This document shows, piece after piece, positions 1 through 64,000 of a stretch of 64,000 nt of DNA (positions within the stretch are counted from its first letter, which is position 1; the number at the start of each line of letters is the position of its first letter). The DNA is from Armatimonadetes bacterium Uphvl-Ar1 (GTDB taxonomy: Bacteria > Armatimonadota > Fimbriimonadia > Fimbriimonadales > Fimbriimonadaceae). The stretch spans positions 1,240,001 through 1,304,000 of the forward strand of contig CP021423.1 in the NCBI GenBank assembly GCA_002162075.1, written 5' to 3'. The position numbers and the translations under genes were made by a program. The notes beneath the pieces were generated by a model. It was not told where the DNA came from. It saw nothing but the letters and a program-made list of their open reading frames with translations, and did no database searches.

Positions 1-1074
1 ATCGGTCTCGGCGCAATACCACCTGCACTGTGGTTCATGAATGTCTTACAAACCGACCAAGTCTTTCAAGCCAGGGCCGCCACGCTCACCTACTCCGGTA
101 CATTTCGTCAACTCTTGTTCGGAATCTTGCCTCTCGTCCTCCTTGGACTCGTTTCATTCCAAAACCAAGAAGATAAATCACCCAAAAGATGGCTCGCCCC
201 CGCCGGGATTCTCATCGTCCTGATTGGTTTGCTTCTAGGAGCGACGGGTTATGACCCAGAAAAATCCTATTTCCTTTCCGCCGACCTGTGGGCACTTGCC
301 TTCGTCGCTCTGGTTGCTCCCCTCTTTTTCGCCCCCCGTGATCCCAAATGGCAGTTGCTTGCCGCGTGGGGTTGCGTTGGTCTCATCATTCCTTATTTCC
401 CCCAGCTCTTCCAGCGAAAGCTCGCTATGGGCTTGGTTATCCCATGGGGTTTCCTTGCCGCATACGGGTTTCAATGGCTCACTGCGCAAATCCCGATGGG
501 CAAAACAACTTCCGAGGAAGGCATCCGCATCCGCCGCAATGTCATTTCAGGGGTTCTCTTCGTTCTGTGTTGCGCCAGTAGTGTGTTCTGGTTCCAAAGA
601 GAACTCCTCTATATTCGTCATAACATCACTTCAACAACCGTTCAACCTGTTTTTCTTCCTAGTGATGTCAACGATATCTCTCGGGAGCTTGCCAAGATTC
701 CCGGTCGCAAAATCGTCATCGCTCGCCCCGGCATCCCTGGTCGCACCGACGAAAACCCCTGGACTGAACCCTACCTTCCTGACTTGAACCCCGTGTTTTC
801 CGGATTCGCTGGAGCCTACTCATTCGCTGGGCACTGGTCAGAAACTCCCAAGTACGACGAACGAAGATACATTGCCGAAGGTATTTTCCGGCCCCTTGAC
901 CCTGCCCAGATTGATCAATTTTTGCGTGATTCCCAAGCAACTCACCTCGTTCAGCCGATCCCAGAACTCTTCCCTGATCTCCCTGCCGGAGACCTCTCTC
1001 AAATCGGCCGTGTGCTTTATGAGGGCCGCTCTTACCGACTGATCGAAGTGGATCGCAATCGTCTCGAAAACTAA
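1..1074 (+). CDS. Polytopic membrane protein, 5' end outside window
   Basis: The reading frame is open from base 1, so the ATG at 37 is probably internal and the gene starts upstream of the window. The visible part has several hydrophobic segments (around residues 25-45, 50-70, 85-110, 115-160 and 180-200 counted from base 1). A soluble C-terminal region of about 140 residues follows, rich in Pro, Tyr and Trp. This layout resembles GT-C type membrane glycosyltransferases, which have an N-terminal membrane bundle and an extracytoplasmic tail, but no catalytic motif is visible in this fragment. The TAA stop (1072-1074) overlaps the stop of the convergent VanW-like gene. Function is not assigned. 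Confidence 0.6.
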   Translation: MGLGAIPPALWFMNVLQTDQVFQARAATLTYSGTFRQLLFGILPLVLLGLVSFQNQEDKSPKRWLAPAGILIVLIGLLLGATGYDPEKSYFLSADLWALAFVALVAPLFFAPRDPKWQLLAAWGCVGLIIPYFPQLFQRKLAMGLVIPWGFLAAYGFQWLTAQIPMGKTTSEEGIRIRRNVISGVLFVLCCASSVFWFQRELLYIRHNITSTTVQPVFLPSDVNDISRELAKIPGRKIVIARPGIPGRTDENPWTEPYLPDLNPVFSGFAGAYSFAGHWSETPKYDERRYIAEGIFRPLDPAQIDQFLRDSQATHLVQPIPELFPDLPAGDLSQIGRVLYEGRSYRLIEVDRNRLEN

Positions 1075-2489
1075 CCTTCAGACGATCCTGGTAGTGAGGC
1101 AGGGGTTGACTCAACTGGAGGAGTTGCCTTCGGTGCAGGAGCTTTCGCTGACTTATTAACCGCGATGATCCTTGGACCGCCACGATATGTGCTCAGACCC
1201 AGGTCAATTCGCTCAACCAATTCTCCATCCTCATAAACAAGCTTCCACGTTCGCACTTGGCGTCCAGAACCGCCCCGATCAACGACTTTCCTGACCCCAA
1301 AGCCGAGCGAAGGGTCATGAACGACTTTCTCACCATTGGACCAACTTTTTAACAGTTTTGATTCAAGCTTGATTTCCTGGCCAATCGGCTTATGACCCAA
1401 AATTCTAAATGTAACGGCATTCTTTTCTGGAGCCGCTGCAATCGCAATCGGGAAATCAAAACTGTTTGTGACCTTAAAGTCCGGATTCGGATAGCTCACC
1501 GCCGCATCTTGACCCAAGGGAACATACGGTACGGGCAATGAGTGTGGAAACCGGGTATCAACCTTCAACCGAGTCCGGAGAGCGGCTCCATAAAGAGTTG
1601 TGCTGACCTGGCAAATCCCACCTCCGACATCGAAGTCATGCCGACCACTTACATAGACCCCGGCAACTTTGAACCCCTTCGCCGTTGTTCGCTGCCCTAA
1701 GTAACCATTAAAGCTAAACGATTCCCCGGGCATCAAAACCAGGCCATCAATCCGAGATGCCGCCAACCGAATATTCGCTGAACGGGCAACTTGTCCCCCA
1801 TTGAATTTAGTCGTAAAGCTCGACATCACTTCCTGAATCTTCTCAAGTTCATCATCCGGAACAGCTTTAGGCGCTCGTTCCAAAGGAATTGTCCCCTCAA
1901 ATCCATCTTTAACGGCTGTTGCAACGGCTTGGCCCACCCCTGCCTCATCCAGCTCCATAGAATTCTGCTCATAGGTCAATTGAATTTTGCCGCCCTCATA
2001 CTTCGCTGCCGCTTTACCAATTTTAGGATGGTTTTTTTCTACGAACGCCGCTAGCGCGGTCACATCACCCGGTTCGCAGACCCAATTCACTTGAACCGGC
2101 TTTTCGTGAACCTTGAGATTGTCATATTCTTTCAAAATCTCTTTGAAGAAATCGCGATACAAGATCTTCTCCACTTCCTCACCGACATTAAAATCGCACC
2201 CGAATTCCGAAACTGTGGCTTTAAAAGTTTTGTCTCCAAACGCCCTTTCCCCAAGAGCAACATCTTTACCCAATGTATCGGCCTTAAACTTTTCAAAAAC
2301 TTCCCCCACTGCCGACTTTCGCATAGTCAAAGCGAGACCATCCAGAGAGTAGCCCGGTACCGGCAATGGATCGTAAACAAATTCTGAATACCCATACACA
2401 CCACCCCCGGCAAGGAGCAGTGTCCCAAAAAGTCCCCAAGAGATTTTTGCGCTCTTCTTCACAGCCTCAATCCAAATTGTGTCCACCAA
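1071..2489 (-). CDS. VanW family protein with G5-like C-terminal domain
   Basis: The 472-residue protein starts with a short cytoplasmic stretch and one membrane segment (about residues 16-36), so it is probably anchored with its bulk outside the cytoplasm. The middle contains a peptidoglycan-binding-like region. A VanW domain follows at about 224-370, recognisable from GESFSFN, the VGGGICQVSTTLY motif and a YPNPD motif. The tail around 385-440 resembles a G5 domain (KVVDRGGSG, GPRIIAVN). VanW proteins are linked to the cell wall, but their biochemistry is poorly known. The start is TTG at 2489 or GTG three bases later. The gene is divergent from the aminotransferase gene and convergent with the upstream membrane protein, with overlapping stops. 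Confidence 0.85.
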   Translation of the reverse strand: MVDTIWIEAVKKSAKISWGLFGTLLLAGGGVYGYSEFVYDPLPVPGYSLDGLALTMRKSAVGEVFEKFKADTLGKDVALGERAFGDKTFKATVSEFGCDFNVGEEVEKILYRDFFKEILKEYDNLKVHEKPVQVNWVCEPGDVTALAAFVEKNHPKIGKAAAKYEGGKIQLTYEQNSMELDEAGVGQAVATAVKDGFEGTIPLERAPKAVPDDELEKIQEVMSSFTTKFNGGQVARSANIRLAASRIDGLVLMPGESFSFNGYLGQRTTAKGFKVAGVYVSGRHDFDVGGGICQVSTTLYGAALRTRLKVDTRFPHSLPVPYVPLGQDAAVSYPNPDFKVTNSFDFPIAIAAAPEKNAVTFRILGHKPIGQEIKLESKLLKSWSNGEKVVHDPSLGFGVRKVVDRGGSGRQVRTWKLVYEDGELVERIDLGLSTYRGGPRIIAVNKSAKAPAPKATPPVESTPASLPGSSEG

Positions 2490-2581
2490 CCGTGAACACT
2501 CTAGTAATTATGACGCTGGGCCGGACCAAAAGCCTCCCTCACGATCAAAGGCTCAACCCGAGTCCCCGGTAATATCAGCAT

Positions 2582-3469
2582 ATGCAAAAGCTTGTTTGGT
2601 TCAACGGCGAAGTCACTCCCCTCGAAAATGCAACCGTGCCCGCCGCCGACCATGCCCACCTGTACGGTGATGGACTCTTCGAAGGAATCCGCATCTACGG
2701 TGGCAAAGTTTTCAAGCTTGACGAACACCTCGACCGCCTTTACTTTGGGTGCAAATTCCTTGGCTACAAAATGGAAATGGATCTGCCCACTCTCCGAGCA
2801 AAGATTCTAGAAGTCTGCGGAATGGCGGAAATTGAAGACGGCTATATTCGCCTCAACGTCACTCGGGGAACCGGGCTCGGACTCGATCCCAAAGCGGTCA
2901 CTACCCCACCAAACGTTATGATCATGATTTCAACATTGGCCCTCTATTCCGAAGACAAGTACGAAACTGGCCTCAACGTCATTACAACGAGCTACCGGGT
3001 CGCACCCCCCAGCACTCTCGATCAACGCCTCAAGTGCATTGGCCGGTACGCGTACCACATCCTGGCTAAAGAAGAAGCAAACCGCGCTGGTGCGGGTGAG
3101 GGGCTTATGCTCAACCATGAAGGGTATGTCTCCGAGTGTACGGGTGACAACATATTCATTTTTAAAGACGGAGTTCTCAAAACACCCCACCCGAGTCAGG
3201 GCCTCTTGATGGGAATCACTCGAAACACCGTCATCGAACTTGCCCGCGAAGCTGGGATTGAAGTCCGGGAAGAGATCATGACGCGATACGATATCCTCAG
3301 TGCCGATGAAGCATTCCTCACGGGAACTGCCGCTGAAGTCATCCCTATGATCTCACTCGATGAGCGACCGATCGGCGATGGCAAGCCCGGCACCAAAACC
3401 AAACACATTATCAGCCTCTTCCGAGCGGAAACCAAGAATGGAACACCGTTCGCAGTTGTAACCGCATAA
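2582..3469 (+). CDS. ilvE: Branched-chain amino acid aminotransferase
   Basis: This is a 295-residue class IV PLP aminotransferase of normal length. It should catalyse the last step of leucine, isoleucine and valine synthesis, transferring the amino group between glutamate and branched 2-oxo acids. Visible family features are DGLFEGIR near residue 30, the RLKCIGRYAY segment carrying the likely PLP lysine K151, the SECTGDNIF segment (E185), GITRNTVIELA near 211 and the phosphate-binding GTAAEV near 257. D-amino-acid aminotransferase or aminodeoxychorismate lyase are fold alternatives, but the EGIRIY start and overall pattern favour BCAT. The gene may be co-transcribed with the small zinc-ribbon gene 19 bases downstream. 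Confidence 0.9.
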   Translation: MQKLVWFNGEVTPLENATVPAADHAHLYGDGLFEGIRIYGGKVFKLDEHLDRLYFGCKFLGYKMEMDLPTLRAKILEVCGMAEIEDGYIRLNVTRGTGLGLDPKAVTTPPNVMIMISTLALYSEDKYETGLNVITTSYRVAPPSTLDQRLKCIGRYAYHILAKEEANRAGAGEGLMLNHEGYVSECTGDNIFIFKDGVLKTPHPSQGLLMGITRNTVIELAREAGIEVREEIMTRYDILSADEAFLTGTAAEVIPMISLDERPIGDGKPGTKTKHIISLFRAETKNGTPFAVVTA

Positions 3470-3488
3470 CGAGCCTGCGCAAAATTTA

Positions 3489-3761
3489 GTGAAAATTAAG
3501 CGAGACCTCAAGTTCACGATCACTGACGAATACGGGAGCACGGCGGTCGTGCCTACCCATTCACTTGACCGCATAACTGGTTCACAAGAAACCGCCAAGC
3601 TCTTTCCCGAGTTCTATGGCGAGGAACCTTTTAACGCCTGCCCATCTTGTGGACAGACTGCCGAACTTGCCCATCGATCAACTCTCATGGGATGCCCGAT
3701 TTGCTACACTGCCATCTACTCCGCTTACTTAGCCCTTGCCCAAAAGCCCAATTCTTCCTGA
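3489..3761 (+). CDS. Small zinc-ribbon protein, McsA-like
   Basis: This 90-residue protein begins at GTG. Its C-terminal half holds two CxxC pairs: CPSCG, then 15 residues later GCPICY, followed by a helix-like stretch. The C-x2-CG ... GC-x2-CY arrangement is the half zinc-ribbon repeat of McsA, the activator of the McsB arginine kinase, so a related zinc-bound fold is likely. The N-terminal 45 residues are not recognised. None of the usual McsA partners (ctsR, mcsB, clpC) lies nearby. It sits 19 bases after ilvE on the same strand. The McsA comparison is by motif only, and the protein could be another zinc ribbon. Confidence 0.6.
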   Translation: MKIKRDLKFTITDEYGSTAVVPTHSLDRITGSQETAKLFPEFYGEEPFNACPSCGQTAELAHRSTLMGCPICYTAIYSAYLALAQKPNSS

Positions 3762-3781
3762 ATTCAGGTATCTTACTGGCG

Positions 3782-4516
3782 ATGATTAAGCGGGTCTCAA
3801 CCCTTGCCCTCGGTTTAGTTGCGCTCACCCTTTGCGGGTGTGGCGGTAGCTCGGGCAATTCTGTTTCTTCCAAGCCCGAAGTGCTTTTCCTCAACGCTTC
3901 CGCTGATGCCCCTAATCTCACTTTTCGACTTGATGACGGCAATTTCGCCACCAATCTCGCCTACCTCGTTACGCCGGGTGCCCTGCGCGAAATAGATTTC
4001 CGCTCACCCGCCGTGGATGGCTGGGATGTTTCCCTGCACCTCGCAACAACAGGCGCCGAAATTGACCGCGCCGCCATCGTTTTCAACCAATTCACCGAGA
4101 ACATTGTTGTCGCACACGGTCTTCAGAACTTTGGAACCGAGCCCCTCAAGCGACTTCGCTTCTCAACGTTTACCATTGACCGCTCCCGACCAAATGGGAA
4201 CCGGGCGAAGCTCATCATCTTCCATGCCGCAGAACGAGAAGCCGGACTTGATACCACTCAAATCACCTTCAAAACGCCCGGAGATAACGCTCTGTTTTCT
4301 GCATCTCCGATCGGTGGAGGTCAAAGCACCGTCCTTAATACAGATAGCGGCAATCTGACCTTCGAAGCCCGCAATACAGGTACCCAAGGCAATTTCACCA
4401 CCGGATCCCAAACCCTTGCCCCCGGTGGGGTTTATCTGGTGCTTATAGCCGGTCTAGAAAATGATCCAACCCGACCGATCAGCATCAATTTCTTCCAACT
4501 TCCGTCCACTCTGTAA
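3782..4516 (+). CDS. DUF4397-like lipoprotein
   Basis: Starting at the ATG at 3782 gives a 244-residue protein with a lipoprotein signal: KR, a hydrophobic run, then L17-C18-G19-C20, where C20 would be lipidated. Longer in-frame extensions upstream lack a signal sequence and overlap the preceding gene, so they are rejected. The mature part begins with a short Gly/Ser linker and a beta-rich domain (VLFLNASADAPNLTF) typical of DUF4397 proteins. These occur in secreted or surface proteins of many phyla and have no settled function. A second beta-rich half ends in GGVYLVLIAGL, as is usual for the family. A clear terminator follows. Confidence 0.75.
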   Translation: MIKRVSTLALGLVALTLCGCGGSSGNSVSSKPEVLFLNASADAPNLTFRLDDGNFATNLAYLVTPGALREIDFRSPAVDGWDVSLHLATTGAEIDRAAIVFNQFTENIVVAHGLQNFGTEPLKRLRFSTFTIDRSRPNGNRAKLIIFHAAEREAGLDTTQITFKTPGDNALFSASPIGGGQSTVLNTDSGNLTFEARNTGTQGNFTTGSQTLAPGGVYLVLIAGLENDPTRPISINFFQLPSTL

Positions 4517-4538
4517 AACTGTCCCCAATATGTGCAAA

Positions 4539-4578
4539 AGCTCAGGTCGCCCACAAGCTACCTGAGCTATAATTTTTT
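4539..4578 (+). terminator. Rho-independent terminator after the lipoprotein gene
   Basis: A perfect 9-bp inverted repeat (AGCTCAGGT ... ACCTGAGCT) with a 12-base loop is followed by six T. The downstream arm also contains a perfect TATAAT hexamer (4568-4573) about 36 bases before the next start codon, but no matching -35 box was seen. Confidence 0.85.
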
Positions 4579-4608
4579 GCGGCGAAACACGCGCCCAATA
4601 CGTCATTT

Positions 4609-5154
4609 ATGTCGAGCAATCCTCGCGAAGATTCACTTGCTGAAAAACGCTGGCTGAACGCCCTTGCAAAGGGCGATTCTTCTGCGATGAATGGGCTGTA
4701 CCAGCTTTATGGCGAAAAGATTTTTCGCTACACCTACCGAATGCTTGGCAATCGGGCGGATGCTGAAGATGCAACTGCAGAGACGTTTCTGCGGGTTCTC
4801 AAGCGGGCAAACGATCTGCGCGCCGATGGAGCCTTCAAAACGTGGCTGTTCCGCATCGCACGCAACCTATGCATCGACAAAATGCGCCAGCCGAAACTGC
4901 TTGAGATTTCGGGAGAAAGGTCATACACTGGAACTGAGGAACGCGCCGCCCTCCGGGTTACTGTTCAGAACGCTCTGAACGAACTCCCGCTGGACTACCG
5001 CGAACCCCTGATCCTCTGTGATCTTGAGGATATATCGGCCAAGGAAGCGGCTGACACACTAGGGATCAGCGTCCCCGCTCTCAAATCGCGACTCTATCGC
5101 GGGAGGAGAGCATTGCGCGAAAAACTAGGTGGCTCACTGGAGAAACTGAAATGA
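4609..5154 (+). CDS. ECF RNA polymerase sigma factor
   Basis: The protein has 181 residues and only the two domains of group 4 (ECF) sigma factors. Region 2 spans about 27-95, with YRMLGNRADAEDATAETFLRV and WLFRIARNLCID. Region 4 spans about 118-175, with LPLDYREPLILCDLE and the helix-turn-helix AADTLGISVPALKSRLYRGR. It would direct RNA polymerase to a specialised promoter set. The stop overlaps the next ATG by four bases (ATGA), the normal arrangement for a sigma factor and its anti-sigma. No Shine-Dalgarno is obvious. Its target promoters cannot be told from this sequence. Confidence 0.93.
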   Translation: MSSNPREDSLAEKRWLNALAKGDSSAMNGLYQLYGEKIFRYTYRMLGNRADAEDATAETFLRVLKRANDLRADGAFKTWLFRIARNLCIDKMRQPKLLEISGERSYTGTEERAALRVTVQNALNELPLDYREPLILCDLEDISAKEAADTLGISVPALKSRLYRGRRALREKLGGSLEKLK

Positions 5155-5429
5155 ACGATCTATATCGCAAACTCGTGGACCTCTACGCGGACGACCAGCT
5201 CACGGAAGAAATGGTTGCCGAACTCAATGCCGCCGCAAAGGACGACGACACTCTCAAATCTGAGATGTCAACCCTCAAGCAAACTGTTGATCTGCTCAAA
5301 ACAGATTCCGGCCCAGAATTTAACGAATCCGACTACCTGAGGATCATCTTCCGGATGCAAACCGCCGGAGCCGATATCAGCTTCGAAGAAAGAGAGTCGC
5401 ATCACGGACAGTATCAACTCCCTATGTAG
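5151..5429 (+). CDS. Putative anti-sigma factor, short and without membrane segment
   Basis: This 92-residue acidic protein is translationally coupled to the ECF sigma gene by an ATGA overlap, and that position is the main reason for the call. Its N-terminus (YRKLVDLYADDQLTEEMVAELNAAA) resembles the helical N-terminal segment seen in short anti-sigma domains. It lacks the HxxxCxxC zinc motif of ZAS-type anti-sigmas and has no transmembrane helix, so any control of the sigma factor would be cytoplasmic. The coding region ends 38 bases before dnaN, and no terminator was found in that gap. Confidence 0.6.
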   Translation: MNDLYRKLVDLYADDQLTEEMVAELNAAAKDDDTLKSEMSTLKQTVDLLKTDSGPEFNESDYLRIIFRMQTAGADISFEERESHHGQYQLPM

Positions 5430-5467
5430 TCGAAAAGCAAAATAATCATAAATCAACGAAGTGGGAA

Positions 5468-6565
5468 ATGAAAGTAACCGTTAACCGAAAAGACTTGAAC
5501 GACGCACTCGCCATAGCGGCGGGTGCTTCGTCCGTTCGAACCGCCCTCCCCGTCCTTGCATCCATCCAGATCAAGGCCGCAAATGGCGGACTGACCCTTA
5601 CCGGGTGCGATGGAGAAATGTGGGCTCAAGCAACTTGCCCCGCCCAGATCGACGACGAAGGAACCGTTTGCGTCCAGCAAAAACTCCTCTCCGATGTCTC
5701 CAATCAACTCCCCGAGGGCGAAGTCGAAATTAGTCTTGAAGGTACTCAAGTTTTCCTCCGCATCGGCGTTTCTGAGTGGAAGCTCATGGCCTACCCCGCT
5801 GATGAGTTTCCACCTGTGCCTGATGTCAGCCCAGCTGGTTCACTCAATCTCAAATTCGGTCAGCTGACGAAAGGACTCGGCAGCGTCATGTACGCCGTCA
5901 GCGACGACACCAGTCGCCCCGTCTTGACCGGTGTATTGTTCACCTATGACGGCGAAAGCTTGACCCTCGTCGCCACCGACACTCACCGAATGGCTGTCCA
6001 CAAGGTCTCGCAAGAAGGCATAGGATCCCAAGTCACCGCCATCGTTCCCGAAAAAGCCCTGCGAATCATCCGCTCCCTTCACCTCGGAATGGATGACACC
6101 ATCACCATAGGTCTGGAGGAAAATCGCCTGATCGTGGACATCGGCTCTGCCAAGCTCGTGAGCCAACTCCTCGTCGGACAGTATCCCAATTGGGAACGTG
6201 TTGTCCCCAGCGAATACACCCGCGTCTGGACCATGGACCGCGACGAACTCAGCGTCAATATCAAACGCGCTATGATTCTTGCTCGCGACTCTGCAAACAG
6301 AATCCGGTTCTCCGGACAAGGCGAAAAAATTGTCATCTCTGCCCGAAGTGAAGACAAAGGCGAAGCCAAAGAGGAAGTCGCAATGGTCAGCAAGAACGGC
6401 GATGTGGATATCGCCTTCAATGGTCGTTACGTCATTGAAGCACTGAACGCCCTCGAAGGTGAAGGCGTTCGAGCTGAAATGACAGAATCCAGCCGCCCCG
6501 CTATTCTTCGCCCGACTGATAGCGAAGACACTTTCTGCGTCGTGATGCCCATGGCCATGGGTTAG
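5468..6565 (+). CDS. dnaN: DNA polymerase III beta subunit (sliding clamp)
   Basis: The 365-residue protein has the length and three-domain layout of bacterial clamps. It begins MKVTVNRKDL and has LPVLASIQI near residue 28, PADEFPPVP near 107, SDDTSRPVLTGV near 140 and VATDTHRMA near 168. The C-terminus ends in VVMPMAMG, close to the typical MPMR/MPMRL end. It forms the ring that tethers DNA polymerases and repair proteins to DNA. Here it follows an ECF sigma/anti-sigma pair by 38 bases instead of lying next to dnaA, and no origin-like cluster is visible. A terminator follows. Confidence 0.97.
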   Translation: MKVTVNRKDLNDALAIAAGASSVRTALPVLASIQIKAANGGLTLTGCDGEMWAQATCPAQIDDEGTVCVQQKLLSDVSNQLPEGEVEISLEGTQVFLRIGVSEWKLMAYPADEFPPVPDVSPAGSLNLKFGQLTKGLGSVMYAVSDDTSRPVLTGVLFTYDGESLTLVATDTHRMAVHKVSQEGIGSQVTAIVPEKALRIIRSLHLGMDDTITIGLEENRLIVDIGSAKLVSQLLVGQYPNWERVVPSEYTRVWTMDRDELSVNIKRAMILARDSANRIRFSGQGEKIVISARSEDKGEAKEEVAMVSKNGDVDIAFNGRYVIEALNALEGEGVRAEMTESSRPAILRPTDSEDTFCVVMPMAMG

Positions 6566-6584
6566 ACCGGCAAAGATAAAACCT

Positions 6585-6619
6585 AAAAGTGTCAGAGACT
6601 TGCTCTCTGGCACTTTTTT
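6585..6619 (+). terminator. Rho-independent terminator of dnaN
   Basis: A 14-bp stem with one G-T wobble (AAAAGTGTCAGAGA ... TCTCTGGCACTTTT) around a 5-base loop is followed by a run of T. Confidence 0.9.
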
Positions 6620-6660
6620 CATATCAAAATTGTCCCAAGACCGTCCAAACTCTAATCACC

Positions 6661-7110
6661 ATGATCACAACCCTTTTTGCCCCAATTGCGTTAAACACCT
6701 CGCTCGCCCCCAAAGATTGGGTGACTCCGCTTCTCGCCCAAAGTCGGACGATGGTCGAAAAAACCCTAGGCAAGCCGACAGAGACAGTGTCCGAGGTCGA
6801 GAATGAAGTCATGGCAACCTATAAGCACAAGACTTTTGAAAATATCTATGTGGTCTATAAGAAAAGCAAAATGGAATTCATAACTTTTGAATTCAAAACC
6901 AACCACCAGTCGTGGCCAGCCGCCCTGAAAGAGCTGGCGATTCCAACGACCTCGGTGAAGAGTAAGACCGAACAGATCGAAGGTCAAGAGTTCATCAAAT
7001 TGACAAACTTCGCCAAAGCCCCCAAAGGATGGTCGGCCAATTTCTTCCCCGCCGATAACTCAATGAAGGCCATTATCTCCTTTTTCAGTCCCAACCATCA
7101 AGGTGGTTAG
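6661..7110 (+). CDS. Hypothetical protein
   Basis: With the ATG at 6661, downstream of the dnaN terminator, the product has 149 residues. An in-frame start at 6589 would lie inside the terminator and is rejected. The N-terminus is mildly hydrophobic (ITTLFAPIALNTSLA) and could be a weak signal sequence. The rest mixes beta-like stretches with Lys/Thr-rich turns, including a TLGKPTETVSEVENEVMATY segment of the kind seen in small periplasmic proteins that compare two measured values. No family is recognised. It is convergent with the debranching enzyme gene. Confidence 0.55.
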   Translation: MITTLFAPIALNTSLAPKDWVTPLLAQSRTMVEKTLGKPTETVSEVENEVMATYKHKTFENIYVVYKKSKMEFITFEFKTNHQSWPAALKELAIPTTSVKSKTEQIEGQEFIKLTNFAKAPKGWSANFFPADNSMKAIISFFSPNHQGG

Positions 7111-7129
7111 ATTAGGACAATCCTGAGAA

Positions 7130-9088
7130 CTACTGGCTCGGCGCATGGCACTCTCGCCATGCGCGAAGAACTTCCCCAACACTCCAAGCCTGCCAAGGGC
7201 ATCCGCCCGGAAATTGGGGGGCATCGCCATCATACACCTCGGCAATACCGAGTAATCCATAGCTCCCCATGCTAGCCACCACATGAGTCAGAGCCGATTG
7301 CGCCCTTTTCTGATCGCCCGTTACACGCAAAACCGCACTTACATAAGGACCAAGCAGCCAAGGCCAAACTGTGCCCTGATGATAAGAAGCATCTCGCTTG
7401 TCAAGCGGCCCCTCAAAACGACCTACATAGTTCGCTTCACTTGGACCTAACGTTCGCAAGCCGAGCGGAGTCAACAATTCTCGCTCGATTTTGTCCAGCG
7501 CAATTCCCGCTTCATCGCCTCCCAAAGGTGCAAAAGGAAGAGCCATTGCAATGAGTTGATTAGGCCGGAGCGATGCATCCGCCGGCTCGACTGTATCGAG
7601 ATAGTGACCCATCCTGGGATGCCAGAACTTTTCACGCATACTTACCTCAGCCTGATCGGCAAGCTCGGCGTAGCCATCAGCTTTAGCCCCCAGTTTTTGT
7701 GCGATCCACTCTGCAACTCGCAGCAAATTAACCCATAAGCCGTTGATCTCAACTGGCTTCCCGTGCCGAGGCGTCACAACCCAATCACCCACCTTTGCGT
7801 CCATCCATGTCAATTGAACTCCAGGCTCGCCCTGCGCCACCAAACCATCTGCCGGATCAACATGAATCCCATATCGAGTTCCCTTGCGGTGCCATTCAAT
7901 AATCTCAGCAAGCCACCCCAAAGCTTCACGGGCAAAGTCTTCGTCCCATTCCTTGTTCAAAGTCAAGTAAGCCGCATTCCCAAACCAGAGCGAGGCATCA
8001 ACCGTGTTGTAGTCGGGTATCACCCCTCGATCAACAAATCGATTCGGAATAAGCCCCTCCCGCATTTGACTGGCGTAACTCCTCAGAATCTCCTTAGCCA
8101 CGTCAATTTGCCCCGTTTCAAGACAAATCCCCGGCAGTGAAATCATCGTATCGCGGCCCCAATCAGTGAACCAGGGATACCCCGCAATGATGCTCGTCCT
8201 CTCCGGAGTTGTCACGACGAACTTTTTCGCCGCCGATTCCAGGGCTTCTCCTACTCCCCCCTCGACCCCAACTTCTTGATCAAAAAGCGGTATCGCTTCA
8301 GCGCGCTCATCACTCGATGCAACCAAATAGACCGACTCACCTGGGGCTAGAAAGTACTTTAATTCACACGGGCAAAACAAATCATCAATCGCATCAAGTC
8401 CCCGCTCGGTTTCTCGAGGGTGCTCAAACCGGTAATACCAACCCGTCGTCGGAGTACGATCCGCCCCTGGATGATCCAAATGAAGCGAAATGCCATCGTG
8501 AGCCACTGTCGTCCGATCTTCCGGGAAAAACAAGAACTCTGGATAAAAATCTGTGACCCGGAAGTTCTGATGATAAAACTTATGACTCACCAGTGGACGC
8601 AAACTTAACGTGATCGCTTCATCAGATAGGTTCTTGTACCCCACCGTCACAGCATTAACCCTTTCGTGCATCCCAAGCCGCTTGGCCACACGGGCTCCTC
8701 CGACTTCCCAAACCCACTCCACCAGATCCCCAACCGCGAACGACGCCATCTTCCGGTAGCCCTCCGGGTGAACTGTCCCAACATATTGGTTGGAACTCAG
8801 ACCAAATGACTCCGAACCAACACCAACGTAGGCTTCCAGACCAGCCAAAAGAACTGTTCTAATCTCAGGGGCCTGGGTTGCCGCCACCAAATGACCGTGG
8901 TACCGACGGGTGTTTGTCCCCGCTGCCGAGCCCATTGCGAAACCACCAATACCATTGGTCAGAATCCACTCTAAACGAGAACTTCTAGCATAGTTCTGGC
9001 ACACATCCCCACTTAATCGCTGAACCACCGTCGCCACAGCCAAGCAGTCTACAACCGAAACGCCATTTTTGTCAGCCAGAAATCCCAC
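7130..9088 (-). CDS. Glycogen debranching enzyme (amylo-alpha-1,6-glucosidase)
   Basis: The 652-residue protein begins at GTG. The N-terminal GDE domain carries EWILTNGIGGFAMGSAAG (about 40-57) and NTRRYHGHLVA, and it binds the glucan. The C-terminal (alpha/alpha)6 barrel has AGYPWFTDWGRDTMISLPG (about 302-320, with candidate catalytic D309/D313), TWMDAKVGDWVVTPR and YHQGTVWPWLLGPY. It would remove alpha-1,6 branches during glycogen breakdown. No other glycogen gene lies in the window. Archaeal-type debranching enzymes have this same two-domain build. Confidence 0.92.
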   Translation of the reverse strand: MGFLADKNGVSVVDCLAVATVVQRLSGDVCQNYARSSRLEWILTNGIGGFAMGSAAGTNTRRYHGHLVAATQAPEIRTVLLAGLEAYVGVGSESFGLSSNQYVGTVHPEGYRKMASFAVGDLVEWVWEVGGARVAKRLGMHERVNAVTVGYKNLSDEAITLSLRPLVSHKFYHQNFRVTDFYPEFLFFPEDRTTVAHDGISLHLDHPGADRTPTTGWYYRFEHPRETERGLDAIDDLFCPCELKYFLAPGESVYLVASSDERAEAIPLFDQEVGVEGGVGEALESAAKKFVVTTPERTSIIAGYPWFTDWGRDTMISLPGICLETGQIDVAKEILRSYASQMREGLIPNRFVDRGVIPDYNTVDASLWFGNAAYLTLNKEWDEDFAREALGWLAEIIEWHRKGTRYGIHVDPADGLVAQGEPGVQLTWMDAKVGDWVVTPRHGKPVEINGLWVNLLRVAEWIAQKLGAKADGYAELADQAEVSMREKFWHPRMGHYLDTVEPADASLRPNQLIAMALPFAPLGGDEAGIALDKIERELLTPLGLRTLGPSEANYVGRFEGPLDKRDASYHQGTVWPWLLGPYVSAVLRVTGDQKRAQSALTHVVASMGSYGLLGIAEVYDGDAPQFPGGCPWQAWSVGEVLRAWRECHAPSQ

Positions 9089-9229
9089 TAGCTAGCACCG
9101 ATACGGGTTTCTAACAACCAATGGAACAACTGCCACAGATACCGGGGACATCACCCTCCCATTCAAGGCATATAACCCTCGTTGAGGAAGGATTGACTCC
9201 CTCCAATTTAATCACAAAGGGCAACCACC

Positions 9230-9445
9230 ATGTTGATTTCTGAAGCTAAAACCCTCATTGGACAAACCGTAGCATTGACCTACACCGACCGAACCGGAAA
9301 AGAGTACACCGAAGTCACCGAGATTTACGATGTTGCGTTCATTCCGCTCTACGGACCGTGCATGATCACTGACTCTGGCGAAGTCCGGCTCGACCGCGTA
9401 CTTGTGTACGAGATGGCCGAGTACGAATATCGCACTGCTGCCTAA
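9230..9445 (+). CDS. Small conserved-looking hypothetical protein
   Basis: This 71-residue acidic protein has good coding character and a purine-rich site (aaaggg) ahead of the ATG. It reads as a small all-beta domain: GQTVALTYTDRTGKEY, then EVTEIYDVAFIPLYGPCMITDSGEVRL split by a turn, then VLVYEMAEYEY. No catalytic motif, membrane segment or known family is recognised. It stands alone between the divergent debranching gene and a strong terminator, so it is probably transcribed as a single gene. Confidence 0.65.
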   Translation: MLISEAKTLIGQTVALTYTDRTGKEYTEVTEIYDVAFIPLYGPCMITDSGEVRLDRVLVYEMAEYEYRTAA

Positions 9446-9483
9446 TTTCTCACGAAACGGCTGGTAGGGCGCACGACCAACAA

Positions 9484-9516
9484 ACCGTCCGGACACTCAA
9501 TCCGGGCGGTTTTTTC
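9484..9516 (+). terminator. Terminator lying across the 3' end of the opposing gene
   Basis: The stem ACCGTCCGGA ... TCCGGGCGGT (one G-T wobble, 7-base loop) is followed by six T on the plus strand. The TGA stop of the convergent LptD-like gene lies in the loop (9497-9499), so the right arm of the hairpin is also coding sequence on the minus strand. Confidence 0.85.
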
Positions 9517-11047
9517 TACTCAGGTCACGGTCAACCAATCTGTTCGTAAAGCCATCAACCCGGAACCGAACTCCAATTCGGTAATCACTCGGAAACTCCC
9601 TTCGTGTGACAAACGGCTCAAGCGAACCCGCCGCCAGCGCAATCTCCCACTCAACGTCGTACCAATCCTTCGTTGAAAAATCGTACTTTCGGAGGTACCT
9701 CAACGTATACGGACCAAAAACGTAATCCGCGCGCAAAGCAAACCCACTCCCGAACGGGATACGATCATAAAGAAAATCCGCTGAGCCTGTCTCGGTTGCG
9801 TTGACATAAACCCCTCCAACGGTCAACCCTCGAAAGACTTCACCAAACGCACCAATTTCCCCGCGAATAATCCCAAAGGTATTGTCGCCACTGAAAGTGC
9901 CCACCAAGTCCAAGCGTGCGTGAGATTTCCAATTTCCAAATGTGTACCTTGGAGCAATAAAAGATGTCTCAAATACCGCTCGGTCAACCCACTGCGCCTG
10001 ACCTGAATCGCGAACTCGCTGAATTCTGCCCGTCCCGATCCACCCCCCCTGACCTAATCCACCGCCCTTCTCATAGACAAAATCCCAGGCCTTGCTAATT
10101 CCGGCTGAATCCTGTCGCCGACCAACACTTCCTGTGTTCCAATAGGTTCCCGCCGAGAAACTTGCCTTGGGATCACGAAGCCGGTTGAATTCTTCATCCG
10201 GGTGAGAAATCGAAACATTGTTGAACCATCCATCCGCAACCCGCTCTCCCAAATCACCCCGAGGGGCAACCCGAGTGATCTGCTGACCCCCATCAATAAA
10301 TGATTGCGTGTATTGAAACTGGTACTCCTGAAGCCGTCCAGGAAAACTGTTCCATGCGCCAGAAATCACAGAGCGATCACTCAGCAAAAAACTACTGTCC
10401 CAGCTGACGCCGATCCCAACCCCTCGTCGATTAGTCACGCTTGGAAACTTGAATCCACTCACCCTACGATCCAAGTTGAATGTCTGGCTGGGAAAAGGCC
10501 CCACGTTAATCCCAAGTAACTCGTAGAAAACCCGCCTCGCGACGGCCCGCTTCCCCGGCTGAATCACAAGTTCATCGGCGGCAAAACGAGTGCCTCCCGA
10601 GCTCAAATCGGTGAGCTCAACCTGCGCTTTCCGAACCGTCCACAGCGGTTCTGGTTCACGCTGAATCTCAAGCGAACCGCCTTGAACCAACACATAGCCA
10701 ACTTCCAACCGAACCGACTTTCCTGAGCCAACCCCCGTCTCCCAATTCACTTCCAGAGATTCCACCGAAAGCTCACCCTCCGGATCAATGATCCGAGTCG
10801 TCCCCTCGGTACGCAAGACCTTTGAGTTCGTATTGACGAAGAGCCGCGAAGCTTGTAGAACGGTTGGGCCGTACTTCGCCCTGACCCCACCTTCAAAAAC
10901 CAAAACCCCGTCCGCTACATCCCGATACCAAGAATCTGCTTCAATCGTGAGAGTGTCGTCAACCGCCACCGACTGTCGAGATTCCTGAACCATTGGCGTA
11001 ACCGGTAAGTCAACCGGCATCGCCACCCCACCAACCGGAATGATCAT
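9497..11047 (-). CDS. LptD/OstA-like outer-membrane protein
   Basis: Taking the ATG at 11047 gives 516 residues; the frame stays open to 11191 but that extension would overlap the divergent sigma gene. Residues of about 25-170 look like an OstA/LptA-type beta-jellyroll (LTIEADSWYRDVADGVLVFEGG, ASRLFVNTNSKVLRTEG). The remainder alternates short beta strands with aromatic ends, as expected of a beta-barrel. LptD inserts lipopolysaccharide into the outer membrane, so this supports a diderm cell. The protein is shorter than proteobacterial LptD, and no clean signal peptide is visible at the chosen start, so both start and exact role are uncertain. Confidence 0.65.
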   Translation of the reverse strand: MIIPVGGVAMPVDLPVTPMVQESRQSVAVDDTLTIEADSWYRDVADGVLVFEGGVRAKYGPTVLQASRLFVNTNSKVLRTEGTTRIIDPEGELSVESLEVNWETGVGSGKSVRLEVGYVLVQGGSLEIQREPEPLWTVRKAQVELTDLSSGGTRFAADELVIQPGKRAVARRVFYELLGINVGPFPSQTFNLDRRVSGFKFPSVTNRRGVGIGVSWDSSFLLSDRSVISGAWNSFPGRLQEYQFQYTQSFIDGGQQITRVAPRGDLGERVADGWFNNVSISHPDEEFNRLRDPKASFSAGTYWNTGSVGRRQDSAGISKAWDFVYEKGGGLGQGGWIGTGRIQRVRDSGQAQWVDRAVFETSFIAPRYTFGNWKSHARLDLVGTFSGDNTFGIIRGEIGAFGEVFRGLTVGGVYVNATETGSADFLYDRIPFGSGFALRADYVFGPYTLRYLRKYDFSTKDWYDVEWEIALAAGSLEPFVTRREFPSDYRIGVRFRVDGFTNRLVDRDLSRKNRPD

Positions 11048-11151
11048 TGCTTGCCTCGCAGGATACCGCTCCCCGTAAAATTCACAAAGTATTGAACGTT
11101 TCACCCCAAAAGTGGTGTCTAAGTTGTATCCTTTGTCCAGGGAAAGTGTAG

Positions 11152-11715
11152 ATGGCTGAAAAACTGACTTTCGTCCCCACCCTCGACCCAAAAGTTGAAG
11201 AATTGGCTCTCGTTGCTCGCCTCCGGCGGAACGACCAAGTAGCCATGAATACCATCGTCAGTCGTCACCGAGACCGATTGATTCGAACGGCTACAAATCT
11301 TCTCCGCGATTCCCATGAAGCTGAGGATGTTGCTCAAGAGGCATTTCTTAAATCATTCCGAGAAATTCATAAGCTCCGGGACGACCGCGCCTTCTCCGGC
11401 TACCTATACAAAATATGTGTCCGCCTTTGCATGGATCGCCTTCGATCACGCAAACCAACTGGCGAAGCTGTTGAGCGCGGTATGGGCGGAACCGATCGCC
11501 GCGTCGTAAACCAAATCCTCGTCCAAGAACTTCTGGCCCATCTCCCGCCAGAACAAGCCCAAACGCTCGTCTTGAGAGAAATGGAGCAAATGAGTTACGA
11601 TGAAGTTGCGGACATCATGGATATCCCGGTCGGCACCGTTCGCTCCCGGCTACATGCTGCGCGAGAGAAGTTTCGCGCAATTTGGCTCGAAGCCACGGAG
11701 GAACAGGCTCGTTGA
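11152..11715 (+). CDS. ECF RNA polymerase sigma factor
   Basis: This 187-residue group 4 sigma factor has region 2 at about 20-90 (NLLRDSHEAEDVAQEAFLKSF, GYLYKICVRLCMDRLR). Region 4 lies at about 120-178 (LPPEQAQTLVLREMEQMSYDEVA and MDIPVGTVRSRLHAAREK). The TGA stop overlaps the TTG start of the next gene. It opens an operon in which every junction down to glnD overlaps, so it is likely autoregulated together with those genes. It is divergent from the LptD-like gene, sharing a gap of about 100 bases. Confidence 0.93.
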   Translation: MAEKLTFVPTLDPKVEELALVARLRRNDQVAMNTIVSRHRDRLIRTATNLLRDSHEAEDVAQEAFLKSFREIHKLRDDRAFSGYLYKICVRLCMDRLRSRKPTGEAVERGMGGTDRRVVNQILVQELLAHLPPEQAQTLVLREMEQMSYDEVADIMDIPVGTVRSRLHAAREKFRAIWLEATEEQAR

Positions 11716-12125
11716 CCCAATCTGAGTTTAATCTCCTCGCCGAGATTGTCTTTGACAAAGAAGCAACCTCGGCTGAAACAGAACTGTTTGAACAAGCCGT
11801 GGAGAAGAACCCGGAATGGATGGATGCGTTCCTAGATAACCGATCAATTCTCGATGAGGCATTTACCGAGATTCCAACTACGCCGTCAAATTTCAATCAA
11901 CAACTCCTTGCCCGGTGGCAAGCCGATCAAGTTCGATCTTCGTTTCAATACTGGGCTCCGTCCATTGTCGCCGCCGTAGCTGCCGGAGTTGGACTGCTCG
12001 CGATTCTGACTACTCTCGGTAAACCCGTCCTCAGTCCCAGTCAACTTGACTCCCCAGCAGAAGCCAAACTAGAATCGCCATCCGTCGTAGATTTTCCCAC
12101 CCTCCAAGAACCTCTTGACAGATGA
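11712..12125 (+). CDS. Putative membrane anti-sigma factor
   Basis: I chose the TTG at 11712, which overlaps the sigma stop as TTGA and has a GGAGGA site 9 bases upstream; a second in-frame TTG at 11682 is less likely. The product has 137 residues: an acidic helical N-terminus of about 85 residues that would bind the sigma factor, one transmembrane segment near residues 78-100 (APSIVAAVAAGVGLLAILTTLG) and a short Pro/Ser-rich extracytoplasmic tail. No zinc motif is visible. The call rests on context and topology. Confidence 0.65.
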   Translation: MTQSEFNLLAEIVFDKEATSAETELFEQAVEKNPEWMDAFLDNRSILDEAFTEIPTTPSNFNQQLLARWQADQVRSSFQYWAPSIVAAVAAGVGLLAILTTLGKPVLSPSQLDSPAEAKLESPSVVDFPTLQEPLDR

Positions 12126-13648
12126 GCATCGCTCACCGCGCATTTATTGGTGCGTTACTCGGTGCAATTCTTGCCCTCTTCATCCACCCGCTCTCTCGCC
12201 CGTGGTTTCAATACGGTCTCTACCGATTTGAGCCGTCGTTGACCGCCGCGAAGTCTCCGAGCCTCGCCAAAACCCTCACTTCCCTCCCACCCCCCTTCAA
12301 CGATCAAAATGTTTCACTCTACGTTCAAGTTGCTGCTGAAAAACTCTCCGATGGAGAATCGCTCGACCCCGCCGACACTCTACTCCTGATCGAGCTTTGC
12401 CGGACTGCCGCCGAAAAAGACCCGACAAATGCCTTTTGGAGACAAAGCGAAGCGCTTTTCCAACAGGCAATCGGCAACGAAGAAGCGGCCCTTGTCGCAT
12501 GGCAAAGAGCCGCAAACCGGTCATCTTGGACTGACTATCAGTCCCTTCAACTCAAAGAGTTCATTGCTCAGTTCAAGGCCGAGTCCCGTATCACGATGGC
12601 ATGGCACTACGCCGCGGCCGCTTCCCGACGAAGTTCTGATCTCCCGCGAATGGTATCGTCACTCGGAACCGGATACATCCTTTCTGATCAATCCCTGGAC
12701 TCACGTCGAACCGCATTTCTAAATGGCAATCTGATTCGAGACAATGCCAGATCAAAGGTTAGTGCGTCCCACGGATACAACCTGACCGAATTTGCTGCAA
12801 CGGGACCTTATCCAATCCCCGGCACTCGAAGAGAAAGAACATTCAACCGCGCCGAGTTTCCAACCGAGATCATACAAGTTGGTGATCCCGACCGGGCAAA
12901 GGTAATTGCAAACGGCCTCCGAAAGAATGAGGCATATCAGGCCCTGGTCTTCACTCGAGATACCAAAAAACCACTTCAGCGGCTCACTGGGCAATCAATA
13001 CTGACTAGTTCTCTACCCGGGTCTCTTCTCATAACTGCCGTCATATTTTTGGCACTCCATGCCCTCTTGTGCGTTTGCCCTTGCGCCAAATTCCCTCGCC
13101 TTGCTCCGTCTCTACCCGCAATTCTTGGACTTGTAGCTGGGAGCACCCTCTACGTTTTAACTCAACAACCGCTCCTCAGTCTCTGGATCCTTCTCATTCT
13201 TGCGATCTTTTCCGTTCGCCCACCCCTTGAATTATTAGCCACTCCACCTCGGATTCAACCTTCGACCCAAATCATAGGATCAATCTTGGTCGTCATGATC
13301 GGGATTAGCGTCACCTGCTACGCCATTGTCAATGCACCTCCGATGACCTCTCTCCGTGAATCTCTAATTGACGGCTGGTGGACATACCCAGAAGAATCAA
13401 TGGGTGCTTCGATTCTATTCTTCGCGGGTCTCCTGGCAATCCTCGCCCAATATTCTGCCTACCGTCAACAGCGACCCGCCGGAAGATTCCTTATCCTACT
13501 CACCCGTCATGCCGCCAAGCATGCCGCCCTCGCCAGTCTTTTATGCAGCATTATCCTCACCCCCTTTTGTATCTACTGGGATTCAAAAATCCAACCCGAT
13601 CTCATGAACATTGCCCTCAATGAAACGGCATACTATCTGAACAGATGA
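12122..13648 (+). CDS. Multi-pass membrane protein with helical-repeat N-terminal half
   Basis: The 508-residue protein overlaps the preceding stop by ATGA and the following start in the same way. After one N-terminal membrane segment (about 8-24) comes a region of about 250 residues. It is rich in short amphipathic helices (LLIELCRTAAEKDPTNAFWR, LVAWQRAANRSSW) that look like TPR-type repeats. The C-terminal 210 residues have about six hydrophobic segments. No enzyme motif is seen. Its position between an anti-sigma factor and GlnD suggests a role in sensing or in assembling the system, but that is inference. Confidence 0.6.
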   Translation: MSIAHRAFIGALLGAILALFIHPLSRPWFQYGLYRFEPSLTAAKSPSLAKTLTSLPPPFNDQNVSLYVQVAAEKLSDGESLDPADTLLLIELCRTAAEKDPTNAFWRQSEALFQQAIGNEEAALVAWQRAANRSSWTDYQSLQLKEFIAQFKAESRITMAWHYAAAASRRSSDLPRMVSSLGTGYILSDQSLDSRRTAFLNGNLIRDNARSKVSASHGYNLTEFAATGPYPIPGTRRERTFNRAEFPTEIIQVGDPDRAKVIANGLRKNEAYQALVFTRDTKKPLQRLTGQSILTSSLPGSLLITAVIFLALHALLCVCPCAKFPRLAPSLPAILGLVAGSTLYVLTQQPLLSLWILLILAIFSVRPPLELLATPPRIQPSTQIIGSILVVMIGISVTCYAIVNAPPMTSLRESLIDGWWTYPEESMGASILFFAGLLAILAQYSAYRQQRPAGRFLILLTRHAAKHAALASLLCSIILTPFCIYWDSKIQPDLMNIALNETAYYLNR

Positions 13649-16020
13649 GCGAACGATTCAAGAACGCCACTCAAAGCATGGCTCAGCGCCGCCAGGATCT
13701 CTTCTCTCAACTGAGGGCCCAACCCAGTGGATGGGAATGGTGCCGAAAACTCAGTGCGCTCCATGATGAATTGTGGCGAGAACTTTGGAGCGACATCACA
13801 ATGGAATTTCCAGATCTTCCACCCCTGTCAATTGTGGCAACGGGCGGATATGGGCGACAAGAAATGTCTCCGTCCAGCGATATTGATGTCGCATTCATCC
13901 CTCTCGCTGAATCACCCGAACTTGACCAAGCGATCCGAATCCTGTTTCGCAACGCTCATGACGCCTTTGGTCGTGTCTTAGGAGTGCGCTTGTCGTATGT
14001 TTATCGGCTCGCTGCTGATCTCCCCGGCCTCGACAGCATTAGCCTAACAAGTTTTCTCGACGCTCGCCTCATTACCGGTTCCTCAGCACCATTTCAAAAT
14101 TTCAAGGAAGCACTCTGGAGTGACTTTCCTACCGCAGAATTCCTCAACGCAAAGCTCGAAGAAAGGCGCGGAGAAACGGAAAGAACACACACCACCCCCC
14201 TGGTCACGCAACCCAACCTCAAGCATGGGGCGGGCGGACTCCGCGATTTTCATTGCAACAACTGGATCGGACTCGCCATCGGCGAGCGGGCTATTCCCCC
14301 AACATATGCGGCAGATCAACTTCTTCTCTACCGTAACCTGCTCCATCTCATTTCAGGCAAGTTGCAGGATGATTTGAATTTTTCACGACGCGACGAACTC
14401 GCTGAAGTCCTCCAAAAAGACCCCTTCGTCCTCGGATCAGCAATCGCAGAATCCCTCACACAAAATCACAACGACTACCTCCACGGACTTCGCCGGCTCA
14501 CCGATAACCGCTACTCTCTCGGTCAATTTGCCGACGCCGCCCGGGGAGAAGTCCGCATCAATGCCGGAGCCCCCGCAGGTCAAACCGCCGCCCTTCTCGC
14601 CCAGGCAAAAACCATCGGATTAGAACTACCGAATCAACTCCCGGTATTAACACCCCAAGTTGGCCCCGAGATACTTTCCGCCTTGACCTCTCCCACGGCA
14701 ACCCTGCGAGCAATCGAATCAACTGGAATCTTCGAGTTAATCTTCCCCGAGCTTGCCGTTTGCAAGACCCTGATGCCCGGAGATGCATCCCACCGATATA
14801 CGGTTCTGGAACACACTTTCCAAGCAATTGAGGAGTTCGAAAGAATCGGCCCCGGCTCCCCATTTTCAGAAATTCGGAATGAACTCGCCGATCCCAATCT
14901 TCCTTCCCTCGCTCTCCTCTTTCATGACCTTGGCAAGGCAATCCCCGAAGGACATCACCAAGATACCGGCGCAATAATTGTCTCCGAAGTTGTCGACCGT
15001 TGGGGCCTCGAGTCTTCCCTCAAGTTCAACCTCTCCTGGCTCGTCAAAAATCATTTATTGATGAGCCAGTACATCCGTGTGCGTGATATTGATCACCCGG
15101 ATACGATCACCGAGTTCGCCGCCCTTGTTCCGAATCTTGAACTGCTCCGCACGCTCACCCTTCTCACCTACTGCGATGTTCGAAGTGTAAGTCCCGAACT
15201 CTGGACACCTGTCCAACAAACGTACCTACTCAGCCTTTATGAACGGGCCTCTCCGATCATTGACTCAAAGGAAAATCCGAGCGAAGTCGAATCCTCCGCC
15301 ATCCGCCGGGTTCTGAGCACCGCTCGTTCCACCGGGAACACCTCGATTCGAGATATAGAAGAATTCCTCAGCGTGATGCCCACCCGCTATCTTCTGAGCA
15401 CATCTGAAGAAACCATTCTCATTCACCACCAGCTCTATAATCAAGTTGAATCTGAATCCATCATCGTCACATTCCAAGACCACCGCGAACTGGGGCTGAC
15501 TGAAATCACCCTGGTCACCCCCGACCGACCTGGATCGCTGCTCAACATCCTTGCTACGCTCTACGCTCACAATCTGAGCATCCAGAATCTCCGGTGCGCA
15601 ACGTCAGAATCAAACCCCGCAATCATCATTGATTCATTCTTTGTCAGCAAGGCCGGGTCACTTCTTCCTCACCACCTTCGCCAACGCTTAGATCACGATT
15701 TCCGCCGGGTACTCGAAGGCGAGGTCACGGCGACAGAAATCCTCCACTCAAAAGGTAAAGACCCTGATCGCAAGCAGCAATTCTTCACGCTGGAAATCAC
15801 TGAGAAAAACCCGCTCATCCTTGAAATTCGCGCCCCCCGAGGACGTGGTCTCGCCTATCGTTTGGCAAAGGTCATCAGCGAGCAGGGCTTGAGCATCCTG
15901 ACCGCACGACTTGGGCAATGGGCCGGCTCGGCAAGTGCAGGGTTCTATGTCGTCCACCCAGATGATCAACCCATCAATATCCCCAGTCTTCGCGAGGCAT
16001 TCCTCTCCCCTGCGGACTAA
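13645..16020 (+). CDS. glnD: GlnD-like [protein-PII] uridylyltransferase / uridylyl-removing enzyme
   Basis: The 791-residue protein has the GlnD domain order. A nucleotidyltransferase domain carries TGGYGRQEMSPSSDIDV (about 66-82, metal ligands D79 and D81). An HD domain has LFHDLGK with H427/D428 and a preceding YTVLEHTFQA. Two ACT domains begin near 617 (TPDRPGSLLNILATLY) and 723 (APRGRGLAYRLAKVI). GlnD adds and removes UMP on PII proteins according to glutamine level; the ACT domains sense glutamine. It is somewhat shorter than the enterobacterial protein (about 890). No PII gene is in the window. It is the last gene of a chain of overlapping genes starting with an ECF sigma factor. Confidence 0.88.
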   Translation: MSERFKNATQSMAQRRQDLFSQLRAQPSGWEWCRKLSALHDELWRELWSDITMEFPDLPPLSIVATGGYGRQEMSPSSDIDVAFIPLAESPELDQAIRILFRNAHDAFGRVLGVRLSYVYRLAADLPGLDSISLTSFLDARLITGSSAPFQNFKEALWSDFPTAEFLNAKLEERRGETERTHTTPLVTQPNLKHGAGGLRDFHCNNWIGLAIGERAIPPTYAADQLLLYRNLLHLISGKLQDDLNFSRRDELAEVLQKDPFVLGSAIAESLTQNHNDYLHGLRRLTDNRYSLGQFADAARGEVRINAGAPAGQTAALLAQAKTIGLELPNQLPVLTPQVGPEILSALTSPTATLRAIESTGIFELIFPELAVCKTLMPGDASHRYTVLEHTFQAIEEFERIGPGSPFSEIRNELADPNLPSLALLFHDLGKAIPEGHHQDTGAIIVSEVVDRWGLESSLKFNLSWLVKNHLLMSQYIRVRDIDHPDTITEFAALVPNLELLRTLTLLTYCDVRSVSPELWTPVQQTYLLSLYERASPIIDSKENPSEVESSAIRRVLSTARSTGNTSIRDIEEFLSVMPTRYLLSTSEETILIHHQLYNQVESESIIVTFQDHRELGLTEITLVTPDRPGSLLNILATLYAHNLSIQNLRCATSESNPAIIIDSFFVSKAGSLLPHHLRQRLDHDFRRVLEGEVTATEILHSKGKDPDRKQQFFTLEITEKNPLILEIRAPRGRGLAYRLAKVISEQGLSILTARLGQWAGSASAGFYVVHPDDQPINIPSLREAFLSPAD

Positions 16021-16053
16021 CGCACCATTGCCATAGGTATTCTCAAGACTGCT

Positions 16054-16506
16054 ATGAAGGTCGTCATTTTAGGTTGTGGTCGCTCGGGAGCATCGCTTGC
16101 CCTGCAACTTGCTGCGATGAATCACCAGGTCACGGTGATCGAAAAGAGCCCCGAATCTCTCCGGCGACTGGGCAAAACCTATCCCTGTCGAATCGTTTTG
16201 GGAAATGGCCTCGATCTGGACACACTTGAAAAAGCCGATATCAAAGATTGCAACGCCTTCTTCGCCATGACCAGAGGAGATAATACAAACCTCATGGCTG
16301 CACAAATCGTCCAACGAAACTTCCGAGTCGAACGAGTCGCCGTAAAAGTCGCTGACCCTCTCCGGGCCGAAGCCTATCGCAAACTCGGCCTCTTCACGAT
16401 CAACGCCGCTGCCCTCCTTGCCGGAATGTGTCGCGATTGGCTCCTCGGTGAAGAGTTCAAGCCGATCGACCACTACAACGTGGATGGAGTCGAGGTGGAA
16501 CTGTGA
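16054..16506 (+). CDS. TrkA-N domain protein, NAD-binding potassium-uptake regulator
   Basis: This 150-residue single Rossmann (RCK-N) domain begins VVILGCGRSGASLALQLA and has VIEKSPESLRRL, the acidic strand end that binds NAD(H) ribose. FAMTRGDNTNLMAAQIVQ and RVAVKVADP follow as in TrkA/KtrA. It lacks the C-terminal RCK-C domain. The stop overlaps the GTG of the next gene (GTGA), so the two proteins are probably made together and may form a mixed ring on a Trk/Ktr potassium channel. That channel subunit is not in this window. Located 33 bases after glnD. Confidence 0.88.
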   Translation: MKVVILGCGRSGASLALQLAAMNHQVTVIEKSPESLRRLGKTYPCRIVLGNGLDLDTLEKADIKDCNAFFAMTRGDNTNLMAAQIVQRNFRVERVAVKVADPLRAEAYRKLGLFTINAAALLAGMCRDWLLGEEFKPIDHYNVDGVEVEL

Positions 16507-17174
16507 GCTATTACGTCATTATCGTCGGAGGAGGCAATGTCGGAATCCAACTTGCCAAGCGTCTCATCGCCCGGGGCCACGAAACCGTCCTCCTCGAAAA
16601 AGATAGCCGACAAGCCCAAAAACTCGGCAATCTTCTGGGAGAAGAGCACATTGTCTACGGTGATGGGTGCGACATTCTTGTCCAAAAAGTCGCTGGATTT
16701 AAACGAGCCGACATCGTCGTCTCTGTCACCGGCGAAGATGAAGACAACCTCATCTGCTGCCAACTCGCAAAGGAGGTTTGGGGTGTCAATCGGGTCGTCG
16801 CGCGGGTCAATGACCCCGCCCACGAGGCTATTTTCCGTGAGATTGGCATCGATGACACCGTGTCCGCCACTGGCATCATTTTCTCGCTCATTGACCAACA
16901 AATTTCCAGCGACGAACTAGTCCCCGTCGGACACTTGCACAAAGGGCATGTCGAAATCGTAGAAAGCACCCTTGGCGAAAAGTCTCGCCTGATTGGGCAA
17001 GCAGTTCGCGACATCACCCTTCCCCAAGGATCCTTTATTGCGTACGTTTTTCGGAACGGAGCGGGAATGCAGGTGAATGGCGACACAATTTTTGAAACGG
17101 GAGACATGGTCGTTGCAATGGTGCCTACTGCAAGAGCCGAAGAACTTCGCTCCGTCTTTGCTGACATCGCCTGA
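16503..17174 (+). CDS. trkA: TrkA family potassium-uptake protein (RCK-N plus RCK-C)
   Basis: The 223-residue protein has an NAD-binding domain (VIIVGGGNVGIQLAKRL, LLEKDSRQAQKL, GDGCDILVQ) at 1-135. An RCK-C domain covers about 140-220 (GHVEIVESTLGEKSRLIGQ ... GDMVVAMVPTARAEELRSVF). This is the full KtrA/TrkA single-repeat form that gates a potassium channel in response to nucleotides. It begins at GTG inside the preceding stop. The pair resembles one long TrkA cut into two genes, except that the first lacks its RCK-C half. Confidence 0.9.
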   Translation: MSYYVIIVGGGNVGIQLAKRLIARGHETVLLEKDSRQAQKLGNLLGEEHIVYGDGCDILVQKVAGFKRADIVVSVTGEDEDNLICCQLAKEVWGVNRVVARVNDPAHEAIFREIGIDDTVSATGIIFSLIDQQISSDELVPVGHLHKGHVEIVESTLGEKSRLIGQAVRDITLPQGSFIAYVFRNGAGMQVNGDTIFETGDMVVAMVPTARAEELRSVFADIA

Positions 17175-17228
17175 TCCGGGGAAAACCCCCGAGACCCCCA
17201 ACCCACCACCAGCGTCCCTAATCCGCAC

Positions 17229-18965
17229 ATGACCGCTAATCACGAGAATGAACTCGCCCACTCATCGATCTGGGAAATCCAGGAAACGGATGAAACTGCT
17301 GCGACCGTTCTCGTTAAGGATCTAAATGTTGAACCCATCGTTGCGCGACTTCTCGTTCAACGAGGGTTCACCACTCCAGAATCCGCCGAGCAATTCCTCA
17401 CGCCTGATCTCGAAGACCTCACCCTCCCCACCCTTCTTCCCGATTTTGAAAAAGCCAAAGCCGCCTTGCTCAACGCTCGTGAAAAGCAAGAAAAAATCTA
17501 TATCCATGGCGACTACGACGTTGACGGTGTAACATCGGCCGCGATTCTCTACCGCTTCCTCGACCGGACTGGGTTCATTGTTGAAGGCCATGTCCCTCAC
17601 CGCGAAGCCGAAGGGTACGGAATACACATCGATACCGTTCGGCGAGCCAATGCCAGTGGGGCCAAACTCATTCTAACTTGCGACTGCGGGACATCCAGCC
17701 ATTCTCAGCTCGAAGCCGCTTACGAGCTTGGAATGAAAGTCGTCATAACCGACCACCACGAAAGCCCGACAACTCTTCCTCCCGCCGAGGCGATCGTCAA
17801 CCCAAAACGCCGTGACTTCACCGGCCCCGGAGGAGAACTCTCAGGTGCCGGAATCGCATTTCTCTTCTGCCTCGGCCTATGCGAGGAACTTGGGATCAAA
17901 CCGGAAACCTATTTCCGGAACTTTCTCGACCTTGCCGTAATGGGCACTGTTGCCGATGTAATGCCCCTTCACCTCAATAATCGCATCATCGCCCGACACG
18001 GACTTCCCGCCCTCCAAGCCACCCAAAAGAAGGGTCTCCGCGCCCTTCTTCGCGTCTCAAATCTGGATGACTTCAGCGTCAAGCTCACTACTCGCCACAT
18101 CGGTTTCCAGATCGGACCACGGATCAATGCGGTTGGCCGAATCGACGACGCCGATGTCGCTTTCCGACTCCTGACCACCAATGACGCCAAAGAAGGCACC
18201 GAGCTCGCCGAGTTTCTTGACCGAAAGAATCAAGAGAGAAGGACACTGCAGGATGCGCTCGTTGAAGAGGCCACTGCAAAAATCATTGCCAATGGACTCG
18301 ACAAGAGCTCTGCCATTGTTGTCGCTGGAGAAAATTGGCAGAAAGGCATCGTGGGAATCGTAGCGGGCAAAGTCACCGAGAAATTTCGCCGCCCCGCATT
18401 CGTCCTCGGGATTCATGGAGACCAAGCGACGGGCTCCGCTCGATCAATCCCCGCATTCAACTTATTCGATGCTATCGAAGCCAACCGCGGCCTGATCATC
18501 AAAGGCGGAGGTCACGCCGCTGCTGCTGGGGTCACTGTCGCTGTCGCGAACCTAGAAGCCTTCCAAAACGCCATCAATGAATTTGCTCAAAATCTTCTTC
18601 AACCAGAGGACTTCCTGCCACGTATCCGAATCGATCAACCAATCACTCTTCCCGAAACGTCCCTCGCCCTTGCCCAATCAATCGCCCAGCTCGAACCATT
18701 TGGTGAAGCCAACCCCGAACCCCAATTCCTCATGCAGGGCGTCCACCTGGCCACAAACAACCCGACTCGAAACCCCATTCACACTCGGGTTCTGCTCAAG
18801 TCCGGGCCAGAAGACCGGATGGCAATGGCCTTCGGCCTCGGTGAACAGTTTGCTGCACTCCCCCTACAGACAAAAATCGATACAGTAGTGAATATCGAAG
18901 AAGATCAATTCAACGGCAAAAAACGCCTCAAAATGGTTGTCCGCGATTTCCGCTTAGCGGAGTAA
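17229..18965 (+). CDS. recJ: Single-stranded-DNA-specific exonuclease RecJ
   Basis: The 578-residue protein is of typical RecJ length. DHH-family motifs are in order: HGDYDVDGVTSAAI (about 94-107), TCDCGTS near 155, ITDHHES near 173, then LDLAVMGTVADVMPL near 238, and the DHHA1 half with GGGHAAAAGVTV near 425. RecJ degrades single-stranded DNA 5' to 3' in recombination and mismatch repair using two metal ions. It follows trkA by 54 bases. Its last 12 bases overlap the convergent HtrA-like gene. Confidence 0.95.
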   Translation: MTANHENELAHSSIWEIQETDETAATVLVKDLNVEPIVARLLVQRGFTTPESAEQFLTPDLEDLTLPTLLPDFEKAKAALLNAREKQEKIYIHGDYDVDGVTSAAILYRFLDRTGFIVEGHVPHREAEGYGIHIDTVRRANASGAKLILTCDCGTSSHSQLEAAYELGMKVVITDHHESPTTLPPAEAIVNPKRRDFTGPGGELSGAGIAFLFCLGLCEELGIKPETYFRNFLDLAVMGTVADVMPLHLNNRIIARHGLPALQATQKKGLRALLRVSNLDDFSVKLTTRHIGFQIGPRINAVGRIDDADVAFRLLTTNDAKEGTELAEFLDRKNQERRTLQDALVEEATAKIIANGLDKSSAIVVAGENWQKGIVGIVAGKVTEKFRRPAFVLGIHGDQATGSARSIPAFNLFDAIEANRGLIIKGGGHAAAAGVTVAVANLEAFQNAINEFAQNLLQPEDFLPRIRIDQPITLPETSLALAQSIAQLEPFGEANPEPQFLMQGVHLATNNPTRNPIHTRVLLKSGPEDRMAMAFGLGEQFAALPLQTKIDTVVNIEEDQFNGKKRLKMVVRDFRLAE

Positions 18966-19982
18966 GCGTCCCTTCACACCAACCGTCATTTTAACTTCCA
19001 TCTGCTTACCACCCCGATAGATGCGCATGGTCAGTTCACTCCCCGGCTCAACGCCGAATAAGAGTGCCGCAAGGTCAATCACATTTCCAACCGGCGTCCC
19101 ATTTGCCGTCATGATCAAATCGCCTGGCTTCAATCCCGCCAGATCGCTCGGACTCCCCGGAGTCACCTCGTCTACAACCACTTGCCCCGGCCCGTCTCCA
19201 GCTCGGAAAAAGAGCCCGACACTGGGATGCTCTACCTTATGATCATCCCGCTGAAATCCCGCAACAACTCGGTTCAAAATTTTTGAACCAAGAGCATATG
19301 CAACGGTCAAACCCTGCGGACCAAATCCACTTCGAACCTTCTGAACCTGACCCGCATCTCCCCCCGCCGCCAAATTCATTGCACTGGTTTGAGGCATATC
19401 CGGCTGCAAAATCGCGCCAAGAATCCCAACCATCGCTCCAGAATTGTCGAAAACAATTGCTCCCCCCATCGGAACATCCTTCGTCTCAAACTGAATCTCT
19501 GCCAGGGGCACAAACCGTTGACTTGGCATCAAAATCCCTGGGCGATCATCGCTCGTCAACATCCCACGTACTGCGCCCTGAACGGTCGCGACCATCATTT
19601 CCCCAGGTTTCGTTTGGGGGGCAAGCCGAACCGCCTGCCGCTTGCCTGCGACCCAATTATGCGCCCCAAGCAAAACCAAGCTGGTTTCCTTGTCATATCC
19701 AATCCGCCCAAGCTTAACTTCAACCCCGCCGCTCAACTTCGCGGTCAACGGCTCGTAAACCAAGCTTGAAGCGTGAGCCACAAAATATCCCCGATCATCA
19801 ATCAAAACCGCAACTCCAAACGGCTTCCCATTGATGTCAGGAAGCACCGCAAGGGAATCAACCACCGAGGCCCAAGCTGCATTTTGATACGGCCCAATCG
19901 GCGTCAACGGCGTCTCAACAATGTTCCGCTCTTGAGTGACAACCTGAGTTGCCAGGAGGACACTAACCGCCAAAGACCACAT
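18954..19982 (-). CDS. HtrA-like PDZ protein without a catalytic triad
   Basis: The chosen ATG at 19982 has GGAGG 12 bases upstream and a short signal peptide (WSLAVSVLLATQVV). It gives 342 residues and overlaps the anti-sigma gene by 20 bases. A trypsin-like fold of the DegP/HtrA type can be followed. GYFVAHASSLV (65-75) stands where HtrA has VTNNHVV, and YDKETSLVLL stands at the Asp site. DVPMGGAIVF (169-178) replaces GNSGGPL, so the serine is Met172. All three catalytic positions look substituted. A good PDZ domain follows at about 251-334 (GSPSDLAGLKPGDLIMTANG). It is probably a periplasmic substrate- or signal-binding protein. It ends an operon with a sigma factor and a membrane anti-sigma. 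Confidence 0.8.
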   Translation of the reverse strand: MWSLAVSVLLATQVVTQERNIVETPLTPIGPYQNAAWASVVDSLAVLPDINGKPFGVAVLIDDRGYFVAHASSLVYEPLTAKLSGGVEVKLGRIGYDKETSLVLLGAHNWVAGKRQAVRLAPQTKPGEMMVATVQGAVRGMLTSDDRPGILMPSQRFVPLAEIQFETKDVPMGGAIVFDNSGAMVGILGAILQPDMPQTSAMNLAAGGDAGQVQKVRSGFGPQGLTVAYALGSKILNRVVAGFQRDDHKVEHPSVGLFFRAGDGPGQVVVDEVTPGSPSDLAGLKPGDLIMTANGTPVGNVIDLAALLFGVEPGSELTMRIYRGGKQMEVKMTVGVKGRLLR

Positions 19983-20931
19983 TTCGCTTATCGACCTCCG
20001 TTGCCGCACTCGCCCGAGTTTGGGGATCCGTCCCCGCACCAACAATCACAACCTTTCCTGCTTCACCCATTCCAACCGGTGCCGCCATCATCGCTCCCGG
20101 CATCGCATTGTCTGTCGATCCTCTTCGGCTAAACCCTTCAATTGCTCCCGCCGCGATGCTCGTGACTGCCTCAGAAGGCGAAGAACCACGGTCAACTGTT
20201 GTGCCCGATCCACCACCAGCAATTCCATCAATCTTCGCCGAAATATCCGCCGCCGACATGGTTAAGGAAGCCCCATTCGAGACTGGTTGAGCCGATGCAA
20301 AACGAGGAGCTTCGCTTCGCTTCGGAGTACGTCTACTTTGACTCCGAGTACCGGATCGGTTAGCCCCGCTGACTTCACCAAGAGCCGGCACTTCTGCTCC
20401 AGAAATCTGAGTTCCCCCAATTGATGTCTGAGAAGCAGCGTCGGGTTGAGAAAGACCCAACTCTTTCTCAATTCTCGGTTGACGACTTGCATCCATCCGC
20501 GCCATCGGCGAGATTCCGTGCGTCTCGACCCCCATGCTGGCGACCACGGGCGCACTTTCGCCGCCTCCGGTCGTGACACCACGGTTTGGATTCATCAAAA
20601 AGACCGCAAGTGCCACACAAGCCGCAACCGGCAGGGCAAACCGTCCCCAACTCCCGAACCAAGACGTCCGAGCCTCGGGAATTCCCTGACCCAAAATCGC
20701 ATCCTTAACCCGCGCCGAGTTCAGCTGGCATTCCGGAATGTCGCCCAGAGCCTTAAGCTCAGACTTGAGGTTCCCCAAAACCACCAGTTCTTGAGCCATC
20801 GATTTGGACATCGTCTCCGACAATTCCCCACCATCTCCCGCATCCAGCAACTGCTGATCCCCGGCTTCTTCTTCGCCAAATACTCGGCGGAAAAGCGCAT
20901 CCAATTGTTCATTTGTCATCTTGTTATCCAC
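19963..20931 (-). CDS. Membrane anti-sigma factor with long extracytoplasmic tail
   Basis: The 322-residue protein starts at GTG one base after the sigma stop, with GGAGGGGG just upstream. The N-terminal 90 residues are helical and acidic (TNEQLDALFRRVFGEEEAG, SMAQELVVLGNLKSELKALG), fitting a sigma-binding domain. One transmembrane segment lies at about 97-113 (RFALPVAACVALAVFLM). The remaining 200 residues are low-complexity, rich in Gly, Ala, Ser and Met, and predicted outside the membrane. There is no zinc motif. The layout resembles RseA-type regulators with an N-terminal sigma-binding half and a periplasmic half that is a proteolysis or ligand target. Confidence 0.7.
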   Translation of the reverse strand: MDNKMTNEQLDALFRRVFGEEEAGDQQLLDAGDGGELSETMSKSMAQELVVLGNLKSELKALGDIPECQLNSARVKDAILGQGIPEARTSWFGSWGRFALPVAACVALAVFLMNPNRGVTTGGGESAPVVASMGVETHGISPMARMDASRQPRIEKELGLSQPDAASQTSIGGTQISGAEVPALGEVSGANRSGTRSQSRRTPKRSEAPRFASAQPVSNGASLTMSAADISAKIDGIAGGGSGTTVDRGSSPSEAVTSIAAGAIEGFSRRGSTDNAMPGAMMAAPVGMGEAGKVVIVGAGTDPQTRASAATEVDKRNVVFGG

Positions 20932-20932
20932 G

Positions 20933-21577
20933 TTATTCCCCCTCCATCAACGGTGCCAGTCGATCCCGCAACGCCCGCCGAGCCCGCAGTACGCGGAGCT
21001 TTGCTCCTCCCACCGAGCAACCAAAAAAGTCGGCAATTGCATCGTATTCCATCTCTTGAATGTCCCGAAAAACCACGGCATTGCGATGATGTTCCGGTAG
21101 CGAGGCAATTGCTTCCCTGAGCAATTCTCGCGTTTGTTCACGCTCCAAATTCTTTATCGGGTCTTCACCCATGTTCCCCACGGTCATCCAGGTCAGAGCA
21201 CCGGCCGATTCTCGCGTTTCCAGCTTCTGACGCCGATTTGACATCCGAGCCTTATCTGTGCCGAGGTTAGCCGTGATCCGCAAAAGCCAAGTCGTGAACT
21301 TCGCCTCATCCCGGTACCGTTTCAAATTCTGATAAGCCTTGACAAATACTTCCTGAACAATATCCTCCGCATCATCACGTCGCGGAGCCATTTGGTAAGC
21401 ATAGCGATAGACCAGGTCTCGGTGGCGATCGAACAGCCGTTCAAACGCCGAAAAGTCACCATTGCGCGCTAGCCATACCAAGGCCTCATCCGAATCGGGA
21501 GCCAGTCCCGCCGGAATCGCTTTGGATCGTTCGCTCATTGGCGGCTGATCAAATCTCAATGCACTCCTCAAAGCCAT
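20933..21577 (-). CDS. ECF RNA polymerase sigma factor
   Basis: The product has 214 residues from the ATG at 21577. An ATG at 21538 (MSERSK) would remove 13 residues and is also possible; neither has a strong ribosome site. Region 2 spans about 35-105 (RHRDLVYRYAYQMAPRRDDAEDIVQEVFVKAY, FTTWLLRITANLGTDKAR). Region 4 spans about 150-205 (LPEHHRNAVVFRDIQEMEYDAIADFFG, AKLRVLRARRALR). It leads an operon with an anti-sigma factor and a PDZ/HtrA-like protein, the composition of an envelope-stress sigma system. Confidence 0.92.
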   Translation of the reverse strand: MALRSALRFDQPPMSERSKAIPAGLAPDSDEALVWLARNGDFSAFERLFDRHRDLVYRYAYQMAPRRDDAEDIVQEVFVKAYQNLKRYRDEAKFTTWLLRITANLGTDKARMSNRRQKLETRESAGALTWMTVGNMGEDPIKNLEREQTRELLREAIASLPEHHRNAVVFRDIQEMEYDAIADFFGCSVGGAKLRVLRARRALRDRLAPLMEGE

Positions 21578-21640
21578 CTTACATTAACTCAAACGAACCA
21601 AGTTCCGCCGAGTTACTGAAATAACCTTCTCACGGTAGGT

Positions 21641-23047
21641 CTACTCCATCGCTTCTTCTGGGATCACCATGCCTTGGCCCTCCCATTCCGCAACACATGC
21701 GGCGATTGCGATATCCCCCGTCACGTTCAGGACGGTGCGACTCATATCCAAGATTCGATCAATTCCAAGAGCCATACCAATTGCCCCCGCCGGAACTCCA
21801 AGGCCCTTTACGATCGATCCAATCACGGGCCAGGCACCGCCCGGAACTCCAGCAGTGCCGATCCCGGCCAATATCGACAAACCCATAATCATCACTTGCT
21901 TCTGGAAGTCGAGCGGAACACCGAACAACTGGCAGAAGAAGATGATCGTAATCCCCTCAAAAAGGGCCGTCCCGTTTTGGTTTGCCGTTGCCCCGACTGT
22001 CAAAACAAAACTCGAAATATTCTTCGGCAAACCCAAATCCTCTTCCGCTGATTTCAATGCAACCGGAAGCGTCGCGTTACTTGAACTCGTCGCAAAAGCG
22101 GTCAGCATCACATTCTTAATCCGCCGGAAGAAATCCCACGGGTTCCGCTTCGCAATCAGCCGAATCAAGATCGCATAAACAACAAACATATGCAGGGCCA
22201 ACCCAACAAGAACTGTCATAGCATAAACCCCCAGCGTCGCAAAAATCGTAAAGCCAAGGGTCGAGGCCGTCTTAAAAATCAGAGCAAAGACCCCAATCGG
22301 TGCCAAAGCCATCGCAAATTCAATTACTTTCTGTGAAATCTCAAAAAGTGCTTCACAGAACTGCCGGAACGGCGCAACAACTTCCGGGTCACTCTTCGCC
22401 AAACCCAACCCGAAGATGAGCGCAAAGAACATAAACGGCAGAATCCCGCCACTTAACGCTCTGGTTGCTTCTAAGAGAGGATTCTTCGGCACAATTCCCG
22501 CTACGGGCGGATCTGCCTGTGTCCCACCTTTTGGAGCCGCATTTTTCTCTTCAAGTTCGCTCTTGCCTTCCGGACTCGCTTCACGCTCCGCAAAAATCTG
22601 ATCGACATCATCATCTGTGAACCCCTCTTTCTTCAATCCATCCCGCTCATATTGCTGTTGCAATTCGGTACGTTTGCTTTCCGCAATCGCCTTCCCCGGC
22701 TGAACAACGTTTACTAGCGTCAACGCGATTATAACGGCTATCCCGCTGAACAAAACTGTCATCACCAGTGACCGAACACCAATTCGGCCAACCTTTGCTA
22801 CGTCTCCCAGCTCGCTGATCCCCAAAACCAAAGCAGAAAACAAAAGCGGCACAACAATCATGAAGATCATCGCCAGGAACGAGTCCCCAACCAAAGTCAT
22901 CACATGCTCATTGACTTTTCCAAGCATGTCCTTAAACTCAGGACTCGATCCTGCCATAACGTTGGCGATCACCCCCAAAACCGCTCCCAAACCAAGCCCC
23001 AACAAAATCTTGTTGTGAAGTGCCATCCCTTGGCCTTTTTCTGACAT
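21641..23047 (-). CDS. Dicarboxylate/amino acid:cation symporter (DAACS family)
   Basis: The 468-residue membrane protein has the hallmark sequences of the GltP/DctA/EAAT family: ATSSSNATLPVALKSA, GATANQNGTALFEG, GIGTAGVPGGAWPVIGSI and GIDRILDMSRTVLNVTGD. It should take up glutamate, aspartate or C4-dicarboxylates with H+ or Na+. An unusual charged loop of about 75 residues lies at roughly 120-195. It is rich in Lys, Glu and Gln (AESKRTELQQQYERDG, EEKNAAPKGG) and makes the protein longer than most relatives. Long inserts between helices 3 and 4 are known in some members. It stands alone after the sigma operon. Confidence 0.92.
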   Translation of the reverse strand: MSEKGQGMALHNKILLGLGLGAVLGVIANVMAGSSPEFKDMLGKVNEHVMTLVGDSFLAMIFMIVVPLLFSALVLGISELGDVAKVGRIGVRSLVMTVLFSGIAVIIALTLVNVVQPGKAIAESKRTELQQQYERDGLKKEGFTDDDVDQIFAEREASPEGKSELEEKNAAPKGGTQADPPVAGIVPKNPLLEATRALSGGILPFMFFALIFGLGLAKSDPEVVAPFRQFCEALFEISQKVIEFAMALAPIGVFALIFKTASTLGFTIFATLGVYAMTVLVGLALHMFVVYAILIRLIAKRNPWDFFRRIKNVMLTAFATSSSNATLPVALKSAEEDLGLPKNISSFVLTVGATANQNGTALFEGITIIFFCQLFGVPLDFQKQVMIMGLSILAGIGTAGVPGGAWPVIGSIVKGLGVPAGAIGMALGIDRILDMSRTVLNVTGDIAIAACVAEWEGQGMVIPEEAME

Positions 23048-23119
23048 AGCGATCAGTATGCCCCGAACACCCCCTGCAATAAAACCTCTCCCTGAATCAT
23101 CCGTCCGACCGGTAAAGTG

Positions 23120-24046
23120 ATGAACATGTCAAATCGGTGCTGGGTGGTCGGAAGCGCAATTCTCGATACCGTTTACTCCGTTCCCCACCTACCCCAGCCC
23201 GGAGAAAGCGTACTCGCAGCACTTGTTCAACAGTTTCTTGGAGGAAAGGGAGTCAATCAAGCGATCGCCGCTGCACGGTCTGGTGCCCCAACCGAACTTC
23301 TCGTCGCCCTCGGCGAGGACACTGGAGCAACCAGATTCAAAGAACTCTTCGCAGTGGAACCCAATCTCTTTGCGAAAATCACTACCCTGCCAGATCACCC
23401 CACCGGGCAAGCTTCGATCACTATCGACCCGACCGGTCGAAACCAAATCACCGTATTCCCCGGCGCAAACATGCACCTATCGTCATCTGCAATAGACCAA
23501 TGTGAGTTCAGCTCCGGAGATTTCATACTTTGCCAAAACGAAGTCTCTGACGAATGCCTTTTTGCCGCATCTCGGGCCAAAAACCTCATCTACAACCCCG
23601 CACCCTACCGTCCCTTTCCCACTGAAATACTCAACAGGTGCTTTGCCATCACACCCAACGAAACAGAAGCCGCCGCCCTCACCGGAGTTATTCCCGATAC
23701 TGACAAAAACCTCCAACTCTGCGCGAATCATCTGCTTCAACTTGGAGTGCAAAACGTAATCATCACTCTCGGCGATCGCGGAGCATTCTTCACAAACGGT
23801 ATTGAACAGCACTTCTTCACCGCAAAGAACGTTGAAGCGGTTGACACTACCGCCGCTGGAGATGTCTTCAACGGAGCGCTCATCGCGCAGCTCACCCTCG
23901 GCATGTCAATCACGAACTCAATCCAGTATGCCGTCGCCGCCGCAACCATTTCCGTAACCCGCCGTGGGGCCGTACCGAGCATTCCAAATCGCAAAGAAAT
24001 AGAACAATTTTTACAAAATTGGGAACTTCCAGCCAAATCCTTCTGA
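23120..24046 (+). CDS. Ribokinase-like PfkB family sugar kinase
   Basis: The product has about 308 residues. GTG (23117), ATG (23120) and ATG (23126) are adjacent candidate starts. PfkB features are GSAILDTVYSVPHLPQPGES at the N-terminus and the GGKGVNQAIAAARSG sugar-binding loop near 42. The catalytic anion-hole motif VDTTAAGDVFNGAL lies near 240, with the Asp base in AAGD. ITPNETEAAALTG near 180 resembles ribokinase TPNxxE. It phosphorylates ribose or a related sugar with ATP. Ribokinase is the most likely specificity but cannot be fixed by eye. No sugar transporter or regulator flanks it. Confidence 0.85.
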   Translation: MNMSNRCWVVGSAILDTVYSVPHLPQPGESVLAALVQQFLGGKGVNQAIAAARSGAPTELLVALGEDTGATRFKELFAVEPNLFAKITTLPDHPTGQASITIDPTGRNQITVFPGANMHLSSSAIDQCEFSSGDFILCQNEVSDECLFAASRAKNLIYNPAPYRPFPTEILNRCFAITPNETEAAALTGVIPDTDKNLQLCANHLLQLGVQNVIITLGDRGAFFTNGIEQHFFTAKNVEAVDTTAAGDVFNGALIAQLTLGMSITNSIQYAVAAATISVTRRGAVPSIPNRKEIEQFLQNWELPAKSF

Positions 24047-24096
24047 TACACTTGTCTACGTGATCGAGAACGATCCGAAATTCACAGGAAAACACC

Positions 24097-24480
24097 ATGG
24101 AAAAGAAAGTTGTCAACTGGATGGAAGTCAATTCCCCCAATGCCGCTGAAGCATTCGCTTTTTACAGTGCCGTCTTCGGCTGGACAAAGTCCGAAGTCGA
24201 TATGGGAGAAATGGGGATGTACACCATGCTCCACGAAGCAGGAAAAGAAGAGCCGTTCGCCGGAATTATGGAAATGAAGGGCCCCGACTGGGAAGGCATT
24301 CCTCCTCACTGGATGACGTATTTCCATACCGACGACATCAATTCATCTTGCGACAAGATCAAGGCAGCCGGAGGAAATATCCACCACGGACCATTTGAAA
24401 TTCCTGGAACAGGCATGATCGCTGTATGCTCCGACGCCCATGGAGCCCATTTCAGCCTGCATCAACCCACTCCCCAGTAG
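24097..24480 (+). CDS. VOC (glyoxalase/bleomycin-resistance fold) family protein
   Basis: The 127-residue protein has one VOC module pair. It opens with VNWMEVNSPNAAEAFAFYSAVFGW, the typical first beta-alpha unit. A second unit, WMTYFHTDDINSSCDKIKAAGGNIHHGPFEIPGTGMIAVCSDAHGAHFSLHQP, closes it. Such proteins bind a metal or small molecule and include glyoxalases, dioxygenases and resistance proteins; this one is of the YdcJ/CFP30B-like group with 'HMTYF' and 'PGTGM'-type stretches. The substrate is unknown. AGGAAAA lies before the ATG. Probably transcribed alone. Confidence 0.85.
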   Translation: MEKKVVNWMEVNSPNAAEAFAFYSAVFGWTKSEVDMGEMGMYTMLHEAGKEEPFAGIMEMKGPDWEGIPPHWMTYFHTDDINSSCDKIKAAGGNIHHGPFEIPGTGMIAVCSDAHGAHFSLHQPTPQ

Positions 24481-24489
24481 GAAGTGTCG

Positions 24490-24535
24490 GGTCTCCTCCC
24501 TCCCCTGATGGGGAGGGGTTAGGGGTGGGGAGACC
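24490..24535. repeat. GC-rich hairpin element
   Basis: This intergenic element has an outer stem GGTCTCC ... GGAGACC and an inner palindrome CCTCCCC-TGAT-GGGGAGG, followed by a G-rich stretch. It has no T-run, so it is not an ordinary terminator. The form suggests a dispersed palindromic repeat, although no second copy was seen in this window. Confidence 0.5.
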
Positions 24536-24597
24536 AATGAAAAATTACAAACTAATAACCCCAGCAACCACTCCGCTAAATCCGCCACAATAAACTA

Positions 24598-25863
24598 ATG
24601 GCAACCGCGCCCCAAACGCACCCCCACCGTCACCCTCTCGCCGAAGTTGATCCCACCATCGCTAGCCTCATTGCCAAAGAGGAGCGACGCCAGGAAGACA
24701 ACCTCGAACTGATTGCCAGCGAGAACATCGCTTCCCTCGCCGTCCGCCAAACGATGGCGTCCGTTTTCACCGACAAATACGCCGAAGGCTATCCCGGCAA
24801 ACGCTATTACGGGGGCTGCGAAATCGTTGACCAAGTCGAATCTCTCTGCATAGAGCGCGTTTGCCAACTCTACGGTGCCGAAGCCGCAAATGTCCAACCC
24901 CACTCCGGCGCTTCCGCGAACATGGCGGTCTACTTCACGTTCCTCCAACCCGGCGATACCCTCATGGCCATGAACCTAGCCCACGGTGGACACCTCACCC
25001 ACGGATCACCCGTGAACTTCAGTGGACAGCTTTACAATGTAGCCGCATATGGAGTTGACGAAACTGAATTCATCAATTACGACGAAATGCACCGCATCGC
25101 CGTCGAAACCAAACCGAAAATCATCGTATCTGGCGCGACCGCCTACTCACGGACATTTGACTTCCCCCGCATACGCCAAATCGCGGACGAGGTTGGAGCA
25201 ATCCACATGTGCGATATGTCTCACTACAGCGGCCTCATCGCCGCCGGTGAGTATCCCAGCCCGATTCCCCATTGCCAAGTTGTCACCTCAACGACTCACA
25301 AATCTATTCGAGGCCCGCGCGGCGGAATGATCCTCGGCGAAGCAGAATTCATCAAGAAAATCAATAAAACGGTTTTCCCAGGACTCCAAGGCGGCCCACT
25401 GGAACACGTGATCGCGGGCAAAGCTGTCGCTTTCCTCGAAGCCTCTCAACCGGAGTTCAAAACCTATGCCGCTCAAGTCAAAAAGAATGCCGCAACCCTA
25501 TCCGAATCCTTGACCCACGAAGGGTTCCGAATAGTATCCGGCGGCACTGATAGCCACATGATGCTCGTTGACCTTCAACCATTCGAAGTCAACGGAAAAA
25601 TTGCTCAACAAGCATTGGAAGACGCAAATATCACGACCAACAAGAACAGCATTCCAAACGATCCTGAATCCCCATTTGTCACCTCCGGAATCCGACTCGG
25701 CACCCCTGCCGTCACAACTCGTGGCATGAAAGAAGCCGAAATGAAACAAATCGCGGCCTGGATCGCCACCGTGCTCCGAAACCACGGCGACGAGGGCACA
25801 ATCAACAAGGTGAAAGCCGAAGTGACTTCTCTTTGCCGCTCATTCCCAATCCACTTCGTCTAA
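24598..25863 (+). CDS. glyA: Serine hydroxymethyltransferase
   Basis: The 421-residue protein matches GlyA along its length: [12 protein letters not shown] (35-46), [15 protein letters not shown] (61-75), [15 protein letters not shown] (98-112) and the PLP lysine in [14 protein letters not shown] (K235). It converts serine and tetrahydrofolate to glycine and methylene-THF, the main one-carbon source. The usual DMAHIAGL segment reads DMSHYSGL (206-213), a modest variation next to the PLP-contacting His. It is monocistronic by appearance, with a hairpin just after the stop. Confidence 0.97.
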
Positions 25864-25870
25864 ACGACTA

Positions 25871-25899
25871 TCGGGGTCAGCAACAAAAACTGACCCCGA
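25871..25899. terminator. Palindrome between convergent genes, possible bidirectional terminator
   Basis: A perfect 10-bp stem TCGGGGTCAG ... CTGACCCCGA with a 9-base A-rich loop lies 8 bases after the glyA stop and 15 bases before the end of the opposing PEP-CTERM gene. No T-run follows on either strand, so intrinsic termination is uncertain. Confidence 0.45.
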
Positions 25900-25914
25900 T
25901 GATCCGCGCTCTGA

Positions 25915-26559
25915 CTACTTACTTCTCTTACGAAGAGCGGCCAAAGCCGCGACACTCAAAATTGTCAAAGTGGCAGGTTCCGGAACTGCTTCCTGAGAAA
26001 ACACAAGCTCGCGACCCGCAGTATTCCAACCATTATTCCAAGTCACAGTCAAGCTCTCTCCTACGACTGACGGAAAAGTGATAAGAGTGTTGGTCGTTCC
26101 ATCTGGAATGCCTTGCCAATTAAACAATTCAGCATTGCTTCCGTCAAGAACCCTAAACGTCGTCACAAGCGGCGATCCATTCCAATCTGCCAACCGAATC
26201 GATCGCAACCGAACCAAGAAACCAGGATCTGCTGTCAAAGTAAACGAAACGGGCGTCGCATCCGAGGTTGAACCGCTGCTCGAGTTCCGTCCCCAAATAG
26301 CTGTTGGAAGATCGCCGTACCCCGTACCCCACAGACCGACGTTAGTCGTGTAATCAAGAACGACATTGGGTGTGAAACCTCCTTCGGAGCCATAGGCAAG
26401 CCCACCTTGCGACACTGATGTGACTCGATCTCCGTAGTCTTCTAGTTGCGTCTGATTGATAACAGCCCCCGAATCTGTAGTGAAAAGCAGATTCGTTGCC
26501 GCAGCGACTCCTGATGCCACAACCATCCCCCCGATGCTAAGTATTTTTGTCAATCTCAT
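25915..26559 (-). CDS. PEP-CTERM sorting-signal secreted protein
   Basis: The ATG at 26559 is preceded by GAGGAAAA and starts a signal peptide (MRLTKILSIGGMVVASGVAAA), giving 214 residues; an upstream in-frame start is rejected. The C-terminus is a classic PEP-CTERM tail: VPEPATL, a hydrophobic helix and RKRSK. Such proteins are cut and anchored or released by an exosortase. The mature domain is beta-rich (FTLTADPGFLVRLRSIRLADW) and looks like a jelly-roll binding domain. No exosortase gene is in the window, so the sorting enzyme must be encoded elsewhere. The protein is probably at the cell surface. Confidence 0.85.
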   Translation of the reverse strand: MRLTKILSIGGMVVASGVAAATNLLFTTDSGAVINQTQLEDYGDRVTSVSQGGLAYGSEGGFTPNVVLDYTTNVGLWGTGYGDLPTAIWGRNSSSGSTSDATPVSFTLTADPGFLVRLRSIRLADWNGSPLVTTFRVLDGSNAELFNWQGIPDGTTNTLITFPSVVGESLTVTWNNGWNTAGRELVFSQEAVPEPATLTILSVAALAALRKRSK

Positions 26560-26665
26560 TTTTCCTCTTTGGCCCCACAACAATGAGGCACCTCACACCA
26601 CTATACAGGAAAATCACAACAGAGTACAGACATCAATCCATGCTTTACCAAATGTTTATCATCAG

Positions 26666-26688
26666 GGCCCCTGGATACCCCAGGGGCC
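26666..26688. repeat. Inverted repeat in a 147-base gap
   Basis: A perfect 9-bp stem GGCCCCTGG ... CCAGGGGCC with a 5-base loop lies 19 bases beyond the stop of the small lipoprotein gene, on its downstream side, and ahead of the PEP-CTERM gene. A short TTTA follows on the plus strand only. It may act as a weak terminator or mRNA end stabiliser. Otherwise the gap holds nothing recognisable. Confidence 0.4.
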
Positions 26689-26706
26689 TTTAGTCGTCAA
26701 GTTGAG

Positions 26707-26910
26707 CTACTCGCCCGAGTCGCCTTTACTCTCTCGCTCAATCTCTCCTCGGTTGGGCTGAGCCGCATTGGCATCCTCAACCGTCGCTCCTTCATCTTTA
26801 GCGACCGATCCAGGAGCATCGCTCTTTGGTGTCTCAGACGCACAGCCCATCAGACCGAGCCCGATCGACGCCAAGATCATGAACAAACCGAGCTGACTTA
26901 TCTTTCGCAT
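26707..26910 (-). CDS. Small lipoprotein
   Basis: The ATG at 26910 gives 67 residues: MRK, a hydrophobic run and the lipobox L20-M21-G22-C23, then a hydrophilic, acidic, low-complexity tail rich in Ala, Asp, Glu, Ser and Pro. A longer in-frame start would place the signal sequence inside the protein and is rejected. It overlaps the end of the prepilin-like gene by 13 bases and is probably co-transcribed with it. No domain is recognised in the tail. Confidence 0.65.
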   Translation of the reverse strand: MRKISQLGLFMILASIGLGLMGCASETPKSDAPGSVAKDEGATVEDANAAQPNRGEIERESKGDSGE

Positions 26911-27929
26911 AGAGCATTCATCCCTGTTGAACCAAAGTCGTAGTTCAGATTCGTATCCGGTCTGAACATACTTTGATAGTGAGGAGAACCAACCGCCGAA
27001 ACGCATCGCATCGGAGAATCAACGTTGCCCGCCGGGTAGCCGCCTTGAGGACCGTAGTAGGTGTACGCTGGCTCAAAGTACTTCCGCACCGCTCCTCCCG
27101 AAGGAGTGGGAGTGTCAGATCCCATCGGAATGTACTTCGCCGAACTATCCGCGAATACAACGATGTTGCCGCGTCCAAAAACGCGAACCGTATCGTTCGC
27201 CGCAACAAAAGTGAACTCGTAAGTATCTTCTCGTGAATAGGCCGCCCGACCAGCTTGTGCCGGCCCACCTGGGTTAAATCGGCAAACAGGTGCTGGTGCC
27301 GCCGGTGTACCAACTCGGTCACATCTCAAATAGGGGCTCGTATAGGAATAGCCCCGGTAGGCTTCCTTGCCGTTCCCGAACCAGAACAGAGGAGTGGAAC
27401 TGACTCCCGCAACCGCCGTTGCGTTGTAGCCATTGAGCAAACCGTTACCGGATAAACCAACCGTCGGAAGATTAATCCCCGCTGGATAAGTGAAACCAGT
27501 GGTGTAGAGGTTCAAAGAGCCGCTACCCGAGTAGATGTCATTGTTTTTCGTGTAAGGAAAAATGGAGTTCGTCCAAGCCACCGCATCCGCAGCCTGAGCC
27601 GCCGCATTCGGGCCCCAACCTGCCGGAACCGACGCCAAACGATAGGGTCCGAGTCCACTTGCGCCTACGTTCGTATGCAGATATGTTCCCGTCGCAGGAT
27701 CAATCGGATGCATGAGCATGAACGTGTCGTCATAGTCTGCAATGTAGATTTGCGCCGCAGTGCCTGTTTGCTTCGTCTCTGCAAGAGTTTTGCTTTTCTT
27801 CGCTGCTTCTTTTGCCTGAGCAAAAACTGGGAAGAGGATAGCCGCCAGAATGGCGATGATCGCAATTACGACCAGCAGTTCGATAAGGGTAAACCCGCTC
27901 TTCGAGTTGGTTTGAGTTTGTTTCATCAT
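26898..27929 (-). CDS. Prepilin-type N-terminal methylation domain protein
   Basis: The 343-residue protein begins with a short basic leader and the type IV prepilin cleavage site G12/F13, followed by TLIELLVVIAIIAILAAILF. Prepilin peptidase would cut after G12 and methylate F13. A charged helix continues (AQAKEAAKKSK). The C-terminal head is large and rich in Gly, Tyr and Pro (FVAANDTVRVFGRGNIVVFADSSAKYIP), like DUF1559-type pseudopilins common in Planctomycetes and Armatimonadota. In these phyla many such genes exist per genome and their pilus or secretion role is mostly unproven. Expression may also serve the small lipoprotein gene downstream. Confidence 0.88.
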   Translation of the reverse strand: MMKQTQTNSKSGFTLIELLVVIAIIAILAAILFPVFAQAKEAAKKSKTLAETKQTGTAAQIYIADYDDTFMLMHPIDPATGTYLHTNVGASGLGPYRLASVPAGWGPNAAAQAADAVAWTNSIFPYTKNNDIYSGSGSLNLYTTGFTYPAGINLPTVGLSGNGLLNGYNATAVAGVSSTPLFWFGNGKEAYRGYSYTSPYLRCDRVGTPAAPAPVCRFNPGGPAQAGRAAYSREDTYEFTFVAANDTVRVFGRGNIVVFADSSAKYIPMGSDTPTPSGGAVRKYFEPAYTYYGPQGGYPAGNVDSPMRCVSAVGSPHYQSMFRPDTNLNYDFGSTGMNALCER

Positions 27930-28021
27930 GAATCACCGGGCTGGTGCGAACCAACCCACTCACTATATACTTCACTAAAAGGCAAAATAGATTCATAATT
28001 TTCCAAAACTTTCCTTGAATG

Positions 28022-28051
28022 TTAAATTATTCACGTAGACTGAAATATACT
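28022..28051 (+). promoter_or_regulatory. Possible sigma-70 promoter for the second prepilin gene
   Basis: TTAAAT and TATACT are separated by 18 bases in an AT-rich stretch, ending 36 bases before the ATG at 28087. The -10 box is good (5 of 6) and the -35 box poor (3 of 6). Confidence 0.35.
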
Positions 28052-28086
28052 TTTCTTGCTCAGGCACTTCAAATCAAAATTGGATC

Positions 28087-28950
28087 ATGATAGATCGGTA
28101 CTCACGTAAGTCTGACTTGGCTTTCACTCTCATTGAACTCCTCATCGTCATCGCCATCATCGCGATCATCGCCGCTATTCTCTTCCCGACATTTGCCCGC
28201 GCCAAAGAATCCGCCAAACGCACCGTTGACCTTGCCCACATCAAGCAGATCGGCGTCGCCAACCTGATCTACCTTGACGATTACGACCAAAACTTCCTGA
28301 GCTTCCCCTACGCCGACACCTGGAGTAGCCCCAGCTTCGCAAATCGCCAACGTGGCCCCTATTGGTCGGATCGGGTCATGCCATACATCAAAAACAACGA
28401 AATTTTTCAAACTCCCGCGAACACCGATACTGCGTACTACCCGCGAGGCTATTGGCTCCCCGGAGCAAAGTCGGCAACCGACACCCAAAAATACCGGGTC
28501 ACTTACGCCCTCAATCACCTCATTTCCCGTGCCGACATGCCGCCAGATCGAGCGGGAAGTTCAAATCAATCAAGCATTTCCCTCCCTGCCGATACCGTTC
28601 TTGCCGGACCCCAAAACCAAGCGTTCACATTCTCCTCCTGCCAACCGGACTCCCCCGGAAGCCAAACCCGCTCCTTCTACTGGAACATCAGCGAGTCGGG
28701 TCAAGGCTGGGGTTTTGAACTCTGGAACAACTCAAAAGGCGAAGGCGGATTTTTCGGTGGGGCCAATTTCACCTATGTCGATGGTCACGCCAAATTCGCT
28801 CGGCTCGTCAATAAAGGCACCGACCCCGGAGATCAGATCACCTATCAAGGCCGAGACTTGTTCTTTGGCTTCTTTGCTGGTGTGAAAACTCGACCCGAAG
28901 TGAGCGAAAACGGCACTTGCCCAAACAGTCGCGCATCCGCCGTATTCTGA
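28087..28950 (+). CDS. Prepilin-type N-terminal methylation domain protein (H-X9-DG type)
   Basis: The 287-residue protein has a prepilin site with Ala instead of Gly at -1 (A12/F13), then TLIELLIVIAIIAIIAAILF and FARAKESAKR. The head contains YPYADTW-like and YWSDRVMPYIKN stretches. It ends with ANFTYVDGHAKF, the HxxxDG-type C-terminal motif of DUF1559 pseudopilins. It is divergent from the other prepilin-like gene, sharing a gap of 157 bases rich in A and T. The Ala at -1 is tolerated by some prepilin peptidases. It could be a minor pilin or a pseudopilin. Confidence 0.88.
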   Translation: MIDRYSRKSDLAFTLIELLIVIAIIAIIAAILFPTFARAKESAKRTVDLAHIKQIGVANLIYLDDYDQNFLSFPYADTWSSPSFANRQRGPYWSDRVMPYIKNNEIFQTPANTDTAYYPRGYWLPGAKSATDTQKYRVTYALNHLISRADMPPDRAGSSNQSSISLPADTVLAGPQNQAFTFSSCQPDSPGSQTRSFYWNISESGQGWGFELWNNSKGEGGFFGGANFTYVDGHAKFARLVNKGTDPGDQITYQGRDLFFGFFAGVKTRPEVSENGTCPNSRASAVF

Positions 28951-28973
28951 ATTTTCGTAGGACCTCGTATAAT
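28945..28973 (+). promoter_or_regulatory. Probable sigma-70 promoter of the caspase operon
   Basis: A perfect TATAAT (28968-28973) lies 17 bases after TTCTGA (28945-28950, 3 of 6 matches), which overlaps the stop of the prepilin-like gene. A transcript would start near 28980, leaving a leader of about 77 bases before the first caspase gene. Confidence 0.5.
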
Positions 28974-29056
28974 TCTATGAAACGACACCCCACAAGCGGG
29001 CGTCCATCTGCCGAACAAAACCCACAAAGGGTCTAACTGAACAAAACGGGCAACTC

Positions 29057-30016
29057 ATGAAAAAACTGCTATCAATCGCTGCACTCGCACTCCTGACCGC
29101 TTGCGCATTTGCCGAAACCTACAGCCTTTCAATCGGCATTAACGATTACCCCGAGGCAAAAGACGAATCTGGAAATGTCGTTGATAACGATCTGAGTGGA
29201 TGCGTAAATGATGCAAATGCAATGCGAAATATTTTTATCAAGAACTACGGAGTTAAGGAAAGCAATACAAAAATCTTACTTGATAAGAATGCCAATGGCG
29301 ACAAGTTCTTGGACGGAATCAAATGGCTCATCACAACGGCAAAAGCTGGAGATCAAGTTATTTTCACTTATTCCGGTCACGGTGCCCAAATCGACGATCC
29401 TGAATCTGACGAAGCCGACAAGAAAACCGAACTTCTCGTGCTTGCCGACGGAATGCTCGTTCAAGATGACTTCTTCAACGAAGTCGCCAATCTTCTCCGA
29501 ATCAACGGAGTCAACTGCACCTTCATTTTCGATAGTTGCTTCAGTGGTGGGATGTCCCGGAATGTTGATGGCCGGTATCAAGTCCGCAATCGCGTGATGC
29601 AGTACTTGCCCAAGAACCCCAAGCTCATGAATCGCAAGAAAGAGGAGCAGGGTCTACTCGCATTGGCAAAGAATGCAAAAAGCCGACAGGTGAGTACTCC
29701 AAAGCAAGGCGAAGTTGTCTTTATGTATGCGAGTAAAGAATCAGAGCCAAGTAAAGACATCAGCGGAATCCCCGACACCCCTGCCCACGGCTTGTTCACT
29801 CTTCTTCTGCTGGACATTCTCGAAGCAGAGAAGGCGATGCCCGTCAAAGACATCTACGAAGTTGTCGACGAAATTCTTGCTGGCATCAATAAGAGTCTTA
29901 TGGAAGATGGAAAGAAAAACAACATGGAGGAGTCGGCAATCCCGCAATTCAATCAAGGGCCAAACTTCGAAGCTAGCGCAACCCGATCAGCTCTTCCGAT
30001 CATTCTCCCCAACTAA
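29057..30016 (+). CDS. Secreted caspase-fold (peptidase C14 / metacaspase-like) protease
   Basis: The 319-residue protein starts with a signal peptide (MKKLLSIAALALLTACAFA). The caspase fold is clear: YSLSIGINDY near 22, DLSGCVNDANAMRNIF near 45 and the catalytic His in FTYSGHGAQ (H108). The catalytic Cys lies in FIFDSCFSGG (C161), and AHGLFTLLLLDIL is near 255. The family cuts peptide bonds after Arg, Lys or Asp; here both dyad residues are present, so activity is expected. The acidic patch DDPESDEADKK after the His loop resembles metacaspase calcium sites, but that is inference. Because of the signal peptide, it would act outside the cytoplasm. It is followed after four bases by a second caspase gene. 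Confidence 0.9.
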   Translation: MKKLLSIAALALLTACAFAETYSLSIGINDYPEAKDESGNVVDNDLSGCVNDANAMRNIFIKNYGVKESNTKILLDKNANGDKFLDGIKWLITTAKAGDQVIFTYSGHGAQIDDPESDEADKKTELLVLADGMLVQDDFFNEVANLLRINGVNCTFIFDSCFSGGMSRNVDGRYQVRNRVMQYLPKNPKLMNRKKEEQGLLALAKNAKSRQVSTPKQGEVVFMYASKESEPSKDISGIPDTPAHGLFTLLLLDILEAEKAMPVKDIYEVVDEILAGINKSLMEDGKKNNMEESAIPQFNQGPNFEASATRSALPIILPN

Positions 30017-30020
30017 GACA

Positions 30021-33000
30021 ATGAACATCAGCCGCCGCGCCCGAACAACTTTTGTCATGATCGCGGCGGCTCTCCTCTCTGCCTCCGCCCTTCCAAAACC
30101 ATTAGAAGACGGTCGTCTCCGCCTCGTCCCTCTCCTCACCGACGGATTCATCCTCGATATCCAAGAATCGCCAGACGGAACCCGACTGCTCACCCACGAC
30201 CGCGGTTACGCACCCCGACTCTGGGATGCCCGCTCAATGCGTATTCTCGGCTTTTTGTCCCACAACACCCGAGAAGTTGCCCAAGCCGAAATGAGCAAGA
30301 ATGGAAACCTCATCGTCACAAACTCTTACGACGAAGTGAAAATTTGGAACGCCAAAACTGCACGCCTCATCACAAGCTTTAATAACAATGGCGACAAAGA
30401 TTTCGGGGCAAACCGATTTGCCATCTCCCCAGACGAAAAAACTATTGTCCTTAGTCAAGAGTCCGGCTTGTGGCTCGGATCTGCTCCTGATTTCAAATTC
30501 AAAAAAATTCAAGAATTCCCCGAAGAGTTCTTTGCCTACGATGTTCAGTTCTCACCCGATAGCACAAAGCTCGTAATCGCTGCCGGGTCACAGTCCAAGC
30601 TTGGCACTTACGATCTGACAACCCAAAAGCTCAGCTTTCACTCCGTTGATTCAGATGGCAATATTTTCGTCGAGTTCAGCCCTGATTCTAATCAGATACT
30701 CGTCACTGGTATCTCGAACAAAGCTCATCTTGTGGATTTCGCAACCGGGAAAATCCTTGCTCAATACCCTCATTTCATTGGCGAAAGAGGGCGCTTCGGC
30801 AACGTCAAAATGGCGGCCTTATTCGTTGGCCCTAATCTCTCACAATTCGTAGTCTGCAGCGAAAAAGGCACCATGACAATTTACGACCGCAAGACTCTCA
30901 AAGTCGTTCGTGAACTCACAGGATACAGCAACGCAATTCGTGAAATCCGCAAGTCGCCAGATGGCCTCCGTTTGGCAACTTATGAAGATAATGATTTTGA
31001 AGAATATGAGCCACTCAAAATTTGGGATGTGACTTCCGGCAAAGAATACCCATTCAATCGAGCGGGAGAGCCAACCGCTGGCTCTTTCAATTCAGATGGT
31101 TCCAGCTTCTGGGTCGGTTACATGAATGGAACCATTGTCAAACACAATTTGACCGATGGAGAGTGGAATTCTTCAACCGTCAACGCACTCAAGCCTTTGG
31201 CAAAAGTCCAGTTTTTTGGCAATACGGGTCGCGTAGGAATCTCAACTACTCAAGCCGCCTATGAATTCTATGTCTTTGATTCCCGAAAAGTCGACCTCTC
31301 CAACCGTTACTCTGCCGGAAAAGACACATTGGATAGCTCTCCGAACGGCGAGTACGCCCTCTCCCCTGCATATTCCCAGAATGACGACGGAAGCCAAAAG
31401 AAGCAACTCGCCTGCTGGCAACTCAGCACCGAAAAACTCGTCAATATCTTCAACGAACAAGCCGTTGACAACATGTGGCTATCAGACAACACTTTTATCG
31501 TTTGGACCGAAAAAACGGTCTTCCACTACAACCCCAGCAACTCCGACGATGAACAATTCCTAGGCGTACGTTACACCGCTCCTGGCCCAATCCTGTGGGT
31601 AAGACCATCTCCGGACGGAAAGGCAATCCTCGTCTCATTCCAAGACCCAACGACTGAAAAATTCTTTGTCCAGCAAGTCGCAATTCCTTCAGGCGAATTG
31701 CAGGTATCGCTTTCAACTGAACAACCCACCGAGCCTTCCAATTGGGCGGTCAGTTCTTCCGAGGCCCTTCTCTTCGTCACCGATCAGTACACGTTCGCTT
31801 TCCACCCCAAAACAGGCGATCAACTCTGGGAGAGAAAAAATCAGTATCGCCAGACTGTCAACAACATCTACTCAACTGACAACTCCAAAATTTATTCAAT
31901 CTCAACTTCAACTTTCCGAATTCTCAATCCAAAGACCGGTGAAATAGTAAAGTCGTCGGACTTTGATGCAGTGGGCGACACCCTCATCCTGGCAACGGAA
32001 TTCGCCGCTGATCTCAATCTCTTGTCCATCTCAACTTACAACCAAGTTCTCTTCTTCGATACGGAGACAACGAAGCTCGTTCGAATCATCAATCGCCCTG
32101 GAGCAGTTTCCGATGTCAAGTTCATTGCCGGGCAAAAACGCGTCCTCATCACCGACAGCTTGGAGCAAATCAGCATTTGGAGCACGGATGAAATCGCGCA
32201 GAATCCAAATCCCCAACCAATTGGATTTTTCGTCGTAATGAACGATCTGACCAATGGTACCCCTTCCTGGCTTGTGATGGATCGCGATGGTCGCTACGAC
32301 GCCAGCGACCCCAGCAATGTAACGGGCGCGTCCTACGTTATGGAGTGGGAAGGTGGACTCGAGCCAATCAACGTCTCTCAACTCAAATCGCTTTACTACG
32401 AACCTGGTCTATTCGCAAAACTCACCGGATATGATTCCAGCACCGTCCGACCGGTTCCAGATAGAAACGCTCTCAAACTCTTCCCCCAAGTTGCAATCGA
32501 AAAATCAACCCGCGATCCCAATCGAGTGAACATCACCCTCACCGAACGAGACGGCGGAGGTGTTGGCAAAACGGAAATCCTCCTGAACGGAAAACTTGTC
32601 CAATCTTCCGAAAGAACCGGCTATATCAGCCTCAAAGTCAACGACTTTCAGCAATACCTTCTCCCGGCTTCTCAACTTCCCGAAGGGAAAGGAAATCAAC
32701 TATCAATCGTCGCCTACAATGTTAAAGGTGATCTCGCGAGCCAGCCCTATTCCATCGATGTAGGCGTCCCCGAGGGCCTCAAAACCCCTGAAGTCAACAT
32801 CCACGCCTTGTTCGTTGGCGTCGGTGATTACGTGGGTAATCGCCGTGATCTCACCGCCCCACCCTACGATGCTCAGGCTCTCCAAAATGCCATCGAAAAA
32901 TCGGCCGAACGACTTCTCCCCGGGCGTGTCCACGTCACAACTCTCACGACTCAAAGCGCAAAATCAAATCCCAATAACGAAAATCCAAACCGAGAGAACA

Positions 33001-33989
33001 TCCTCAAATGGTTCGCCGAAACGTCCGCTACGGCCACGTCCAGCGACATCATTCTCGTCTTCTTTGCTGGGCACGGCACAAGCCAGATTGGCGATCAAGC
33101 GGGATACTTCTTCTTGACCTCCGGTGCTGATCCGAGCGACATCAATAAGTCCATTCTGAACGTTCACACGATCAGCGGCGACGACCTCAAAACCAACCTC
33201 GCCAAAATTCCCGCCGCTAAGCAAGTCATCATTCTCGATACCTGCCACAGCGGAGCCGCTGCAAGTTCTTTGGTTCAAGACCGTAGCGTCTCGAGCGACT
33301 ACGTCCGGGCTTACGAGTCCATTCGGGAAAGCTCTGGAACTTGGCTCCTTGCCGGAGCCGCCGCAGACCAACTGAGCTACGAATCCCGTGCCGTCGATCA
33401 CGGACTCCTAACCTATTCCCTCCTCGAAGCCGTGGACCAAGTTGCCCCCGAAGCCCTCCGTGGCACCCCATCCGGCGAATACTTCCTTGATGTCGAACGC
33501 TGGCTCTCCTACGCCGCCGCCCGCGTAGAATCCCTCCGCAACGAAGTCGGGGTCGTCGGAGTCCAAAAGCCCGAACTCAAGCGGTCTAACTCCAACCAAT
33601 CATTCGACATCGGCGTCACCCGCCCCCAATTCCGGGGCGAAATCGCATTGACCCCGCCTAAGCCAATTGTTCTTATGGGAACATTTGACAACGAAGGCGA
33701 AGATGAACTCGGGCTTGAAAACGCCATCAGCACCGGCCTCCAATCCTCAAACGAATTCAAGCTCTGGACAAACGTCAGCCGCCACCCCCGAGTCTTCCGA
33801 ATAACCGGTCGCTATACAATTGAAGGTGCAACTCTCAAAGTCACCCTCTTCCTCCAATTCATCAACGCCGACCAAGAACTCAAGCGTCTGAAAACGATCG
33901 AGTTCACTGGCCCCGCCAATGACATTCAGGGAATGGTTGAGCAAATCCGCAAAGCCGTCGCGACCGAAGTTCCCATAGCAAAGTCATAG
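30021..33989 (+). CDS. Secreted beta-propeller (WD40-like) protein with C-terminal caspase domain
   Basis: The ATG at 30021 starts a signal peptide (RRARTTFVMIAAALLSASA), giving 1322 residues; the frame extends upstream inside the first caspase gene and that part is rejected. Residues of about 30-720 are repeated blades with SPDG/SPDS and IWD/IWN strand ends, enough for two propellers. A linker with DGRYDAS (about 755) and an Ig-like segment (about 820-920) follow. The caspase domain starts at about 925 (ALFVGVGDY), with the dyad H1018 in FFAGHGTS and C1075 in ILDTCHSGA. About 110 beta-rich residues end the protein. It is likely a target-binding protease acting in the periplasm or outside the cell. 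It lies four bases after the first caspase gene. Confidence 0.9.
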   Translation: MNISRRARTTFVMIAAALLSASALPKPLEDGRLRLVPLLTDGFILDIQESPDGTRLLTHDRGYAPRLWDARSMRILGFLSHNTREVAQAEMSKNGNLIVTNSYDEVKIWNAKTARLITSFNNNGDKDFGANRFAISPDEKTIVLSQESGLWLGSAPDFKFKKIQEFPEEFFAYDVQFSPDSTKLVIAAGSQSKLGTYDLTTQKLSFHSVDSDGNIFVEFSPDSNQILVTGISNKAHLVDFATGKILAQYPHFIGERGRFGNVKMAALFVGPNLSQFVVCSEKGTMTIYDRKTLKVVRELTGYSNAIREIRKSPDGLRLATYEDNDFEEYEPLKIWDVTSGKEYPFNRAGEPTAGSFNSDGSSFWVGYMNGTIVKHNLTDGEWNSSTVNALKPLAKVQFFGNTGRVGISTTQAAYEFYVFDSRKVDLSNRYSAGKDTLDSSPNGEYALSPAYSQNDDGSQKKQLACWQLSTEKLVNIFNEQAVDNMWLSDNTFIVWTEKTVFHYNPSNSDDEQFLGVRYTAPGPILWVRPSPDGKAILVSFQDPTTEKFFVQQVAIPSGELQVSLSTEQPTEPSNWAVSSSEALLFVTDQYTFAFHPKTGDQLWERKNQYRQTVNNIYSTDNSKIYSISTSTFRILNPKTGEIVKSSDFDAVGDTLILATEFAADLNLLSISTYNQVLFFDTETTKLVRIINRPGAVSDVKFIAGQKRVLITDSLEQISIWSTDEIAQNPNPQPIGFFVVMNDLTNGTPSWLVMDRDGRYDASDPSNVTGASYVMEWEGGLEPINVSQLKSLYYEPGLFAKLTGYDSSTVRPVPDRNALKLFPQVAIEKSTRDPNRVNITLTERDGGGVGKTEILLNGKLVQSSERTGYISLKVNDFQQYLLPASQLPEGKGNQLSIVAYNVKGDLASQPYSIDVGVPEGLKTPEVNIHALFVGVGDYVGNRRDLTAPPYDAQALQNAIEKSAERLLPGRVHVTTLTTQSAKSNPNNENPNRENILKWFAETSATATSSDIILVFFAGHGTSQIGDQAGYFFLTSGADPSDINKSILNVHTISGDDLKTNLAKIPAAKQVIILDTCHSGAAASSLVQDRSVSSDYVRAYESIRESSGTWLLAGAAADQLSYESRAVDHGLLTYSLLEAVDQVAPEALRGTPSGEYFLDVERWLSYAAARVESLRNEVGVVGVQKPELKRSNSNQSFDIGVTRPQFRGEIALTPPKPIVLMGTFDNEGEDELGLENAISTGLQSSNEFKLWTNVSRHPRVFRITGRYTIEGATLKVTLFLQFINADQELKRLKTIEFTGPANDIQGMVEQIRKAVATEVPIAKS

Positions 33990-34040
33990 AAATTTTGCTT
34001 ACCCATTGCCGCCAGGACAACCGTCCCAATGAACCCGCAA

Positions 34041-34067
34041 TTAGCAGTCTCACTGGTACACTGCTAA
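34041..34067 (+). promoter_or_regulatory. CIRCE-like operator (HrcA site) of groESL
   Basis: TTAGCAGTC - 9 bases - CACTGCTAA has the size, spacing and position of the CIRCE element (consensus TTAGCACTC-N9-GAGTGCTAA), with C-to-G at arm position 6 matched on the other arm. A TGG-TACACT extended -10 (34054-34062) falls inside it, so a bound HrcA repressor would block transcription. A small hairpin CTTCGT-CATAA-ACGAAG lies at 34074-34090, before the ribosome site. Confidence 0.75.
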
Positions 34068-34118
34068 CAAATCCTTCGTCATAAACGAAGAACCTCAAAG
34101 GAGTTTTTAAGCACAACA

Positions 34119-36037
<1,919 letters not shown>

Positions 36038-36046
36038 GTAGTCAAC

Positions 36047-36095
36047 AAATCGCCCTCTCCCCAAATGACTTTAGGGAGAGGGCGATTTTTATTTC
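36047..36095 (+). terminator. Rho-independent terminator of groESL
   Basis: A 15-bp stem AAATCGCCCTCTCCC ... GGGAGAGGGCGATTT with a 12-base loop is followed by a T-rich tract. Confidence 0.92.
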
Positions 36096-36104
36096 AAATA
36101 TCAA

Positions 36105-36233
36105 TTCGTCATTCCGGGCGTGACCCGGAATCTCTCACATCAATAACTTTGTTTTCGTCATTCCGGGAGTGACCCGGAATCTCTAACATCGATAACTTCG
36201 AATTCGTCATTCCGTGCGTGACCCGGAATCTCA
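36105..36233. repeat. Three tandem palindromic repeats with 49-bp period
   Basis: Three units begin at 36105, 36154 and 36203. Each starts TTCGTCATTCCGGG and ends CCCGGAATCTC, forming an ATTCCGGG-5-CCCGGAAT hairpin (one base changed in unit 3). Spacers of about 18 bases are also similar (ACATCAATAACTTTG, ACATCGATAACTTCG). The units fill most of the gap between groEL and the cysteine desulfurase. Confidence 0.85.
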
Positions 36234-36300
36234 CCCTTCCAAGGATATGGACTCGTCAACCTAACTTCTCCCCTTCCAAATTACATTCATAATCAACTTA

Positions 36301-37338
36301 GTGCTCCCCGAAAACTACTTCGACAACGCCGCCACAACCCCGCTCCACCCCGCCGCTCTGGAAGCAATGCTCCCCTGGCTCACCACCCAACACGGAAACC
36401 CTCACTCCCTCCACTCCTGGGGCGCCCGCTCACACTACGCCGTCGAACAAGCCCGCACCGAAATCACCGAACTCCTAAACCTCGAAGACCCCTCCCAAAT
36501 CATCTTCACTTCCGGCGCAACAGAATCCTGCAATACCTTCTTCAATCTCAGCCAGAACCTTCAAATCTCCCCATTCGAGCATTCCGCCCTCCGGGTTCCC
36601 GCGAAGCTCAAAGGCATCCCCATCATTCCAAACCAGGGCCATTCAATCAACCCCGACCCAACCAAAACCCTGATTCTCACCGCCTGCAGCAATGAAACCG
36701 GAGCCCTCTACTCCACTACCCAACCTTGGTTCTGCGACGCCACCCAAATCATCGGCAAACTCCCGTTTGACCTTTCCCAAACCCAAGCCGCCGCCTTCTC
36801 GGCTCACAAATTCGGAGGCCCCATGGGAGTTGGCGTACTCTACCTTCAAGACCCGAACATCCTCTCCGAATCAAACGCCCACCAAGCCGGAGGCGGGCAA
36901 GAACACTCCCGCAGATCAGGAACGCTCAATGTCCCCGGAATCATCGGCCTTGCCACTGCCCTCCGCATCGCCCTACAAAATCAAGAGCAAACAACTTCCC
37001 ATGTCCGAAACCTCCGCCAAATCCTCCAAGAAGAACTCCACCTCCCCATGAACGACGGGCCTCAACAGTCCCCCGACATAGCCAGCATCACCATCCCCAG
37101 GATCGTCGCCCAAAATCTCGTCCTCGAACTCGACCGCCACGGATTCGCGATCTCTTCGGGTGCCGCTTGTTCTTCCGCCTCCACGGAGCCCTCCCCCGTT
37201 CTCATCGCCTTGGGACTTTCCCCCGCCGAAGCGCAAAGCACCATTCGCATCAGTTTCTCGGCCCAGAACACCCCGGAAAGCACAAAAACCCTCGCAATTG
37301 AACTGAAAAAAGCGGTCCAGTCCCTCCGAACCACGTAA
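36301..37338 (+). CDS. Cysteine desulfurase (NifS/IscS-like)
   Basis: The 345-residue class V PLP enzyme starts at GTG. It has YFDNAATTPLHPAA at 6-19, HGNPHSLHSWG at 31-41, FTSGATESCN at 69-78, the PLP lysine K170 in FSAHKFGGPMGVG and the catalytic loop ISSGAACSS with C290. It removes sulfur from cysteine for iron-sulfur clusters or tRNA thiolation. It is about 40-50 residues shorter than IscS, mainly in the middle (85-125), but the active site is complete. No iscU/sufU scaffold gene flanks it. The repeats upstream leave little room for a promoter. Confidence 0.9.
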   Translation: MLPENYFDNAATTPLHPAALEAMLPWLTTQHGNPHSLHSWGARSHYAVEQARTEITELLNLEDPSQIIFTSGATESCNTFFNLSQNLQISPFEHSALRVPAKLKGIPIIPNQGHSINPDPTKTLILTACSNETGALYSTTQPWFCDATQIIGKLPFDLSQTQAAAFSAHKFGGPMGVGVLYLQDPNILSESNAHQAGGGQEHSRRSGTLNVPGIIGLATALRIALQNQEQTTSHVRNLRQILQEELHLPMNDGPQQSPDIASITIPRIVAQNLVLELDRHGFAISSGAACSSASTEPSPVLIALGLSPAEAQSTIRISFSAQNTPESTKTLAIELKKAVQSLRTT

Positions 37339-37452
37339 TCTTTCCATAAGGGACCCCTGCAACTTAACCAAACCTTATTGCGTCACAACCCTTGGCACGA
37401 CTTGTGTTGAAACAAGAATCGTTGCGATTTTCAGAAAATCCGCCCCCCTGGC

Positions 37453-37481
37453 TTGGCAAAAACCAAATCCTCTGATACAGT
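37453..37481 (+). promoter_or_regulatory. Putative sigma-70 promoter of rpoD
   Basis: TTGGCA (5 of 6) and TACAGT (4 of 6) are separated by 17 bases, ending 109 bases before the rpoD start. The 252-base gap also holds a 28-codon frame (37484-37570) right after the -10 box, described under findings. Confidence 0.5.
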
Positions 37482-37590
37482 AAATGCCAAACCATCCCGC
37501 CCCAAACAAAACCGAATACGAATTCAAACGCCCCGGCGCCGAACAAAATTTCGACATCTCAGGCGTCTAGTAAACAAGGAAACACAAACT

Positions 37591-38727
37591 TTGAGCGAAA
37601 AACCAGTAGAAGATAAGATGCCGACCCAGGTCAAGCGCGGCAAGGCCATCACTGTGCGAACCCACAGCCGCCATGCCTACATCGACGCCAACAAGCACAT
37701 GCTTGATGACGCCGAGCCAATTGATGAGGATCTACTGGAGGAAGAGGAGGAGGAAGAGGCCGAAGAGGCCGCCCCTCGCCGGGATGAAGGTGAAGAACTT
37801 GAAATGTGGATGCGGCAAACCCGCCGCGCCCACCTTCTGACTCCCGGACAAGAAGAAGACCTTGCCAAAAAAGTCCAAGCCAAGGATCTCGCCGAGCAAG
37901 GCAAATGGGATCGCGTTGCCGAACTCTTTAACCTGCCCAAAGACCACGAGTTTGACGATTTCGAGCGCAAAGATGTGATGAAAATTGGCACCCAAGCCAA
38001 ACAACAACTCATCGAATCAAACCTCCGCCTCGTCGTCTCCATCGCCAAGAAATACAACGCGCGCGGCATCCCCCTCGCCGACCTTATTCAAGAGGGCAAC
38101 CTCGGTCTCATTCGTGCCGTTGAGAAATTCGACTGGCGCAAAGGCTTCCGCTTCTCCACGTACGCAACTTGGTGGATTCGCCGGGCCATTGCCCGAGCCA
38201 TCATCAACCAGGGTCGAACCGTTCGGATTCCCGTCTACGTCGCCGAGCTCATCAACAAGGTGATGAAAACCGCCAACCAACTCCAACAAGAGTTGCACCG
38301 CGAGCCGACACCTGAAGAAGTCGCCGAGAAAGTTGGCATGGCCGCCGACCGTGTTCAAGAAATGATGCGCGTCGCCGTCGAGCCGCTATCTCTCGAAACA
38401 CCCGTCGGTGAAAAGGATAACAGTAGTATCGGGGACTTCATCCCAAGTCACGGAATGCCAACTCCGTCCGATGTCACCACCAACCTGATCCGACGCGAAG
38501 AGATTGATGGCATCCTCGGTCGCCTGACCAGCCGCGAACGCGATGTTGTTCGGCTTCGCTTTGGTCTCGACGATGGACGTGCCCGCACTTTGGAAGAAGT
38601 CGGCTCCGCGCTCAACGTCACCCGTGAGCGAGTCCGCCAAATCGAACTCCGGGCAATGAAAAAGCTCCGCCACATTGGTCAAGAACTGGCTCAACAAGGC
38701 TTCACCATCACCCCCAGCCCGAACTAA
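37591..38727 (+). CDS. rpoD: Primary RNA polymerase sigma factor (RpoD/SigA)
   Basis: I chose the TTG at 37591, which has AAGGA 10 bases upstream and yields 378 residues. The frame is open to 37453, but that extension is basic and overlaps the promoter. A very acidic segment ([18 protein letters not shown]) precedes region 1.2. Region 2 has [41 protein letters not shown] and [17 protein letters not shown]. Region 3 ([11 protein letters not shown]) and region 4 ([37 protein letters not shown]) follow. It directs housekeeping transcription. Region 1.1 is essentially missing, as in short SigA proteins. An internal ATG at 37618 is an alternative start. Confidence 0.93.
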
Positions 38728-38734
38728 CTTAAGA

Positions 38735-38771
38735 ATCCCCTTCTCTTGTTATATGGAGAAGGGGAATTTTT
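38735..38771 (+). terminator. Rho-independent terminator of rpoD
   Basis: A 9-bp stem CCCCTTCTC ... GAGAAGGGG, extended by AAT/ATT pairs, with a 10-base loop and a T-run at 38767-38771. Confidence 0.88.
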
Positions 38772-38823
38772 CTAAATCACCGAGGTTTTCTCGTTCCAAA
38801 CCAAGTCCAAGAAATACAGAATC

Positions 38824-39033
38824 ATGGATCACGAAGGGCCTACCGAAAAGCGTAAGACCGAGCCACCAAAAAGGGATTGGTCTAAAGCAACAACCGAGGA
38901 AAGATTTGCAGAAGTTGAAAGGCTCAGGAAACAATGGCTGATTGACAATGGTCGCGGTGACGAAGTAGATGCACCTTTGAGTCGAGATATCGTCAAGATA
39001 GTCAGATCCCCCAAAAAATCAGACGATTGGTAG
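38824..39033 (+). CDS. Small hypothetical protein, possibly antitoxin-like
   Basis: This 69-residue charged protein sits between the rpoD terminator and hisD. Its middle (WSKATTEERFAEVERLRKQWLIDNG) and end (LSRDIVKIVR) resemble small proteins with a 'TPEERL...LEELRRQ' helix and 'R..RV..VVR' tail that often precede nucleotidyltransferase or nuclease toxin genes. No such partner is present; the next gene is hisD on the other strand. The match is by pattern only, and a competing frame on the opposite strand overlaps it, so even its reality as a gene is uncertain. Confidence 0.45.
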   Translation: MDHEGPTEKRKTEPPKRDWSKATTEERFAEVERLRKQWLIDNGRGDEVDAPLSRDIVKIVRSPKKSDDW

Positions 39034-39035
39034 TT

Positions 39036-40364
39036 TCAGTCTTCATTGAGCCGTACCGATCCACCCCGTCCGTGCATCGGAAACCCTTCCATCGTCCCAA
39101 AGCGCTCCACAACAGGACTCAGTTCCACCAAATCTGACCTCGTCAAAGAAGACACCGATTGCACCTTCAAAAAGTCCAAAACATTCACGGGCGAACTAAA
39201 CCGCGCCGCACCCGAAGTCGGCAAAGTATGCGATGGCCCACTCACAAAATCGCCCGCCGCCTGAGGCGTATCCGGCCCGATCAGAACACACCCACAATTC
39301 CTAACCTGCTGCGCCAAATACCCCGCATTCTCACAATGCAACGACAAATGTTCCGGCGCAAACCGATTGATCACCCGCCCCGCTTCCTCGTCGTCCTTCA
39401 CCACAACGCAGACTCCGTGATTGCGCAACGCCGACCGCATCACGTCCTCACGGGCCGCCCCAATCAGTAATCCTTCGCACTCGGCGATCACTGCATCCGC
39501 AACCTTTTGCCCTCGACAAATCAAAACCCCAACGTTATCCTCTGCATGCTCAACCTGGGTCAATAAATCAACCGCTGAAACCTTTGCCGAGCAACTCCCA
39601 TCCGCATAAACCGCCACCTCGCTCGGCCCGGCATAAGAATCCAATCCGACGCTCCCCCAGAGCTGCCGTTTTGCTTCATTGACATACTTGTTGCCCGGTC
39701 CAACCACTTTGTCCACCCGCGCAAAACCGGAACTCCCAAAAGCAAGGAGTCCGACCGCCGCCGCCCCACCTGCCTTCACCACTTGAGTCACCCCAGCAAG
39801 CTGACACGCGACCAAGACCGCCGGATCAACGGTTCCATCCTCCCGAGCAGGCGTGCAGACAACAATCCGCTCCACCCCGGCGACTCGAGCCGGAATCGCA
39901 TTCATCAACACCGAACTCGGATATGTCCCCTTCCCTCCCGGAACATAAACACCCACCGACTCCAATGGCAACAAGCGCTGACCCTCGAACCCCGTGTCTT
40001 CCCCCTCCTCGATGGCATCCATTCGCCAACCCCAACCTAGCGGCAACTCTTCCCATCCATCAACCAAAGTCGAAAGCTGTACTTCATGGAAATCTTGAAT
40101 CCGATCTGCCGCAAGCCGAAGCGCATCCTCATCCTCTTCTGGAACTATTGAATTAGCTAAATCTTCTGCCGTCACCCAAATTGAATCGAGTCCCGCCGAA
40201 TCAAACCGCCGCGATTGCTCTAAGACCGCCGCCTCTCCCCGGTCATATACATTCCCTAAAATCTCAACCACTTGAGCCGTTAGTTTCGGATCAAACTCCG
40301 GTGAGCGATCAAACCACCGACTCAATCGTTCATCGCCGAACTCATAACCTGGAAGCAAACTCAC
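39036..40364 (-). CDS. hisD: Histidinol dehydrogenase
   Basis: The 442-residue enzyme catalyses the last two steps of histidine synthesis, oxidising histidinol to histidine with two NAD+. Recognisable parts are PLESVGVYVPGGKGTYPSSVLMNAIPA near 131-157, GPGNKYVNEAKRQLWG near 222, DSYAGPSEVAVYAD near 240 and the metal/catalytic LLTQVEHAEDN near 265. It begins at GTG in a GTGA overlap with the end of gltX, so the two are co-transcribed. No other his gene is nearby. Length is normal. Confidence 0.96.
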   Translation of the reverse strand: MSLLPGYEFGDERLSRWFDRSPEFDPKLTAQVVEILGNVYDRGEAAVLEQSRRFDSAGLDSIWVTAEDLANSIVPEEDEDALRLAADRIQDFHEVQLSTLVDGWEELPLGWGWRMDAIEEGEDTGFEGQRLLPLESVGVYVPGGKGTYPSSVLMNAIPARVAGVERIVVCTPAREDGTVDPAVLVACQLAGVTQVVKAGGAAAVGLLAFGSSGFARVDKVVGPGNKYVNEAKRQLWGSVGLDSYAGPSEVAVYADGSCSAKVSAVDLLTQVEHAEDNVGVLICRGQKVADAVIAECEGLLIGAAREDVMRSALRNHGVCVVVKDDEEAGRVINRFAPEHLSLHCENAGYLAQQVRNCGCVLIGPDTPQAAGDFVSGPSHTLPTSGAARFSSPVNVLDFLKVQSVSSLTRSDLVELSPVVERFGTMEGFPMHGRGGSVRLNED

Positions 40365-41899
40365 CGCAAGTGCTCCATCGCCCGGCTCACCCGAGCTCTC
40401 ACTCGACCAGGGCCGAGAACCGCCATCAGATCAAACAATCCAGGCCCTGAGAGTTTGCCCGTCATAGCAACGCGAATCGGCATCACGACTGGCCCCATTT
40501 TCTCAATTCCCTGTTCCGCCGCCCAGTCATGAACCGCCTTGTCCCAATCTGCCGCCGTAAACCCATCAGAATCAACCGCCAGTAAGAATTCAAATAACCC
40601 CCGGACATGATCTGTCCCGAATGCCTTCTCCACCGACTTCTGATCAAAAACAACCTCCTCCACAAAGAAAAACTCACAGGCCGGCCCAAAATCTGCCAAC
40701 GTCGAAACTCGTTCCTGCTCAAGCGGCAATACCGTCCGCACATAGTCTGGGTCGCGCTCCAATGCCTCTTTCAAGAGCGTCATCCCTGGAACAAAATGAG
40801 CCGGATCGATCTTCAATTCATCGTCCTTTTCCAGGGTGTTCCAATATTCCGAGGTGATTTCGCTCGCCAAATACTCCCGCAAAGTATCAAATAGCTCGTC
40901 AACCGACATCGCGCGGATTGCCAAGCCGTTCATCCACTTCAATTTGTCCAAATCAAACCGACCGGGCGATGGTTGAATACCTCTAATTTCAAACGCTTGA
41001 GCCAAATCACAGTCGCTCATCGCTTCCCGCTCATCCCCGGGGTTCCAACCGATCAATGCTATGAAATTGCGGAGAGGCTGGGGTAGATACCCCTGCGAAG
41101 CATAGTCCAACACCCGAGTCGCTCCGTGTCGCTTGCTCAGTTTCTTGCCGTCTGTGCCTACGATAACCGGGCAATGAACAAAGACCGGCATGGCCCATCC
41201 AAAAGCCTGGAAGAGAACAATGTGCTTGGGATAACTGCTAATCCACTCCTCACCGCGGAACACATGAGTGATCCCCATGAGGTGGTCATCAACCATCGCC
41301 GCAAAGTGATAAGTCGGCATCCCGTCCGCCTTGAGCAGAACTGGATCATCAATCGTGTTGCTATCCCACTCCAACTTCCCCCGAATCGCATCCTCACCCG
41401 TTATCTTCACGTCCCGAGGAATCTTGAGCCGAATAACATAGGGCCGTCCCGCTGCCTTTGCTTCCGCCACTTTCTCTGGTGAGGCATCGCGCCAATCCCC
41501 GCCAAAATATCCAGTCGGCATCTTGTTAATGCGCTGAAATTCGCGCATTTCATCCAATTCTTCACTAGTATCAAACGCCTTATAAACTGCGCCTTTTTCG
41601 ATTAGGTCCGCAATTTTCTCCGCGTATATTCCTGCCTCCTTTCGCTCACTCTGACGATACGGAGCGTCCTTCCCCCCCAGGTGCGGCCCCTCATCAAACT
41701 CAATCCCCGCCCACTTCAACGTATCAACAAACTCTTGCTCGCTGTCCGGGTTGTATCGAGTTCGATCCGTATCTTCAATACGCAAGAGCAAGCTCCCGCC
41801 TTTGCCCTTCGCAAAAAAGTCATTGAACACCACTGTCCTCAACGCCCCAATGTGGAGCAAACCGGTCGGCGAGGGAGCAAATCGGACGCGAACTGACAT
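40361..41899 (-). CDS. gltX: Glutamyl-tRNA synthetase
   Basis: The 512-residue class I synthetase attaches glutamate to tRNA. It has the HIGH box in FAPSPTGLLHIGALRT (8-23), the LLRIEDTDRTRYNP segment, HFAAMVDDHLMGITHVFRGEEW near 200, and the KMSKS box as KKLSKRHGA near 253. The C-terminal anticodon-binding helical domain is complete (about 330-505). The length fits the bacterial enzyme. It is the first gene of a pair with hisD and is transcribed leftward, divergent from the TM2-domain protein gene. Confidence 0.97.
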   Translation of the reverse strand: MSVRVRFAPSPTGLLHIGALRTVVFNDFFAKGKGGSLLLRIEDTDRTRYNPDSEQEFVDTLKWAGIEFDEGPHLGGKDAPYRQSERKEAGIYAEKIADLIEKGAVYKAFDTSEELDEMREFQRINKMPTGYFGGDWRDASPEKVAEAKAAGRPYVIRLKIPRDVKITGEDAIRGKLEWDSNTIDDPVLLKADGMPTYHFAAMVDDHLMGITHVFRGEEWISSYPKHIVLFQAFGWAMPVFVHCPVIVGTDGKKLSKRHGATRVLDYASQGYLPQPLRNFIALIGWNPGDEREAMSDCDLAQAFEIRGIQPSPGRFDLDKLKWMNGLAIRAMSVDELFDTLREYLASEITSEYWNTLEKDDELKIDPAHFVPGMTLLKEALERDPDYVRTVLPLEQERVSTLADFGPACEFFFVEEVVFDQKSVEKAFGTDHVRGLFEFLLAVDSDGFTAADWDKAVHDWAAEQGIEKMGPVVMPIRVAMTGKLSGPGLFDLMAVLGPGRVRARVSRAMEHLR

Positions 41900-42052
41900 A
41901 ACGTCCCAAGAGGCTACCTGCCCCGTACCTTGAGTCTAAGGACATTCAAAACCCTGCAAAGAACCCCGCCTTTATCCCGTTTTATTTCCAGACCGCAACC
42001 GACTTGGCTCACAAACAGTCTATTCTCCCAGGCAGGCATTACAACCTTTCGC

Positions 42053-42616
42053 ATGAGCCAATCCGAAACAGCAGAATGGTACTACGTCGGTCACTACGGT
42101 CAACTTGGCCCACTGACCCTTGAAAACATGGTCGAGCTCGCGTCCGATGGAGTGATTGAACGCGACACCTATGTTTGGAATCCCAAGATGCCTGATTGGG
42201 ACATGGCGGCCAACGTTACGGAACTTTTTAGCCACTTCACTCAGCCCCAGTCCCCTCCTCCAACCCCGGGCCAACGCACCGCTACACCCCCCACTTTCAA
42301 CCCCACTGATCCGTCCACCCTCCGCGACCTCAGCCCCTATCAACCGGCAGCCCGACCGATGACTCCTTACGGCGGTTCGCAGTGGATGCTTGGGCCAATA
42401 AACGCCCCAAAAAGTGACAAGAATCGTCTCACTGCCGCCTTCCTGAACGTCATTCCCGGATTCGGCCGATTCTATTTGGGCCACGTTGCAATTGGAATCC
42501 TCCAAATCATGACTTCGTTCTGCGGAATCGGTGTAATTTGGTCATGGATCGATGGCGTGTATATCCTGGCCGGCGGAGTGAAAACCGACGGGTATGGACG
42601 AGAGCTCCCCGACTAA
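42053..42616 (+). CDS. GYF_2 (DUF4339) and TM2 domain membrane protein
   Basis: The ATG at 42053 gives 187 residues; an upstream in-frame extension lacks domain homology. Residues 8-60 form a GYF_2 domain (WYYVGHYGQLGPLTLENMVELASDGVIERDTYVW). A Pro-rich linker of about 60 residues follows. Residues of about 120-185 form a TM2 domain of two hydrophobic helices (KNRLTAAFLNVIPGFGRFYLGHVAIGILQ, GVIWSWIDGVYILAGG). GYF_2 domains probably bind peptides. The protein is anchored in the inner membrane with the GYF_2 part likely cytoplasmic. Its stop overlaps that of trpE by four bases. Confidence 0.88.
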   Translation: MSQSETAEWYYVGHYGQLGPLTLENMVELASDGVIERDTYVWNPKMPDWDMAANVTELFSHFTQPQSPPPTPGQRTATPPTFNPTDPSTLRDLSPYQPAARPMTPYGGSQWMLGPINAPKSDKNRLTAAFLNVIPGFGRFYLGHVAIGILQIMTSFCGIGVIWSWIDGVYILAGGVKTDGYGRELPD

Positions 42617-44046
42617 CTCAGGTCTAAACCACGCTGAGCCAATGTGACGGCTTGCAAGGCCGCACGGGCCTTATTCAAGCACTCCTCATACTCTTTTTGA
42701 GGTTCCGAATCATAAACCAATCCCGCCCCGGCCTGGACGTGGGCGACTCCCTCCACCATTAGAACCGTCCGAATTGCAATCGCTAGACTCATGTCCCCGT
42801 TTGCCGAGAACGTCCCAACCGCACCACCATAAAGTCCCCGCTTGGTTTTCTCAAGCTCCTCAATAATCTGCATCGCCCGCACTTTGGGGGCCCCACTGAG
42901 CGTCCCTGCCGGAAAAGTCGCCCGTAGCAAGTCAATTGCATCAACTCCTTCTTTCAATTCACCAACTACATCACTCACGATATGCATCACATGGGAATAC
43001 ATCTCAATCGCCATCAATCGATCAACCCGAACCGATCCTGGCTGGCAAACCCTCCCCAAATCGTTGCGCCCCAAGTCAACAAGCATCACATGCTCCGCCC
43101 GTTCCTTTTCGTCCGCCAAAAGCTCTTCAGCTAAGGCCACATCTTCCGCCTGAGTCAATCCTCTCGGTCGTGTACCTGCGATTGGCCTGACCCGCGCCTC
43201 CCGGCCATGCAATGACACGAGCAATTCAGGCGATGCCCCGGCAATGTCAAAGCCTTCAAACCGGAACAGATACATAAATGGCGATGGATTCAAGCCCCTC
43301 AACGCACGATAGACAGTTACCGGATGGGCATCCACTCGCTGGGAAAACCTCTGCGATAGAACAACTTGAATACAATCTCCCGCCGCAACATACTCCCGTA
43401 CTCGGTCAACTCCCGCCATAAACTCTTCTTGGCTGACATTTGCCGCCACGTTCTGAGTCTCATACACTTCATCTGGAAGGTGTAGCAGTGCACCGGCGAG
43501 CCTGCTCTCAAGCCGGAGAAGCTCCGCAACTCCCGCATCATAGCCTTCTTCAGATCCCTCAGCCAAAGCGATAAGCAAAATTTTCGCCCGGGCATGGTCA
43601 AAAACCACAACCGAGTCGCAAATCATCAAAGCCACATCGGGGAGTCCTAACTCATCCGGATTTTCTCCGGGAATGTCTTCAATCGCCCGCACATAGTCAT
43701 ATCCAACCATCCCAACTGCCCCGCCAACAAACCCGGGCAGATTTTCCAAAATCTCAGAGGCACCTGCGTCAACCTCTGGCAACATTTCTCGAATCTGGAC
43801 AAGCGGGTCAGCCTCCCCAACCATTTCCCGCACAACGTGCCGGGGCCGGACTCCGATCATCGAATACCGCGCCACCTGTTCCCCTCCACTGACACTTTCC
43901 AGCAAGAATGAATTCGTTTCGTCGTGGGCAAGTTTCCAATAGGCACTAAGCGGTGTTTCCAAATCAGCAAACATCTCACGAACGAGGGGCCAAACTTTGC
44001 CTTTCTCCACTCGCCCCAAAAACTCATCGCGACCAATCAAATGCAT
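42613..44046 (-). CDS. trpE: Anthranilate synthase component I
   Basis: With the ATG at 44046 (AGGA five bases upstream; a TTG three bases earlier is also in frame) the protein has 477 residues. Chorismate-binding motifs are present: SPELLVSLHGREARVRPIAGTRPRG, HVMLVDLGRNDLGRVC, HIVSDVVGELKEG and FPAGTLSGAPKVRAMQIIEELE. N-terminal LLESVSGGEQVARYSMIG is the tryptophan feedback site region. It makes anthranilate from chorismate and ammonia delivered by TrpG. para-Aminobenzoate synthase (PabB) is an alternative, though the N-terminal region fits TrpE better. No trpG or other trp gene is adjacent. Confidence 0.9.
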   Translation of the reverse strand: MHLIGRDEFLGRVEKGKVWPLVREMFADLETPLSAYWKLAHDETNSFLLESVSGGEQVARYSMIGVRPRHVVREMVGEADPLVQIREMLPEVDAGASEILENLPGFVGGAVGMVGYDYVRAIEDIPGENPDELGLPDVALMICDSVVVFDHARAKILLIALAEGSEEGYDAGVAELLRLESRLAGALLHLPDEVYETQNVAANVSQEEFMAGVDRVREYVAAGDCIQVVLSQRFSQRVDAHPVTVYRALRGLNPSPFMYLFRFEGFDIAGASPELLVSLHGREARVRPIAGTRPRGLTQAEDVALAEELLADEKERAEHVMLVDLGRNDLGRVCQPGSVRVDRLMAIEMYSHVMHIVSDVVGELKEGVDAIDLLRATFPAGTLSGAPKVRAMQIIEELEKTKRGLYGGAVGTFSANGDMSLAIAIRTVLMVEGVAHVQAGAGLVYDSEPQKEYEECLNKARAALQAVTLAQRGLDLS

Positions 44047-44088
44047 CAATTCCTAGTCTATCCTCTCAGCTAAGACCCTCACTCCGCC

Positions 44089-44742
44089 ATGTCCTCCCAG
44101 ATTGCCAAAAACCTCGCCCACATCCAAGATCAAGTCAATCGTGCTTGCGATTCTGTCCGAAGAAACCCCGCCGAGATCACCCTCGTTGCCGTCAGCAAAA
44201 CATTTTCCATTGTTGACATTCAAGCCGCCTATGACCTCGGGCTCCGAGACTTTGGCGAGAGCAAAGCCCAAGAACTCCAGACAAAGGTCCACCATCTGCC
44301 AAACGATATCAACTGGCACTTTATTGGCAATCTTCAGTCCAACAAAGCCAAACATGTAGCTGAAATGTCTACTACTATTCACACGATCGAAAACGAAAGA
44401 CAACTCCGAGAAATCGCTAAGCAGGACCGGACCATTGATGGTTTTATTCAAGTCAATATCGCTTCAGAATCACAAAAATCTGGAATTTTAATCGAAAGCC
44501 TTGACACGGTCCTTTCATATGTTCTAACCTCTCCTCAAGTTCGGTTTATTGGCCTGATGACCATCGGTCCCGCAGTCCAAAACCCCGAAGAGAGTCGGCC
44601 CTACTTCCAAAAACTTGCTGAACTAAATCAACAAGTCAGCGGAACAATGCTCAGCATGGGAATGAGCAGCGACTTCGATGTGGCTATCCAAGAAGGAGCC
44701 ACCCACATCAGAGTTGGATCCGCCCTCTTCGGCAACCGCTGA
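44089..44742 (+). CDS. YggS/PROSC family PLP homeostasis protein
   Basis: The 217-residue protein carries pyridoxal phosphate on a lysine in LVAVSKTFSIVDIQAAYDLGLRDFGESKAQELQTK (K about 41). It also has WHFIGNLQSNKAKHV, a GFIQVNIASESQKSG segment, FIGLMTIGP and LSMGMSSDFDVAIQEGATHIRVGSALFG at the C-terminus. The family keeps free PLP levels in balance and has no known catalytic activity. It is followed 26 bases later by sepF, a pairing common in Gram-positives and related phyla. Length is a little short of the usual 225-235. Confidence 0.93.
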   Translation: MSSQIAKNLAHIQDQVNRACDSVRRNPAEITLVAVSKTFSIVDIQAAYDLGLRDFGESKAQELQTKVHHLPNDINWHFIGNLQSNKAKHVAEMSTTIHTIENERQLREIAKQDRTIDGFIQVNIASESQKSGILIESLDTVLSYVLTSPQVRFIGLMTIGPAVQNPEESRPYFQKLAELNQQVSGTMLSMGMSSDFDVAIQEGATHIRVGSALFGNR

Positions 44743-44768
44743 ACAACCAAGGAAGGAAAACTGGAATC

Positions 44769-45185
44769 ATGGAAGAAACACTAGAGCGCGTCACCCTCGT
44801 CGATCGCATCCGCGACTTTTTTGTCCGCGAAGAAGTAGAGGAGCACGACACTGATCATGTCCCCACGCGCAGCCGTATTGAGTCAAACAGCATTCGACTC
44901 CACGCAACTCACCGGTACCACGTCACGGTTCGAAGCCAAATTGTCTCTTTCCAAGATGCCGTAGCCGCCGCTGATGGACTCAAGCGAGGCGAGCAGCAAC
45001 TCCTCAATCTCAGCCGATGCCCTGAAGACCTCCGTGAGAAGATCAAGGACTTCATGTGCGGTGTCAATTACAACGCCGAAGGGAGCTGGGAAGAAGTTGC
45101 TGATAATGTCTATCTTCTTGCTCCGGCTATCGCCCACGTTGAAGTTGCACCCGCGAGTCAACGCATGGTCGCTGGTCGAAACTAA
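44769..45185 (+). CDS. sepF: Cell division protein SepF
   Basis: The 138-residue protein has a short amphipathic N-terminus (LVDRIRDFFV) that could bind membrane. A linker and a DUF552/SepF core (about 55-130) follow, with SFQDAVAAADGLKRGEQQLLNLSRCPEDLREKIKDFMCGVNYNAEGSWEEVADNVYLLAP. SepF polymerises and anchors FtsZ to the membrane. The linker between the membrane helix and the core is short compared with Bacillus SepF. It lies downstream of yggS, as in many genomes, but ftsZ is not here. A terminator follows. Confidence 0.9.
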   Translation: MEETLERVTLVDRIRDFFVREEVEEHDTDHVPTRSRIESNSIRLHATHRYHVTVRSQIVSFQDAVAAADGLKRGEQQLLNLSRCPEDLREKIKDFMCGVNYNAEGSWEEVADNVYLLAPAIAHVEVAPASQRMVAGRN

Positions 45186-45262
45186 GACCAAACCCCAAAC
45201 ACTTTTCATTTCCTCTCCATAGAAGGGACAAAAAGAGCGAAAGCACTTGGGAACACCTAATT

Positions 45263-45294
45263 ACCCTCCGGGTTGGCCCCCGGAGGGGTTTTTT
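45263..45294 (+). terminator. Rho-independent terminator after yggS-sepF
   Basis: A CCCTCCGGG ... CCCGGAGGG stem with a 5-base loop is followed by a G and six T. Confidence 0.92.
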
Positions 45295-45319
45295 ATCGGA
45301 ACTCAGTCATAATTAAAAC

Positions 45320-45919
45320 ATGTCCGGATTCACCGTTGCTACCGGGAAAATCGCAGTCTATTTGCAAGACCACGTTGATACCGACCGGATCATCCCGGCC
45401 CGATTCCTCACAATGGTCACCAAAACGGGTTACGGTGAACTTGCCTTTGCGGACGCACGGAAGCAAGAGCAAGATTTTTTCCTCGATCAACCAAGTGCCT
45501 CCGGCGCTTCGATCCTGGTCACCGGAACTAATTTCGGTTGTGGCTCCTCCCGCGAGCACGCCGTCTGGGCGATCCAACAAGCTGGATTCATCGCCGTCAT
45601 CGCCCGAATTGATTCTGAAACCCCTGGCTACAGTGACATCTTCCGCCAAAATTCTGCCAATTGCGGGCTTCTCCTCGTTGAGCTCCCAACTGAGTCCCAT
45701 GCCAAAGTGTCGGCACTTCCGCAAGGAACCGAAATCACCATCGACCTACCGAACCAACTCGTCATTGCAAGTGGCGAAGAGTTGCCATTCGAGATCAATC
45801 CCGCCACCAAAGATCAGCTGATCAAAGGGCTCGACCTGGTCGGCACAACTCTTGTATACAATGATCAGATTGACCAATTTGAATCGAAGTGGTCAGCATT
45901 CGCTCCTGCATCGAAATGA
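45320..45919 (+). CDS. leuD: 3-isopropylmalate dehydratase small subunit
   Basis: The 199-residue swivel domain of isopropylmalate isomerase begins VYLQDHVDTDRIIPARFL. The substrate-binding GTNFGCGSSREHAVWAIQQAGFIAVIA is near 71-97, and NSANCGLL is near 113. With LeuC it converts 2- to 3-isopropylmalate in leucine synthesis. The large subunit leuC is not in the window. The related aconitase/homoaconitase small subunits differ in the loop after DTDxI. Length is normal. It may be co-transcribed with the DUF192 gene 46 bases downstream. Confidence 0.93.
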   Translation: MSGFTVATGKIAVYLQDHVDTDRIIPARFLTMVTKTGYGELAFADARKQEQDFFLDQPSASGASILVTGTNFGCGSSREHAVWAIQQAGFIAVIARIDSETPGYSDIFRQNSANCGLLLVELPTESHAKVSALPQGTEITIDLPNQLVIASGEELPFEINPATKDQLIKGLDLVGTTLVYNDQIDQFESKWSAFAPASK

Positions 45920-45965
45920 AACTTAAAACCAAGAACCCTCACCGCACGTCAAATCAAGGAAACTC

Positions 45966-46460
45966 ATGCCCATGCTAAGCCCCGTCCTCCTCTTCCTGGC
46001 GATCAACCAAACTCAACCGCCAACCACTCAAGAACCCCGATTCATCGCCGAAAGAAATTTCCAACTGAAAGACATCACTACGACAAAAATCAGCTTCAAA
46101 GAAAAGCATCAGATGACCGCCTGGGTGATGGATACAAACATGAAGCGAGCCGAGGGGATGATGTTCGTCAAGGATAACGACTTCACTGAAAAACAGGCCA
46201 TGATTTTCGTTTTTCGCTATCCCCAAATTCTCAGTTTCTGGATGCGAAACACTCACGTTGACCTGGATATTGCGTACGTTGACGGTGCCGGAAGAATTGT
46301 CAAAACCTACACGATGAAGGCATTCGACGAAACCACCGACTACAGTTCCAAACTCAACGCCATGTTTGCCATCGAAGTCAAAGCAGGACTCTTCAAAAAG
46401 CTCGGCATCGAAGCTGGTGACTTTGTGCAAATCCCAAGCTCCGTCAAAGCCAAAGAATAG
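45966..46460 (+). CDS. DUF192 family secreted protein
   Basis: The 164-residue protein has a short signal-like N-terminus (MPMLSPVLLFLAINQTQ) and a DUF192 domain (about 50-160). Family features are TNMKRAEGMMFVK, MIFVFRYPQILSFWMRNTHVDLDIAYVD and KLNAMFAIEVKAGLFKKLGIEAGDFVQI. DUF192 proteins are widespread single-domain periplasmic or lipoprotein-type beta-barrels without an established function. It is the last gene before the nusA operon promoter. Confidence 0.88.
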   Translation: MPMLSPVLLFLAINQTQPPTTQEPRFIAERNFQLKDITTTKISFKEKHQMTAWVMDTNMKRAEGMMFVKDNDFTEKQAMIFVFRYPQILSFWMRNTHVDLDIAYVDGAGRIVKTYTMKAFDETTDYSSKLNAMFAIEVKAGLFKKLGIEAGDFVQIPSSVKAKE

Positions 46461-46485
46461 AGACTCAAAGCCCGCCTGGGCGTTG

Positions 46486-46494
46486 TGCTACAAT
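46486..46494 (+). promoter_or_regulatory. Extended -10 promoter candidate for the nusA operon
   Basis: TGC-TACAAT matches an extended -10 element; no good -35 box lies 17 bases upstream. Transcription would start near 46501, about 100 bases before nusA. Confidence 0.4.
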
Positions 46495-46532
46495 AGTCGC
46501 ATTACAACCAGGCAGGAACCGAATACAAACCG

Positions 46533-46556
46533 GGTGGCCAATGGGCCGCCTTTTTT
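46533..46556 (+). terminator. Terminator-like hairpin in the nusA leader
   Basis: GGTGGCC-AATG-GGCCGCC (one G-T pair) is followed by six T, 43 bases before the nusA ATG. It lies downstream of the promoter candidate, so it may attenuate the operon; alternatively it simply ends transcripts from leuD/DUF192. Confidence 0.65.
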
Positions 46557-46599
46557 GTTATAACCGCACCTTGTCTGGCGTAAAAAAGGACGAGCAGCG

Positions 46600-47663
46600 A
46601 TGGACATCTTAAAACAGCTAGAACAAATTGCCAACGAACGCGAACTTTCAATGGACGAACTCAAGATTGAACTTGAGACCGCCCTCGCCGTTGCATACAA
46701 AAATATAAAGCCGTCCAAGGCGATATTGTCCTTCGACTCGATAACTCCGTTCCCAGCGGTGCCGTTATCGAAAAAGAGGTCGTCGGCGAAGTTCTTGAAC
46801 CTTCTATGCAAGTCAGCATAGAAGTCGCAAAGAAGTACAAAGAAGACGTTCAAATCGGAGACTTCCTTCCCCTTGAAGTTGACCCCAACACCTTCGGCCG
46901 AATCGCCGCCCAAACGTTCAAACAGGTTCTCCAACAAAAATTCCGTGAGGCTGAACTCCGCAAACTTCATGATCAATTCTCCGAAATGGTCGGCGAAGTC
47001 ATGAGTGGAATAGTCACCCGTCGAGAAGAAGGCAACGTCCTCCTTCAAGTCAACCGGCACGAAGTCGTTCTCCCCAAGCGAGAGCAAGTAGGTACCGACG
47101 ACTATCGGCCCCAAGAGCGGCTCCGTGTTCTGGTTCTCAAAATTGAAGAAGACCGGCGCGGATTCCAAGTCGTTGCCAGCCGAAGCCATCCCAACCTCAT
47201 ACGAAAACTTCTCGAACAAGAAGTCCCTGAAATTTCTGAAGGCGTTGTCGAAATCATCGCCATCGCCCGAGAACCCGGTCAGCGAAGCAAAATTGCCGTC
47301 ACCAGCCACGACGAACGAGTGGACGGAGTCGGAGCTTGCGTCGGGCAGCGCGGTTCACGCATCCAAATCCTGATGGATGAGCTCCGACCTGAAAAAATCG
47401 ATGTCGTTCCATTCTCAGAGGATCCAAAAACATTCATTATCAATGCTCTCAGCCCTGCCAAAGTCAACACCATCCGTTTGAACGAAGAGGAAAAGAGTGC
47501 GTACGTCACAGTTCCCGATAACCAACTCAGCTTGGCAATTGGTCGGGGAGGACAAAATGTCCGCCTCGCCGCCCGCCTCACCGAATGGAAGATCGACATC
47601 CGCAGCGAAGAGCAAGCCAATCAAGAAAAGGCCGCCGCTCAAGCTCAAGGAGAAGCTAACTAA
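46600..47663 (+). CDS. nusA: Transcription factor NusA, interrupted by a one-base frameshift
   Basis: The N-terminal part (MDILKQLEQIANERELSMDELKIELETALAVAYK) is in one frame and the rest (KAVQGDIVLRLDNSVPSGAVIEK onward) in the -1 frame. The switch falls in the AAAAA run at 46699-46703; one extra A would restore AYKKYKAVQ and a 354-residue NusA. The domains are then complete: N-terminal RNA polymerase-binding domain, S1 domain (about 130-200), KH1 (GACVGQRGSRIQILMDEL) and KH2 (LAIGRGGQNVRLAARL). NusA controls pausing, termination and antitermination. As the gene is essential in most bacteria, an error in the sequence is the simplest reading. It heads the nusA-ylxR-infB operon. Confidence 0.9.
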
Positions 47664-47920
47664 TTCCTGGCCCGGTCAGAACCTGCATCTCATGCCGGGC
47701 CAAAAAACACCCGAACGAGCTGATCCGATTCAATCTTGATGCGGATCATTCCCTGACCATCAATGCCCGGGCAAGAACCGGGCGCAGCTTCTATATCTGC
47801 CAAAATAGAGACTGTCTCAACTCAGCCACCGCCAAGGATGCTTGCCGCGTTCTAAAATCTCCGGTCACGGCTGAGGCCCTAGCCACAGCAATCCAAAACC
47901 CATTATGCCAACAGAGGTAA
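47663..47920 (+). CDS. ylxR: YlxR family RNA-binding protein, probable ATT start
   Basis: The frame between nusA and infB encodes an 85-residue YlxR (DUF448) protein: RTCISCRAKKHPNELIRF at 6-23 and the GRSFYICQNRDCLNSATAK motif at 40-58. This is the classic nusA-ylxR-infB position. The frame is closed by a TAA at 47657-47659 and has no ATG, GTG or TTG before the conserved RTC motif. The only plausible start is ATT at 47663, which shares one base with the nusA stop (TAATT) and has AAGGAG 10 bases upstream. ATT starts are rare; infC is the known case. The 3' end overlaps infB by 16 bases. A missing base nearby, as in nusA, is the main alternative. Confidence 0.8.
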   Translation: MPGPVRTCISCRAKKHPNELIRFNLDADHSLTINARARTGRSFYICQNRDCLNSATAKDACRVLKSPVTAEALATAIQNPLCQQR

Positions 47921-49854
47921 AGTCAAGTTCAATGCAACATAACGTCAAAGACTACGCAAAAGAAATCGGCGTGCCCGAGCAAACTTTGCTCGACGCGCTG
48001 GCGGAGTCAGATGTAGTTGTTACAAATGGTAAGTTCGAATGTGATTCAGATACTCTGGAATTTGTAACAGAACTCGCTCGGGAAAATGCCCCCGAAGACG
48101 GAAACACCGTTCACCTTCAGCCTGGGCGAACCCCCCGCGATCTCGCTGCCGCATTTGGAGTCACCGAAAAAGACATCCAGATGACCCTGATCAAGAAATT
48201 CAAGACCATGGCAACCTTGACCACTGTCTTGGGTGATGATCTTGTCGAAAAACTCGGCGGCGAATTCAATAAGACCGTCAAGTGGGGAGCCCCTGCCGCT
48301 CCCAAAAAATCGACCGCAAAGATTGGTGTAGCGAAAAAAGGCGGCGGTGCCGTCACTCGCCCCCCCGTTGTCACAATCATGGGTCATGTCGACCACGGCA
48401 AGACTTCCCTGCTCGACTACATTCGCAAAGCTAACGTGGTCAGCAAAGAGCACGGCGGGATTACTCAGCATATTGGTGCCTACCAAGTCAATCTCCCCGA
48501 AGGAACAATCACGTTCCTCGATACCCCTGGTCACGCTGCATTCACTGCCATGCGTGCCCGTGGAGCCCAAGTCACCGATATCGCAATCCTCGTCGTCGCC
48601 GCTGACGATGGCATCATGCCGCAAACCAAAGAGGCGATTTCACACGCTAAAAATGCTGGCGTGCCTATCATCGTCGCCATCAACAAGATTGACAAAGCCG
48701 GGGCCAACACAGAGAAAGTCCTCATGGCCCTGCCCCAACACGAATTAGTTCCGGAAGCCTATGGCGGTGACATCATCACCGTCCCCGTTTCCGCGCACAC
48801 TGGCGAAGGCGTCCCGAGCCTTCTCGAAATGATCCTCCTCCAAGCAGAAGTCTTGGAACTTAAAGCCGATCCCGATGGAGAATTCAAAGGTGTCGTAGTC
48901 GAAGCTCAGCTCGAAAAAGGCCGTGGCCCCGTCGCCACCGTACTTGTCGAAGAAGGCACCCTCAAAGTCGGCGACATCGTCACCGTCGGAAACACCTGGG
49001 GCAAGATCAAAGCGATGACTGACTATGCGGGTGAGCGCATTAAAACCGCTGGCCCGTCCCAACCCGTGGAAATTCTCGGTCTCAACGAAGTCCCCGGCGC
49101 TGGTGACCCTGTCAATTACGCCGCTGACGAGCGCGAAGCTCGCGAATACGCTTCCGCCGCTGAAGATCGCATCAAAGCCGCGCTCAATTCCGGACCCAAG
49201 AAAAAACTCAGCCTTCGCGACCTTCGAAAACACCTCGAAGCCACCGACGTCAAAGACCTCAACCTCATCATCAAAGCCGACGTCCAGGGATCGGTGGAAG
49301 CCGTCCGCGGTCTCGTTGAAAAAGTTCAAAACGACGAAGTCAACGTCAAGATTCTCCACGCTGGTGTCGGCAGCATCACCGAATCAGACATTCTGCTTGC
49401 CAGCACTGGTAACGCTATCTGCGTCGGATTTAACGTCAAGCCCGAACCCAAGGCCAAACAAGAAGCCGACCGCCAGAAAATCGAAATCCGAACCTACACG
49501 ATCATCTACGAATTGATTGAAGATATCGAAGCCGCCGTCAAGGGAATGCTCGAGCCCAAGTTTGAAGAGGAATATCACGGTACCGTCGAAGTCCGCGCCG
49601 TCTTCAAGCTTACAAAGGCCGGAAAAGTCGCTGGTTCCCACGTCACCGATGGGAAAATCCTGCGCAACGACAAAGTCCGAATCAAGCGAGCGAATGAAAT
49701 CGTTTTCGAAGGCACCATCGAATCACTTCGCAACGTGAAACAAGACGTGCGTGAAATGTTCGCCGGACAAGATTGCGGCCTTCGCTTCAATGGATGGGAA
49801 GATTTCAAAGAAGGCGATATCGTCGAAGCCTACGACATGGTCCAGATTGACTAA
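47905..49854 (+). CDS. infB: Translation initiation factor IF-2
   Basis: The product has 649 residues from 47905; an ATG at 47932 ([13 protein letters not shown]) starts exactly at the IF2_N domain and, with GAGG ahead of it, is an equally good start. After a short N-terminal region comes the GTPase domain with GHVDHGKTS (about 160-168), DTPGHAAF and NKIDKAG. Then come domain II ([20 protein letters not shown]), domain III ([13 protein letters not shown]) and the fMet-tRNA-binding domain IV. IF-2 places initiator tRNA on the ribosome. The N-terminal extension is very short (about 158 residues before the G domain; E. coli has about 390). Confidence 0.96.
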
Positions 49855-49874
49855 TCCCCAAAACTGAAAACATA

Positions 49875-50660
49875 GTGAAACTCTGCCGCTTCACCCTCAC
49901 AAACCGCCCCGATGAACCAAGAACCGGGGTCTATCACGAAGGAAAAGTATACGAAACCGATGGTCAATCTGCCGCCGGAATCCACGAACCCGCCAACATC
50001 ACCTTCATTGCCCCCATCGGCACTCCGCCCGCTGTCCGACTCTTCGACCAATTCGACGCCGACGGCGGCTATTTTCTCAGCTACTTCTTCATGAATCCCG
50101 CCCAGCTCAAAGGAAGCAACGAATCCCTTTCAATGCCCCCGCAAGTCGAAGAGCTTGGCATCGAAATCCGCATCGCTGGTGTCCTCCAAGATGGCGACCA
50201 ACTCATCGAACCCCAAGAAGCCGAAAAATACATCTTGGGCTACACGGTCATGCTCTGTTTTGTGGACCGAACTCTCCAGGCCGAAGCCGAAAACCACCCG
50301 GCAATCTGGACAGAATCCCACGATATTGGCGCTCTTCTCTCCCCGTTCATCGTAACCCCCGAAGAGATGAGTGCCCATCTCATCCGCGAAACTAAATCCG
50401 GATTCAATTGGGTCTACAGCATCTTTGTCAACGAAAAGCCCATTGTCGAAGAACGCCAGTTCGCGTTTGATGTCGAGTTTTACGATCTCATTCAACGCGC
50501 CAGTCTTCGCTCTCCCCTCGCAACTGGAGAAGTGATTGCCTTCCCAAGCCTCCCGATCCCTGATTTCACCGCCACCGAACTTGGTCGCGAACTCGAGCCC
50601 GGCGACCGAGTCCGAGTCGTCGTAGACGGCCTAGGTGCCGTGAGCAGTATCATCGGCTAA
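49875..50660 (+). CDS. Fumarylacetoacetate hydrolase-fold protein with altered metal site
   Basis: The 261-residue protein starts at GTG 20 bases after infB. N-terminal MKLCRFTLTNRPDEPRTGVYHEGKVYE resembles the DUF2437 cap of FAH-family enzymes. The core has EELGIEIRIAGVLQDGDQLIEPQEAEKYILGYTVMLCFVD and a C-terminal LEPGDRVRVVVDGLGAVSS, both in family positions. In active members a Glu-x-Glu pair and an Asp in GYTxxND hold the metal; here one Glu of the pair and the Asp (a Cys at that point) are not seen. It is probably a diverged, possibly non-catalytic member. It lies in the same run as infB and the M16 peptidase. Confidence 0.65.
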   Translation: MKLCRFTLTNRPDEPRTGVYHEGKVYETDGQSAAGIHEPANITFIAPIGTPPAVRLFDQFDADGGYFLSYFFMNPAQLKGSNESLSMPPQVEELGIEIRIAGVLQDGDQLIEPQEAEKYILGYTVMLCFVDRTLQAEAENHPAIWTESHDIGALLSPFIVTPEEMSAHLIRETKSGFNWVYSIFVNEKPIVEERQFAFDVEFYDLIQRASLRSPLATGEVIAFPSLPIPDFTATELGRELEPGDRVRVVVDGLGAVSSIIG

Positions 50661-50683
50661 TCACCACATCCCAACAAAACCAC

Positions 50684-51909
50684 ATGGAATCTGTCCAGAA
50701 ATCTGAACTCAGCAACGGTGTCCGCATCCTCACCGAGCACCTCCCCTATGTCGGCTCTGCGAGCATCGGAGTTTGGTGCACCACCGGCTCAACCCACGAA
50801 ACTGAAAGTGAGGCCGGAATCACCCATTTTATTGAACACATGCTGTTCAAAGGCACTCCCAAACGCACTAGCCATCAAATCGCCGAATCTATCGAGGGCC
50901 GAGGGGAATGCTCAACGCATTTACCGACAAAGAACGCACATGTTACTACTGCCGAGTTCTTGCTGAAGATTCTGGAGTCGGATTTGATGTCCTCTCCGAC
51001 ATGGTCGCAAACGCCCTTCTTGACGCCGACGAACTGGAAAAAGAAAAAGGGGTTGTTCTCGAAGAAATCAAGCGGAGCGAAGATGAACCCGGAGATCACG
51101 TTCACGACCTCCATCTTCAAGGATTCTGGCCCACGTCTGAATTTGGTCTCCCTGTAATCGGAACGAAGGAATCCGTTTCAAGTATCACCCGCCAAAACTT
51201 AGTTGACTATATCAATCGGCGGTACCACGCGGGAACCGTCCTCGTTACCGCTGCCGGCAATGTCAACCACCAAGACTTCGTCAACTGGGCTGAGGTCAAT
51301 CTCGGGCATCTCAAGCCAGGTCCAAAAAATCCCGTCCTCGACCGCCCCACCGCTCAACCCGGCAATCAACATTTCGGAAAGAAAGTTGAGCAAGTCCATT
51401 TCTGTATCGGAACCACCGGAGTCAACTACTTTGAAGACGACTTCTACACCATGGTCGTCCTCGATGGTGTCCTGGGTGGCGGAATGAGTAGCCGCCTCTT
51501 CCAAGAAATTCGGGAGAAAAGAGGTCTTGTCTATGCGATCGGCTCCTATATGCTCACCTACACCGCCGGCGGAGCGTTCACGATTTATGGTGGCACTGGC
51601 CCCCAAACATGGGCCGAACTCCAGTCCGTTGTCCGCACCGAACTCGACAAAATGATGAATGAAGGGCCATCACCGGAAGAAGTCAATAAAGTTCAAAAGC
51701 AAATCGCCGGAAACATCGTTCTTGGCCTCGAATCCACGTCTGCCCGAATGCAGCGCATGTCGAAAAATGAAATCGTCCACGGACGCCAAATCAGCATGGA
51801 AGAAACCGTAAAGAACATCAACGCGATTACACCTGCACAAATTCAAGACCTTGCCCAGCGAATTTTCCCCGAAGATCAAATGCGCACAACCGCAATCGGC
51901 CCCGAATAA
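50684..51909 (+). CDS. M16 family zinc peptidase, interrupted by a one-base frameshift
   Basis: The first part (HFIEH, zinc ligands H48 and H52 with E51; LFKGTPKRTSHQIAESIEGRG) is in one frame and the rest (GMLNAFTDKERTCYY, KGVVLEEIKRSEDEP) in the -1 frame. The switch lies in GGGG at 50903-50906; a fifth G would restore GRGGMLNAFT and a protein of about 408 residues. The second half has the M16_C domain (RRYHAGTVLVTAAGNV, MSSRLFQEIREKRGLVYAI). These are processing peptidases like PqqL, YmxG and mitochondrial MPP. YmxG-type genes near infB/rpsO are common. No other damage is visible. Confidence 0.85.
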
Positions 51910-51918
51910 CTCCCCACC

Positions 51919-53499
51919 ATGCGCGAGCTGTATCAACTCTGGAACACGACAACCACCGAACCAGAACGACTCCGCATTCTTGCCGAGCACTTTGTCCAGG
52001 CGACGCCTGCCGATACATGCGATATTTTCCTCGCTTCAGAAGGCGGGTCGCTCATCCTTGCCGCGAGCACAACTGATGCCAGCCTCGTCGAGCGCATCCG
52101 ACTCGCCAAAGGCGTGGGCCTCGTTGGCACCGCTTATCACAACACCCGCAACATCATCATCGAATCAAACTTGCCTTCCCATCCGGAAAGCCGCCCTGTC
52201 GAAGGATTTGATCACCCCCAATACCTTGCCGCCCGGATCTATCCTTTCCAATTCAGTTCCGGATTCAAAGGTTGCCTCTTCCTCCGCCGCAAACAAAACT
52301 GGAAACTCCAAGCCCGCGAAGAAACTGCATTTGCCCAAATTCGCGAAACAGCTCTCGTCGCCTACACGGCATTCCGAGCTGGCTACGATGCCGGCTCAAA
52401 CGCCAATCGCCTCGATGCCCTCTCCGAAGTCGCACGGTCACTCACCGAATCCCCTTATCTAGAAGAAGTCCTCCAACTCCTCGTCAATCTCACCGCCAAA
52501 CGATTCAACTACCGAGTTGTCACCGTGCGTCTCCTCGACGAAGAACGACAAGAACTCATCCTCCGCGCCACGCAAGCCACTAATAAAGCGTACCAACGCA
52601 AACGCGCCATCAAGCTTGGTGAAAGTATCGCGGGTAAAGCGATCGAATCGCGGAGCCCGGTGTTTACGAACGACGTTCAAACCGACGCCGACTATATCGG
52701 CCATGACCTCGCCGAAGAGCAAGGACTGCATAGCATGATCTGCATTCCGCTGATCGTTCAAAACCGCCCTGTCGGCGTCATGAGTTGCTACACCGGCGAA
52801 ATCCGCCAGTTCACCGAAGACGAAATCGCCGTCCTCGAAACACTCGCAAAACAAGCGGCTGTGAGCATCGAACACGCCCGACTCCAAGTCCGCAACACCC
52901 TCATGCAGGAGATGCACCACCGAGTCAAGAACAATCTCCAGCAAATCGCCTCCCTCCTCCGCCTGCAAATCCGTCAATCTCACTACAAATCTCTCGAAGA
53001 TGCCCTCGGCGACTCCCTATCGCGAATTCAAGCTATCGCCTCTGTTCACGATCTGCTCAGTCGTGACGATCTTGACCATGTCAGCATCAAGCACATCGCC
53101 GAAACCCTCGGCAACCACCAGCAACAGTCGTTCATCATGCCCGGCAAATCCATCCGATTTACGGTCCGAGGTGATGAAGTCCACCTCAACACCAACCAAG
53201 CGACCCAAGTTGCCCTCGTGCTCAACGAAATGATCCAGAACGCGGTTGAGCATGGATTCGAACATGCTTCCAACGGAGAAATTCACATCACGGTCGAAGA
53301 GAAAAACGACGATATTGGTATATGGGTGAGCAACGACGGCGACCCTCTACCCGCTGATTTCGACCCGATCAAAGGCGGCCAACTCGGACTCCAGATCATC
53401 CGTTCCCTTTCCGGTGCCCTCGGCGGAACTTTCAAAATCGAAAACCGCCTCGGCTGGACTGTTTGCGAGGTCAAATTCACCCGTCAACTTGCCGAGTAA
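51919..53499 (+). CDS. Cytosolic sensor histidine kinase with two GAF domains (HisKA_2 type)
   Basis: The 526-residue protein starts 9 bases after the M16 gene. There is no membrane segment. GAF domains cover about 15-150 (degenerate) and 170-315 (VVTVRLLDEERQELILRA, SMICIPLIVQNRPVGVMSCYT). A HisKA_2 box follows, with the phospho-acceptor in MHHRVKNNLQQIASLLRLQ (H334 likely). An HATPase domain has VLNEMIQNAVEHGF (N box), VSNDGDPLP (G1) and GGQLGLQIIRSL (G2). It would sense a small molecule or redox state and pass phosphate to a response regulator, which is not encoded nearby. Confidence 0.92.
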   Translation: MRELYQLWNTTTTEPERLRILAEHFVQATPADTCDIFLASEGGSLILAASTTDASLVERIRLAKGVGLVGTAYHNTRNIIIESNLPSHPESRPVEGFDHPQYLAARIYPFQFSSGFKGCLFLRRKQNWKLQAREETAFAQIRETALVAYTAFRAGYDAGSNANRLDALSEVARSLTESPYLEEVLQLLVNLTAKRFNYRVVTVRLLDEERQELILRATQATNKAYQRKRAIKLGESIAGKAIESRSPVFTNDVQTDADYIGHDLAEEQGLHSMICIPLIVQNRPVGVMSCYTGEIRQFTEDEIAVLETLAKQAAVSIEHARLQVRNTLMQEMHHRVKNNLQQIASLLRLQIRQSHYKSLEDALGDSLSRIQAIASVHDLLSRDDLDHVSIKHIAETLGNHQQQSFIMPGKSIRFTVRGDEVHLNTNQATQVALVLNEMIQNAVEHGFEHASNGEIHITVEEKNDDIGIWVSNDGDPLPADFDPIKGGQLGLQIIRSLSGALGGTFKIENRLGWTVCEVKFTRQLAE

Positions 53500-53510
53500 C
53501 GCTTCCCATG

Positions 53511-55061
53511 CTAAGATCCCTTTCGTCTTTTGAGCAATTCTTGGAGTGCTTTATCAGATCGTAAAGTGTTCGATTTGCGATAAGCTTCAAAAAAATCTTC
53601 GCCTTCATTATCGACAGCCTTCTGATTTGCTCCGTTATCAAGGAGAACCTCAATGACGGGAAGCTGTGCATATCGTGCGGCTTCAATCAAGAGCGTCCCT
53701 CCGGATGTCAAGTGTTTTGTTTCAACAGGATAACCCAATTCCAATAACTTCTTTGCCATCGGGATGTTTCCCTGTATGGCCGTGAATAGACCTGATCCAT
53801 CACGAATGTGAACATTGTTGATCTTTCCTCCGCGTTTGACTAGGTAATCAACCGCTGGATCATTCATAAGTAGTGTTGAAGTAATAACTGGAGTTCGGTT
53901 GGTGATATCTGGAATATGCATGTCTGCCCCATTTTTGAGCAGATCATCTATGTTTTGATAAATGGGAGTAGCCGCCGCATAGTGAAATGGAGTCCAACCT
54001 TGCCAATCGCGCGCATTGATATCGCTGCCTTGTTTGAGAACGCGTTCGACAACTCCTGGAGTCCACGCTTGGGCGGCAAAGTGCATTAGAGTCATCCCAA
54101 ATTCAGATTTGGTCTTAATGTTGGCACCATTTTTATCCGCTAAATCCAAGAGCTCCTTATTCCCGGTCGCATAAGCAATCATCTGTGGACATGTCCCACC
54201 ACCGAATTCTGGCTTCAAATTCCAATAGCTTGGATTCTTCTTCATAATATCGGCCATTCGCTCGGGATCCTCCTCACGCGCAAACGCCGCCAAAAGCGAC
54301 TGAACATCAATAATCGGCCTGGGGTTCTTCCATTCGTAGACGACCAAACCTTCAAATCCATAGGACGAGAACGTGTACCACTCGTCGTGCGGAAATTTCA
54401 CTGTGGGACCTGGCATATAGTCCGAAACGCTAACGGGAAGCAAGCTACCAAACATGCCCCAATTCCGATTCTTGAACAGAGTACGTCGAGCCGTCCACCG
54501 ATAAATCCTTTCCTTTCCCGCTGCTTTTGCTTCATCTCCAACATTTTCAAACTCATACGTGAAGTCCACCTGTGCAAGATCGGTATATGAGTAGTTCTGA
54601 ACCGCAACTTCCGTCGGAATCTCTGTTCCGGGAGGTACGACTGTCAGATTTTTTTTCATATTTTGGTAAAAATACGCCAGATTTTTGACTTCTTCAGGTG
54701 GAATTTTCCGTAACAATGTCGGATCAATTTTCTTACCAAAATAGAAAATTGTCTCCTCAACGTCAATTCCATTCTCTTTATACTTCTTCACCTCCTTATC
54801 TGTAAGATCACAATATCCGGCAGGATTTGCAATCGGAGGAGTTACGACAGGCTGCGCATCAATGATATGTTTGTCGGGGAATTGTGCAGGATTTATCACA
54901 TTCTGAGTCTCTGCACCGGGAGAATGCAGTGCAACAAAACTTTTGAACTCGGGCGACTTAGAGTCAACTTCGCTCTCGCGAACTGAACTCACTGCCGGCG
55001 AGCATCCAACGAAAGTAACGAAACAGCCTCCAGCCGCACAACCCAATAACCATCGATTCAT
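53511..55061 (-). CDS. Ankyrin-repeat lipoprotein
   Basis: The 516-residue protein starts with a lipoprotein signal (FVTFVGC, lipidated Cys at 20; C8 and C13 are less well placed). Residues of about 60-320 are not recognised; they contain DLTDKEVKKYKENG and NRNWGMFGSLLPVSVSDYMPG. The C-terminal 200 residues form about five ankyrin repeats: FGMTLMHFAAQ, GWTPFHYAAATP, NRTPVITSTLL, DGSGLFTAIQGN and GGTLLIEAARYAQLPVIEVLLDNGAN. Ankyrin repeats bind proteins, here on the periplasmic or outer face. The DNA is more AT-rich than that of its neighbours. It is convergent with the histidine kinase gene. Confidence 0.82.
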   Translation of the reverse strand: MNRWLLGCAAGGCFVTFVGCSPAVSSVRESEVDSKSPEFKSFVALHSPGAETQNVINPAQFPDKHIIDAQPVVTPPIANPAGYCDLTDKEVKKYKENGIDVEETIFYFGKKIDPTLLRKIPPEEVKNLAYFYQNMKKNLTVVPPGTEIPTEVAVQNYSYTDLAQVDFTYEFENVGDEAKAAGKERIYRWTARRTLFKNRNWGMFGSLLPVSVSDYMPGPTVKFPHDEWYTFSSYGFEGLVVYEWKNPRPIIDVQSLLAAFAREEDPERMADIMKKNPSYWNLKPEFGGGTCPQMIAYATGNKELLDLADKNGANIKTKSEFGMTLMHFAAQAWTPGVVERVLKQGSDINARDWQGWTPFHYAAATPIYQNIDDLLKNGADMHIPDITNRTPVITSTLLMNDPAVDYLVKRGGKINNVHIRDGSGLFTAIQGNIPMAKKLLELGYPVETKHLTSGGTLLIEAARYAQLPVIEVLLDNGANQKAVDNEGEDFFEAYRKSNTLRSDKALQELLKRRKGS

Positions 55062-55133
55062 GGTTCTAATTGTACAGCAATCTAAGTTCGTAGCAAAATC
55101 AGTTTATTGATGCCAGCACTTAGCTTTTCCATC

Positions 55134-56525
55134 TCACACCTTCGGATCAACAATCCCCAGTGGCTTCATCGTCTTCCACTCCCCGCGTGTAAAGTCCGGA
55201 AAATCAACCGAAGCTCCGCGATTCTTCACACTCCACTCACTCAGCGGAGTCACAACGCTCCATGCCGCCGCATCGTAAACGTCTTGATCAAGCGGCTCGC
55301 CATTCCGCAAGCAATAGACAATCCGCCAAAGCATCAAAAAGTCCATTCCGCCATGGCCGCCCATCTTCACCGCAAGCTCGCCCTGCTTCCGGAACAGAGG
55401 GTGGTCAAATTCAGTATAAACCTTGTCCAACTCACCGCCCTGCTCCCATTGTTCAAATGAAATCCACTTCCCTTCGGCGTCTTTCCACTTTTCTTCAATC
55501 GCCACTCGACCCGGGAATCCCGACCAGCACCCTTTGGTTCCCTGGATCAAGTTGTGACGCGTGTAGGGTCGTGCAAGCTGTTCATCCCACTGAACCATGA
55601 TCGTCTTGCCCAAGACAGTTCGGATTATCGAAGTGTTCAAATCACCGCAAACAAACTTTCCTCGTCGCCACTTGTGACCTTCAGGGAAATTCTTCTCTGC
55701 ATAAATCTCACGCATTCGCGCATTGCACGAAACCGAACTCATGTAATCAAACCGATCCCCCCGGTTGATGTTCATGTACTGCGCAACCGGCCCCAGACCA
55801 TGAGTAGGATAAAGATTCCCGTTGGTCTTCATGTAGTGGTGCGTACGCCAGCTCCCCGTACCACGCTTTTCTTCGTGCATCTGCCACCGCAAATCATGAA
55901 TGTACGCCGCTTCCCCGTGAAGCAATTCTCCTAAGGCTCCCTGCCGAACCAAGTTCAAAACCATCAACTCTTCTCGACCATAGTTGACGTTCTCCATCAT
56001 CATGCAGTGCCGCTGAGTCTCCTCCGCCGTGTCAACCAACTCCCAACACTCTTCTACCGTGAGAGCCGCTGGAACTTCGATAAATGCATGCTTACCCTTC
56101 CGCATCGCATCTACCGCCATCGGAACGTGCCATTCCCAAGGTGTTGAGATAACAACAATATCAATATCATCCCGATCGTGCATTTTCTTATAGCCGTATG
56201 GATCACCAACATACAGAGCTGGCGCCGGCTGACCAGAATCTACAACCGCCTTCGCACTCCGATCCGCCCAATCTTGATACAAATCACAGATCGCCTTGAC
56301 CTCAACCCCTTCCAGCGCACACATCTGCTCAACGTGTCCGCTCCCCCGGGCACCAACTCCGATAAACCCAACCCGAACTTTTTCCATTGGCGGCAGTGCC
56401 AATCCCGCAACTGACTTTCGATTCTGCCGAGCTGGCTTCAAAACTTCAAACGGAGACGCACTCCCCAATCCCGCAACCATCGCTCCCCCAACTGCCGCAC
56501 CCTTTAAAAAGTCTCGCCGTTTCAT
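55134..56525 (-). CDS. Gfo/Idh/MocA family protein with Tat signal, GH109-like
   Basis: The ATG at 56525 starts a Tat signal (MKRRDFLKGAAVGGAMVAGL), giving 463 residues; a start 13 codons earlier lacks that form. The NAD-binding domain follows at about 50-170 (VRVGFIGVGARGSGHVEQM, DIVVISTPWEWHVPMAVDAMRKGKHAFIEVPAALT). NVNYGREE, MKTNGNLYPTHGLGPVAQYMN and GHGGMDFLMLW are close to GH109 alpha-N-acetylgalactosaminidases, which cleave by an NAD-dependent oxidation-elimination mechanism. It should be exported folded with its cofactor. Other secreted Gfo/Idh oxidoreductases are the alternative. Not clearly in an operon; 42 bases before it ends the LtrA-like gene. Confidence 0.85.
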   Translation of the reverse strand: MKRRDFLKGAAVGGAMVAGLGSASPFEVLKPARQNRKSVAGLALPPMEKVRVGFIGVGARGSGHVEQMCALEGVEVKAICDLYQDWADRSAKAVVDSGQPAPALYVGDPYGYKKMHDRDDIDIVVISTPWEWHVPMAVDAMRKGKHAFIEVPAALTVEECWELVDTAEETQRHCMMMENVNYGREELMVLNLVRQGALGELLHGEAAYIHDLRWQMHEEKRGTGSWRTHHYMKTNGNLYPTHGLGPVAQYMNINRGDRFDYMSSVSCNARMREIYAEKNFPEGHKWRRGKFVCGDLNTSIIRTVLGKTIMVQWDEQLARPYTRHNLIQGTKGCWSGFPGRVAIEEKWKDAEGKWISFEQWEQGGELDKVYTEFDHPLFRKQGELAVKMGGHGGMDFLMLWRIVYCLRNGEPLDQDVYDAAAWSVVTPLSEWSVKNRGASVDFPDFTRGEWKTMKPLGIVDPKV

Positions 56526-56567
56526 CCTGCCCCCATCTAACCCAAATTCGTTCGCATTAAGCAACTT

Positions 56568-57764
56568 TTAATGGCGATGCGCAATTGCATTGGCTTCTTC
56601 GGGATAACCCCGAATGTTCAATAGCGTGTGTCCGCCCATGCCAATCAACGCACCCACGAGAATCCAAATCGAAGGCACAAACCCCGCAATTGGGATCAAA
56701 AGAATCATAAAGCAAGTGACAACGTTGTGGGGCATAGTAAAGTCGCGGTTTGACAGCCGGACATCCTTTGTCACCGTAGAGTTATAAAAAACGTGCATCA
56801 TTAGCGCGACCGTTGCCACCGCGACCGGAAGAATGTAAGCCTCAAACCCTTTCAAGATGTCCATCGGATGGGCCACGACCCTTTCAACTCCAAGCGCAAC
56901 CAGAACAATTCCCCCGTGGAGAGGCAAGTGTCCATAGAGCCACGATCGGTAGCGACTCACATCATCTGATGACTTTGGCACTCGGTGCTCAGCCGCCCCG
57001 ACCCCATCAAAATAAACCCACCAGATTGTGCAGGCCAGCATCAACCCCATGACCGCCGCAACCGCCGCCGGTAAAGTCCAGACCATCCCCGTGAGCGTCC
57101 CTACGGTCGCAATCACGGCTTCTCCCAAAACAATAATCGTAAACAATCCAAATCGTTCTGGTGTATGCATCGGGTGAGGCGGATACTTCACTCCCATCTC
57201 GCGACAAAAGTTCGGAGTCCAAAAATCCACCAACATCCCCAAAATCCAAAGCCCATATCGGAAAGGTGAAGGCACAGCCAGCGACAGAAGCCACAACCCA
57301 ATCGCGAGCAAAAAGCCCCGCGAGTAGATCATCGTCAACGGGCGTGCCTCGGGGATGTGCCGTCCCGCAAACCAATACTCGAACACCAGCACACCTCTAA
57401 GCAAGCCATAACAAACTACAAACCCCGTGACATCACCGGCGAATGCCTTCGGAATGCTTGTCGCCATAAATCCCAAAACGATGATCTGAAAAAAGCTGGA
57501 CAGCCGGTGGCTCAAATCATCCGTATCAAACCGGGAAAGATAAAACACCTGACCAATCCACGCCCACCAAATCGGAACAAATATGAGTCCAAACCGGATC
57601 AATGTCTCAAAGTCGTGCGACTTCGCAAGCTCAACCGAAACCCTTCCCAAAACCGCAACAAAAGCTAAATCAAAGAATAGCTCAAGCCAACTTGCGTGCC
57701 GTTCGGGATTCTCCTCGTGATTCCGCAAAACGGGCACCCGCATCGCACTTTTGAAAAAATTCAT
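56568..57764 (-). CDS. Low-temperature-requirement A (LtrA) family membrane protein
   Basis: Starting at the ATG at 57764 the product has 398 residues with about ten hydrophobic segments. The open frame reaches 57911 but would overlap the divergent terC gene. NPERHASWLELFFDLAFVAVLGRVSVELA near the start is the LtrA hallmark. MHTPERFGLFTIIVLGEAVIATVGTL near 210-235, and an RYRSWLYGHLPLHGGIVLVALGVERVVAHP segment, are also typical. LtrA was first linked to cold growth in Listeria; its biochemical role is unknown. No ribosome site is obvious. Confidence 0.85.
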   Translation of the reverse strand: MNFFKSAMRVPVLRNHEENPERHASWLELFFDLAFVAVLGRVSVELAKSHDFETLIRFGLIFVPIWWAWIGQVFYLSRFDTDDLSHRLSSFFQIIVLGFMATSIPKAFAGDVTGFVVCYGLLRGVLVFEYWFAGRHIPEARPLTMIYSRGFLLAIGLWLLSLAVPSPFRYGLWILGMLVDFWTPNFCREMGVKYPPHPMHTPERFGLFTIIVLGEAVIATVGTLTGMVWTLPAAVAAVMGLMLACTIWWVYFDGVGAAEHRVPKSSDDVSRYRSWLYGHLPLHGGIVLVALGVERVVAHPMDILKGFEAYILPVAVATVALMMHVFYNSTVTKDVRLSNRDFTMPHNVVTCFMILLIPIAGFVPSIWILVGALIGMGGHTLLNIRGYPEEANAIAHRH

Positions 57765-57825
57765 GCTGTGACAATTAAACCGCATCGAAACCCCATGCCC
57801 GTCCCGTCTAGTATCCTTGTTACAC

Positions 57826-58605
57826 ATGGAATGGCTGACCCAACCTGAAACCCTCGTCGCATTTTTAACCCTCCTCGTTTTAGAAATCGTCCTCGGAATT
57901 GATAACATCATTTTTATCTCTATCCTCAGCGGAAAACTCCCCGAGGAACAACGAAAAAAAGCCCGTCAACTCGGCCTAGCCGCTGCCCTCATCACCCGAA
58001 TCCTGCTCCTCCTCTCCCTCGGCTGGGTCATGTCCCTCACCAAACCAATTCAGTTCGGCGGAAACGAATTAATCATCGGTCCATTTGAAGCCACCGGCAA
58101 AAACCTCATCCTCCTCTTCGGCGGTCTATTCCTCATCTGGAAAGCCGTCAAGGAAATTCATCATAAACTTGAGGGTCACGCCGAAACCAAATCCAATGCC
58201 GCAGCTGTCACCTTCTCCAGCGTGATTATCCAAATCATGATCCTCGACATTGTCTTTTCCCTCGACAGCGTCATCACCGCTGTGGGAATGGTCAAACACA
58301 TCGAAATCATGATTGCCGCCGTCGTTGTTGCGGTCGGCGTCATGCTCGCATTTGCCAATCCAATCGCCGACTTCGTTGAAAAGCACCCCTCCATCAAAAT
58401 TCTCGCTCTTGCCTTTCTGATCATGATCGGCGTCAATCTCATTGCCGAATCTATGCACGTCAAGATTCCCAAGGGCTACACCTATTTCAGTATGGCGTTT
58501 GCGACCGCCGTCGAACTCATCAACATCCGCGTGAGCCGAAAGCACACACCGGTTAAGCTCAACCAAGACCCTATCATCGCCGAGAATCAACCTGCAGATG
58601 GTTAA
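57826..58605 (+). CDS. TerC family integral membrane protein
   Basis: The ATG at 57826 gives 259 residues. The family signature is ETLVAFLTLLVLEIVLGIDNIIFISILSGKLP near the start and ILDIVFSLDSVITAVGM in the middle; the paired Asp residues in LGIDN and SLDSV are thought to bind metal. There are seven predicted membrane helices with a charged loop (KEIHHKLEGHAETKSN). TerC relatives export Mn2+ or confer tellurite resistance, and several act on nascent secreted enzymes. It overlaps the next gene (an ABC ATPase) by eight bases. Divergent from the LtrA-like gene, with a gap of 61 bases. Confidence 0.92.
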   Translation: MEWLTQPETLVAFLTLLVLEIVLGIDNIIFISILSGKLPEEQRKKARQLGLAAALITRILLLLSLGWVMSLTKPIQFGGNELIIGPFEATGKNLILLFGGLFLIWKAVKEIHHKLEGHAETKSNAAAVTFSSVIIQIMILDIVFSLDSVITAVGMVKHIEIMIAAVVVAVGVMLAFANPIADFVEKHPSIKILALAFLIMIGVNLIAESMHVKIPKGYTYFSMAFATAVELINIRVSRKHTPVKLNQDPIIAENQPADG

Positions 58606-59338
58606 AACGAGCCAACTGACCAAGGTTTTCACTGACGGCAAAAAGAAGATCTCCGCCGTCAACTCCGTAGACTTTTACGCCGAGCCGGGCCAAATCCATG
58701 CCCTCCTCGGAGTCAACGGCGCCGGAAAAACCACCCTACTCAGGATGCTCAGTACCGTCATTCGCCCATCCTCAGGCACAGCCAGCCTCAACAACTTCGA
58801 CATTCACAAGAATGCTGCCCAGGTCAGAGAATCAATCGGCTTTCTCAGCACCTCAACCGCCCTTTACGGCCGACTTACCGGAAGAGAAATGCTCGACTAC
58901 TTCGGCGGACTTTATGGATTCGCTGGATCAGAACTCAAACAGCGAGTCCAAGCCGCAATCGCTCAAACTCAAGCCGAAGAGTTCTGCGACCAACTTTGTG
59001 ATCGCCTCTCAACTGGGCAAAAACAGCGCATTTCAATCGCCCGATCAATCATCCACAATCCGCCAATCCTCTTCCTGGATGAACCGACCGCCGGATTAGA
59101 CATTCTTGCCGCACAAACCGTACTGACCTTCATCGAAACCGCCCGCGACCAAGGCAAAACGATCATTTTCAGCACCCACATCATGAACGAAGTCGAGCGA
59201 CTCGCTGAGCAAATCACAGTAATCCATCAAGGTGAAGTCAAAGGAACCGGAACGCTCACTGGTCTCAAAACTAAGACCGGAACAAAAACCGCCGAACAGA
59301 TGTTCCTCTCGCTAATATCACCCGAGGCCCTAGCATGA
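58598..59338 (+). CDS. ABC transporter ATP-binding protein (NatA-like)
   Basis: The 246-residue ATPase has the Walker A motif GVNGAGKTT (about 40-48), a signature LSTGQKQRIS near 143, Walker B ILFLDEPTAGLD near 161 and the switch His in FSTHIMNE near 194. It overlaps terC upstream and the permease gene downstream (ATGA), so the three form one unit. It pairs with the NatB-like permease below to form a type 2 exporter, likely for Na+ or a drug; substrate is unknown. Gene names are not assigned for that reason. Confidence 0.93.
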   Translation: MVKTSQLTKVFTDGKKKISAVNSVDFYAEPGQIHALLGVNGAGKTTLLRMLSTVIRPSSGTASLNNFDIHKNAAQVRESIGFLSTSTALYGRLTGREMLDYFGGLYGFAGSELKQRVQAAIAQTQAEEFCDQLCDRLSTGQKQRISIARSIIHNPPILFLDEPTAGLDILAAQTVLTFIETARDQGKTIIFSTHIMNEVERLAEQITVIHQGEVKGTGTLTGLKTKTGTKTAEQMFLSLISPEALA

Positions 59339-60528
59339 CCACTGGCACCGGAACCAAGCAAGTGTTTCTCAAGGAACTCCGGGAAATGGCCCGCGACCGA
59401 CGCGTACTCCAGGCCAGCCTCATCATGCCCATTTTTGTCATTGCGCTCTTCGTCTTCGTCATGGGCGTCGTTCAACGAGCAGTGACCGAAAAGCCAGAAG
59501 TCCGAATCGCCATCGTTGGTGAGTCATTCATCGATCTCAAAGAACAATTCCCCGACATCAACACTTCAAATATCGACCTCGTACCAACTTTTGATCAAGG
59601 CACCGCCCTGGTCGAAGAAAAAGCGGCTCAACTTGTCATCGAGACAACATTAGAAACGGATAACGACGGAATCACTATCACCAAACATCGGGTTGGCTAC
59701 ATCGACTCTGATCCCCTCGCCTCTCTCGCCCTCGCCGAACTCAAATCTCAAGTCAACGCCCGAAATCTAGACAACATCAAAACTGTTCTCCAAGAAAACA
59801 AGCTCCCCGCGGGCCTGACCGAAGCCGAGCAAGTTCAGCCGGAAAACCTTGGCAAAGACGAGGGTCTCGCCGGATCGTCCATCGTTTCTCTCTTGCCCTA
59901 CCTCATTGTTTTATGGGCATTCTACGGCGGCATGAGCGTCGTCGCCGACCTCGTCGCCGGAGAAAAAGAGCGCGGCACAATGGAAACTCTGATGGTCAGT
60001 CCCGTCCGCAGAGCCGCAGTTGCCCTTGGCAAAATCCTCGCGCTCATGGTCGTCTGTTTCATTGGGAGTTTGACCACTCTTGCTGGCGTGTTCATCGCCG
60101 GATCAATCAAATCCCCCCTGACCGAAAACCTGTTCCCCACCGGTCTGAGTCTTGGACTCGATGCAATCTTCTTCAGCATCGTCACCCTTGTGACTCTAGT
60201 CGCATTTTTCGCCAGTATGATGGTCAGCATCTGCGCTTATGCGCGAAATATCCGAGAGGCCCAAACCTATCTCGGACTGCTCAGCTTCATAATTATCATG
60301 CCCGCAATTTTCAGCCAGATCATTGGCTTCACCGGGTTAGAGCGCGCAACCTGGGTTCTATGGACACCTGTCCTCAATACTGCACTCGCGATCAAAGACC
60401 TCATTCTCGGAAGCGCGACGATCAGCCAACTCGGGCCAGTTTGGATAGTAAATCTCGTTCTCGCCAGCTATTTCCTCTGGAGTGCCATCAAACAATTCCG
60501 CAAAGAGGAAATTGTCCTGCGTGTCTAG
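59335..60528 (+). CDS. ABC transporter permease (NatB-like)
   Basis: The 397-residue membrane protein has one N-terminal helix (VLQASLIMPIFVIALFVFVMGVV). An extracytoplasmic domain of about 150 residues follows, then five further helices starting SSIVSLLPYLIVLWAFYGGMSVVADLVAGEKERGTMETLMVSPVRR. AGEKERGTMETLMVSP is the coupling-helix motif of ABC-2 permeases such as NatB. It forms the channel for the ATPase encoded just upstream. Its TAG stop overlaps the TAG of fliD on the other strand by four bases. Confidence 0.9.
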   Translation: MTTGTGTKQVFLKELREMARDRRVLQASLIMPIFVIALFVFVMGVVQRAVTEKPEVRIAIVGESFIDLKEQFPDINTSNIDLVPTFDQGTALVEEKAAQLVIETTLETDNDGITITKHRVGYIDSDPLASLALAELKSQVNARNLDNIKTVLQENKLPAGLTEAEQVQPENLGKDEGLAGSSIVSLLPYLIVLWAFYGGMSVVADLVAGEKERGTMETLMVSPVRRAAVALGKILALMVVCFIGSLTTLAGVFIAGSIKSPLTENLFPTGLSLGLDAIFFSIVTLVTLVAFFASMMVSICAYARNIREAQTYLGLLSFIIIMPAIFSQIIGFTGLERATWVLWTPVLNTALAIKDLILGSATISQLGPVWIVNLVLASYFLWSAIKQFRKEEIVLRV

Positions 60529-62750
60529 CGGGCATTCAAAATCGAAGAAAGCTGAGCCCCTTGGGAATTCGCTCGGCTGATCGCTTCTTCCATCGCCGCA
60601 AATCTCAACCGCAGAGTCTGTTCTCGCAATTCAATCTGAGAGTTCAGTCGGTTGATTCGCTCCTGCAAATCCTCGACCTGATCCGTAATGCTATTGTCAA
60701 CTGTAGTCAACAAGCCATTGACCGAATCCGTAAATGAGCTCACTCGGTTACTCATCAGCCCGCTCATCCCGCGATTAAACACAAACGATCCAATCGAACC
60801 CGTCGCTGTACCCGTGTACCGAATCTGCAATCCATCGGTGTTCGCATTACCCGTATTGCCAAGCAAAAACTGACCATTCCCCGTCGCTGCTTCTCCATTG
60901 ATTGTGCCCGCAACGTTTAATCCCGCCACCGCCGTACCACCGGTTGTTCCGAGTCCTGAATTGTCTGCTCCTTCCGCTAAGTTGCTGGTCACAGCAAAAT
61001 TGCCCGAGGTACCAAACCGCTTACTTTCAAGCCTGAGAGATCCTCCCATATCAGACGCTGTAACCAAATCCTTGAGCCGACTATCACTGTTGATTTGACT
61101 CACTAGACTCGCAAGGTTAGTCCCCGCCGAAATTGTTAGGTTAATTGTCGATGACCCAAAAAGGGTTCCTGAAAATGCCAGCGTCTCTCCTCCCGCATGA
61201 GGAGCATTGAACGCATTGAGGGCCGTAACGGATGCCTTCGTCGCCGCTTGAGTGATGTTCACTCCAAATCCCGACGGCCCAGATCCCAATGACTTGTTTC
61301 CACTACTGACGTAGCTGATCTCCGAATTCGCACTAGAACCCGTCGCCATCATCAGATTTTTCAAATCACTCAAATTGTTCGTGATTGCCGCATCCAACTT
61401 CGACTCATCAAGCTCAATTTTTCCCTTATCATCCAAACTAAAACCAATATCCGCAAGATTTTTGATCGATCCAGTTCCAACATTGCTAAACAAAAGCGTG
61501 TTCAAACTTGATTCAACCTGGGCCGCATTAGAATCACCAAACAAAGGCCCCGATTGAAATGTTTCGTTATTGAACTGCGAATTGTCCCGAATGTAGCCAA
61601 TCACGTCGTTATAGGCCTTCTGGAATGCCTTAACCTTATCTTTGATCGCCGTATTGTCTCGAGTCACCGCAATCTCAGTCGTCCCAACTTTCTTCAAATC
61701 AAGGGTCATTCCGCCGACCACGTTCGTAAGAGTGTTGCTTGCAGAATTGATCGTCACCCCGTCAATTTCTACTTGAGCATCGGAAGCCGTTGTCACAGGA
61801 TTAGCCGTTCCAGCTTTGGTAACTCCAAGCACACCAAGCAGATTCCCCGGATCGGTATATGTCGCCGGCCAACTTGTCGAGTTAATCTGAATCCGGGTCA
61901 CATCAACGCCATCAACCTTCTCTGTCACCAAGCTCGCAGTGTGATTCCCCGTCAGGTTGATCTTATCCGCCAAAGACTGCAGAGTATCTGTACTTAAATT
62001 GTAAGCAATGGCATCTGAACCCAGTGTGAGCGTTCCGGAAGATGTCGCTCCAGTCAAGGTGCCGAGCGTATCCGTCGAGTTCTTAAACCCCGCAGACTTA
62101 GCAACAGAACCCGTCAAGTCCCGCAAAGTCGAACTACCCGTGGTAAGTCCCAAAGATTGAGCGACTCCCCCGCTCACATCCGCAAGCAAGATAGCATTGC
62201 GCGCTCCCGTCTTCCCTCCACCTAAAACCAAATAGGATTGTCCCGTACCCCCGTTGATCACGTTAGCTGAAACCCCCACGTTCAGCCCATTGATCTTTGA
62301 CGCAATCGCGGTTAAAGAGTCGCCGGCGGCAACGTCAAGCGATTTGCCGTTCACCATGAACAATCCGGCTAATCCGAGCGCATCCGATGTACTCGCAAAT
62401 GCCGAGCTTGTCATCTTGTCCGCGCGAGCAATCGCCAACACATCGATTCCGTAGTTCCCTGGCACCGCCGCATCCGTGACCGTCGCCGTCGCAATGGTCG
62501 TGTCACCACTCGAAACTTTGTTCGGCTGAAAACTAGAAGCAATGTTCAGCGAAGAAGCCGCCGAATTGAGCCCATTTAGCGTGGACTTGAACTGACCATA
62601 GATCGTCTGACGCGCCGAAAGCTGGGCTTGCTGAGCTTGCAAACGCTGGACAGGAAATTGCTCCAGCCGGATCATCTGCGAGATGATGCTGTCAACATCA
62701 ATTCCCGAGGCCAACCCCGAAAATCGAACTCCTGTTCCGCTTACGCTCAT
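60525..62750 (-). CDS. fliD: Flagellar hook-associated protein 2 (filament cap)
   Basis: The 741-residue protein is the cap at the tip of the flagellum that helps flagellin assemble. The N-terminus has FSGLASGIDVDSIISQMIRLEQFPVQRLQAQQAQL, the FliD_N domain. Flagellin_IN-type units occur in the middle. FliD_C ends with VNGLLTTVDNSITDQVEDLQERINRLNSQIELREQTLRLRFAAMEEAISRANSQ, a coiled coil. The middle is larger than in E. coli FliD (about 470 residues), with a Gly/Ser/Thr-rich exposed part. It lies downstream of an HDOD gene, which follows a cheA fragment. Confidence 0.93.
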   Translation of the reverse strand: MSVSGTGVRFSGLASGIDVDSIISQMIRLEQFPVQRLQAQQAQLSARQTIYGQFKSTLNGLNSAASSLNIASSFQPNKVSSGDTTIATATVTDAAVPGNYGIDVLAIARADKMTSSAFASTSDALGLAGLFMVNGKSLDVAAGDSLTAIASKINGLNVGVSANVINGGTGQSYLVLGGGKTGARNAILLADVSGGVAQSLGLTTGSSTLRDLTGSVAKSAGFKNSTDTLGTLTGATSSGTLTLGSDAIAYNLSTDTLQSLADKINLTGNHTASLVTEKVDGVDVTRIQINSTSWPATYTDPGNLLGVLGVTKAGTANPVTTASDAQVEIDGVTINSASNTLTNVVGGMTLDLKKVGTTEIAVTRDNTAIKDKVKAFQKAYNDVIGYIRDNSQFNNETFQSGPLFGDSNAAQVESSLNTLLFSNVGTGSIKNLADIGFSLDDKGKIELDESKLDAAITNNLSDLKNLMMATGSSANSEISYVSSGNKSLGSGPSGFGVNITQAATKASVTALNAFNAPHAGGETLAFSGTLFGSSTINLTISAGTNLASLVSQINSDSRLKDLVTASDMGGSLRLESKRFGTSGNFAVTSNLAEGADNSGLGTTGGTAVAGLNVAGTINGEAATGNGQFLLGNTGNANTDGLQIRYTGTATGSIGSFVFNRGMSGLMSNRVSSFTDSVNGLLTTVDNSITDQVEDLQERINRLNSQIELREQTLRLRFAAMEEAISRANSQGAQLSSILNAR

Positions 62751-62835
62751 TGTGTTACTCCTAAAGTCAAGTCAACAAACCGAATTTTCGGCATAACCCT
62801 TGACCGTTCAACCTGTCATTCCTTTCAGGTTTTCC

Positions 62836-63708
62836 CTACATCACACCCAACATATCTTTCGCCAAAGCAACCTGCTCCGCCGTTTTTTGCTTGAGACCCT
62901 CGTACTGATCTTCATTGAAACCGAGCCACAACCGAGCTTTTGCATCAACCGGACTTGGCGTTCCGACAATCTCCTTCGGAGCCAATTCATTGGCGATCGC
63001 ATCTGCGATGTGGGCACAGAACACTCCATCCTTCGGTACTGTTCCGTCGGGAATGATGTCGTGCTGAGAAATCATCTCAATCAATCCTTCCGGGAAATTC
63101 CACTTCTCCGCCAAGATTCCCCCCAACTGAGCATGAGTCACGCCCAAAATCCGCGCCTCAACCGATTCCAAGTGCTCGCCACGATTAATGGATTCCTTCA
63201 AAACTTCCATGTATGGCAAGTTGAACAGCGTAAAGAGGAACAGCCGACCTACGTCGTGCAGCAATCCGCCAATAAAAATTGTTTCAATATCTTTCTTGGG
63301 CAATCCCTTTGCTTTCGCAATTGATTCCGCACAAGTCGCCGACGCAAACGAATACTGCCAAAACGCCTTCTGAGTTTCCAAAATGCGAGGTGACGGAGAA
63401 TTAAGTGCGTTCAAAACGCCAATGCTCATTACCAAGTTCCGAACCTGGTGCATTCCCAAAATCGCAATCGTCTGGTTGACATTCACAATCTGCCGAGGCA
63501 AACCAAAGTATGCCGAGTTCACAACCTTCAAAAGCTTAGTCGTGATCGCCGCATCCGCCATCAACATACTTTCAATCTCAGTCGTCGTAGCTGTCTCTTT
63601 CTCAGTTGCTTGAACGACTTGCATAACAACGGTCGGCAGGGCGGGTAAGTCCACCATTGCCTTTTCGACATAGCGTCGAAGGAGCATATTGTCTGCGCGA
63701 AGTGCCAT
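62836..63708 (-). CDS. HDOD domain protein
   Basis: The 290-residue protein has an HDOD domain at about 15-205. It has LPALPTVVMQVVQATEKETATTTEIESMLMADAAITTKLLKVVNSAYFGLPRQI, followed by AILGMHQVRNLVMSIGV, GLLHDVGRLFLF and ILGVTHAQLGGILAEKWNFPEGLIEMISQHD. HDOD proteins are regulatory relatives of HD phosphohydrolases used in cyclic-di-GMP and chemotaxis signalling; several motif residues of a working HD site are kept here (HDVG). It lies 18 bases downstream of the cheA fragment and 85 bases upstream of fliD, so a motility role is likely. Confidence 0.92.
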   Translation of the reverse strand: MALRADNMLLRRYVEKAMVDLPALPTVVMQVVQATEKETATTTEIESMLMADAAITTKLLKVVNSAYFGLPRQIVNVNQTIAILGMHQVRNLVMSIGVLNALNSPSPRILETQKAFWQYSFASATCAESIAKAKGLPKKDIETIFIGGLLHDVGRLFLFTLFNLPYMEVLKESINRGEHLESVEARILGVTHAQLGGILAEKWNFPEGLIEMISQHDIIPDGTVPKDGVFCAHIADAIANELAPKEIVGTPSPVDAKARLWLGFNEDQYEGLKQKTAEQVALAKDMLGVM

Positions 63709-63726
63709 TTTTGTGTAGTCCTTTTC

Positions 63727-64000
63727 TTATCCTCGGTCGTTTTTCACGATTCCATTAATGTCCGCAATAAGAGCGACATTTCCGTCACCCAAAATTGTTG
63801 CGCCGCTGACCCCTGGGACATCTCCACAGAATCGACTGAGCGACTTAATTACAACTTCTTGCTCCCCAACCAGGCGATCAACAATCAACCCTATCCGTTG
63901 TTCGGCCAATCCAACAATCACAACATAAAACGAATCCGGGGTTTTGTAATCTCCCTGAATCCCAAACACTTCTCTCATCCGAACCAAAGGCGTTGTGACT
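63727..64000 (-). CDS. cheA: Chemotaxis kinase CheA, C-terminal CheW-like domain (5' end outside window)
   Basis: The frame is open to the window edge, and the 91 visible residues are the C-terminal end of a larger protein. TPLVRMREVFG is a CheW-like start of a strand pair. Then YVVIVGLAEQRIGLIVDRLVGEQEVVIKSLSR and GVSGATILGDGNVALIADINGIV are the hallmark of CheA regulatory (P5) domains, rather than of CheW alone. This part couples CheA to receptors. The TTG at 63987 is not a start. It is the first gene of a minus-strand group with HDOD and fliD. Confidence 0.85.
   Translation of the reverse strand, partial: VTTPLVRMREVFGIQGDYKTPDSFYVVIVGLAEQRIGLIVDRLVGEQEVVIKSLSRFCGDVPGVSGATILGDGNVALIADINGIVKNDRG

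Follow-up and report, generated by a model that had tools for sequence, protein, structure and literature searches.

Envelope-stress sigma factors serve as a model of proteolytic signalling in which HtrA proteases do the cutting. Unfolded outer membrane proteins in E. coli are sensed through the PDZ domain of DegS, which then cleaves RseA, and RseB shields RseA from the site-1 protease (PMC10202637). In Pseudomonas, MucA is shielded from the site-1 protease by MucB, and MucB/AlgW parallel RseB/DegS (PMC8545111). The M. tuberculosis genes sigE-rseA-htrA-tatB show the order sigma, anti-sigma and HtrA, which is also that of the locus reported here; the M. tuberculosis HtrA, unlike the protein treated below, has been characterized as a serine protease that is essential (PMC10027907). 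A further difference is that M. tuberculosis sigE and rseA are not cotranscribed. Members of the HtrA family that have lost protease function are also on record: MamO of magnetotactic bacteria is a pseudoprotease kept by selection, which works in magnetite formation, binds metal and has no described sigma/anti-sigma partner. Sigma/anti-sigma modules with HtrA partners and HtrA pseudoproteases are, as such, already known. Their combination with a conserved anti-sigma tail, throughout a class and beyond it, was absent from the open literature searched (most subscription papers lie outside that scope), and no paper joining pseudoprotease, anti-sigma and PDZ was found in it.

The locus lies in a window of 64,000 nucleotides (the whole stretch of DNA analysed) from Armatimonadetes bacterium Uphvl-Ar1 (Fimbriimonadaceae, phylum Armatimonadota), and contains an HtrA-fold protein, named P here, in one operon with an ECF sigma and a putative anti-sigma factor. 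With the sigma E-RseA-RseB-DegS-RseP system of E. coli and the AlgU-MucA-MucB-AlgW-MucP system of Pseudomonas it shares an ECF sigma, a single-pass anti-sigma and an HtrA-fold PDZ protein, with an RseP-like site-2 protease (S2P) in the genome. It is unlike these systems in that P is triad-less and encoded in the sigma operon, and in that the anti-sigma has a conserved C-terminal tail of its own. The likeness of P to RseB and MucB is one of proposed function, i.e. a non-catalytic periplasmic shield of the anti-sigma against site-1 cleavage; the fold is another one, HtrA-like with a PDZ domain, and this genome has its RseB-like protein in a different operon. New in this work are the anti-sigma tail VVFGG-COOH after a disordered linker, the anti-sigma/P overlap, the putative sigma promoter GTAAC-N16-CGTY, a second operon of canonical appearance that includes an active HtrA, and the RseP-like protease. 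We propose that the locus is probably an Armatimonadota stress switch in which an HtrA protein without its cutting residues controls by binding and not by cutting.

Gene organization of the locus

The original prediction for positions 18954-21577, an operon of an ECF sigma, an anti-sigma and an HtrA-like protein with an intact PDZ domain, was borne out by the open reading frames, their coordinates, the Pfam matches and the structural models (Table 1). The sigma protein, for which M14 is an alternative start, also matches the sigma70-ECF NCBIfam superfamily above cut-off, and its gene stands in one operon with that of a single-pass membrane anti-sigma, as in modules of the sigma E/RseA type. 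The longer open reading frame of P reaches 20045, where its first codon is TTG. With the ATG start, no basic residues precede the N-terminal hydrophobic stretch (window 19925-19982), and the in-frame upstream TTG start would add an Arg-rich segment. A RecJ-like gene (17229-18965) is convergent to P, the two 3' ends overlapping by 12 bases (18954-18965). Two more ECF-type sigma genes are found in the window at 4609-5154 and 11152-12125; a short protein with a possible TM helix (11682-12125) comes after the second one and may be its anti-sigma.

Table 1. Features of the dead-HtrA locus (window coordinates) and the second operon (genome coordinates)
Feature	Position	Strand	Basis or remark
Putative ECF-type promoter GTAAC-N16-CGTT, upstream of the sigma gene	21592..21616	-	Recurs upstream of orthologues
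ECF sigma factor, 214 aa	20933..21577	-	Pfam Sigma70_r2 E 1e-18, Sigma70_r4_2 E 6e-11
Putative single-pass membrane anti-sigma, 322 aa	19963..20931	-	AF2 model, position, zinc motif of relatives
Predicted TM helix of anti-sigma, residues 91-113, FALPVAACVALAVFL	20593..20661	-	Sequence and AF2 helix
Conserved anti-sigma tail, last 30 residues, ending NVVFGG-COOH	19966..20055	-	Information profile, 60 loci
20-base overlap, anti-sigma 3' end and P start	19963..19982	-	ATG inside the [D/N]-V codons
Predicted HtrA-fold protein P, 342 aa, ATG start	18954..19982	-	AF2, Foldseek, VIA
Catalytic His position, S72 (VAHASS)	19767..19769	-	hhalign to active HtrA L083; 97-protein alignment
Catalytic Asp position, S101 (KETSL)	19680..19682	-	hhalign to L083; 97-protein alignment
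Catalytic Ser position, M172 (VPMGG)	19467..19469	-	hhalign to L083; 97-protein alignment
PDZ domain, residues 266-333 of P	18984..19187	-	Pfam PDZ_2 E 9e-13, PDZ_6 E 9e-11
Second operon, canonical-looking	G000:C1:2356700-2360350 (L199, 5950-9571)		ECF sigma, zf-HC2 anti-sigma, RseB-like, active HtrA

Fold of P and loss of the catalytic triad

P consists of a short N-terminal hydrophobic stretch, a pseudo-protease domain and the PDZ domain, and PDZ domains are all that Pfam finds in it. An AlphaFold2 model (pLDDT 79.6, input with 13 relatives) shows the chymotrypsin-like double barrel followed by PDZ that characterizes the HtrA/DegP family. HtrA proteins make up the top 50 Foldseek matches to the model (best E 7e-19), and in VIA alignments residues 31-339 align with HtrA structures at Z 20-27, including Rv0983 (PepD; Z 26.9 over 270 residues) and DegS (Z about 23). 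According to the model, P has the HtrA fold along its whole length, and the match is far above chance.

The triad columns were placed by profile alignment (hhalign) of P with L083, an active HtrA from the same genome. His, Asp and Ser had been predicted to be missing at VAHASS, KETSL and VPMGG, with alignment to an active HtrA as the proposed check; hhalign confirmed the three sites, which are occupied in P by S72, S101 and M172. MAFFT puts G173, adjoining M172, at the catalytic Ser column. A census was taken from an alignment of 97 proteins, i.e. 83 of the P type and 14 active HtrAs. All 14 active HtrAs keep H, D and S. In the P-type proteins, the His column has His in none of the 81 that are readable there, Asp is kept in 7/83, and Ser is found at the nucleophile column in 8/83, none of these 8 having His at the His column. 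A complete Ser-His-Asp triad is thus found in none of the 83 P orthologues, and the GNSGG motif is absent from every one of them. With its catalytic residues absent, P is predicted by sequence to lack the activity of a DegS-type protease that cuts an anti-sigma, and is on this basis an HtrA-fold pseudoprotease.

An active triad at other residues was also considered and rejected: H70, two residues from the catalytic His column, is not conserved, and no orthologue has a complete triad.

Conservation, selection and ancestry

Co-conservation of the three genes in relatives had been named as a check on the predicted operon. In a first set of 47 loci, drawn from within the same genus, family and order, the gene order sigma-anti-sigma-P is found in 45, and the remaining two lie at contig ends; in a second set the order is kept in 30 of 34 loci, with the four exceptions again at contig ends. 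Taken over both sets, the three genes are together in 75/75 loci that are not cut short by a contig end. In family f4, one genome has the same gene order, with P truncated by the contig end. Two 1.5 Mb genomes and one other gave no full-length P match and no close homologue of the P-operon sigma. Outside the class, family f8 has an HxxxCxxC-motif protein and a P relative that retains Ser but has lost His and Asp, and an ECF sigma is seen at one of its loci (L208).

In the tree, all dead HtrAs fall on one side of a branch that separates them from the active HtrAs (SH-aLRT 99), a topology consistent with a single triad loss that predates the divergence of these families. Purifying selection on P is strong: in two close pairs its dN/dS is 0.041 and 0.006, vs 0.16 and 0.08 for the anti-sigma. 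The possibility that P is a decaying pseudogene was rejected because of its low dN/dS.

The anti-sigma factor and its C-terminal tail

The AF2 model of the whole anti-sigma (pLDDT 53, of low confidence outside the N-terminal domain) begins with a helical N-terminal domain, which is followed by a TM helix and a disordered linker; two strands are predicted with low confidence close to the C-terminus, at 293-301 and 308-314, within the tail. The protein has no Pfam match, and the HxxxCxxC motif (ZAS, zf-HC2) is absent from it and from family f1. The motif can be seen by eye in the anti-sigmas of f2, f4, f8 and some f5 orthologues; Pfam zf-HC2 matches solely the anti-sigmas of active-HtrA operons. 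Since relatives carry the zinc anti-sigma motif, which would have been lost in the window protein, the anti-sigma assignment is supported, and position, topology and the relatives' motif lead us to infer that the protein acts as an anti-sigma.

Conservation of the tail was profiled without gaps, in register from the C-terminus, in 60 loci from families f1 and f5. Information reaches 3.4-3.5 bits at the last two positions vs about 0.3 in the preceding linker, which shows no conservation in these 60 loci; Gly is found at the two final positions in 54 and 55 of them. The anti-sigmas of family f2 end in another conserved motif, mostly ...SF; f8 orthologues have the gene set, with neither the tail nor a GG/SF end.

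The 20-base anti-sigma/P overlap recurs in nearly all orthologous loci. The [D/N]-V of the tail can be ascribed to it, because the ATG of P fixes these codons. The Gly-Gly cannot, because the first bases of the glycine codons are free third positions of P codons; judging from this codon phase, GG is held by the anti-sigma reading frame. An origin of the whole tail conservation as a by-product of the P start was rejected, since the overlap does not extend to the upstream part of the tail and leaves GG unexplained.

Promoter motif

GTAAC-N16-CGT[C/T] is found in 26/45 orthologous upstream regions, where mononucleotide shuffling predicts 0.06, and in most cases it lies some 94-120 bases ahead of the conserved sigma core. 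The motif by itself suggests that the operon is autoregulated by its own sigma. In genome-wide searches, the reversed control pattern gave more sites than GTAAC-N16-CGTY in every genome, and no regulon is claimed from a pattern that is not above chance genome-wide. Among 15 further sites checked in the genome, 2 are intergenic and just upstream of a gene. These two sites (L223 and L133) lie 40 and 56 bases upstream of an rtcB-like and a secreted-protein gene, respectively, and closely similar sites are present in the nearest relative; the two genes are possible sigma targets.

Proteases and a second operon in the genome

The original prediction also named a search for a site-2 protease gene elsewhere in the genome as a check, and an RseP-like M50 protease that carries a PDZ domain was found at G000:C1:1616578-1618080. 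The genome further encodes two clear cases of active HtrA/DegP proteins, together with two trypsin-like proteins whose triad looks intact. The second operon in Table 1 is closer to the sigma E/AlgU systems than the P operon is; its RseB-like protein has a weak match to the MucB/RseB C-terminal domain (E 6e-4, below cut-off). The predicted layout, a copy of sigma E, RseA and DegS, is too simple a description of the P operon: an active HtrA and an RseB-like protein belong to this separate operon. Its presence means that the dead-HtrA module adds to the canonical module and does not replace it. In some f2 genomes, the dead-HtrA and active-HtrA modules are side by side with one gene between them (L166, L169 and L178); that gene looks like a 6-phosphogluconolactonase.

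Discussion

A shielding role is the simplest reading of P, because it has a DegS-like fold and a PDZ domain and no cutting is expected of it. We propose, at about even probability, that P holds the tail of the anti-sigma without cutting it and in this way controls when other proteases cleave the anti-sigma. The membrane anti-sigma would retain the sigma inside the cell, with the flexible linker and conserved tail outside, and P would dock on the tail through its PDZ groove and/or the former active-site cleft, shielding the anti-sigma as RseB does RseA. A competing signal bound by P (e.g. the exposed C-termini of misfolded envelope proteins) would free the tail; an intact HtrA-type protease might then make the site-1 cut and the RseP-like protease the site-2 cut, and the freed sigma would transcribe its own operon. 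This tail-holding reading is favoured by the HtrA fold, the triad loss, the grouping of the dead forms in the tree, the purifying selection and the gene co-conservation, by a tail kept to its last residue in a fixed C-terminal register, and by the promoter motif, the RseP-like M50 protease and the intact HtrA-type proteases of the genome. Conservation of the tail fits the idea that it is protected or exposed. Some points count against it: a mirror-tree comparison of tail and P, with sigma controlled, gave a weak correlation (partial r 0.14), a C-terminal Gly-Gly is an atypical PDZ ligand, and the [D/N]-V part of the tail pattern is accounted for by the overlapping ATG of P. The f8 proteins, with neither tail nor GG/SF end, indicate that the tail is not required by every dead HtrA of the clade. 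A wider proposal, tentative and somewhat against the balance of probability, is that an HtrA pseudoprotease lineage older than the class Fimbriimonadia is a dedicated extracytoplasmic anti-sigma receptor, which clamps a tail evolved for it and opens RIP by ligand exchange.

The main rivals are that P is an effector of the response or an activator of an active HtrA. As an effector and not a regulator, P would be a periplasmic holdase or chaperone built on the HtrA scaffold and co-transcribed with the sigma, so as to be produced whenever the sigma is active. HtrA proteins are able to act as chaperones (PMC12826053), the PDZ of P is intact, the operon promoter motif suggests induction with the sigma, and M. 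tuberculosis too has htrA in the rseA operon, the meaning of which is described as hard to understand (PMC10027907). The fixed overlap of the two genes and the conservation of the extracytoplasmic anti-sigma tail, however, fit an anti-sigma partner better, and we regard the effector role as unlikely, if worth serious weight. More doubtful still, in our view, is an allosteric role, in which P would form mixed oligomers with an active HtrA or activate it, and this active paralogue would cut the anti-sigma. There is a precedent in MamO, which is required for MamE activity although its triad is not (PMC4794232), and an active HtrA is encoded in the second sigma/anti-sigma operon, adjacent to the P operon in some f2 genomes; P and the active HtrA are nevertheless distant, on separate sides of the tree. 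That P is still proteolytic through residues elsewhere, such as D97 (invariant in the alignments) and H70 (common in family f1), is barely credible, since H70 is missing from many orthologues, GNSGG is gone in all and the few with a column Ser have no column His.

A conserved, selected HtrA pseudoprotease with its own sigma and anti-sigma would represent a natural split of sensing (PDZ and fold) from cutting, and the canonical-looking operon in the same genome provides a built-in comparison for the dead-HtrA module.
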